A stretch of DNA of 29,999 bases, from positions 1 through 29,999 of the IMG/VR virus record IMGVR_UViG_3300035698_003013. One strand, 5' to 3'. The DNA is from a virus. Under the pieces are notes generated by a model, which was given only the letters and a program-made list of their open reading frames with translations, had not been told where the DNA came from and did not search any database. Position numbers and translations under genes: made by a program. Shown piece after piece: positions 1 through 29,999 of this stretch (its first letter is position 1; every line of letters starts with the position of its first letter).

Positions 1-380
1 ATATATTCAAAGGATCACTTGAACAAATAAAAGGAAAGTTAGGTACAGTAAACGATCCTGAATTGAGGAGGATAGCAACAAAAGTAGCCGCTGCTATACA
101 GAAATATAGAAGATCGATGTCAGGTGTAGCCTTTAGTGTTCCTGAAAGTTCGGAATACAAACAAATGTTTCCTAGTATAAGCAAAACTGGTGCTTTTAAT
201 GAAGCAACTGTTCAAGGATTAAAAGAAACATTAAATGGAGATTTAGAAAATATATATGGTCTTTATATGGGAAAAGATAATTACAACGAATTATTTAAAA
301 CTAATGATGCAAATCAAACACAACAGAAACAACAATCAAGTGGCGGTTTTAAAATCATAAGCTCAAGACCTGCGAGGTAA
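1..380 (+). CDS. C-terminal part of a phage virion protein (partial)
   Basis: The reading frame is open from the first bases of the window, so this is the end of a longer gene. An internal TTG at 63 could be mistaken for its start. The visible part reads FKGSLEQIKGKLG, then RRSMSGVAFSVPES.EYKQMFPSI, then a Gln-rich tail (residues about 110-120). The arrangement 'S/T-G-x-A-F-(7-8 residues)-Y-x-x-x-FPS' is one I associate with the C-terminal helical region of phage ejection or tape-measure-like virion proteins. That is inference from pattern memory, not a named domain. It is followed after one base by the next virion gene, which fits a late structural operon. Confidence 0.6.
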   Translation, partial: IFKGSLEQIKGKLGTVNDPELRRIATKVAAAIQKYRRSMSGVAFSVPESSEYKQMFPSISKTGAFNEATVQGLKETLNGDLENIYGLYMGKDNYNELFKTNDANQTQQKQQSSGGFKIISSRPAR

Positions 381-381
381 T

Positions 382-2250
382 ATGGAACAGACTAAACCTA
401 GACAGATTTATACAGTAGAATACAATGGTGTGGTACATGAAATAGAAGGAGTTAATCCTCCCACTGAACAAGACATGGCCCAACTGACACAACAACAAAA
501 TCCGGAGACAATGCCAACAAAAGACACTTCACGAAAAATTGCTGCCGATGATATGAATCGACCAGTAGCTGTTAAAGATCTTCCTTGGGATGATTTTGTC
601 GATCAAACAAAAGAGAACATAACAACAATACCTACTATATTATCAGAAACTAAAGCACTTCCAGAAGCTGGTCAAATGGTGGGTGGATATGTCGGAACAC
701 AATTAGGAACACTAGTTGGACAACCAATTAAGGGTGGCATGGTTGGAGGGGTAACAGGTAGGATAGCTTTCCAACACCTAAAAAAAGAATTCTCAGAAGA
801 TCCATATACAACAACCCTTAGAACTATATTTCCTACAATATTGGGTGGGTTGCCTAAACACGCTGAAGCATATTCAAAGCAAGATATGGACGATTTAATT
901 GAAGAAGGACAAATTGCTATAACTTCGGAACTATTAGGAGCAGGTTTGGCTAAGGGAGCAAAAATAGTTGCTAGGAGTGTTCCTAAGCTAGCTAGAAGAA
1001 TAGGTAACATATCAACAGGAAATATTAAATGGTTAAAAGAAAGAGGGGCATCAAAGATTTTCACACCAGCAAAAGAATCAGTGGATTATATAGCAAAAGA
1101 TTTAGTACCCAAGTCGATTGCATTGTTTAAGTCTAAGGTAGATGATTTCGGACTTCCAATACAAAAATATTTAATGGAAAGCAAGAAAGCTCCTATGGCA
1201 ATGTTGAGGTTTGTAAAAAGCAAAGGGTTAAAATATGTTAATAGTTTATCCGAACAATATGGAGGGGTAGCATTAGATGTTGTTGATAGTTTAAAATCAC
1301 ATTTAGACGATGCAGGACGATTAGCTGGCGAGAAATTCGATGAAGCACTAGCTAATCTTAAAGACCCTGTTTTGAATTCTAGGAACACAGTTAAAGTAAT
1401 AGAGCAAATTTTAAAGAAAAATTTCAAAATTGCTAATATGGACAATATTACTCAAGTGGTGAAAAGTAGAGAAGTTCCTGCTATCTTCAAGGTTTTATCA
1501 GAAATGCGTGATGCTTTAAAATATTCTTCCGGTAAACCTAGGGGCAATTATATGGATTTAACTGAATTCAAGTTTTATAGAAGATTAATCAGGGATGTTC
1601 AGAGATCATCTAAAGAATTCGCTAAAGAAGGACAGGAAGTTATAGAAGCTATGTATAAAGATGCAGAACGCACAGGAGCGAAAGGGATAATAAAAGCAAA
1701 ATTACAATATAAACAATACATAGAAATGACTAAAAATGCTAAAGGACTTTTAACACGCAACAAATTATCTAACTTCTTTGATTTGCCACAAAGCGAACAA
1801 ATGAAGATACTAAACTTGGATACATTTTTAATGAAAACAGGAGCTACAGCAGAAAGTATGATGGAAGATATCCAAGCTATTGCTAGTCAAAAATATTTAA
1901 AGGAATTGACTAGTCTGACAGACCCAGATAAAGTATTTTCATTGCTTAAACAAGGATTCAACGAAGGTAATTCTGCACATATAAGACGTAAATTGCTAAA
2001 AATGTTTGGCAAAGAAGCAAATGCCATTATGGACAATTTAGCAGACCATAGAATAGCTTTGGGTTTTAGCACAAAGGGCATATCACCTACTTCTAGGTCA
2101 GGAATGTTAGCTGGAGGCATGAGAGATTTGTTAAAAGAATACTATGAAAAAATATATCCAATGGCAACTTCTATAGCATCACAGATTCCACCTGATGCTA
2201 AAAGAATATTAGGAAGAGAATTTGTTAAACAAATTTCAAAAGTACAATAG
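382..2250 (+). CDS. Large virion or DNA-ejection-type protein
   Basis: This 622-residue protein starts one base after the previous stop, with GCGAGG at an acceptable distance. The first 80 residues are polar. Residues about 95-130 form a Gly-rich, weakly hydrophobic stretch (VGGYVGTQLGTLVGQP..GGMVGGVTGRIA) that could insert into a membrane. The rest is Lys-rich and mostly helical. Phage internal virion or ejection proteins often combine a long helical body with a glycine zipper-like segment. The neighbours agree: a virion C-terminal fragment before it and a virion lysozyme-like protein after it. I do not recognise a specific family, and a minor tail or capsid-vertex protein is also possible. 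Confidence 0.6.
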   Translation: MEQTKPRQIYTVEYNGVVHEIEGVNPPTEQDMAQLTQQQNPETMPTKDTSRKIAADDMNRPVAVKDLPWDDFVDQTKENITTIPTILSETKALPEAGQMVGGYVGTQLGTLVGQPIKGGMVGGVTGRIAFQHLKKEFSEDPYTTTLRTIFPTILGGLPKHAEAYSKQDMDDLIEEGQIAITSELLGAGLAKGAKIVARSVPKLARRIGNISTGNIKWLKERGASKIFTPAKESVDYIAKDLVPKSIALFKSKVDDFGLPIQKYLMESKKAPMAMLRFVKSKGLKYVNSLSEQYGGVALDVVDSLKSHLDDAGRLAGEKFDEALANLKDPVLNSRNTVKVIEQILKKNFKIANMDNITQVVKSREVPAIFKVLSEMRDALKYSSGKPRGNYMDLTEFKFYRRLIRDVQRSSKEFAKEGQEVIEAMYKDAERTGAKGIIKAKLQYKQYIEMTKNAKGLLTRNKLSNFFDLPQSEQMKILNLDTFLMKTGATAESMMEDIQAIASQKYLKELTSLTDPDKVFSLLKQGFNEGNSAHIRRKLLKMFGKEANAIMDNLADHRIALGFSTKGISPTSRSGMLAGGMRDLLKEYYEKIYPMATSIASQIPPDAKRILGREFVKQISKVQ

Positions 2251-2258
2251 GAGTGATG

Positions 2259-2957
2259 ATGCAAGATTTTAACCCTAGAGAGTCTGGGTATGATGAAACA
2301 ACCGCTAAAAACTTCAACTTACAGCCAGATGCTTCTGGACACTACTCTAGTAGGCTTCCGTTAAAAACACATGCTGTTAGGATGCCGTTAAACAAATCCC
2401 TTGATTTAAAAGATGTTGGGTTAATGTTAAAAGGTGAAAAACACGACACCTTTGAACTCGCACTACAAGAAGATCGCAAGAAAGGTTATCATAATATTCG
2501 GTCTAATGAAAACAACAGAATATACTCAGTAAAAAGACATCCAAACACCACCTTGGGCATGGTAAACAACAATCCCGGAAATTTAAAAGCTACTGATGAT
2601 TGGTATGGGTCACTTGGCGAAGATTTAGTTGGGCGAGAAAATGGTGAAGGATATGGACACGCTGTTTTTGAAACATTAGAACAAGGTAAAAGAGCATTAA
2701 TAATCAATTTGCTAAATAGGCAAAAACGTAAACCAAATCAGACATTAACAGAATACATGCAAGATTTTAAAACGGATAAAGACGCTAAAGAAGCCGAATT
2801 TATATCAACAAGACTATCAATAACACCTGAAACTAAATTAAAAGATATTAACATGTATAATGTCGCATCATTGGTGGCTATGTTTGAAAGCAAGATAAAA
2901 TCTAAACCTATGGAGTATTATAGATTATCAAAAATAAAAGACCCACGCAATTTATAA
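2259..2957 (+). CDS. Virion-associated lysozyme-like protein (structural protein P5-like segment)
   Basis: GTG 2253, ATG 2256 and ATG 2259 are in frame. AGGAG at 2249-2253 sits five bases before ATG 2259, so that start is preferred (232 aa). The N-terminus carries YDETTAKNFNLQPDASGHYSSRLPL, close to the 'DYDLRGA...PDxxGHxPSxxKLPxHPTF' pattern common in phage virion proteins. A middle segment reads GMVNNNPGNLKATDDWYGSLG followed by a GxxVFET..QGKRALIINLLNR region. This matches the 'NNPGNIR...W.G...F.F' signature of structural protein P5-type peptidoglycan-binding or hydrolysing domains. I infer a role in local cell-wall opening during DNA entry. Catalytic activity cannot be confirmed from the sequence. 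Confidence 0.65.
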   Translation: MQDFNPRESGYDETTAKNFNLQPDASGHYSSRLPLKTHAVRMPLNKSLDLKDVGLMLKGEKHDTFELALQEDRKKGYHNIRSNENNRIYSVKRHPNTTLGMVNNNPGNLKATDDWYGSLGEDLVGRENGEGYGHAVFETLEQGKRALIINLLNRQKRKPNQTLTEYMQDFKTDKDAKEAEFISTRLSITPETKLKDINMYNVASLVAMFESKIKSKPMEYYRLSKIKDPRNL

Positions 2958-2976
2958 ATAACATAGGGGGGTTTCA

Positions 2977-3204
2977 ATGAAGCAATCCCACGAATACAAG
3001 GTAATATTGTATATGGTCGATGAAATAAAAAAGGTTATTCCACTACTACCAGTATTTATTGATACTAGTCCACATCCCCATCAAGACAATGTTGATGCCT
3101 ACGACAAACTAATCAAGACATTAGACAATGTTATGGAGAAAGGATGTAGCTATCTTAATAAAGGAACTTGTAGTCTTATGGGTCAAGGAGGTGCGACACT
3201 ATGA
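2977..3204 (+). CDS. Hypothetical small protein in lysis/virion region
   Basis: A 75-residue soluble protein, preceded by an AGGGGGG site about ten bases before the ATG. It has a helical N-terminus (EYKVILYMVDEIKKVIPLL), a His/Pro loop (SPHPHQD) and two Cys near the end (GCSYLNKGTCS). Its stop overlaps the start of the next gene (ATGA), so the two are probably translationally coupled. I do not recognise a family. Confidence 0.6.
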   Translation: MKQSHEYKVILYMVDEIKKVIPLLPVFIDTSPHPHQDNVDAYDKLIKTLDNVMEKGCSYLNKGTCSLMGQGGATL

Positions 3205-3374
3205 ACAAGAAAAGGTTTATTTATGCGTGTATAGCAATAATCTGCGGATCAGTAACAGCCATCATGTTGAAATATGAAGCGATAGAATATGTCAAGATAG
3301 TAGGTATAGTTTCTGGGATATTCACTATTGGTCAAACTGTAACAGATGCGAGGAAGGTGAAAAATGGGATTTGA
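3201..3374 (+). CDS. Small two-segment membrane protein, candidate holin
   Basis: A 57-residue protein starting in the ATGA overlap with the preceding gene. It begins MNKKRF, then a hydrophobic segment (residues about 6-24, FIYACIAIICGSVTAIML), a short charged turn (KYEAIEYVK) and a second hydrophobic segment (residues about 33-48, IVGIVSGIFTIGQTV). It ends in basic residues. Two short membrane helices with a basic tail, next to a lysozyme-like virion gene and at the end of the late operon, is the usual layout of a small phage holin. This is inference from topology and position, since holins share little sequence. Confidence 0.55.
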   Translation: MNKKRFIYACIAIICGSVTAIMLKYEAIEYVKIVGIVSGIFTIGQTVTDARKVKNGI

Positions 3375-3624
3375 TTTATCACAAATAGCTATAAATAATT
3401 TATTAGAAGATTTTATTAAAAAACCCATAAAGATAACCATAGATGGATTATCAGAAAAGTATACACTAAAAGGTACTTTTCAGGTTTTCAAGAAAACTAA
3501 GGAGGGTAAAGATGAAGATAAGCATGTTCCAAAGAGCAGCGAACCGGATAAAGGGATGGACGTTACCGGATTGGCTAAGAGATCTACTAGGAGTAGTAGA
3601 ATCAGGACTTCTCGATCTAGGTAA
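3364..3624 (+). CDS. Hypothetical small protein with basic tail
   Basis: An 86-codon frame with a good site (GAGGAAGG) before ATG 3364. It overlaps the previous gene by 11 bases and the next by 113. Residues 1-45 look like a normal protein (SQIAINNLLEDFIKKPIKITIDGLSEKYTLKG). From about residue 50 the sequence becomes low-complexity Ser/Arg/Lys (TGLAKRSTRSSRIRTSRSR), exactly where the next, better-supported gene is read in another frame. The tail may therefore be a by-product of overlap. I do not recognise a family. Confidence 0.5.
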   Translation: MGFDLSQIAINNLLEDFIKKPIKITIDGLSEKYTLKGTFQVFKKTKEGKDEDKHVPKSSEPDKGMDVTGLAKRSTRSSRIRTSRSR

Positions 3625-3811
3625 GGCTGTCACGCTTGAGATAAGAAATGCAGTAGTGTTCGCAGCAGAACATCCAGATTGGGATAATGATGCGAAGTTT
3701 AGCTATGTATTTACTCGTGTTAGGAATATCTATAACCATATAGGAGAGAATATCTTAGGGATAGCCATAAAAGCTATGGTTGCCAGCCTTAAAGAAAAAA
3801 AACATATTTAA
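3512..3811 (+). CDS. Small late-operon protein, possibly holin-accessory-like
   Basis: A 99-residue protein with a strong AAGGAGG site before ATG 3512. It has an amphipathic N-terminus (ANRIKGWTLPDWLRDLLGVVESGLLDLGKAVTLEIRNAVVFAAE), then DWDNDAKFSYVFTRVRNIYNHIG and a helical end finishing in KEKK. The 'AVxxAE...(D/N)..KF.YVF..V' pattern recalls small proteins encoded beside phage holins, including the C-terminal part of LLH-type holins. No full membrane helix is evident here. A lysis-related role is inferred from position only. Confidence 0.55.
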   Translation: MKISMFQRAANRIKGWTLPDWLRDLLGVVESGLLDLGKAVTLEIRNAVVFAAEHPDWDNDAKFSYVFTRVRNIYNHIGENILGIAIKAMVASLKEKKHI

Positions 3812-3824
3812 CTAGGAGGTGGTT

Positions 3825-4919
3825 ATGGAATCCTATGTTATTCGATGCCCAGATTGTGGCGAATTGATGCGAAGAAGTAGCATCAAGCCAAGTGGTAAGC
3901 AGAATTATAAATGTAAGGATAACGCATGTGGTAGAGAAACAGTTAATCCTATACGTGGTGAAGATATAGAGGTAGTCGAGCATGCAGTAAAACTCGCTAA
4001 AAGTAATCAGAAGTTTCAGGATCAGAACCGGATAGAACGTAAGTCATTCAGAAATTCCGTTAGATTAGATACCGCACTTGAAGAAGTATACAGAGAGTAT
4101 ACGACTTTACTATCAGAGAAACAATTTAACTTGTCAACTAAGAAACACAAATCGTTACCTTCTGAGGTTACAGTTGTAATACAAATAAGTGACATTCACA
4201 TAAACGAAGTTGTTGATTTGCCACATAATAGCTATGATATAAATATAGCTCGAAAACGCTTGTTCACATTTGTAGAACGCTTGTTCTCTTATGCAAGCAT
4301 ACATATATGCGATAAAGTTATAATAGCTTTTACTGGAGATCAAATAAACAGTGACAGACGCACAGATGAAATGCTTTCTAGTGCAGGTAGTCGGGCAAAA
4401 TCTATGCTTGATGCAGTAGATTTGTTTTCCGATGTAATCCTGTTACTTAATGAAAGGTTCAATGTAGAGGTAGCCACTGTTACCGGAAACGAATCCCGGT
4501 TAGATAAAGAGCTAGGATACTCAAAACTAGCTGGATACCAGAACTATGATTTCATTATAAACGAAACGCTGAAACGGATATTTGATAGGCAAGATGGGAT
4601 AACATTCCATGAGATGGCAGATCCGATGGAACATGTATTAAAGGTGTATGATAAGAATATATTACTTATACACGATTGTCCTAAGATCAAGTATACTAAA
4701 GCGAAGTATGCTGATAACGGTATCCTTTTAGATTACATTATCTATGGACATCTGCATGAAGCTATGATATGTGATACTCATGCTAGAAGCGGTAGCCTTG
4801 TGGGTAGCAACGGTTATTCAGCACATCATATGCAAGTCAGTGGCAGAGCAAGTCAGAACCTACATATCATTCATAAGGAAAGTGGATATATCGACACAAT
4901 TAAGGTAGACTTACAATGA
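3825..4919 (+). CDS. Metallophosphoesterase with N-terminal zinc ribbon
   Basis: ATG 3825 is five bases after AGGAGG (3814-3819), so it is preferred over GTG 3819 (364 aa). Residues about 6-38 form a zinc ribbon (CPDC...YKCKDNAC). A linker of about 75 residues leads to a calcineurin-like phosphoesterase domain: SDIH (about 122-125), TGDQ (about 170-173), GNES (about 221-224), IHD (about 282-284) and GHLH (about 308-311). These are the metal-binding blocks of the family, which includes Mre11/SbcD nucleases and phosphatases. The usual GNH(D/E) block reads GNES, so the canonical catalytic His is missing. The ribbon could direct the enzyme to nucleic acid (inference). It is the last gene before the early promoter at 5318 apart from two small frames. 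Confidence 0.85.
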   Translation: MESYVIRCPDCGELMRRSSIKPSGKQNYKCKDNACGRETVNPIRGEDIEVVEHAVKLAKSNQKFQDQNRIERKSFRNSVRLDTALEEVYREYTTLLSEKQFNLSTKKHKSLPSEVTVVIQISDIHINEVVDLPHNSYDINIARKRLFTFVERLFSYASIHICDKVIIAFTGDQINSDRRTDEMLSSAGSRAKSMLDAVDLFSDVILLLNERFNVEVATVTGNESRLDKELGYSKLAGYQNYDFIINETLKRIFDRQDGITFHEMADPMEHVLKVYDKNILLIHDCPKIKYTKAKYADNGILLDYIIYGHLHEAMICDTHARSGSLVGSNGYSAHHMQVSGRASQNLHIIHKESGYIDTIKVDLQ

Positions 4920-5083
4920 TGTATAGATTAATACATCATCTTGTACGAGGTCTTACAAATCCTTGTACAGGAGAATATGAAAAGAACATGATTATTAAAT
5001 ATCTAGAGAAGAAATATTATGAAATCAAAGAAACGAAAATTAGTAACAGTAGTTTGGGAAGATGCGGTGACGTTAGCAAATGA
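4916..5083 (+). CDS. Possible small protein overlapping two genes
   Basis: A 55-codon frame beginning at the ATGATG that spans the stop of the phosphoesterase gene. Its first part (RLIHHLVRGLTNPC.GEYEKNMIIKYLEKKYYEIKE) looks like ordinary protein. The last 22 codons overlap the next gene out of frame and are low complexity. There is no clear ribosome binding site, but termination-reinitiation at ATGATG would serve. Possibly real. I do not recognise it. Confidence 0.4.
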   Translation: MMYRLIHHLVRGLTNPCTGEYEKNMIIKYLEKKYYEIKETKISNSSLGRCGDVSK

Positions 5084-5246
5084 GTCTTTGGAGAACATTA
5101 AAAAACGACCTCAAGAACTTGTAGAGACTTACGGCATACTTATCAAAACCGATAACTATCATATCGTTATGACACATGATTCACATGGAGATTGTAACGA
5201 TTATCTGCGAGTGCCTTCAGAGCTAGTTAGAAAGGTACTTCGCTAA
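5019..5246 (+). CDS. Conserved-type small phage protein
   Basis: 75 residues: a basic start (MKSKKRKL), then VTVVWEDAVTLANES, YGILIKTDNYHIVMTHD and LRVPSELVRKVL. The layout 'V.W.DA......ETVGYLI...D..VV......D......IP..~V..I' is a small protein type found in many tailed phages. I know no function for it. The ribosome binding site is weak (AGAGAAGA). It ends before a 127-base intergenic gap that holds a promoter. Confidence 0.65.
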   Translation: MKSKKRKLVTVVWEDAVTLANESLENIKKRPQELVETYGILIKTDNYHIVMTHDSHGDCNDYLRVPSELVRKVLR

Positions 5247-5317
5247 CCACCATTAACACTAACCCATATCAAACTCAAAAAAAATATTTCACAACATAAA
5301 ATAAATGTAGATATTTC

Positions 5318-5345
5318 TTGCAATCTGTGACTACATCCGTATAAT
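5318..5345 (+). promoter_or_regulatory. Predicted early sigma-70-type promoter
   Basis: TTGCAA (5318-5323), a 16-base spacer, then a perfect TATAAT (5340-5345), predicting a start near 5352 and 20 bases upstream of the next start codon. It lies in the largest gap between the late genes on the left and the recombination genes on the right, so it probably opens the early operon. The bases TTTCTTGCA are shared with the promoter-like site at 9783-9791. Confidence 0.7.
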
Positions 5346-5373
5346 TGATACTGTAACCACAAAGGGGGTCGAG

Positions 5374-5565
5374 ATGGGATACAGAGAATTAGCAGAGTTT
5401 GTTGTAACAGGAAAGGTTAGAGAACATCGTGAGCCAGTATGTGACATTTGTAACACGATACTAACCGAAGAAGAAGAATCGCATTGTGGAGACTTGTGTT
5501 TCGATTGTGCAGATAAGTTGGGTAAAGAAGTCGAGGATGATTGGAAACATCCAGACAGCTACTAA
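5374..5565 (+). CDS. Small zinc-binding protein
   Basis: 63 residues, first gene after the early promoter, with GGGGG upstream of the ATG. It contains CDIC (residues about 23-26) and a second Cys cluster CGDLCFDC (about 38-45), consistent with a single zinc ribbon or treble-clef knuckle. The rest is acidic (TEEEESHC, EVEDDWKHPDS). Small zinc proteins at the head of an early phage operon often rewire host transcription or turnover, but nothing here identifies a target. Confidence 0.65.
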   Translation: MGYRELAEFVVTGKVREHREPVCDICNTILTEEEESHCGDLCFDCADKLGKEVEDDWKHPDSY

Positions 5566-5574
5566 AGGAGGGAT

Positions 5575-5733
5575 ATGAACAGAGATATATTTATAAGATT
5601 CAGAGCATCAACAAAAGAAAAGAAGGACATGTTCAGGTGGGCAAAAAAGAGTGGGCATACGCTAAGTGATTATTTTCGGGATTTGCACCATAAGAACAAA
5701 AAACAAAGAAACTGGAATGGGGGTGCGAAATGA
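5575..5733 (+). CDS. Ribbon-helix-helix-like mini-protein
   Basis: 52 residues. AGGAGGG lies four bases before ATG 5575, and the stop overlaps the ERF start (ATGA). The sequence IFIRFRASTKEKKDMFRWAKKSGHTLSDYFRDL matches the pattern of MobC/Arc-type ribbon-helix-helix proteins: a beta strand with alternating residues, 'S-x-E-x-K', a helix ending K-S-G, then 'T/S-L-S-x-Y-x-R-x-L'. A DNA-binding regulator of the early operon is the simplest reading. The Lys-rich tail follows the domain. Confidence 0.6.
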   Translation: MNRDIFIRFRASTKEKKDMFRWAKKSGHTLSDYFRDLHHKNKKQRNWNGGAK

Positions 5734-6512
5734 ATGAGAAGAAACAAGAAATCGTAAAGAAAGAGAAAACAGCAGTACAGAGCGTAAGTCCAGCACAGAT
5801 GATTATGCAAGCTGTTCAGGGTAACGCTGATCTTGATAAGCTACATGGTTTACTAGACTTACAGATGAAATACGAAGCAAACGAAGCAAAAAAGGCATAC
5901 CATGTGGCTATGTCTCAGTTCAAAGCAAATCCACCACAGATAGTTAAAGATAAGCAAGTAGCCTATAAAGAAGTTAAATACAAACATGCTTCTTTATACA
6001 ACGTAACAAAGTCAATCAGTACCGAACTAAGCAAACATGGACTCTCAGCATCATGGAATTCGGCACAGAATGGGGGAGTAACAGTGACTTGTAAGATAAC
6101 TCATGCAAAGGGTCACTCAGAACAAACATCGCTTACAGCTCAACCTGATGCGTCTGGTAGCAAGAATAGCATACAGCAAATAGGAAGTACAATAACCTAT
6201 TTAGAGAGGTATACTTTACTCATGCTAACAGGCCTTGCAACGGCAGATCAGGATGATGATGGTAAGTCAGTAGATGTTGAGCATATTGATGATAAGCAAG
6301 TGATTCAGATTATGGATATTTTAAATAACGAAGATGTTAACAAAGCACATTTTCTTACTTATTTAAAAGTCGATTCTGTGCATAACATCCCGGCTGATAA
6401 GTTTAATGTAGCTATGTCAGCTCTAAAGAATTCTGTTGACCATAAGAAAAAGGGTTCGTTCAAGGTTGTTGACGTTGAGAAGGAGGGTAATGAGTCTATA
6501 CAACAGAGATAA
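5730..6512 (+). CDS. erf: ERF-family single-strand annealing protein
   Basis: 260 residues. The core (about 20-180) carries ERF-superfamily features: FKANPPQIVKDKQVAYKEVKYKHASLYNV near the front, the KHGLSASW block, TCKITHAKGHSEQTSL and the hallmark GSTITYLERYTLLMLTGLATAD followed by QDDDG. ERF proteins anneal complementary single strands during phage recombination. The C-terminal third is a separate helical region (HIDDKQVIQIMDIL..), often an interaction module. A YqaJ-type exonuclease follows one gene downstream, so the two probably form the phage's Red-like pair (inference from neighbours). Confidence 0.93.
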   Translation: MNEKKQEIVKKEKTAVQSVSPAQMIMQAVQGNADLDKLHGLLDLQMKYEANEAKKAYHVAMSQFKANPPQIVKDKQVAYKEVKYKHASLYNVTKSISTELSKHGLSASWNSAQNGGVTVTCKITHAKGHSEQTSLTAQPDASGSKNSIQQIGSTITYLERYTLLMLTGLATADQDDDGKSVDVEHIDDKQVIQIMDILNNEDVNKAHFLTYLKVDSVHNIPADKFNVAMSALKNSVDHKKKGSFKVVDVEKEGNESIQQR

Positions 6513-6711
6513 AGTGTGGGATATGGTATCTGATATATTACCTCAAGAGTTAGTAGAAAGAGCTTTGCCGTTGAGATATGAAGGCATCAAGAAATGGGAA
6601 GATGAGATAAAAGATATTGTGGATAGCATAGAATCGTTAGCTATGGCTATTGAACACAATGAAGAAGAATTATACGCTTATAAAGCTGAAAGAATGAGAG
6701 GTGAAAAATGA
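6490..6711 (+). CDS. Hypothetical helical protein between ERF and exonuclease
   Basis: ATG 6490 follows AGGAGG (6481-6486). This gives 73 residues and a 23-base overlap with the ERF gene. The protein is acidic and helical (YNRDKVWDMVSDILPQELVERALP, then EDEIKDIVDSIESLAMAIEHNEEELYAYKAERM) with a likely coiled coil at the end. Its stop overlaps the exonuclease start (ATGA). Its position suggests an accessory to recombination. I do not recognise a family. Confidence 0.65.
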   Translation: MSLYNRDKVWDMVSDILPQELVERALPLRYEGIKKWEDEIKDIVDSIESLAMAIEHNEEELYAYKAERMRGEK

Positions 6712-7319
6712 TTAAGTCAGAATTTCCGCAGATGTCGGATGAATGGTTTTGTGAAAGAGCAGGATTGCCTACAGCAAGTAGTTTCGACAAGATAGTAACG
6801 TCAAAAGGTGAACCATCAAAACAAGCTAAGAAATACATGTACCAGCTTGCAGGAGAAAGAATCACCGGAGAAAAAGAAGCTAGTTACAGTAACCAATCAA
6901 TGGAACGTGGTATAGAACTGGAATCCGAAGCCAGAAGTCTGTATGAGCTTGCTACCGGATACGAAGTAGAAACTGTAGGGTTGTGTTGGAAAGACGATAA
7001 AAAGCTCGTAGGAGCAAGTCCTGATGGAATAATCAACGATCCTGAAGGTGTTGAAGGGTGTTTAGAGATAAAATGTCCTTCAATGGCTGTTCATGTAGGA
7101 TATTTGCTCGACAATAAGCTTCCTACTGAGTATTTGCAACAGGTGCAAGGCCAGATATATGTTACCGGAGCGTTATATTGTTCGTTTATGAGCTATTATC
7201 CCGGCTTAAAACCTTTGATTTATAGGGTAGAAAGGGATGCTGAATTCATAGCCAAGTTAGATTTTGAACTCAGGCTTTTTGTGAAAGAGCTTGAACTTGT
7301 AGTTAACAAAATAAAATAA
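6708..7319 (+). CDS. YqaJ/lambda-Exo-type recombination nuclease
   Basis: 203 residues. The front reads PQMSDEWFCERAGLPTASSFDKIVTSKG, the standard 'Q.s.eW...R.G..TAS.f..i' opening of YqaJ viral recombinase exonucleases. GIELESEARSLYELATG follows, then the active site ASPDGII (D at about 105) and CLEIKCPS (E-x-K at about 118-120), and the QVQGQIYVTG block. These are the PD-(D/E)XK residues for metal-dependent 5'-3' digestion of DNA ends. It would create single strands for the ERF protein encoded two genes upstream. Confidence 0.93.
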   Translation: MIKSEFPQMSDEWFCERAGLPTASSFDKIVTSKGEPSKQAKKYMYQLAGERITGEKEASYSNQSMERGIELESEARSLYELATGYEVETVGLCWKDDKKLVGASPDGIINDPEGVEGCLEIKCPSMAVHVGYLLDNKLPTEYLQQVQGQIYVTGALYCSFMSYYPGLKPLIYRVERDAEFIAKLDFELRLFVKELELVVNKIK

Positions 7320-7328
7320 AGGAGAATC

Positions 7329-8198
7329 ATGTCAAAAGAATTCATAACAACAGAACTAGCTAAATATAACTTGCCTAATGCGGTTATAGCTAAACTAAAA
7401 GAGGATTATTTGCCTTTAGTGGTAAAAGATGTCAGCGACATTGAAGGATATGTGGTGTGTAAGGAAAAACATCAAGAGGTTAAGAAGCTCCGCACAGACA
7501 TTGAAAAGAAAAGAATTGAACTAAAAGCAGATAGCGTGAAGTTTGGCAAAGCCGTAGATGGCGAGGCAAAACGGTTAACCCTTGGGGTTAAGGAAATCGA
7601 AGATCACCTACAAGAACAGAGGGCAATAGTGGAGGATGAAAAGAAGCGTCTTGTCGAAGAAGCTGAACTCAAGGCTCAAGAGGAAGAAACCCGGCTAAAG
7701 AAAGCAGAAGAAGATCGGCTCGAAGATATAAGAAAGAAACAAGAGGTTGAGTCTCAGAGACTTATTGATGAACAAAACCGGATAGATGCAGACAAGAGAG
7801 CTATCGAAGAAGAAAAATATAAGATAGGGCAGGAGAAGTTAAGGCAGGAACAAGATAAGAAAGAAGCGATCGAATCCAAGAAACGTGCTGAACAAGAAGA
7901 AAAAGACCGGATAGCTCAAGAAAAACGTCAGGCCGAAGAAGTAAAGAAAGCTGAGAAGGCGGCAGCAGAAAGGGCAATCAGGGAAAAAGAAGAAGCTGAT
8001 GAAAAAGCAAGACTAGCTGTAGAAAAGAAAAAAAGGGTAGCTCCTGATAAGGATAAACTGACAATGCTTAAAGATTCTTTGCTTGATATAGACATGCCTC
8101 TTGTTAAGTCTGAAGAAGCAACGACAATATTGGATCATGCTAGATTAACCATAGGCAAAATTGTTATATTTATAGAAACCGAAGTTGACAAACTCTAA
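7329..8198 (+). CDS. Long coiled-coil protein of the recombination cluster
   Basis: 289 residues. The N-terminal 100 (VSDIEGYVVCKEKHQEVKKLRTDIEKKRIELKADSVKFGKAVDGEAKRLT) fit a common phage family encoded near ERF/RecT and YqaJ genes, with 'R.~IEK.RK.LK..al.~gr.VD.eAKrl'. Residues about 95-235 are an almost uninterrupted Glu/Lys/Arg/Ala coiled coil (KKRLVEEAELKAQEEETRLKK...). The last 50 form a folded-looking end. AAAGGAGAATC gives the start. The function is not established. A recombination accessory or scaffold role is inferred from synteny. The last base overlaps the next ATG. Confidence 0.75.
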   Translation: MSKEFITTELAKYNLPNAVIAKLKEDYLPLVVKDVSDIEGYVVCKEKHQEVKKLRTDIEKKRIELKADSVKFGKAVDGEAKRLTLGVKEIEDHLQEQRAIVEDEKKRLVEEAELKAQEEETRLKKAEEDRLEDIRKKQEVESQRLIDEQNRIDADKRAIEEEKYKIGQEKLRQEQDKKEAIESKKRAEQEEKDRIAQEKRQAEEVKKAEKAAAERAIREKEEADEKARLAVEKKKRVAPDKDKLTMLKDSLLDIDMPLVKSEEATTILDHARLTIGKIVIFIETEVDKL

Positions 8199-8557
8199 TG
8201 GATAGCGTAATGCGATTAGTCGAATTGTCAGATTTGTTCCGAGCAGCTAAAACAGTTGAAGAACTTGAGGCTGTTCGGAGCAGGGTTCGATCAGAAGTAA
8301 AGAATATGCCCAAAGATTCACAACAATGGTTATTAGATGAATTAAATAGTGCTAAAAGACTATTTGAATTGCCAGATATACCGGAGAAACTACTTAAAAA
8401 ACTGGAGAAAGAAAATGGAACTAATACACATAGAACAGAACATGAGAGAAGCAGTAAACAAGATCGGAGAAATAGGAAAAGAATACGCTACGGCAAAGGG
8501 TTTAAGCTACCAGATGCAAGAGATGAGAAAAGTCGTTCTAGCCAGAGTGATGTGTGA
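8198..8557 (+). CDS. Hypothetical protein, C-terminus overlaps next gene
   Basis: 119 codons starting in a one-base overlap with the previous stop (TAATGG). Residues 1-72 look like a real helical protein (MRLVELSDLFRAAKTVEELEAVRSRVRSEVKNMPKDSQQWLLDELNSAKRLFELPDIPEKLLKKLEKE). After that the frame overlaps a strong gene for 143 bases and turns into an Arg/Ser/Lys-rich sequence, typical of an out-of-frame tail. Either the tail is simply tolerated or the stop was lost by mutation. I do not recognise a family. Confidence 0.55.
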   Translation: MDSVMRLVELSDLFRAAKTVEELEAVRSRVRSEVKNMPKDSQQWLLDELNSAKRLFELPDIPEKLLKKLEKENGTNTHRTEHERSSKQDRRNRKRIRYGKGFKLPDARDEKSRSSQSDV

Positions 8558-8750
8558 GATTGAAGGTAGTGCTGTAAGCCGGGAAGCTGAAGCTAGAGCA
8601 AGTAAGCGGTATGAAGAACACCTTGAAGCCACAAAGGAAGCTATAGTCGAAGAAACCCGATTAAGGGCAGAGTACGAAAGGTGGAAGGCACAGTATGAAT
8701 CATGTAGATCGTTATTGTCGATGGAGAAGGCAAAAACTAATATACGTTAG
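8415..8750 (+). CDS. Coiled-coil early phage protein
   Basis: Upstream in-frame codons reach 8349, but GGAGAAAG just before ATG 8415 and the match of the remaining protein to a familiar type favour 8415 (111 aa). The protein reads ELIHIEQNMREAVNKIGEIGKEYATAKG, then EMRKVVLARVMCEIEGSAVSREAEARAS, then HLEATKEAIVEETRLRAEYERWKAQYESCRSLLS. This 'MRK.vlA......egs.~.rea.A..s..Y..~l.gl..A...~...A.~e~~~a.fe~wRs' layout is widespread in early regions of tailed phages. Its function is unknown to me. Confidence 0.7.
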   Translation: MELIHIEQNMREAVNKIGEIGKEYATAKGLSYQMQEMRKVVLARVMCEIEGSAVSREAEARASKRYEEHLEATKEAIVEETRLRAEYERWKAQYESCRSLLSMEKAKTNIR

Positions 8751-8759
8751 GGGGAAATC

Positions 8760-8990
8760 ATGCATCCAATACACGAACTATGTGCGGCAGTAATAAAACA
8801 AGCGGTTTACGATAAGAACTATGATTTTAGTAAAAGGGTAAGCCTAAATAAGCCAGAATTAAGGAAAGATAGACGTACTGCGAAGTTATTTTTAGACAAA
8901 GAAAGTAAACAGCTAGAAAACTTTATTGATTTCTGGCAGATGGATATAGATGCTAATGTTGTTAGAAGGTTAGCGAAGGAGGGAAAATGA
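8760..8990 (+). CDS. Hypothetical protein
   Basis: 76 residues. GGGGGAA lies before the ATG, and the stop overlaps the next start (ATGA). Basic and helical, with several aromatic residues near the end (KQLENFIDFWQMDIDANVVRRLAKEGK). It recalls small phage proteins that carry a helix before a 'D.d...vrrl' tail, but I assign no family. Confidence 0.6.
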   Translation: MHPIHELCAAVIKQAVYDKNYDFSKRVSLNKPELRKDRRTAKLFLDKESKQLENFIDFWQMDIDANVVRRLAKEGK

Positions 8991-9283
8991 GAAAGGTTTT
9001 AATGAGTATAATAGTCTTGTGTTTTATTGTATTTAGTTTTTGGGCTGTAACATTTAATATTTACGATACACCCTATATGCAAAAGTTTGTTGGCAAAGTT
9101 TATTTACACAAGTTAGAGATGTGGAGAAATGTTTCAAGAGGTGAGATAGTAGAAGAAAATGAGAACACTATAATATTGCATTTTATGCCAACTTCGTTTA
9201 ACAAAAAGATAGGGGTAAGTTGGGATTGCGTAGATGGGTTTCACGATAAAAAAGACTTTGTGTATTATGATAATAGGACTTAG
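8987..9283 (+). CDS. Small membrane-anchored protein
   Basis: 98 residues. Residues about 4-24 form a hydrophobic segment (VLMSIIVLCFIVFSFWAVTF) after MRK, fitting a signal anchor with the rest outside the cytoplasm. The following part is soluble (KVYLHKLEMWRNVSRGEIVEENENTIILHF). Start by ATGA overlap, with AAGGAGG just upstream. Unknown family. It is the first of several envelope-targeted small genes. Confidence 0.6.
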   Translation: MRKVLMSIIVLCFIVFSFWAVTFNIYDTPYMQKFVGKVYLHKLEMWRNVSRGEIVEENENTIILHFMPTSFNKKIGVSWDCVDGFHDKKDFVYYDNRT

Positions 9284-9296
9284 CAGGGGAGAAATA

Positions 9297-9476
9297 ATGG
9301 AAAATAAAATATGTCCGTTTATGAGTAGGCCAGTAGGAGTTATAGATAGTTCGGTTATGGAGTGGGTGGATTGTCAAAAAGAAGAATGTATGGCATGGGG
9401 GAAAGTTAAACAATATGACAATGACGGAAGATGGGTTAAAATAGAGGGTTGCAAACTAATCCATAAGGAGAAATAA
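9297..9476 (+). CDS. Cys-rich small phage protein (CPFMSRPV type)
   Basis: ATG 9297 follows AGGGGAGAAATA and is preferred over the upstream in-frame codon at 9234 (59 aa). The protein reads MENKICPFMSRPVGVIDSS....VDCQKEECMAWGKV...GRWVKIEGCKLI. The pattern 'CPFMSrPV....~vpC....CmAW......GyCrLI' is a recurring small protein type in phage and prophage early regions, with four Cys that probably bind metal. No function is known to me. The stop overlaps the next ATG by one base. Confidence 0.7.
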   Translation: MENKICPFMSRPVGVIDSSVMEWVDCQKEECMAWGKVKQYDNDGRWVKIEGCKLIHKEK

Positions 9477-9598
9477 TGGAAATACTAATAGTGCTAATAT
9501 TTTTTGGTTTTTTCGGCATGGCATGGGCCACAAAGGAAAAAGCTCACCGGATTAACAAAGAGATGGAGGGGAATGAGCCAGAAACAAAGAATACTTAA
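9476..9598 (+). CDS. Single-helix membrane peptide
   Basis: 40 residues beginning in the TAATG overlap with the previous gene and preceded by AAGGAG. Residues 2-19 are strongly hydrophobic (EILIVLIFFGFFGMAWA) followed by a charged tail (TKEKAHRINKEMEGNEPETKNT). This is a typical type of phage mini membrane protein. The last 26 bases overlap the winged-helix gene. Confidence 0.5.
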   Translation: MEILIVLIFFGFFGMAWATKEKAHRINKEMEGNEPETKNT

Positions 9599-9695
9599 AC
9601 ACATTGAAACGCATGGATCAATCTCACCTATTGAAGCGTTAAATAGCTGTAATTGCTTCAGGCTTGCAGCGAGAATATCTGACTTAAAAAAATGA
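9573..9695 (+). CDS. Winged-helix DNA-binding protein, truncated by frameshift
   Basis: ATG 9573 follows GGAGGGG. The 40 residues (MSQKQRILKHIETHGSISPIEALNSCNCFRLAARISDLKK) match the first half of a widespread phage winged-helix type: 'IL..L..G.SITp.EAl..~GcfRLaARI.DLR..GH.I'. The frame stops at TGA 9693, right after seven A. In the +1 frame the expected wing continues as EGHAITTTMTNGYATYSIS and ends at 9777. The gene is therefore either frameshifted (mutation or homopolymer miscall) or read by +1 slippage at AAA-TGA. Family recognition is firm. The status of the break is open. Confidence 0.75.
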   Translation: MSQKQRILKHIETHGSISPIEALNSCNCFRLAARISDLKK

Positions 9696-9777
9696 AGGAC
9701 ATGCTATAACTACTACTATGACTAATGGATATGCTACATACTCTATCAGCGAGAGTGTACCGGAGCAACTGTTTTAG
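9694..9777 (+). other. Out-of-frame remainder of the winged-helix gene
   Basis: Twenty-seven codons in the +1 frame relative to 9573-9695, reading EGHAITTTMTNGYATYSISE then SVPEQLF and a stop. There is no start codon or ribosome binding site of its own in a sensible place. Its content is the expected recognition-helix end and beta wing of the upstream protein (GHxI..T.....YA.Y). Confidence 0.6.
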
Positions 9778-9785
9778 TGATTTTC

Positions 9786-9813
9786 TTGCATTTCAAAATA
9801 AGTAGTATATACT
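9786..9813 (+). promoter_or_regulatory. Predicted promoter for the noncoding locus
   Basis: TTGCAT (9786-9791), a 16-base spacer and TATACT (9808-9813). The upstream context TTTCTTGCA and the 16-base spacing are the same as at the 5318 promoter, which raises confidence in both. The predicted start is near 9820, just ahead of the first long stem arm at 9831. Confidence 0.6.
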
Positions 9814-9819
9814 TGTACT

Positions 9820-9950
9820 ATGATAAGAAATTGGATCGCTCGATATGATAAAAAAAATCAAATTAAAATTTAACTGTAAGCCGGATAGGTGCGTATCTTC
9901 TGTCGATCCCCGACATGTCGAGCGATCCAACACTGATTCCGGCTTTTTTA
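9820..9950 (+). ncRNA. Candidate structured small RNA with interleaved stems
   Basis: The transcript from the 9786 promoter would contain arm A (9831-9847), which pairs with A' (9914-9930) over 17 positions, with one G-U pair and no mismatch in RNA. Inside that loop, arm B (9878-9885, AAGCCGGA) pairs perfectly with B' (9938-9945, TCCGGCTT), which lies outside it. The stems therefore interleave as A-B-A'-B', a pseudoknot or two exclusive folds. B' runs into a T tract. A small hairpin (9901-9905 with 9911-9915) competes with A'. No reading frame of note crosses the locus. Seen in sequence: promoter-like boxes, stems and T tract. Inferred: a discrete RNA. Confidence 0.55.
9878..9950 (+). terminator. 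Intrinsic terminator with long loop
   Basis: AAGCCGGA (9878-9885) and TCCGGCTT (9938-9945) form an 8-bp GC-rich stem that runs into TTTTTTA. The 52-base loop is long and contains A' and a small hairpin that shorten the effective distance. If the A-A' helix forms first, this stem can form only as a pseudoknot, so termination could be conditional. Confidence 0.5.
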
Positions 9951-9963
9951 TTTAGGGGTTATT

Positions 9964-10503
9964 ATGGCTAAACGATTAACCGATTCACGCAAATACCATG
10001 ATCCTTGGTTCAGAAAGCTACAGCCGAAGTATAAACTTTTGTGGGATTATATACTTTGTACTTGCGATCATGCAGGGATTTATAAGGTTGACTTAGATAT
10101 GGCTACATTTTGTGTTGGCATAGACTTTACAAACGAAGAAACCTTGCAACATCTAGGAGACAGAATCCACATAGTTACAGAGGAAGTATGGTTTCTACCT
10201 AAGTTCTTCATGTTTCAGTACGGAGAAAACAATGGTAGTAAGGCTTGTGTTTCTGCTCTTAAATTGATTTCCTCTAGAAACTTAATTAAACTGTTGCCTA
10301 ACTGTTACCAAACAGTTAAGAACAAGAACAAGAACAAGAACAAGGATAAGGTTAAGGTTAAGAACAAGGACAAGAACAAGAAAAAAGCCGAAGTTGATAC
10401 AATAAAAAATGAGTTGCCGCGAGAAAAGCACAAGGGAACAGCTAGAGACTTCAAAGAAATAGTAGAGGAGTACAAGAATGGCAAGCCTAGAAAAAGTAAC
10501 TAG
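9964..10503 (+). CDS. Replication-initiator-like phage protein with Lys/Asn repeat
   Basis: 179 residues, preceded by TAGGGGTT. Residues 1-85 (MAKRLTDSRKYHDPWFRKLQPKYKLLWDYILCTCDHAGIYKVDLDMATFCVG...VWFLPKFFMFQYG) match the N-terminal helical domain of phage replisome-organiser or O-like proteins: 'DPWFRkL.PkyKLfW.yllD.CDhaGiw.vd'. These proteins bind the phage origin or load helicase. Residues about 119-145 are a low-complexity run of Lys-Asn and Lys-Asp pairs encoded by near-perfect 6-base repeats, and then a short basic tail. The C-terminal partner-binding domain expected in longer homologues is absent, so this may be a shortened form. Position directly after the noncoding locus fits an origin-proximal gene. 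Confidence 0.65.
   Translation: MAKRLTDSRKYHDPWFRKLQPKYKLLWDYILCTCDHAGIYKVDLDMATFCVGIDFTNEETLQHLGDRIHIVTEEVWFLPKFFMFQYGENNGSKACVSALKLISSRNLIKLLPNCYQTVKNKNKNKNKDKVKVKNKDKNKKKAEVDTIKNELPREKHKGTARDFKEIVEEYKNGKPRKSN
10318..10382 (+). repeat. Hexanucleotide tandem repeat (AAGAAC-type)
   Basis: Four or more AAGAAC units followed by AAGGAT/AAGGTT/AAGAAC variants, all in frame, encode the Lys-Asn run of the replication protein. The degenerate end suggests expansion by slippage followed by drift. A poly-Lys linker is the likely protein effect. Confidence 0.8.
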
Positions 10504-10675
10504 AGAAAACCAATATTACAAAGTAGCGTGGTGTAAAAACTGTCAGCTACACATATCAACTACAAATATATACGCTGAATGTCCAAGCTGCAACACAAGT
10601 ATTGTAGCTGTAGAACCGGAAAAGATAATTGAGATTCTTAAATTTTATGGTAAGAATGAAAAAATACCTTTCTAG
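10478..10675 (+). CDS. Zinc-ribbon mini-protein
   Basis: 65 residues. GAGGAG lies before ATG 10478, and the gene overlaps the previous one by 26 bases. WCKNC (residues about 18-22) and CPSC (about 35-38) are separated by 12 residues and form a standard zinc ribbon. The rest is short strands and one helix (EPEKIIEILKFYGKNEKIPF). No target is recognisable. Confidence 0.65.
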   Translation: MASLEKVTRENQYYKVAWCKNCQLHISTTNIYAECPSCNTSIVAVEPEKIIEILKFYGKNEKIPF

Positions 10676-10683
10676 GAGGAAAA

Positions 10684-11166
10684 ATGAAAGCACTAATAAT
10701 AATAGCCTGTTTGTTTTTGGTGGGGTGTGGGGAGAAAGAAATAGAAACAAGAACAGAATATATATCCACAAAGGAAATTGGAAGGGCATATATATATTTT
10801 TGTAAAAGCTATCGGGGGTGTTCAAGACAATGGCATTGGATTTCTATAATAGAAGGCAATCAAGAACATAATGAACAAGCAATAATTCTTTCAAGGAATG
10901 ATGCTACCGCAAAATTAAGATTTTATACAAGTCCAGCACCGGGAGGCAGAAGCGTAGAAATAGACATACCAAACGAACTCATTTATTTATATGAAAAAGA
11001 AAAAGAAACCAAAAAAATAGAAAAAAACACAGAAAGAAGGCAAACAAAACTTGAGGAATATTTTAAAAATAACTCAATCTCACTTGAACTGGATATTAGA
11101 AAAATGCATCAATATGGGTCTGAGGTTGATGTGTGTTTTGGGATAAAAGAGAAGGAGATGAAATGA
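10684..11166 (+). CDS. Phage-encoded lipoprotein
   Basis: 160 residues with AGGAGG before the ATG. The first 17 form a lipoprotein signal: MKA, a hydrophobic core (LIIIACLFLV), then lipobox LVGC with Cys at about 15 and GEKE after it. The mature part is polar, with a beta-rich front (YISTKEIGRAYIYFCKSYRGCSRQWHWISIIEGN), SPAPGGRSVEIDIP and a charged helix. Known phage lipoproteins include superinfection-exclusion factors that block receptors. That role is possible here but rests only on export and on the neighbouring envelope genes. The stop overlaps the next ATG. Confidence 0.7.
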   Translation: MKALIIIACLFLVGCGEKEIETRTEYISTKEIGRAYIYFCKSYRGCSRQWHWISIIEGNQEHNEQAIILSRNDATAKLRFYTSPAPGGRSVEIDIPNELIYLYEKEKETKKIEKNTERRQTKLEEYFKNNSISLELDIRKMHQYGSEVDVCFGIKEKEMK

Positions 11167-11351
11167 TACAAGTTCAAATTGTTGTTCAAATGAAAAATCA
11201 AAAAGCAAAAATATCTGTTAACTTACTTGAAAGGGAAGATGTAACAGACCTTGAGAGATATTTCGCAAAAGGAATAGAATCCCTTATGGAAGATTTCTTA
11301 AAGACGTTTCCGGTGGAAAAGTTTGAAAGGATAAATAAGGAGGGGAAATGA
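11163..11351 (+). CDS. Hypothetical small soluble protein
   Basis: ATG 11163 is in an ATGA overlap with the lipoprotein stop and follows AAGGAGATG (62 aa). The protein has a short strand (IQVQIVVQMKNQKAKISVNLL) and an acidic helix (EDVTDLERYFAKGIESLMEDFLKTFP). The stop overlaps the next start. No family recognised. Confidence 0.6.
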   Translation: MIQVQIVVQMKNQKAKISVNLLEREDVTDLERYFAKGIESLMEDFLKTFPVEKFERINKEGK

Positions 11352-11611
11352 TAACAACTAAAAGCATAAAACTATGGATAATGGTGGTGATAATATTAAT
11401 TTATGGGTATATCTTGACGGCACATGCTGATGATGAGTTAGTATTTTCAGATAATGTCACTCCATATGCTGCTGAAATAACTCCGGGGAAATGGACTTTT
11501 TGCTTAGATTCTAATTGGTACGAATATCGTGGCAAGACATTCAAAACACTAGGCGAACTAATAGTATACGCAGTTAAGGTTGACGTAACCGATAAGTACA
11601 AGGAGGAATAA
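11348..11611 (+). CDS. Exported small protein
   Basis: 87 residues. A typical Sec signal at residues about 1-27 has a basic start (ITTKSIK), a hydrophobic core (LWIMVVIILIYGYIL) and a likely cut after AHA before DDELV. The mature part (about 60 residues) has one Cys and aromatic residues (WTFCLDSNWYEYRGKTFKTLGELIVYAV). AAGGAGGGGA precedes the ATG. It would act in the periplasm or at the cell surface. The function is unknown. Confidence 0.65.
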   Translation: MITTKSIKLWIMVVIILIYGYILTAHADDELVFSDNVTPYAAEITPGKWTFCLDSNWYEYRGKTFKTLGELIVYAVKVDVTDKYKEE

Positions 11612-11612
11612 C

Positions 11613-11696
11613 ATGGGTGGACAAATAGCTTTAACTTTAATGTTGATAGTATTTGTAGTGATTGTTCTTGTGTACTGGTTGGGATCGCTTAAATGA
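11613..11696 (+). CDS. 27-residue membrane peptide
   Basis: AGGAGGAATAAC precedes ATG 11613. The sequence is MGGQ followed by a single hydrophobic helix (IALTLMLIVFVVIVLVYWLG) and SLK. The stop overlaps the next start (ATGA). The strong ribosome binding site and coupling argue that it is translated. Single-helix mini-proteins in phages can modify membrane enzymes or block entry. No specific match. Confidence 0.55.
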   Translation: MGGQIALTLMLIVFVVIVLVYWLGSLK

Positions 11697-11839
11697 GAAC
11701 CGCAATAATCGCTATGATAGTCGCTCTATACATATACGGAGTGTTGGTAAGCAACGATTATATGTATAAAAAAGGATTTGAAGATGGGATATCATCATTA
11801 AATAACGTAGAGGAGGAAAATGGTCAAGCCACATATTAA
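11693..11839 (+). CDS. Small single-helix membrane protein
   Basis: 48 residues starting in an ATGA overlap. Residues 3-17 are hydrophobic (TAIIAMIVALYIYGVLV), then SNDYMYKKGFEDGISSL and an acidic end. The 'YkKGf~dG' segment after a helix occurs in small phage membrane proteins. The last 20 bases overlap the nuclease gene and supply its AGGAGG site. Confidence 0.5.
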   Translation: MRTAIIAMIVALYIYGVLVSNDYMYKKGFEDGISSLNNVEEENGQATY

Positions 11840-12203
11840 AGGCAAGAACTTTGAAAGGGAAATAGCTAAAGACTTGGGTAATCGTTTTAACGCTAACGTG
11901 AGAAGAACTCCTAACTCCGGTGGTATTGAAGGTTTTATGCGGCAAGACATTATTTGTTTAGACCCTGATTCTATACTCAACGAATTTTTCATGGAACTTA
12001 AAAAACAAGAGTCGCTTAATTGTCATAAAGTATACTGGCGAACTAAAGGGTTAAGTCCAGCGAACAAGAAACCTATTGTAATCTGGAAAAAGAACAACGA
12101 TCCAGAGCCGATAGTCGCAATAGGGTACGATGATTTCTGTAATTTGCTAGAGATCATAGAAGAATATAAAAACTTGCTCAAGGAAACAAAGGAAATGATG
12201 TGA
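11820..12203 (+). CDS. PD-(D/E)XK nuclease, Holliday-junction-resolvase-like
   Basis: 127 residues. AGGAGG (11811-11816) lies four bases before the ATG. The opening KGKNFEREIAKDLGNRF, then VRRTPNSGGIEGFMRQDII and FFMELKKQESL give the family pattern: a helix with E (about 13), D in QDII (about 43) and E-x-K in MELKK (about 58-60). This is the fold of phage RecU/Hjc-like resolvases and related endonucleases. It would cut branched DNA before packaging or assist replication. Exact specificity cannot be read. Confidence 0.75.
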   Translation: MVKPHIKGKNFEREIAKDLGNRFNANVRRTPNSGGIEGFMRQDIICLDPDSILNEFFMELKKQESLNCHKVYWRTKGLSPANKKPIVIWKKNNDPEPIVAIGYDDFCNLLEIIEEYKNLLKETKEMM

Positions 12204-12352
12204 GTCTGGGCAATAAACCTAGAGTATATAAAAACTGGGAGGTATGGATATGCATGATTTTAAGTGGCCTGATGGTATGTTTAGTAACAGTAGCAGTTGC
12301 AAAATCTACAAAACATATACTATTGAGCATATGGTCGTGTGTGTGGTCGTAA
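12200..12352 (+). CDS. Possible membrane peptide overlapping next gene
   Basis: 50 codons from GTG 12200 (GTGA overlap with the nuclease stop). A hydrophobic stretch (CMILSGLMVCLVTVAVA) lies at residues about 18-34. There is no distinct ribosome binding site, so it depends on coupling. It overlaps the frame at 12250 for 103 bases. Only one of the two may be real, and the downstream one has the better start. Confidence 0.35.
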   Translation: MSLGNKPRVYKNWEVWICMILSGLMVCLVTVAVAKSTKHILLSIWSCVWS

Positions 12353-12414
12353 GTGCGGTCTTAGGATTATTTTTTGGTGTAGCGTTAACTTTTACTTATA
12401 TGTTGGGGTTATGA
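12250..12414 (+). CDS. Small membrane protein with C-terminal helix
   Basis: 54 residues. GGGAGG lies about seven bases before ATG 12250. A polar front (HDFKWPDGMFSNSSSCKIYKTYTIEH) is followed by a hydrophobic C-terminus (MVVCVVVSAVLGLFFGVALTFTYMLGL), so it would be tail-anchored or span once. No family recognised. Confidence 0.5.
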   Translation: MHDFKWPDGMFSNSSSCKIYKTYTIEHMVVCVVVSAVLGLFFGVALTFTYMLGL

Positions 12415-12425
12415 CGGGAGGAAAA

Positions 12426-12836
12426 ATGAAACAAATTAAAATAGTATCAAGATATGACAAGGATAAGATTCTTTTATGTGGAGAATATGAATCTATTAAA
12501 GACTGTTTAGAAAAAAACAGGGGGGCGTATTTGTCTGAGGCGAATTTGTCTGGGGCGTATTTGTCTGGGGCGAATTTGTCTGGGGCGAATTTGTCTGGGG
12601 CGAATTTGTCTGGGGTGGGAAACTACTCAGAAAACCACGATTTTTTTATACAGTTAATAAGGAATAATTCTAAAAAGTTTACTCAACGACAACAAGAAGT
12701 TGCAAGCACAATATTTGCATTTAAGTTATGTTGGGAAAGCATAAAAAAGCGATATAAAAAAGAAGCGACACCTATGTTTAAGAAACTGGATAAATTGGGT
12801 TGGAGCGAATACTTAAAGAGATGGGAGGGAATATGA
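12426..12836 (+). CDS. Pentapeptide-repeat protein
   Basis: ATG 12426 follows GGGAGGAAAA and is preferred over an earlier in-frame codon (136 aa). Residues 1-33 form a small domain, then six consecutive pentapeptides of the A(Y/N)LS(E/G) type (about residues 34-63), the signature of the right-handed quadrilateral helix. The C-terminal half is a separate helical domain (SENHDFFIQLIRN...KRYKKEATPMFKKLDKLGWSEYLKRW). Six repeats make one and a half coils, much shorter than in DNA-mimicking gyrase-protecting proteins. The function is unknown. The stop overlaps the next ATG. Confidence 0.75.
   Translation: MKQIKIVSRYDKDKILLCGEYESIKDCLEKNRGAYLSEANLSGAYLSGANLSGANLSGANLSGVGNYSENHDFFIQLIRNNSKKFTQRQQEVASTIFAFKLCWESIKKRYKKEATPMFKKLDKLGWSEYLKRWEGI
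12525..12614 (+). repeat. Six tandem 15-base repeats encoding pentapeptides
   Basis: Six units of the form GCG(A/T)ATTTGTCTG(G/A)G follow one another without gaps. The last three copies are identical. Near identity at DNA level, not only protein level, shows recent expansion or correction by slippage, so copy number may vary between relatives. Confidence 0.9.
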
Positions 12837-13066
12837 AAATTTGGATTGAAGATAGGATCATATGGATAGGCGAACATTCTACCGGAGTATTATGGTCAGG
12901 GATCAGCCTGATACTACTAGCTACTTGTTGGGATTTCATTCTTTACGGAGTAGTCAGAAGTTTCAACATGGAATATGCGTTATGTTGGAAAGGTGTAGTT
13001 GTTTGTTGGTTGGGTGTACTACTTATCACGTTAGCATGGAAAATCGAAAATGATTTAAACGGATAA
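12833..13066 (+). CDS. Two-helix membrane protein
   Basis: 77 residues, starting in the ATGA overlap with the pentapeptide gene and with GGGAGG upstream. Two hydrophobic segments, about 17-40 (STGVLWSGISLILLATCWDFILYGVV) and about 49-70 (YALCWKGVVVCWLGVLLITLAW), flank a short polar loop. Topology resembles small phage membrane proteins. No specific match. Confidence 0.6.
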   Translation: MKIWIEDRIIWIGEHSTGVLWSGISLILLATCWDFILYGVVRSFNMEYALCWKGVVVCWLGVLLITLAWKIENDLNG

Positions 13067-13077
13067 CCGGGGGAAAG

Positions 13078-13848
13078 ATGCATAGTCTATCACAAGATGA
13101 AACAAGAAAACTTATAGTGAAAGCACAGGTTGGATGTATAGAATCGAGAAATAAGTTAGTGATGGATAACGTGGGATTGATAAGAAGATATGCTAAATTG
13201 TATAGATATCATCCTGCGATAATAGAGTATGATGATCTTTTCCAAGAGGGTGTGGTTGGGTTAATCAGGGCCATAGCATTATTTGACGTAGAGAGAAACA
13301 ACACGTTTAGCACTTATGCTGTGTGGTGGGTAAAGCAACATGTTTTTCGGTATATAGATAACACCGGTAGAACAATTCGTGTTCCGGTACATATACGTGA
13401 AGAGGTACGAAGAATAAAGAAAAAAATAGAAAGAGAAGAAGGTGTCAGCAAAAAAGAAGAAAGATTATTAGCTAGGTATAGTGCAGCAACAATGTTTTCG
13501 CTAGATAGAAGGATAAGAATTAAGGTAAACTCCACAGAACATCAAACGGAACAAACTTTTGTAGAGGGGATAGTAGACTCACGTCAAGAAGCAACTGAAT
13601 TTGCTAAGTTTGATCTAAACACATTAATTTGCCTAGTAAAAGAAGATGAAAGGGAACAAGAAATATTCAAACGCAGGGCAAGTGGAGAAACACTAGAAAC
13701 CATAGGCAAAGATTTACATCTTTCAAGGGAACGTATCCGGCAGATAGAGGAAAAAACTCTAGGTAAAATAAGCAAGATAGTGGAAGGAGAAAAAAATGGG
13801 ACAACTAAAAGCAATAGGCGATCAGGTTATAATCAAGTTGGTACATGA
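13078..13848 (+). CDS. Phage-encoded RNA polymerase sigma-70-family factor
   Basis: 256 residues. Region 1.2/2.1: ETRKLIVKAQVGCIESRNKLVMDNVGLIRRYAKLY. Region 2.2: YDDLFQEGVVGLIRAIALFD. Regions 2.3-2.4: NNTFSTYAVWWVKQHVFRYIDN. Region 3.0: GRTIRVPVHIREEVRRI. Region 4: ETLETIGKDLHLSRERIRQIEEKTLGKI. The match to RpoD/RpoH-type region 2-3.0 (FSTYA.WWI.Q...R......RTIR.PVH) is unusually close for a phage factor. Region 3 is shortened. It would redirect host RNA polymerase, probably to late promoters (inference). The last 53 bases overlap the first GroES gene. Confidence 0.93.
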   Translation: MHSLSQDETRKLIVKAQVGCIESRNKLVMDNVGLIRRYAKLYRYHPAIIEYDDLFQEGVVGLIRAIALFDVERNNTFSTYAVWWVKQHVFRYIDNTGRTIRVPVHIREEVRRIKKKIEREEGVSKKEERLLARYSAATMFSLDRRIRIKVNSTEHQTEQTFVEGIVDSRQEATEFAKFDLNTLICLVKEDEREQEIFKRRASGETLETIGKDLHLSRERIRQIEEKTLGKISKIVEGEKNGTTKSNRRSGYNQVGT

Positions 13849-14086
13849 AGAGAAGGTTGGCAGTATTTATATACCGGATAATGCTAAAGCGTATAACGCT
13901 GATTATTATGGTGAGATAGTATCTATTGGGCCAGACAACAAGCACGATATTGAAGTTGGGGATAAGTTGGTGTTTCCCAGACATGAAGGATCTGAATTTG
14001 AGCATGAAGGAGAAACATATTATTCATTACGAAAGATGCATTTCATGGGGGTGCTACATGAAAAAAATTATTGGGAATACGCATAA
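13796..14086 (+). CDS. groES: GroES-like cochaperonin, copy 1
   Basis: 96 residues. GGAGAAAAAA lies before ATG 13796, inside the end of the sigma gene. GDQVIIKLVHEEKVGSIYIPDNAK, YYGEIVSIGPDN, EVGDKLVF and ETYYSLRKMHFMGVL follow the GroES order: first beta strand, mobile loop, roof hairpin, 'vGd.Vlf' and closing strand. The mobile-loop triad is I-Y-I, where bacterial GroES has I-V-L, and the first Gly of the GG pair is replaced. Phage cochaperonins such as T4 gp31 replace GroES for capsid folding. The same role is inferred here. Confidence 0.85.
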   Translation: MGQLKAIGDQVIIKLVHEEKVGSIYIPDNAKAYNADYYGEIVSIGPDNKHDIEVGDKLVFPRHEGSEFEHEGETYYSLRKMHFMGVLHEKNYWEYA

Positions 14087-14096
14087 GGAGGAATTT

Positions 14097-14381
14097 ATGG
14101 AAATCCGACCAACAAGAGGAAAGATGTTAGCTGAGATTATTGAACCGGAGAACCAAACTGCATCAGGGTTACAAATGGTACGGATAAAAAAACATATCCC
14201 TGACAGGGCGAAGGTTTTAGCTGTAGGTATTTCGGAGATAGGCAAGAAAGGTAAAGAGATCAAACCTTTTGCTGAAACTGGGAACGTGGTATACATAAAA
14301 AAACGATCCGGTGACAGAATAAAGATTGAAGGTAGAGATCTGATCTTTTTACGCAACGAACATATCATTGGTAAAGCATGA
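14097..14381 (+). CDS. GroES-like cochaperonin, copy 2
   Basis: ATG 14097 follows AAGGAGGAATTT (94 aa). In-frame codons upstream are not needed. MEIRPTRGKMLAEIIEPENQTASGLQMVRIKKHIPDRAKVLAVGIS then GKEIKPFAETGNVVYIKK and IKIEGRDLIFLRNEHIIG matches GroES: 'irPl.drvlv.......T.sGi.lp......~G.VvavG', 'v~~GD.V.~' and 'y.ll.e..ilg'. Its mobile-loop triad is L-Q-M and it differs strongly from copy 1, so this is not a recent duplication. The tandem pair may form mixed rings or serve different stages (inference). The stop overlaps the next ATG. Confidence 0.85.
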   Translation: MEIRPTRGKMLAEIIEPENQTASGLQMVRIKKHIPDRAKVLAVGISEIGKKGKEIKPFAETGNVVYIKKRSGDRIKIEGRDLIFLRNEHIIGKA

Positions 14382-14560
14382 TAATGACTTTTATATGTTG
14401 TGGTCTGGAGAAAGTAATCGACTACGATCTTGGTACTTTTATCGAATGTAAACTTTGCGGCAAGATATATTACGATATGATAGATGAGAAAACTAAAGAA
14501 GTCACAATGAAGGAGTTACCAGAAGATTACGATATTGATAAACCCGTTCATCTCCTATGA
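14378..14560 (+). CDS. Small Cys-rich protein
   Basis: 60 residues, ATGA overlap with GroES copy 2. ICC at 6-8 and CKLCGK at about 24-29 give four Cys around a beta turn (TFICCGLEKVIDYDLGTFIECKLCGKIYYD), a minimal zinc ribbon. The tail is acidic (EELPEDYDIDKPV-type). No family named. Confidence 0.6.
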   Translation: MIMTFICCGLEKVIDYDLGTFIECKLCGKIYYDMIDEKTKEVTMKELPEDYDIDKPVHLL

Positions 14561-14610
14561 CCTTGAACAGAAGGTGAGAAGGAGACTAACTTGGAGTTCA
14601 CGAAAGGAAA

Positions 14611-14764
14611 AAATGCACCCGATTGATGTAACCAGGAATGAATACTGGCGAGTTACCAAACGACCTTGCCTAGCAAGCCCACCGTTTAGTAACAGAGAGA
14701 GCAAGAACATTCTAGTGTAGTAAGGCTGGAGGACAAGGGTTCAAATCCCTTATCGGGTGCATTT
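14611..14764 (+). ncRNA. tRNA-like structured element 1 (about 150 nt)
   Basis: A perfect 13-base inverted repeat (14611-14623 with 14752-14764, core TGCACCCGAT/ATCGGGTGCA) closes the element. Directly against its 3' arm sits a canonical tRNA T-arm: AAGGG, TTCAAAT, CCCTT (14735-14751), with the conserved TTCRANY loop. A hairpin (14628-14632 with 14652-14656) occupies the D-arm place, and another (14665-14669 with 14673-14677) is central. At 142 bases between the 7-bp acceptor-equivalent ends it is far longer than a tRNA, there is no clear anticodon arm, and the 3' end is GCA, not CCA. It could be a stable tRNA-like RNA or a tRNA with an insertion. Confidence 0.5.
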
Positions 14765-14950
14765 CACAGTTTGAGGGGTTGAAAAAGTAAATAATAAATC
14801 AATATATATGTTAATATATTATATTAAGTGTAAGAAGTGTGTATAAGTTACTATAACTGGCATAGAATCACATTATTAGAGTATAAAAAGTGATGTTTAA
14901 TGGCTGTATATGGGGTTAAAATATCAGAACTGAAGGGTTAAAGGAGGGTT
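14765..14950. other. AT-rich intergenic spacer
   Basis: No credible gene. It holds a weak promoter-like pair (TTGAAA at 14779-14784 with TATATA at 14803-14808), a perfect AT palindrome at 14811-14827 and, at the end, the AAAGGAGGG site of the next gene. With the tRNA-like element it forms the longest gene-poor stretch of the window (14561-14950), so an origin or a regulatory node is possible. Nothing decides between these. Confidence 0.4.
14811..14827. repeat. AT-rich 17-bp palindrome
   Basis: TTAATATA and TATATTAA flank a single T. The symmetry suits a dimeric regulator or an easily melted site, but in AT-rich DNA such palindromes also arise by chance. Confidence 0.4.
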
Positions 14951-15073
14951 ATGGATAAAGAGCAGACTAGGGGTGTTGATGAAGCCGTGTGTTTTATAGT
15001 AGCTATATCGTTAGTATATCTTATAGTGTTGAATATATCTTTCTGGGAAATGTATGGCGTAATAACGAAATAA
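14951..15073 (+). CDS. Small single-helix membrane protein
   Basis: 40 residues after AAGGAGGGTT. A short soluble start (MDKEQTRGVDEA) precedes one hydrophobic helix (VCFIVAISLVYLIVLNISFW) and MYGVITK. The EQTRGVD heptapeptide and its DNA are repeated in the next gene. No family recognised. Confidence 0.55.
   Translation: MDKEQTRGVDEAVCFIVAISLVYLIVLNISFWEMYGVITK
14959..14982 (+). repeat. 24-base direct repeat, copy 1
   Basis: Identical over 24 bases to 15155-15178 and read in the same frame in both genes (encoding EQTRGVD). Distance between copies is 196 bases. It probably marks a recombination joint between the two small genes. Confidence 0.85.
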
Positions 15074-15083
15074 AAGGAGAGTT

Positions 15084-15431
15084 ATGAAATGCAGAGGTTG
15101 CGGTAAAGAATGTGCTGATGTGGGGTTTGGGAGATGTGAGGATTGTGCTGGGGGAGAGCAGACTAGGGGTGTTGATGATGTGTTCGCAAATTATGAACCA
15201 CACAATGATGGTATGATACAAACTGCCAAGTCCGAACTCTTTGAGATATTCAAGAGGGAGTTGGAGGGGGAGAAGAAACCTGAAAATACTATAGGCAGGG
15301 GATGCAAGTGCGGTGCATACGGAGAATGTGAATGTGGTTGTGATGCTGATTGGAATGATTATAGTTTATTAAACGAAGGCATAACCAACTCCCTAGCAGT
15401 ACTTGCTAGGTTGATGGGGGTGGAGGGATGA
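15084..15431 (+). CDS. Cys-rich small protein with N-terminal zinc finger
   Basis: 115 residues with AAGGAG before the ATG. CRGCGKECADVGFGRCEDC (residues 3-21) is a compact four-Cys zinc finger. EQTRGVDD follows it, encoded by the repeated DNA. A helix (TAKSELFEIFKREL) and a second cluster (CKCGAYGECECGC, about 75-87) come next. It is modular, as if the finger was joined to another body at the repeat. The stop overlaps the next ATG (ATGA). Function unknown. Confidence 0.65.
   Translation: MKCRGCGKECADVGFGRCEDCAGGEQTRGVDDVFANYEPHNDGMIQTAKSELFEIFKRELEGEKKPENTIGRGCKCGAYGECECGCDADWNDYSLLNEGITNSLAVLARLMGVEG
15155..15178 (+). repeat. 24-base direct repeat, copy 2
   Basis: Partner of 14959-14982, lying immediately after the zinc-finger coding part of the 15084 gene. 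Confidence 0.85.
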
Positions 15432-15673
15432 AAGACTTATGGGGTGAGAATATAAAAGAGCCTACCCCTAAACCTAAATCTAAATATCAGTTATTCAAAA
15501 AAGAGAATGACTATAAAGAAGCGTGGGATACGTTTAATTGTGGGAATTGTAAATATTCTAACCATTACGAATACCACAACAAATATTACTGGAAATGCTC
15601 GTTGCTAGGTGAAAGCCATAGTGAAGCATCGGATATAAGAAAATCTTATGTTTGTGATAAATGGCAAAGTTAA
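15428..15673 (+). CDS. Small metal-binding phage protein
   Basis: 81 residues, ATGA start. After a Pro/Lys-rich lead (KEPTPKPKSKYQLF) come CGNCKYSNHYEYHNKYYWKCSLLGESHSEASDIRKSYVCDKW. This 'C.nCk......~hnk.yyKC.l.g.s.s.aTDIr....C..w' pattern recurs in phage and prophage small proteins, with four Cys for a metal. No known activity. Confidence 0.65.
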   Translation: MKDLWGENIKEPTPKPKSKYQLFKKENDYKEAWDTFNCGNCKYSNHYEYHNKYYWKCSLLGESHSEASDIRKSYVCDKWQS

Positions 15674-15687
15674 AAGGGGGTGAAGTG

Positions 15688-16407
15688 ATGGGAGAAGAAC
15701 ACGACTTAACAATACATGATGAAGATTCGTATGAAGAAAGCAATGTGCAAAATATGCACAATGGGGATAAGATTCGGGTGCTAGGGAAGGGCATAGATGA
15801 AAGAAGATGTGAGTTAGAGCACCTTAAATGGGAAGCAGGACAACATGAATTAGATGATAATCAAGAGAAACACTTAGAATTTCTATTAGCCCAGATTGTG
15901 GGTATGGCTTGGGCAATAACCCAACTGAAGGAACAGGATGAGGCTATGAAAGTTCTTACCGACATTGGAGTAGATATGGAAATTAAATGTCAAGAACTTG
16001 AATCTAAGTTACAAGACTATCAAGATGGTTACGAAGCCACATTGGCTGAAGTCTGTGGTTCAAGTAAAGACGATAGGCAACATTGTACCTGTGTTCCTCA
16101 TTTAAGGCGAGGCATAGAACAGCTTGAGAAGGAAAAGGCAATAACGCAAAATTCTTTAGATAATTTTATGGGTACATGTGCTATGCTTACTCTCGATAAT
16201 GCTAATCTTACAACTCGGATTGATGCGTTACCTAAGAAGGATGAGATAGAGAAGATATGCAACGATGTTCATGGTGTTGTTTATCTTGAGGATTATGCAG
16301 ATGAAAGCTACAGACCTATAGACAAAGTAAAAGCTGACACATTACGAAACAATAACAAAGCACTAGCAGGTGCGATTCACAAAAGGATGGTGAGTGATGG
16401 GGATTGA
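15688..16407 (+). CDS. Coiled-coil protein
   Basis: An in-frame ATG at 15661 lies inside the previous gene. ATG 15688, preceded by AAGGGGGTGAAGTG, is preferred (239 aa). The N-terminal 40 residues are acidic. Heptad-like segments follow (ITQLKEQDEAMKVL, KCQELESKLQDYQDGYEATLAEV, IEQLEKEKAITQNSLDNF), with a CTCVPH turn between. It recalls phage early proteins with paired coiled coils. The function is unknown. It overlaps the next gene by 11 bases. Confidence 0.65.
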   Translation: MGEEHDLTIHDEDSYEESNVQNMHNGDKIRVLGKGIDERRCELEHLKWEAGQHELDDNQEKHLEFLLAQIVGMAWAITQLKEQDEAMKVLTDIGVDMEIKCQELESKLQDYQDGYEATLAEVCGSSKDDRQHCTCVPHLRRGIEQLEKEKAITQNSLDNFMGTCAMLTLDNANLTTRIDALPKKDEIEKICNDVHGVVYLEDYADESYRPIDKVKADTLRNNNKALAGAIHKRMVSDGD

Positions 16408-16585
16408 TGAGATACTAACAAGATTGTCAGAACAAAGAGAAGCATTAGATTCTGATGTTCAAGAAGCCAAAGCTGAGATACTTGCTTTATTGCCTGAGAA
16501 GAAGAAGCACAATACTGGATGGACTTATGCAGAGGTTAATATTTTTAACCAAATCATAGACGATTGCCGTAAGGCATTAAGCTAA
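16397..16585 (+). CDS. Small helical protein
   Basis: 62 residues from ATG 16397. GTG 16394 is in frame but less likely. GIDEILTRLSEQREALDSDVQEAKAEILALLPEKKKHNTGWTYAEVNIFNQIIDDCRKAL is two helical blocks. No family recognised. Confidence 0.55.
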   Translation: MGIDEILTRLSEQREALDSDVQEAKAEILALLPEKKKHNTGWTYAEVNIFNQIIDDCRKALS

Positions 16586-16622
16586 TTTGCGAACCAGAAC
16601 AATAGTTCGGAAAAGGAGAAAA

Positions 16623-16775
16623 ATGAAAGACATTAAAATCCTAGTAGAGAACATTAAAGAACTAAAGAACGGTGAAGCTATCTTAACACTACGTATGAAC
16701 AAAGAAGCACAGAGGATGTTGATTGAGTATGGGTTTATGCGGATTATTGAGAATACTATTGGGGAGGGGTTATGA
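16623..16775 (+). CDS. Small hypothetical protein
   Basis: ATG 16623 follows AAAAGGAGAAA (50 aa). A beta strand (IKILVENIKELKNGEAILTLRM) and a helix with FMRIIENTIGEGL. 'NGEAilTl~m.~ea...Li~~Gf..iie.~i' recurs in small phage proteins of this size, with no assigned role. ATGA overlap with the next gene. Confidence 0.6.
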   Translation: MKDIKILVENIKELKNGEAILTLRMNKEAQRMLIEYGFMRIIENTIGEGL

Positions 16776-17107
16776 CGAATAAACAGTTGGATAGAGGGAT
16801 AGAGCATTTATCAGATAGGATGCAGTATAGAACTGGAGGGAACAATGCTGAACTTACAGGGTATGATTTAGAACATGTCCTTGAAGCTATGAAAGAGCCA
16901 TGTAAAGAGAACTTTACATATGTAAAGCCAGAGAAGAAAGAAAAATGCAACAGTGAAACTTGTTTTTGGATAACATCCACCAAAATGTTGCAAAGAAAAG
17001 CTGACCTTATACGCAAAGTCTACGATGAATGGAAAGACAAGAACAGATGTTCGCTACAAGCTAACCAAGAAATGTGGGAAGCTATATCTGAAGCGTGTGA
17101 GGCATGA
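16772..17107 (+). CDS. Hypothetical helical protein
   Basis: 111 residues with GGGAGGGG before the ATG. Helical, with CKENFTYVKPEKKEKCNSETC in the middle (three Cys, possibly metal) and two helices at the end (KADLIRKVYDEWKDKN, NQEMWEAISEACEA). No family recognised. Confidence 0.6.
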   Translation: MTNKQLDRGIEHLSDRMQYRTGGNNAELTGYDLEHVLEAMKEPCKENFTYVKPEKKEKCNSETCFWITSTKMLQRKADLIRKVYDEWKDKNRCSLQANQEMWEAISEACEA

Positions 17108-17116
17108 AGGAATACT

Positions 17117-17266
17117 ATGAAAAACCATAAAACCAGAGGAAACTATCCAGTAACCGCATGTATCAATAAGATACCTTGTAAGCATCAGAATACTTTAGTA
17201 TGTGATTGTTGTAGGATGAAGGATGAGTATGAACCTGAGGAGGGGAAGCATGGAAATAATGCATAA
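17117..17266 (+). CDS. Cys-rich mini-protein
   Basis: 49 residues from ATG 17117. Weak ribosome binding site. TACINKIPCKHQNTLVCDCCRMKDEYE has five Cys in a zinc-binding-like arrangement. It overlaps the next gene by 17 bases. Possibly real. Confidence 0.4.
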   Translation: MKNHKTRGNYPVTACINKIPCKHQNTLVCDCCRMKDEYEPEEGKHGNNA

Positions 17267-17690
17267 AATAATGGGTACTGCAGGACATGATAGTGGGGAA
17301 AGAAACAAACATGGTCAGTTTCTCTGTAAAGAACCCATATTTAATGAGCTGAAGTATAGATTACTTAATAAAAACACAGGTCTAACAACAATTTATACTT
17401 TGAATAAACTTATCTCCACGACATTTAGACATGGACAGTTTGAATTTAGAGGTAGGCTTACAGGACTCAAGGATAAGAATGGGGTTGAGGTCTATGAGGG
17501 GGATATCTTAAAGCATAAACATAAATATAAGGATTTTGTTGAGCAGGTTATATGGAGTAATGACATAACAGGTTTTGAAGGAGAACAATATTCTGGTTAC
17601 GATATAGATAATGAGTGCGTTGACGATTGTGAAGTCATAGGAAACATATACGAGAATCCAGAGTTACTTGATAAAACTAATTTAAAATGA
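17250..17690 (+). CDS. YopX-family protein
   Basis: ATG 17250 follows GAGGAGGGGAAGC (146 aa). The centre, RHGQFEFRGRLTGLKDKNGVEVYEGDILKHK, and the end, DCEVIGNIYENPELL, are the two conserved blocks of the YopX family, common in phage and prophage early regions. The N-terminal 60 residues are less typical. Biochemical function is not established for the family. It is the last gene before the packaging-operon promoter. Confidence 0.85.
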   Translation: MEIMHKIMGTAGHDSGERNKHGQFLCKEPIFNELKYRLLNKNTGLTTIYTLNKLISTTFRHGQFEFRGRLTGLKDKNGVEVYEGDILKHKHKYKDFVEQVIWSNDITGFEGEQYSGYDIDNECVDDCEVIGNIYENPELLDKTNLK

Positions 17691-17696
17691 TAATCT
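17668..17696 (+). promoter_or_regulatory. Predicted promoter of the packaging operon (repeated motif, copy 1)
   Basis: TTGATA (17668-17673), a 17-base spacer, TAATCT (17691-17696), with TG one base before the -10 (extended -10 style). The 15 bases 17683-17697 (TAAAATGATAATCTA) recur exactly at 21528-21542, in both cases just ahead of AAATGAG and the ribosome binding site. It starts the packaging genes. Confidence 0.6.
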
Positions 17697-17715
17697 ATAA
17701 ATGAGAGGAGAAAAC

Positions 17716-18606
17716 ATGCCAACTATAAAATGGTTGAACGATACAAGGAACATATCAGAGCTTATCCCCGCTAAATATAACCCAAGACAGCTTACAGAAG
17801 AGCAATCTAAAAATCTTAACGATTCTATCGCAAAATTTGATGTCTGTGATCCGGTTATTATCAATTCAGATAACACTATAATTGGGGGGCATCAGAGGAT
17901 AAAGGTACTTAGCGGTAGGGGTATGGACAAAGTAGATGTAAGATATCCAGATAGGAAATTGTCTAAAAAAGAGGAAAAAGAACTTAATTTAAGATTAAAT
18001 AAGAATCTTGGGGAGTGGGATAATACCCTATTGGCTGACTTTGATGAGGAAATGCTTTTAGATGTAGGGTTTAGTCCAGAAGAACTCGATGATATATTTA
18101 AGATGGACATTGAACCTGATGAGAAAGACGATGTTGTGCCTGAAGTGCGTAAAACTGATATAAAGTTAGGTGATATGTTTACGTTAGGGGAACACCGGGT
18201 TTTGTGTGGGGATGCTACGAAAAAGGAAGATGTCGAGAAGTTGATGCAAGGTGAGAAGGCTGATATGGTGTTTACTGATCCGCCCTATGGAATGGATGCT
18301 GTAAAGAACAGCGGTGTCTTGAAAGAACGATACAGAGATGTGATTGGTGATGATACTAATAAAACAGCCATTGATGCCGTTAATTTATTTATGAGCATGA
18401 ACATAAAGAAGATGGTATTTTGGGGTGCTAATTATTATACGGAGTGTTTGCCGTCTACGGGATGCTGGCTTGTATGGGACAAGAACAATGGTGGAAGTGA
18501 CCAGACGGATGCTGGCTTGTATGGACAAACTTCAATGGTGTTGTGCGGAAATATACACAGGCATCGGAGAAAAAGAATAGAGTACATCCAACACAGAAGC
18601 CAGTAG
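17716..18606 (+). CDS. ParB-like/DNA methyltransferase fusion, N-terminal frame (frameshifted)
   Basis: ATG 17716 follows GAGAGGAGA. ATG 17701 is in frame but has no site. Residues 1-90 are a ParB/Srx-type domain (LIPAKYNPRQLTEEQSKNLNDSIAKF..CDPVIINSDNTIIGGHQRI). Residues about 155-270 start a DNA methyltransferase (KLGDMFTLGEHRVLCGDAT, DMVFTDPPYGM with catalytic DPPY, MVFWGANYYTECLP, CWLVWDKNNGGSDQTD). After DQTDA the frame leaves the family and ends in 25 unrelated residues. The expected continuation lies in the -1 frame. Motif I (FGGSGS) is therefore separated from DPPY. As sequenced, this frame alone should not make an active enzyme. Confidence 0.85.
   Translation: MPTIKWLNDTRNISELIPAKYNPRQLTEEQSKNLNDSIAKFDVCDPVIINSDNTIIGGHQRIKVLSGRGMDKVDVRYPDRKLSKKEEKELNLRLNKNLGEWDNTLLADFDEEMLLDVGFSPEELDDIFKMDIEPDEKDDVVPEVRKTDIKLGDMFTLGEHRVLCGDATKKEDVEKLMQGEKADMVFTDPPYGMDAVKNSGVLKERYRDVIGDDTNKTAIDAVNLFMSMNIKKMVFWGANYYTECLPSTGCWLVWDKNNGGSDQTDAGLYGQTSMVLCGNIHRHRRKRIEYIQHRSQ
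18460..18477 (+). repeat. 18-base direct repeat at the frameshift, donor copy
   Basis: GGATGCTGGCTTGTATGG, encoding GCWLVW of the methyltransferase in its proper place before DKNNGG. It is identical to 18507-18524. Confidence 0.9.
18507..18524 (+). repeat. 18-base direct repeat at the frameshift, inserted copy
   Basis: It occupies the place where family members read about 'DAELAW' before TNFNGVVRKYTQ. In the downstream frame it again reads CWLVW. The replacement is one base short of in-frame, which explains the frameshift. Confidence 0.85.
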
Positions 18607-18824
18607 AACTCATAACATGGGTACTGGACAGATGGGGTGACAAGGGAAACATTATAACTGATGTGTTTGGCGGATCAGGCTCAACATTAATAGCTTGTGA
18701 AAAGACTAACCGTAAATGCCGTATGATGGAACTTGACCCAGTATACTGTCAGGTTATCGTAGATAGATGGGAAGAATATACTAATATGAAAGCAACCAAA
18801 GTGCAGACAAATGTCAAATCCTAA
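18543..18824 (+). CDS. DNA methyltransferase C-terminal frame (frameshifted part)
   Basis: This frame (open back to the frameshift, GTG at 18543) reads VRKYTQASEKKNRVHPTQKPVELITWVLDRW, NIITDVFGGSGSTLIACEKTNRKCRMMELDPVYCQVIVDRWEEYT. HPTQKP, motif I (FGGSGST, S-adenosylmethionine binding) and ELDP..C are standard for phage adenine or cytosine-N4 methyltransferases with DPPY before motif I. There is no ribosome binding site, so independent expression is unlikely. It belongs to the 17716 gene. The last 14 bases overlap the next start. Confidence 0.85.
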   Translation: MRKYTQASEKKNRVHPTQKPVELITWVLDRWGDKGNIITDVFGGSGSTLIACEKTNRKCRMMELDPVYCQVIVDRWEEYTNMKATKVQTNVKS

Positions 18825-19173
18825 TCCTAAAACAGATCATTTAATACCTTTTAAGAAGGGGCAAAGTGGTAATCCTAAAGGTGCAGCCAAGGGTAAAACC
18901 TTATCTACAATACTGAGAATGATGCTCGATAGGGAAATGAGCATTACAGACCCAATAGATAAAACAACAGGTAAACGCACAATAAAAGAGATATTAAACT
19001 TACAACTAATAGCTAAAGCTATTAAGGGCGATCTTTATGCTATGAAAGAAATATACAATAGAATAGAGGGTATGCCAAAGCAAGAAGTAGATTACAAAGA
19101 TATGACGGATGATCCCCTAATGAAAGAAAGTATACCAGCATTAAAAGCTAGACTTCAGAAGCTATTAGGATAA
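18811..19173 (+). CDS. DUF5681-type protein, putative terminase small subunit
   Basis: 120 residues. PFKKGQSGNPKGAAKGKTLSTILRMMLDREM is the 'F.KGQSGNP.Gr' signature of the DUF5681-type N-terminal domain, often encoded just before a large terminase. The C-terminal half (LNLQLIAKAIKGDLYAMKEIYNRIEGMPKQEV) fits 'A..GD..Ai..i.dR~eGkp.q'. It is one base from TerL. A DNA-recognition role in packaging is inferred from position and family. Confidence 0.8.
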   Translation: MSNPNPKTDHLIPFKKGQSGNPKGAAKGKTLSTILRMMLDREMSITDPIDKTTGKRTIKEILNLQLIAKAIKGDLYAMKEIYNRIEGMPKQEVDYKDMTDDPLMKESIPALKARLQKLLG

Positions 19174-19174
19174 A

Positions 19175-20671
19175 ATGAGTGAACTGGTAAAAGCCAACGA
19201 GATACTTACCCACCTAGAGAATAGAAAGAAATTGTTCCCTAAACATTTCTTTGAGTTATTCCCGATGTGCAAACGCTTTGTTGATGATATCGCCCGGACA
19301 AAGTTTCTGCTAGGCGGTAACAGATCAAGTAAGACAACCACATTAGCAGACTATATAGTAGAGAAAATGGAACAAGGCAAGCAACGTGTATGGGCCTGTA
19401 GCGAAACTTTCTCTGATAGCGTTAATGTTATGCAACGTAAAATATGGTCATTAGCACCCAAACCCTATGTAACCTATGGCAGATACGATGAGATTAATGG
19501 TTTTCCTAACCGCAAACTCAAGATACATGATTCTATCTGCACCTGTAAAAGCTACGATCAAGGCTCAATGGCCTTTGCTAGTGATGATATTGACTTGATA
19601 GTTAACGATGAAGAGCCGCCATATGCAATATATCGTGAACAACGTATGCGATTACTTGACCGGAATGGTGAAATGTTGTTTGCTATGACATCAGTTAAAG
19701 GCATGACAGACCTTCTAATGAGCTTGTATGAGAACTGCGACTACCTTGAAACACAAGAAGCACCACTACTAAACAACGAAGTGCTACCACGTATAGCAGA
19801 GAAGAATGGAGTTAAATTCTATTTCTTATGGACACAAGAGAATCCATATATAGATCAGAATCGTGTATCTGAAGAAGTTAAGCTAATGGATAAGGCAGAG
19901 ATCAAGAGTCGTATCTATGGTGTACCAGCAGGTGTAGCACTGAGGGTTTATCCCAGCTTCACTAAAGATGTTCATGTAGTTAAGTGGGCAGACATACCGG
20001 ATGATAAAGTCACGTTGTATCATGTTCTTGATCCACATGATCGTAAGCCTTGGGCGATGCAATGGTGGGCAGTACATGTCACCGGAAAAATGTATTGTGT
20101 ATGGGAGTATCCGTTCAGGAAGAATTTCAATGAGATAGAGTTTGACGATAAGACATACGAAGATTACGATGAAGTGATACAAGAAACTGAACAAGGACTA
20201 CTAGAAGTGTTCGGTAAAAGAGTACACAAACGCATCATTGACCCTAATTTTGGTAACTCTACAGTGACAATGGCAGTAAGAGTACAAGGCCAGAGCAAGA
20301 CTACAGTAGTCAAAGAGATGGCTAAACTAGGGTACAGGTCAAGCCAGAAAGGTGCGTTCATGGATGGTATAGACGATCAGCGTACCGGAAGATTAGCAGT
20401 AAAGAAGGGATTGCACTGGGCAGAGAGGGATGGTCAATTAGTTATTGCTCCAGAAATGTATTGGGCAGAACACTGTATGAATAGTATCCGGCATATGAAC
20501 CGATTCAGTCATGGTGAGATTGAGACAACTAGAGGTGATATGAGAGATGTAGCTCAAGTGAAAGAGAAGTACAAAGATTTTTGTGACACGACATTATATT
20601 TTCGTACCAGTAACCCAGTATGGGTAGACGTTAATCGTAAGAGAAGGCAAGAGACAGAGAAGGTGTACTGA
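19175..20671 (+). CDS. terL: Terminase large subunit
   Basis: 498 residues. Walker A GGNRSSKTT (about 48-56), Walker B LIVNDEEPP (about 141-149) and a coupling segment around MLFAMTSVKG (about 167-176) form the ATPase motor. The nuclease part has LDPHDRKPWA (about 285-294), IIDPNFGN (about 355-362) and a late acidic block near TRGDMRDVAQVKEKYKDFCD. The enzyme cuts concatemers and pumps DNA through the portal. The start follows the previous stop by one base with no strong site, so it is probably coupled. The last 18 bases are part of a direct repeat (20654-20673). Confidence 0.93.
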   Translation: MSELVKANEILTHLENRKKLFPKHFFELFPMCKRFVDDIARTKFLLGGNRSSKTTTLADYIVEKMEQGKQRVWACSETFSDSVNVMQRKIWSLAPKPYVTYGRYDEINGFPNRKLKIHDSICTCKSYDQGSMAFASDDIDLIVNDEEPPYAIYREQRMRLLDRNGEMLFAMTSVKGMTDLLMSLYENCDYLETQEAPLLNNEVLPRIAEKNGVKFYFLWTQENPYIDQNRVSEEVKLMDKAEIKSRIYGVPAGVALRVYPSFTKDVHVVKWADIPDDKVTLYHVLDPHDRKPWAMQWWAVHVTGKMYCVWEYPFRKNFNEIEFDDKTYEDYDEVIQETEQGLLEVFGKRVHKRIIDPNFGNSTVTMAVRVQGQSKTTVVKEMAKLGYRSSQKGAFMDGIDDQRTGRLAVKKGLHWAERDGQLVIAPEMYWAEHCMNSIRHMNRFSHGEIETTRGDMRDVAQVKEKYKDFCDTTLYFRTSNPVWVDVNRKRRQETEKVY

Positions 20672-20673
20672 TG
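20654..20673 (+). repeat. 20-base direct repeat, copy 1
   Basis: ACAGAGAAGGTGTACTGATG spans the TerL stop and the next ATG. It matches 20928-20947 at 19 of 20 positions (C/T difference). The two copies bracket the 20671-20928 gene. Confidence 0.85.
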
Positions 20674-20928
20674 GATTGCTGTGATGAGATAAAAAGAAAC
20701 AGAAGAATGTTCGCTGAAGGTAGAGGATATGAGATAACACCTTCAGTTGAAGATGATTACGGAGAAGATGCAATTTGTGAAAGTCGTAGTAATAATATGA
20801 GTACATGGGAACAAACAGTGCATCTGGCATTCCCAAAGAGATATGAGAAAGAAATAAAAGGGGAAGTGTGGGTTAAAGCACAAGAAACATTGCGATTATT
20901 TAATAAAAGTCTTTTAAGGGCTAGATAA
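20671..20928 (+). CDS. Hypothetical protein in a repeat-bracketed insert
   Basis: 85 residues. Start by TGATG overlap with the TerL stop, using AGAAGG as the binding site. Polar and helical (KRNRRMFAEGRGYEITPSVEDDYGEDAICESRSNNMSTWEQTVHLAFPKRYEKEIKGEVWVKAQETLRLF). No family recognised. It lies between two nearly identical 20-base repeats that each contain a start context, as if it were added by recombination. Confidence 0.6.
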   Translation: MDCCDEIKRNRRMFAEGRGYEITPSVEDDYGEDAICESRSNNMSTWEQTVHLAFPKRYEKEIKGEVWVKAQETLRLFNKSLLRAR

Positions 20929-20947
20929 CAGAGAAGGTGTATTGATG
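20928..20947 (+). repeat. 20-base direct repeat, copy 2
   Basis: Second copy (ACAGAGAAGGTGTATTGATG). It supplies the AGAAGG and ATG of the MerR-like gene. Confidence 0.85.
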
Positions 20948-21283
20948 ACTTATTATTTAAAAAGCGAAGTGATGGAACATCTGGGCAGGATGGGATATTG
21001 GACAACATCTGAACAGTTGAGAAAATATGAAGCGATGGGTATAGTCAGTTTCCACCGGGATAGCAGTGGGTACAGAGTGTGTAACAAGGCAATGGTTAAT
21101 GTGTTAGAACGCATTTATTTATTAAAAACCCTAAGAGTATATTCGCTGAAGGGCATTAAACGATGTGTTGATAACGGAACATTGTTTTCAAAAAGGAATG
21201 ATAATTATATCAGAGATAAGATGAAAAAGATAATAAGAACATATGATAGTGAATTAGCAAAAATGTGTGCTGTGGCGGAATAG
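20945..21283 (+). CDS. MerR-like winged-helix regulator
   Basis: ATG 20945. TTG 20942 is in frame but less likely (112 aa). TTSEQLRKYEAMGIVSFHRDSSGYRVCNKAMVNVLERIYLLKTLRVYSLKGIKRCV matches the MerR DNA-binding domain: helix-turn-helix, 'R.YE..Gi....R....GYR.Y', then a second helix pair 'L..I..L...g.SL..Ik'. No effector domain follows, only a short basic helix. It may regulate the adjoining late genes. The last 20 bases form the 5' end of the second tRNA-like element. Confidence 0.7.
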   Translation: MTYYLKSEVMEHLGRMGYWTTSEQLRKYEAMGIVSFHRDSSGYRVCNKAMVNVLERIYLLKTLRVYSLKGIKRCVDNGTLFSKRNDNYIRDKMKKIIRTYDSELAKMCAVAE

Positions 21284-21413
21284 GTAGACGCACGAAAATC
21301 GACCGGATAGGAATGGTAAGCCTTAACTGAGAACCTTACCTATCATGCAGGGTGACTATACGAGTAATCTGCTTACGAGCGGACAGTTCTCGGCAAATCC
21401 CTGCCAGCACACA
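21264..21413 (+). ncRNA. tRNA-like structured element 2 (about 150 nt)
   Basis: TGTGTGCTG (21264-21272) pairs with CAGCACACA (21405-21413). After the first arm come TG and a perfect tRNA-Leu/Ser-type D arm, GCG-GAATAGGTAGA-CGC (21275-21291). A 10-bp stem with an AATG bulge (about 21306-21320 with 21335-21344) resembles a long variable arm. GCAGGG/CCCTGC (21347-21352 with 21399-21404) stands where the T stem should be, directly against the acceptor, but its loop is 46 bases with its own small hairpins. There is no convincing anticodon arm. All stems nest without conflict. It is too long for a tRNA by about 60 bases, like element 1. Confidence 0.5.
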
Positions 21414-21425
21414 CAAAGGAAAACC

Positions 21426-21506
21426 ATGTTAATACCAATAGCAACCATAATAACCATGACCATAGGGATCGTATATATCTTGACAAGGATAATGGATATT
21501 GACTAG
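21426..21506 (+). CDS. 26-residue membrane peptide
   Basis: ATG 21426 with AAGGAAAA upstream. The peptide is MLIPIATIITMTIGIVYILTRIMDID, a single hydrophobic helix with a short charged end. Small, but similar in kind to the other mini membrane peptides here. Confidence 0.4.
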   Translation: MLIPIATIITMTIGIVYILTRIMDID

Positions 21507-21512
21507 CGTGAC

Positions 21513-21541
21513 TTGTATTATAGTCAATAAAATGATAATCT
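21513..21541 (+). promoter_or_regulatory. Predicted promoter, repeated motif copy 2
   Basis: TTGTAT (21513-21518), a 17-base spacer, TAATCT (21536-21541) and TG one base upstream of the -10. It shares 15 identical bases with the packaging-operon promoter and the preceding AC-TTG spacing. The next gene starts at 21561. Confidence 0.6.
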
Positions 21542-21560
21542 AACAAATGAGGGGTGAAAT

Positions 21561-21872
21561 ATGTCCGAAGAAGAAAAGAAGTTGACCAAAGAAGAATTAT
21601 TCAAGCAAGACCCAGACCAATTTATCGCACTGTCAGAAATCATAGTAGCGGTAAAGACCAATCCAGATGATACAACCAGACCAATGATGTTCGTAGGTAA
21701 ATTCAGTGAGTTCATGCTACGTGGTGCAGTAGCAGTAATGGAAGAGAGCGTGAACACTCATATATATAATCTTAAAGTAAAACACCAACAAAGCTCAAAC
21801 CTAATCAGTGACGTACAGGCACATGCTAACAAAGGTAACTTCCGTAAGTTCATTAATGGCAAGGGTAAATAA
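21561..21872 (+). CDS. Hypothetical protein before the portal gene
   Basis: 103 residues with GAGGGGTGAAAT before the ATG. An acidic start (SEEEKKLTKEELFKQDPDQFIALSEIIVAV), then a helical centre and a basic end (NKGNFRKFINGKGK). It is conserved in style (head-region small protein), but I assign no family. It overlaps the next ATG by one base. Confidence 0.6.
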   Translation: MSEEEKKLTKEELFKQDPDQFIALSEIIVAVKTNPDDTTRPMMFVGKFSEFMLRGAVAVMEESVNTHIYNLKVKHQQSSNLISDVQAHANKGNFRKFINGKGK

Positions 21873-22021
21873 TGAAACTAACCACATACGAAAAGAAGAT
21901 CAAACTAGCCGAAAAGAAGATAATAGATAACCATCATAAACATAGCACGACAGATATAGCAACAATATATAAGAAAGTGGAAGCACTTAAAAAGAAGGCA
22001 GAGAATGACCAAGAAGCCTGA
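21872..22021 (+). CDS. Small helical protein
   Basis: 49 residues starting in the TAATG overlap. Lys-rich helices with a His patch (EKKIKLAEKKIIDNHHKHSTTDIATIYKKVEALKKKAEND), probably a coiled-coil hairpin. It overlaps the Com-like gene by 17 bases. No family recognised. Confidence 0.55.
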   Translation: MKLTTYEKKIKLAEKKIIDNHHKHSTTDIATIYKKVEALKKKAENDQEA

Positions 22022-22139
22022 GTTGAGTGAATATCGGTGTCCGGTATGCAAGATATTGCTATTCAAGGCACAGATAGAGAAGGCTACAGTAGAGATAAAG
22101 TGCAGGAAGTGTAACAAGATATCGTATCATTACCAATAA
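22005..22139 (+). CDS. com: Com-like zinc-finger protein
   Basis: 44 residues. Start ATG 22005, with AGAAGGCAGAGA upstream. SEYRCPVCKILLFKAQIEKATVEIKCRKCNKISYHY has the two C-x-x-C knuckles and the 'IRC..C.kLLfka....~ieIKC.rC~~i' pattern of the phage Mu Com family. Mu Com is an RNA-binding translational activator of the mom DNA-modification gene. Here a DNA methyltransferase lies 3.2 kb upstream, but no mom gene is visible. A role in RNA binding is family knowledge. The target here is unknown. Confidence 0.75.
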   Translation: MTKKPELSEYRCPVCKILLFKAQIEKATVEIKCRKCNKISYHYQ

Positions 22140-22173
22140 GAACCAGAGATCGAGATAGCCTAGAGCTACAGAG

Positions 22174-22215
22174 AGCCAGAGTTTAAACAAGAGATTGTTT
22201 TTATTCTGGCTTTTT
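22174..22215 (+). terminator. Intrinsic terminator before the portal gene
   Basis: AGCCAGA (22174-22180) pairs with TCTGGCT (22205-22211) and runs into TTTTT. The 24-base loop contains AAACA/TGTTT. It sits in the only gap of this operon, 13 bases ahead of the portal start, so it may lower or regulate read-through into the head genes. Confidence 0.65.
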
Positions 22216-22228
22216 ATTTGGAGGACAC

Positions 22229-24475
22229 ATGGCAAACAAAGACAGCAAGAAAGAAAAGAAGATGAGACTCAATAGAGATGAGATCAGTGCTGAAGAAACT
22301 CTAGGAGTACGTGAAGAACCGGATTTACAATCAGATAAGTTCGGTGATGATGAAGCAACTAAGATAGTCAAGATGGTTATGCTTGATGTTGAGACAGGGT
22401 ATAACGCACAAAAAGAATGGCTTGAGATCAAAAAGAAAGAGGTACAGCACATTCATGGTGAGAAACCTTCAGTTATACAGAACCTGAAGAAACGTGATTG
22501 GATGAGCGATATCAATCTTAATCTTATGGCTGGTATCCATGATATCTTTCAAGCTACGATACTATCTACTTGCTATAACCCTAACTCATTGCATTTCTTT
22601 CCTACAGAAGAGGGTGATGTTGATAACAGAGACAACTTAGCTAAGTTTGCTAAATGGGGTTTAAGCGAGAGTGAAGCTGATTTCTTTCCGGAAGTAGACG
22701 ATTTCATACAGAATCGTGTAGCACATGGGTTCAGTTGTTTCAAAGTGTATTGGGAAGTAAGGTATCAATGGGTAGACAAACGCATCCCAGTGTACTCTTC
22801 TAAGAACGATAATGTTGTTATAGGCTATAAGGTTGAACCAGAGAACAGAAGGTTTGAACGTGGTGTTATAAAGAATCTGGATAACATAGACGATGTGCTT
22901 ATGCCAGCTTATGGTAACAAAATAGATGATTTACCTTTCTTCATTGAAGTAATGCATCTCACATTCAACGATCTATTAGATATGGATGACATGGGTATGC
23001 TAGAAAACTTTGATGCTAAAGAGATGAAAGATAAGTTCAAATCGAACATAAACCATATTAGTGCAGATGATATAAGACATAAGAAACTAGAGATAACTAA
23101 ACTCAAAGAGGTTGATAGCGAGAACCTTACTAACACTGTACTAGACTTATACTTATGGCATGGCGAATATGAGAAAGATGGTAAACGTGAGAAGTATCAG
23201 ATGATGATAGAGCCTATCAGCGAGACTTTCTTATTCGGTAAACCAGTAAGGAAACTCAATAGATCAGGCCGTATGCCATATGTAGGTGGCCCACTAAGAG
23301 GTACACCGGGCATGTTACGTGGTGGTAGTTTAACTATGCTGATAGCTAATCTAGTTAACGCATTGAACAACAACTATAACCAGACAAGTGATTATCAGTA
23401 TGCAGAGAACTTACCTTGGGGTATAGCTAACCTTACAGAGCTAGGACTATCCGGTGCTAAACAAGAACTTGAACCGGGAATACTATTAGATTCTGATGCT
23501 GAGAACGTCAAGGATAAAGTGTTCTTCCCGAATCTAAGCAGATCGTTAGCGTGGAGTTACCAAGACAAAGATTTCTTATTAGCTATGATAGAACGGCTTA
23601 CAGGTGCAGCTAGTTACTTTCTTACATCAGATGCTAAGAAACAAACAGCTACACATGATGCTATAGTAGATGAGAAAAGCGATACTAAGTTTGGATTATG
23701 GGTAAAACGAATGATGGTAGATATATGCCAGGCAGTTAACATGTGGCTAGAACTGTATCAGGATAACGCTCCAGTAACATTAGGTGAACGTGTACTAGGT
23801 GAAGATGGCAAGAAACTATTTAAGAACCTTAGTATAGACGATCTTAGAGGTCGATACGATACAAAGATGATACCGGATATAACACATGGTAGTAAAGCAT
23901 ACGAACAGAAACTAGCTATGTGGGGATTACAGTTAAGTATGTCTAATCCTTGGTTTAACCCAGAACTCAATGCACGAGGTAGCTGGAAGATAACCTCAGA
24001 AGCTATGAAGAAGATGGGATATCAAGATATAGAAGAATACTTACCACCACAACCTAAAGAGAAGATGGGTACAGGTAAAGAAGTGGAAGAAGAGTTCACT
24101 AAGATGAAACAAGGTGACGTATTCAATCCACCACCAGAAGGTGTAACACCATTAGCTATGGAACATTATGAAGGACATATGCGACAGAAAGAAGAGAAGT
24201 ATAATGAGATCCCTGAAGAATACAGACCAACCTTTGATGCACATATACATGCAACGTACCGGAACATGATGGACTTTGTAGCTAAGAAAAAGAACGAACA
24301 GATGGCAGAAAGAGTAGCCATGAGAGCAGGAAAGATGATAGAAGGTGCAGCGACACCAGCAAGAGAAGGTGGCCCAATGGCACAGAATCAAGCTCAGAGA
24401 CCACAACAGGGTCAAGGTGGCATGATGAGTCCTCAAAACCCTAACGTGCCGCCAGAGGGAGATATAGCGCTATGA
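22229..24475 (+). CDS. Portal protein
   Basis: 748 residues with TTTGGAGGACAC before the ATG. It has a charged N-terminus (about 1-60), then the portal body: STCYNPNSLHFFPTEEGDVDNRDNLAKFAKWGL, FIQNRVAHGFSCFKVYWEVRYQW, a long helical and beta region with RERLTGAASYFLTSDAKKQTATHDAI-like turns near 440-470, and a Pro/Gln/Gly-rich C-terminus (about 700-748). Length and position after TerL fit the large P22-like portal type. It forms the twelve-fold ring through which DNA is pumped. Domain limits are approximate. Confidence 0.85.
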   Translation: MANKDSKKEKKMRLNRDEISAEETLGVREEPDLQSDKFGDDEATKIVKMVMLDVETGYNAQKEWLEIKKKEVQHIHGEKPSVIQNLKKRDWMSDINLNLMAGIHDIFQATILSTCYNPNSLHFFPTEEGDVDNRDNLAKFAKWGLSESEADFFPEVDDFIQNRVAHGFSCFKVYWEVRYQWVDKRIPVYSSKNDNVVIGYKVEPENRRFERGVIKNLDNIDDVLMPAYGNKIDDLPFFIEVMHLTFNDLLDMDDMGMLENFDAKEMKDKFKSNINHISADDIRHKKLEITKLKEVDSENLTNTVLDLYLWHGEYEKDGKREKYQMMIEPISETFLFGKPVRKLNRSGRMPYVGGPLRGTPGMLRGGSLTMLIANLVNALNNNYNQTSDYQYAENLPWGIANLTELGLSGAKQELEPGILLDSDAENVKDKVFFPNLSRSLAWSYQDKDFLLAMIERLTGAASYFLTSDAKKQTATHDAIVDEKSDTKFGLWVKRMMVDICQAVNMWLELYQDNAPVTLGERVLGEDGKKLFKNLSIDDLRGRYDTKMIPDITHGSKAYEQKLAMWGLQLSMSNPWFNPELNARGSWKITSEAMKKMGYQDIEEYLPPQPKEKMGTGKEVEEEFTKMKQGDVFNPPPEGVTPLAMEHYEGHMRQKEEKYNEIPEEYRPTFDAHIHATYRNMMDFVAKKKNEQMAERVAMRAGKMIEGAATPAREGGPMAQNQAQRPQQGQGGMMSPQNPNVPPEGDIAL

Positions 24476-24717
24476 GCAAACAATCCGATTATCAAGAATA
24501 TGAGGATATAGTCCATTTGTTTAAGACAGATGAATGGAGGGTATGGTTAAGGTTTATTGAAGATAGAGCTATTAATTTAACAATGAAGGTATTGAAGTTG
24601 GTACATAGCAAGAAGTTTGAGGAAGCAAGTTGTGTAGAAGCTGTTATATGCGACATACAGAAACAGGTAGAGGCTTTCAGAAGAATAAAGATTGATTTGG
24701 AGAACAAACAAAACTAG
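24472..24717 (+). CDS. Hypothetical head-region protein
   Basis: 81 residues, ATGA overlap with the portal stop. Acidic start (SKQSDYQEYEDIVHLFKTDEWRVWLRFIEDRA) and a helical rest with two Cys (EEASCVEAVICDIQKQVEAFRRIKIDLENKQN). The 'L.~~eWr.~l~...e....~....L' opening is frequent in small genes after phage portals. No function known. Confidence 0.6.
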   Translation: MSKQSDYQEYEDIVHLFKTDEWRVWLRFIEDRAINLTMKVLKLVHSKKFEEASCVEAVICDIQKQVEAFRRIKIDLENKQN

Positions 24718-24728
24718 GAGGAAAAGTT

Positions 24729-25121
24729 ATGGCACAAGATTTGGTTAAGATTAAGAAGAAAAAAGAGTTACCACCGATAGTTAAACGTCCGAGCGATCCA
24801 TTGGCATTGTATCGGTCAAAAGCAGATCAGGTGAAGAAGAACTTAGCAGAGAAGTTAGCAAGAAAGAAAGGCGAAGAAGCCTATGCTAAGGCCATGAAAG
24901 AGAGTGAAGCACCGGAATCTGATGAGAAATCTAAAACAGAGATAGCAATAGCACAACAGAACCAGTTAATTAAAACGCTCACAGCTACTGGCAAGGAACT
25001 AGAAGCAGTGTTAGCAGACACAGCACCGGGCGAACAAAGACCTGTTAAGATGCAGATTGGTAAGAACGCAAAACAGATCGAAAGAGTAGAAGAGAAGTTA
25101 GAAGAGTTAAAGAGTCTATAG
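24729..25121 (+). CDS. Lys-rich coiled-coil protein of the head operon
   Basis: 130 residues with AGGAGGAAAAGTT before the ATG. A basic beginning (VKIKKKKELPPIVKRPSDPLALYRSKADQVKKNLAEKLARKKGEEAYAKAMK) and a C-terminal coiled coil ending ERVEEKLEELKSL. It may assist head assembly, given its place between portal and scaffold genes. I do not recognise a family. Confidence 0.55.
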   Translation: MAQDLVKIKKKKELPPIVKRPSDPLALYRSKADQVKKNLAEKLARKKGEEAYAKAMKESEAPESDEKSKTEIAIAQQNQLIKTLTATGKELEAVLADTAPGEQRPVKMQIGKNAKQIERVEEKLEELKSL

Positions 25122-25166
25122 TTTAACTGCCACTTACCGGGCATAGTAGCGGTATGAAGGAGCGAC

Positions 25167-26453
25167 ATGTTTGGATTCAAAACTAAAGATCGCAAAGATC
25201 CTATTGAAATAGCGAAAGAATTCGCTAAAGAGAACGAGATAGATTTACTTGACGAGAACCCTGCACAGGAGGGATCGGATACGTCAGCCGATGATAAACC
25301 TGCGGATAGTGATGATAATAAAGATGATGATAAATCAGGTCAAGAAGAACCTGAGACTCCGAAGGACACTGAGCAAGACGAGGATAAAGACGATCAACTC
25401 AGCGAAGAAGATCAAAAGTTAGTTGATACAGATGATAGCGAGTTAGATGATGGTAGTAAGGCTAAGAAACAGGATATAGTTGATAAGAAACGTAATACTG
25501 GTGCAGAGAAACGTATTGCGGAACTGCTTTCTGACGTTAAAGCTACAAAGGAAGAACTCAAAGCTATGAGAGAACGTGAAACTAAACGTGACACTGAGTA
25601 TCAACTAAAGATGGAAGAGATGGCACTAGAGAAAAGAACGATAGAAGAGAAGATTAATGGGCCTTCCAAGGAAAGTGTTGAGAATACATTGAAACAACAG
25701 GAGAGCGATAGGATAGCACAGTATATGAATACTGATGGTAGTTTACCGAAAGAACAAAGACGAGAGATGTCGAAAGATGATATAGATGAATGGTTAGTGG
25801 AAGATTATGGCGAAGCTAATGATTGGCTTAATCGGAGATATGATAGACGTAAAGAAGAACGTAACACAGATATCAAAGATAAAAAGTTAGATGCCACAGT
25901 AGCTGATATCACTAGGAAACAGGAGGTATCACGTATCAGGTTTGAAGCTAGACATCCTGAAGTAAAGGTAGCGACATTGCAGAAACGTCAGGCAGAACTA
26001 ATAGCTGAAGGTAAAACTAAAGAAGAAGCGTATACAATAATGAGTGCTGATCCAAAAGTTAAAGCCTTTTTTGAGCTTGCTGGTAACAAGAAGTATATGG
26101 ATGAGATAAGCATATACCCAGATGCACCAGAACGGCTTGAGAGAGATTTACTTAAACGACTTAATAGCAAACCAAGTGGCAGTGATACGGAAGAACTAAA
26201 AACCCGAATAGCTGAACTAGAAGATCTGGTTAAAGCTAAAGAGTTAAAAGGCGAACCTATTGGTACAAGTGTAGGATCAAGATCCAAGGGAGGAAATCAA
26301 ATGCGAAATGAAGAAAAACACAACCCGGAACTTGAAGCCGAGTTAGCAAAGATAAACAAAGCTGGCTATAAGATCACGAAGAAAGATCACGATGATATGA
26401 TAGAAAGGCGAAGAGGTATCCCCGGTTCAGGAGTATACGATCATGGGAAGTAG
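25167..26453 (+). CDS. Scaffold-like protein
   Basis: 428 residues. After MFGFKTKDRKDPIEIAKEFAKENEIDLLDENP comes a long acidic stretch (about 35-100, many Asp/Glu), then coiled coils (about 120-180, RIAELLSDVKATKEELKAMRERETKRD) and a basic, helical end with ELKTRIAELEDLVKAKEL. Phage scaffolding proteins are commonly acidic, helical and encoded between portal and capsid genes, as here. Assignment rests on composition and position. The stop overlaps the next gene by 11 bases. Confidence 0.7.
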   Translation: MFGFKTKDRKDPIEIAKEFAKENEIDLLDENPAQEGSDTSADDKPADSDDNKDDDKSGQEEPETPKDTEQDEDKDDQLSEEDQKLVDTDDSELDDGSKAKKQDIVDKKRNTGAEKRIAELLSDVKATKEELKAMRERETKRDTEYQLKMEEMALEKRTIEEKINGPSKESVENTLKQQESDRIAQYMNTDGSLPKEQRREMSKDDIDEWLVEDYGEANDWLNRRYDRRKEERNTDIKDKKLDATVADITRKQEVSRIRFEARHPEVKVATLQKRQAELIAEGKTKEEAYTIMSADPKVKAFFELAGNKKYMDEISIYPDAPERLERDLLKRLNSKPSGSDTEELKTRIAELEDLVKAKELKGEPIGTSVGSRSKGGNQMRNEEKHNPELEAELAKINKAGYKITKKDHDDMIERRRGIPGSGVYDHGK

Positions 26454-26622
26454 TTTAAAAGGTGAACGCAAATATACACATTATATGTGCGGTCAATGTA
26501 AGACTCCTATCGAGTACTTACCTAATGACGAACCACCTATTCCCTGTCCTGATTGTGGTTGGGTTCATGGAGCAAGAAAGAAACGTGAAATACCCGAAGA
26601 AATCAAATATCCAATAAATTAG
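26443..26622 (+). CDS. Zinc-ribbon mini-protein in the head operon
   Basis: 59 residues from ATG 26443, overlapping the scaffold stop. There is no strong binding site, so translation is probably coupled. YMCGQCKTPIEYLPNDEPPIPCPDCGWVHGARKKRE is a rubredoxin-like ribbon with CGQC and CPDC separated by about 17 residues. Basic residues follow. The role is unknown. Similar ribbons accompany many head operons. Confidence 0.6.
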   Translation: MGSSLKGERKYTHYMCGQCKTPIEYLPNDEPPIPCPDCGWVHGARKKREIPEEIKYPIN

Positions 26623-26632
26623 GAGGGATAAG

Positions 26633-27142
26633 ATGGGAAGAACATTAAGTAAAAATAAACTAGGAGAATACAAGCAAGGGTTTAGGCCTTTGACTGATTA
26701 TTACGAAGCTGTAAGTTTACCTGTAACAAGTGGACAAGAGATAGCTAGGGGTGATTTGCTTATATTCACTTCAGGTTATATAGCTATAGCAACTACACTT
26801 GCAGACATTGGGCCAGATATCTATATAGCTGTTGGTCAGAACACAGCAGCAGAAGCATCAGCAGATGGTGCAGTGGATATTGAGTGTATACCATTGATTA
26901 ATCCAAATGTAAGGTATATGTGTCCTTGTCAGGCTAACACAGTATTGGTTCAGGCAACTCATGTTGGTAATGTGTACAGCTTGAGTGGCGGAACTGGTGC
27001 GATGGGCATTACAGTAGCGTCAGGAATCACAGCCGATTTTGGGTTTATGATCGAGGAAATAGACATCAGTGATGAAGCTATAGCAGCAGAAACATTTGGT
27101 TTTGCTATTGGTAGATTTGCAGCGTTCCCAGAAACAACGTAA
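26633..27142 (+). CDS. Head decoration-like protein
   Basis: 169 residues with TAGGAGGGATAAG before the ATG. The sequence is Ala/Gly/Thr-rich and beta-dominated (YYEAVSLPVTSGQEIARGDLLIFTSGYIAIATT, YIAVGQNTAAEASADGAVDIECIPL, GFAIGRFAAFPETT). Small beta proteins immediately before the major capsid gene are usually decoration or head-stabilising proteins. 'GQ.IarGDll.~....~~.at' resembles such proteins. No catalytic motif seen. Confidence 0.65.
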   Translation: MGRTLSKNKLGEYKQGFRPLTDYYEAVSLPVTSGQEIARGDLLIFTSGYIAIATTLADIGPDIYIAVGQNTAAEASADGAVDIECIPLINPNVRYMCPCQANTVLVQATHVGNVYSLSGGTGAMGITVASGITADFGFMIEEIDISDEAIAAETFGFAIGRFAAFPETT

Positions 27143-27179
27143 TAATTAGATTTTAAACTTGTATAGATAGGAGGTAAGA

Positions 27180-28106
27180 ATGAGTACTTTAAGAAATAAT
27201 GTAGCCGAGCTATATACACCAATATACGATAAATTTATGTTGGAAATGTATGATGCAGAGCCTAAAATATGTCAGACAGTATATGACACAATAATTGACA
27301 CTACAAAAGAATGGAAGTATGACGAACTTAGCGAACTAGGTGCATGGACAAGTGCTACTGAAGGTGCAAGTGGCGGTTATACTGATCCAGTATTGGGATA
27401 CCCGAAAACCATAACTCCTGTTAAAGTATGGCAGAAGTTCAAGGTATCTTTTGAAGCCGTTGACCAAGATGAATATGCACTTATCAAACATATAGGTAAA
27501 GCAAAATCTATGGGTCGAGGTGCAGTAGCAGAACAGGAAAAAGCAACAGCTAATTTCCTAACAGATGGATTCACTACAGCATCAGCACCAGATGGTGAGT
27601 ACCTATGGGATACAGATCATCCTAAGAATCGTGAAGAAACTGGTACAACTTATGACAATCTACTTTCAGGTGCTTTTTCACATGATAATCTGGAACTGGC
27701 TGAAACTGAAATCACAAACAACTTCATCGACTCTACCGGAATACCTATTATGTGTATTGAAGATCCAATTCTTCTTTATCCACCAGCATTACGTGGTGCA
27801 GTAGCTAGAGTATTGAGTGATAGAGCGTTAGAAAGACCTGATTACACAGTTAGAGATATCAACAGATTTGCTGGCAGATACAACGCAGTAGAATGGAGAT
27901 GGTTAGCATCAAAGTTTGGTGGAAGTGATACAGCATGGTTTATCATATTCCCCGGATTAGGTTTCTTAAAGATCGTACAGAACAGCCTTCCTCATTTCAC
28001 TAGCTGGATTGATGAAGAGACTGAATACTATCATTTTAAAGGTAGATATCTGTATGACTATGGTTGCTGTAACTGGAGATGTGGATTTGCAAGTACTGGA
28101 GTTTAA
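27180..28106 (+). CDS. Major capsid protein (Mu gpT-like)
   Basis: 308 residues with ATAGGAGGTAAG before the ATG. WKYDELSELGAWTSATEGAS, WQKFKVSFEAVDQDEY, GAVAEQEKATANFLTDGFTTASAPDGEYLWDTDHP and the later IMCIEDPILLYPPALRGAVARVL fit the Mu-like major head subunit gpT family, an HK97-fold capsid protein. The 'DG..L..t.HP' turn is the best mark. It follows the decoration-like gene, as is usual. The C-terminal WRCGFASTG is also typical of these proteins. Confidence 0.8.
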   Translation: MSTLRNNVAELYTPIYDKFMLEMYDAEPKICQTVYDTIIDTTKEWKYDELSELGAWTSATEGASGGYTDPVLGYPKTITPVKVWQKFKVSFEAVDQDEYALIKHIGKAKSMGRGAVAEQEKATANFLTDGFTTASAPDGEYLWDTDHPKNREETGTTYDNLLSGAFSHDNLELAETEITNNFIDSTGIPIMCIEDPILLYPPALRGAVARVLSDRALERPDYTVRDINRFAGRYNAVEWRWLASKFGGSDTAWFIIFPGLGFLKIVQNSLPHFTSWIDEETEYYHFKGRYLYDYGCCNWRCGFASTGV

Positions 28107-28136
28107 CAAGAGCATAAAAACCATTAAGGAGGAAGT

Positions 28137-28706
28137 ATGAAGTATTTAAGAATGGTGTTAGCTCTTGCGGTGTTATTAACTGTAACTTCAGTAGGGGCTT
28201 ATGCCGCAACGAACATTTACAAAGATGCATATACTACAGAAAATAGTAGTGGGCAATGGACATACACAGGTGGTATTGTTAATTCTGGTGGACTTACCAA
28301 TTCGGCTTTTTATAAACCGAACATCAGTATTATCGGTGCAACGCCAGCAACACTTACCACAGCCAATGCAGGTAATATTTATATTATTGATGCTACAGCT
28401 GGTACAACAATAACGACAATAACATTACCATCAGCTAGTTCGACAACTGCTAAATTGCAGTATACGTTCATATCTGGTGATGGAAGTGGAATTGTTATTA
28501 GGTCTAGTGATGAAGCGGCTGGGAATATACTGTATGTGGTAGGTAATAGCACGACACTTATGCAAGCAAGATTGGCAGAAGCTAGTACCTCTATGGGTAC
28601 TGAAATAACTGCTAGGGGTGGTAGTGGGATATGGTATTTAACTGCTAGTACACCAACTTCAGTAACAGTTGAAACTCGCACTGATGATCCACAGTATAAG
28701 GGGTAG
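28137..28706 (+). CDS. Exported beta-rich protein
   Basis: 189 residues with TAAGGAGGAAGT before the ATG. A clear Sec signal (residues 1-23: KYLRMVLALAVLLTVTSVGAYA, probable cut AYA/A). The mature part is Ser/Thr/Gly-rich with many short strands (YIIDATAGTTITTITLPSASSTTAKLQYTFISGDGSGIVIRSSDE), like fibre or surface-exposed beta proteins, and has no Cys. A virion protein would not need a signal, so it is more likely released to or displayed on the infected cell. It forms one block with the following membrane protein. Confidence 0.65.
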   Translation: MKYLRMVLALAVLLTVTSVGAYAATNIYKDAYTTENSSGQWTYTGGIVNSGGLTNSAFYKPNISIIGATPATLTTANAGNIYIIDATAGTTITTITLPSASSTTAKLQYTFISGDGSGIVIRSSDEAAGNILYVVGNSTTLMQARLAEASTSMGTEITARGGSGIWYLTASTPTSVTVETRTDDPQYKG

Positions 28707-28709
28707 TGT

Positions 28710-29900
28710 ATGTTTACTAAGCTACTAATTAAGATAGGTGTAATAGCTACACCTTACTTTATTTTGGGAGTGCGTGATATCAGGGATGTGAAACTTGACA
28801 TTGCTGGTATCATTGCACTTGCAATAGGGTTGTCGGCTATTTACGAGTATGGAATAAAACCACAGAGGAACAAGTGGCTCATGATGTTTTTATGGGTCGC
28901 TTGTTCTTCTTACTTTGTAGCACCATTATGTCCGGTAAACATGCTTGGTATGAACGTATCGTTGTTCTGGGTATGGAAACCTATGTACTATATCATAGTG
29001 TTTGGATTAATGATATTCGCAGTATCAAGTGTACCCTATAAGAAAGAAGATGTTATTTCATTAACAAAGATGATGACATGGTGTGGATTTATAATGTCCG
29101 TATACGTCATGTTACAGTACTTCAATTTAGACCAGATATTCCAATCTTCAACAGATGCTACTTATGGTAGAATGGCAGGATTTGTAGGGAATCCAACACA
29201 TGTATCACCATACATAGCAATGATCGTACCAATAGCGTTAAGCCTAAGACGTAGGATAATGGCTCTGGTTATGACTATAGCAGTATTTATGACAACAAGC
29301 ACAGTTGCAATAGTAGCTTTGCTTATTTCAAGTTTATGCTATCTAGCATTACAATCTAAGAAAGGTTTGATATGTAGTGTAATCATATTGTTAGCGGTGT
29401 GTGTTCTTATACCGATAGGTGTAAACTTTGACATCCTTAGTAGCGAGATAATAGCTGATCACGAAAGATTCGAGATGTGGAGTAAGATAGTACATGATTT
29501 ACAGATACCACAGATAGAAGGTACAAAAAAGATATTTCCCTTATTAGGGATGGGGATAGGCACATTTAAGTATGTGTTTCATATGCAACATCAAAACAGG
29601 TTTCATCAAGCACATAACGAATATTTAGAATTATTATATAACTTGGGGATGGTAGGGTTCAGTTTATTTATGATATCAATAGTTGTGTTTATGAAACGCA
29701 ACTTTAAAATAAAAGAGTTGTACTTGTTCCGGTTCGCAAAATCATACGAAACCAGGGTAAGGTCAGCTTTATTAGCATCGTTTATATGTATGTGTGTAAC
29801 AGCATGTGGTACGTTTATATGGCAGATAGGTACTACTGTTTTTATGACATGTTTAGTTGTGGGTTTATTAAGTAATGATCATATAGGAGGGAAAACATGA
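28710..29900 (+). CDS. O-antigen polymerase/ligase-like membrane protein (Wzy/WaaL type)
   Basis: 396 residues starting three bases after the previous stop (AAGGGGTAGTGT before the ATG). About eleven hydrophobic helices are visible, with a large polar loop at about 240-305. GFVGNPTHVSPYIAMIVPIALSL in the middle and LLGMGIGTFKYVF...RFHQAHNEYLELLYNLGMVGF in the loop are hallmark segments of the Wzy_C/O-antigen ligase superfamily ('G.~gNp...a....~~P', 'GiG...~.......~HN.~L...~e.GiiG'). These enzymes join O-antigen units or attach glycans outside the inner membrane. In phage genomes such genes change the host O antigen. That role is inferred. The stop overlaps the next ATG. Confidence 0.8.
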   Translation: MFTKLLIKIGVIATPYFILGVRDIRDVKLDIAGIIALAIGLSAIYEYGIKPQRNKWLMMFLWVACSSYFVAPLCPVNMLGMNVSLFWVWKPMYYIIVFGLMIFAVSSVPYKKEDVISLTKMMTWCGFIMSVYVMLQYFNLDQIFQSSTDATYGRMAGFVGNPTHVSPYIAMIVPIALSLRRRIMALVMTIAVFMTTSTVAIVALLISSLCYLALQSKKGLICSVIILLAVCVLIPIGVNFDILSSEIIADHERFEMWSKIVHDLQIPQIEGTKKIFPLLGMGIGTFKYVFHMQHQNRFHQAHNEYLELLYNLGMVGFSLFMISIVVFMKRNFKIKELYLFRFAKSYETRVRSALLASFICMCVTACGTFIWQIGTTVFMTCLVVGLLSNDHIGGKT

Positions 29901-29999
29901 AGAAAGTATTATTAGTGATGTTAGCGGTATGTGTATTTGGATCAATGGCTTATGCCGAACAGGGTAGCGTACAGAGAGTGTTTGACGATACTCCCATAA
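29897..29999 (+). CDS. Start of an exported protein (partial)
   Basis: The frame is open to the last base of the window (34 codons seen). AGGAGGGAAAAC precedes ATG 29897, which overlaps the previous stop. MKKVLLVMLAVCVFGSMAYA is a classic Sec signal (cut after AYA likely), then EQGSVQRVFDD. It continues the exported/membrane block begun at 28137. Confidence 0.7.
   Translation, partial: MKKVLLVMLAVCVFGSMAYAEQGSVQRVFDDTPI

Follow-up and report, generated by a model that had tools for sequence, protein, structure and literature searches.

The sequence under study, hereafter the window, is a virus record of 29,999 bases which belongs to a tailed phage, as recognised from its RecE- and Erf-type recombination genes, a sigma-70-type factor and a large terminase. 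The element described here is located after a frameshifted winged-helix gene and before a gene for a protein of 179 residues starting at 9964 (Table 1), in the gap that separates them. The product of the latter has no match in Pfam or PHROG and about 60 relatives in phages, several of which align with its repeat-encoded charged stretch; we refer to it as initiator-like, by analogy with replication initiators. Within this gene, at 10319-10390 (+), there are tandem hexamer repeats of the AACAAG/GATAAG type, and several relatives of the gene carry similar repeats at the equivalent place. These are origin-like and constitute a candidate replication origin. The upstream neighbour, an HTH_39 winged-helix gene (9504-9779, +), is broken by a frameshift at seven consecutive A near 9686-9692, and the domain continues in another frame; the shift may be an assembly error, the mark of a pseudogene or a programmed event.

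Table 1. Positions of the features of the element and of the gene that follows it, in window coordinates.
Feature	Position	Strand	Remark
Weak promoter-like pair, TTGCAT-16-TATACT	9786-9813	+	8 of 12 consensus matches; start expected near 9820
Arm A, 5' strand of stem 1, TTGGATCGCTCGATATG	9831-9847	+	17-bp pairing with 9914-9930
Linker L1, 30 nt, A-rich, almost G-free	9848-9877	+	60% A, 3% G
Arm B, 5' strand of terminator stem, AAGCCGGA	9878-9885	+	Perfect 8-bp pairing with 9938-9945
GGTG, 5' strand of terminator-stem extension	9888-9891	+	Pairs with 9931-9934; duplex and terminator-state fold
Small hairpin P3, TGTCG-ATCCC-CGACA	9901-9915	+	Fold; two bases in common with A'
Arm A', 3' strand of stem 1, CATGTCGAGCGATCCAA	9914-9930	+	Pairs with A
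CACT, 3' strand of stem extension	9931-9934	+	Immediately after A'
Arm B', 3' strand of terminator stem, TCCGGCTT	9938-9945	+	Pairs with B
U tract, TTTTTTATTT	9944-9953	+	Six T at 9944-9949, then ATTT
Shine-Dalgarno AGGGG of the initiator-like gene	9954-9958	+	Sequence
Replication-initiator-like gene, 179 aa	9964-10503	+	First gene after the leader

Layout and folding of the element

Read from about 9820, the order of the parts is A, L1, B, the small hairpin, A', a short spacer, B', TTTTTTATTT, AGGGG and ATG. Arms A and A' form 16 Watson-Crick pairs and one G-U pair around a loop of 66 nt, and a stem of four base pairs, GGTG with CACT, lengthens B/B' and abuts A'. The original prediction had named both pairs of arms, the T tract, the perfect pairing of B with B' across A/A' and the hairpin overlapping A', and each of these was found where it had been placed. 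It had also put a promoter-like pair ahead of A. The pair is there, with its -10 hexamer ending 17 nt before A, but with its 8 of 12 matches it is not above chance by itself and falls below the cut at which 7 sites were found, versus 6.6 in shuffled sequence. The six-T run ends 14 nt before the ATG at 9964, and as no promoter fits between the T tract and this codon, transcription of the gene has to pass through the element.

A coding explanation does not account for the element, in agreement with the original prediction. Indeed, the 36-codon reading frame that spans it (9845-9955) was rejected, since it is without a clear Shine-Dalgarno sequence, its codon score of -0.13 does not reach the 5th percentile (-0.04) of genuine coding pieces, and its product has no relatives, the tblastn matches to part of the frame falling in unrelated genes.

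Strong stems followed by a T tract precede gene starts at only two places on the + strand of the window, namely B/B' and the leader of the portal-like gene, a third and weaker one being located inside a coding region. The portal-like gene (22229) has an ordinary hairpin terminator at 22174-22211 (+), directly before its Shine-Dalgarno sequence, and a similar arrangement is found in two relatives, L027 and L030; in L027 the 3' half of the portal terminator and the start region resemble those of the 9831-9963 element. Also, the head operon of phage L045 contains a rod-like terminator (3612-3694, AAGCCGGAA...TTCCGGCTTTTTTATTT) whose 17-nt end is common with the window.

Long helices such as A/A' are infrequent by chance: a helix of at least 16 Watson-Crick pairs within 160 nt was obtained in 6 of 900 dinucleotide-shuffled 30-kb windows. 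Given A/A', shuffling of the loop and of the downstream sequence resulted in a crossing stem of at least 8 pairs, with at least 5 G-C, in 122 of 20000 cases, which decreases to 19 of 20000 when a T tract has to follow the stem. The nested RNA fold of the element is 3.8 standard deviations more stable than its shuffles on the + strand and 2.1 on the - strand.

In the order of transcription A/A' is complete at 9930, before B' is made, and A/A' is more stable than nested B/B' by about 8 kcal/mol. Under the standard penalty for loops, a rough energy for the pseudoknot falls between -33 and -39 kcal/mol, as good as or better than the value of about -33 kcal/mol for A/A' alone, and a crude estimate with a doubled penalty yields -27 to -34 kcal/mol; with such crude values, a true pseudoknot and a two-state switch are both possible. 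A/A' and B/B' have no bases in common and no alternative helix takes the bases of the terminator stem, which makes any exclusion between the two topological only, and the two-state idea is thus weaker here than for classical attenuators.

Other structured stretches are found elsewhere in the window. A gene-free region at 14610-14765 (+) has a 13-bp stem, AAATGCACCCGAT/ATCGGGTGCATTT, with a tRNA-like T arm (AAGGGTTCAAATCCCTT) just before its 3' strand, and is possibly a divergent or insert-bearing tRNA-like RNA; ARAGORN called no tRNA or tmRNA in it, and the Rfam tmRNA model gave only 11 bits (E 0.011). A second region of about 145 nt at 21266-21415 (+) has tRNA-Leu-like ends, the 5' TGTGCT pairing with AGCACA near the 3' end, a D arm (GGCGGAATAGGTAGACGC) and an apparent insert in the T arm, and was not called by ARAGORN with introns allowed. 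Finally, a 21-bp stem with a 5-nt loop and 16 Watson-Crick pairs is located at 28864-28910 (+), inside a membrane-protein-like reading frame.

Recurrence of the layout in other phages

Searches by sequence gave no relative of the element in the collections covered. A blastn search of phages and plasmids returned only low-complexity or short chance matches; the 17-nt arm A was present in six viral contigs, the partner being absent in each, and of the 12 viral loci with the B pattern most were ordinary terminators or chance ones. In 29 records searched with a covariance model built on the window element, nothing was retrieved. Rfam release 15 gave no match at the gathering threshold in the window, L059, L183, L123, L121 or L137, and the matches at E up to 10 were at chance level only.

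We have also carried out searches by layout. An exact-arm descriptor, consisting of A, B, A' and B' followed by a T tract and without a Shine-Dalgarno condition, was run on 119 loci (880 kb) and found matches in phages fetched for protein similarity. Each of five settings gave 3-4 real matches, and 12 shuffled copies gave none at four of the settings and 2 in all at the loosest. No match with a T tract came from phages that are characterised or otherwise present in databases (0.8 Mb; lambda, P22, HK022, T7, TP901-1, phiC31, N15, D3, Mu and others). A Shine-Dalgarno sequence and a start codon come after only 1.7% of T tracts. Searching without the T-tract condition added L183 and L059, the latter a contig from a Desulfobacterales assembly. 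Among 395 genomes of its host phylum, a prophage relative of the initiator was found in only one, L059 itself.

A leader descriptor, in which the crossing A-B-A'-B' had to end with B' 8-36 nt before an ATG with a Shine-Dalgarno sequence and no T tract was demanded, was applied to 3862 unique start sites with Shine-Dalgarno sequences in about 3 Mb of phage DNA. Seven matches resulted, with scores of 46-61, and in three passes over shuffled upstream sequences no score reached 44, figures to be read with the fact that the descriptor was built after seeing the window and L037 and that thresholds varied between runs. With a looser descriptor and a U-tract condition five members scored at least 49, the real background reaching at most 39 and the shuffled sequences giving 0.1 matches per pass at the level of the members. 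The seventh leader match, L162 (score 46), was taken as chance, being without a U tract and away from an initiator gene, and matches in L137 and L176 were not counted, as no Shine-Dalgarno sequence and ATG come after them.

The full layout is common to six phages, with the start codons of the leader-descriptor matches at 9964 in the window, 1608 in L183, 3395 in L123, 2289 in L059, 11474 in L125 and 14953 in L121. Their arms differ in sequence and keep their complementarity, stem A having 9-17 pairs and stem B 8-14, with L1 of 12-30 nt, L2 of 14-38 nt and L3 of 1-12 nt, and from 2 to 5 base-pair types occur per helix position across the six. Covariation had been put forward as a check in the original prediction, and pairing kept by different arms provides such a check as far as the architecture goes; as none of the members was found to have a close homologue, the comparison is not one of position-by-position covariation. 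The elements of the window, L121 and L123 have no detectable mutual sequence similarity, and such recurrence may reflect convergence.

A Shine-Dalgarno sequence and an ATG directly follow the element in all members, as the leader descriptor required, and a U tract, which it did not require, follows B' in five of the six (the window, L121, L123, L059 and L125). L183 has a poor U tract, with U residues inside a longer B stem, and in its nested fold B/B' is preferred on its own. Folding predicts a hairpin ahead of A' in the window, L123, L059, L121 and L125 and none in L183. L1 is A-rich and has no G in L183, L123 and L059 (58-67% A), and is less so in L121 and L125. L183 and the relative L037 have features of their own. 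In L183 (1560-1608) A' could pair either with A or with the Shine-Dalgarno region of the next gene (GGAGATGAT), which makes a translational switch possible there. In L037 (6512-6667; the same stretch is found in L121, from 14814) a small reading frame with a strong Shine-Dalgarno sequence, AGGAGG, starts just before A and reads through the whole element, which would allow for a leader-peptide input there.

As to their location, all six elements are found 133-2962 nt upstream of an initiator-like gene, on the same strand. This zone holds 211 of the 3862 start sites (5.5%), and the chance probability that all six fall in it is about 3e-8; leaving out the window, it is 5e-7 for the other five. 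Of 66 starts of initiator relatives, that of the window alone had a T-tract stem crossed by a long helix directly upstream, and the other members emerged only when 0-3 kb upstream of the initiator was searched; the element is absent from about 49 of 55 contexts of initiator relatives with enough upstream sequence, most of which have a gene directly upstream. Promoters matching the consensus at 11 of 12 positions precede the element in L121 (TTGACA-17-TATACT, ending 52 nt before A) and in L125 (TTGACA-16-TATTAT, ending 19 nt before A). Its place upstream of the initiator and these two promoters make the element look like the leader of an early operon.

Proposed mechanism and alternatives

Chiefly on the comparison between phages, we consider it probable that the element (about 9820-9963) is a cis-acting leader in which an intrinsic terminator forms the second stem of a pseudoknot and gates read-through into the replication operon. 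The nascent RNA would first close the long stem A/A', with B lying in its loop, and B', once made, could pair with B, so that an intrinsic-terminator stem would stand immediately ahead of the U tract. A terminator formed while A/A' persists would have to be a pseudoknot, and one formed when A/A' is prevented would be a nested hairpin; read-through into the replication genes would depend on how these states are balanced. Were termination to win, a short leader RNA of about 130 nt would be released. We infer three steps in this scheme, namely that termination takes place, that A/A' gates it and that some factor or condition flips the switch; the signal might be a protein, an antisense RNA to A or the speed of transcription, and an early/middle switch is possible. 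The idea of a pseudoknotted or conditional terminator, as originally predicted, is strengthened by the presence of the layout in five other phages ahead of the same initiator-like gene, and its conditional side is weakened by helices which share no bases.

The leader could instead contain a constitutive partial terminator, in which B/B' and the U tract lower or insulate transcription and A/A' is stabilising or cleaved by RNase III, with no switching. This has to be taken seriously, as the portal leader of the same phage is exactly that, an ordinary hairpin terminator directly before a Shine-Dalgarno sequence which is kept in L027, and the two together indicate that terminators abutting start codons are a habit of the lineage. 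However, for such a role a simple hairpin would suffice, as it does at the portal gene, whereas here a crossing A stem of 9-17 bp is present in six phages and shuffled sequences scarcely ever score as high, and we thus regard a constitutive terminator as unlikely.

Control of translation, or protection of the mRNA, appears improbable on balance. A pseudoknot by the Shine-Dalgarno sequence would gate the entry of ribosomes or shield the 5' end of the mRNA, and in L059, L183 and L123 the predicted pairing of B' and its flank with the Shine-Dalgarno region exceeds that of 93-96% of shuffles; the complementarity of A' to the ribosome site in L183 points in the same direction. Yet this pairing is no better than in shuffles in the window, L125 and L121, being too weak to be taken as a feature common to the members, and ribosome control has no need of the U tract after B', a feature of terminators.

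An independent gene for a trans-acting small RNA, standing before the initiator gene by chance, is very improbable: a stable fold of about 130 nt with a promoter-like pair and a terminator-like end would suit it, and the IsrK RNA of Gifsy-1 is a terminated leader that also acts as a trans regulator (PMC4825925), but every member is tied to a following Shine-Dalgarno sequence and ATG and to the initiator operon (the descriptor covered start sites only), the arms share nothing, unlike those of a conserved target-binding RNA, and the window holds no second complementary site. The last observation, and the fact that neither a nearby opposite-strand terminator nor a convincing opposite-strand promoter is found, leave the suggested antisense control of copy number, directed at the initiator leader, without support from the sequence. 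An origin acting as DNA, which had equally been suggested, is not supported either, since the arms differ entirely between members and the strand is fixed by the U tract and the start codon, the origin-like repeat being located inside the initiator gene instead.

Comparison with known systems

Transcription attenuators (amino-acid leaders, T-box leaders and riboswitch platforms) resemble the element in having a terminator stem and a U tract between the promoter and the first start codon, and a second long helix which is formed earlier. Such an arrangement is what we observe here, with a weak promoter in the window and near-consensus ones in L121 and L125. In known conditional terminators two helices compete for the same bases, whereas in the element the terminator stem and its partner cross without common bases, and no known sensor domain is present. 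The crossing order A-B-A'-B', which is beyond chance and kept in the relatives, is that of an H-type pseudoknot. If the element terminates transcription, it would represent a different way to gate an operon and a handle on the timing of replication genes in little-studied phages; moreover, it can be found by layout even where the sequence itself reveals nothing.

The element also resembles HDV-like ribozymes, which are nested pseudoknots with the strand order P1-P2-P3-P1'-P2'. In these, P1 starts at the cleavage site and has about 7 bp, the P1-P2 junction is short and a P4 is present, whereas the corresponding stem of the element has 9-17 bp, the linker 12-30 nt, and there is no P4 or family match, so that this assignment was rejected. 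A type III toxin-antitoxin RNA (ToxI) was likewise discarded, as it would have tandem short repeats upstream of a ToxN-like gene, whereas no repeats of this type are present and the downstream gene has no family match. Among titles and abstracts of the open-licence literature on pseudoknots, terminators, phages and structured RNA surveys, none describes the layout. We would tentatively suggest that it represents a class of phage leader RNA not described so far, whose intrinsic terminator is one stem of a pseudoknot, which controls the replication operon in otherwise dissimilar phages and which could switch early read-through without a known ligand domain.

Leaders of SAM-II riboswitches have in common with the element a 5' pseudoknot near a terminator or a Shine-Dalgarno sequence, and differ in containing a small-molecule aptamer with a family model of its own, the element having no Rfam match (PMC9373788). 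The leader IsrK of the Gifsy-1 prophage exists both as a terminated RNA and as a read-through mRNA; as in our proposal, a phage leader RNA ends at an intrinsic terminator and read-through leads into a phage operon, whereas IsrK pairs in trans with its own read-through mRNA and, in the text consulted, a crossing-stem terminator is not described (PMC4825925). The put RNA of HK022 has no crossing stems, its two nested stem-loops binding RNA polymerase and affecting distant terminators, and resembles the proposed element in being a cis-acting phage leader RNA which acts on the termination of early genes (PMC9378689).
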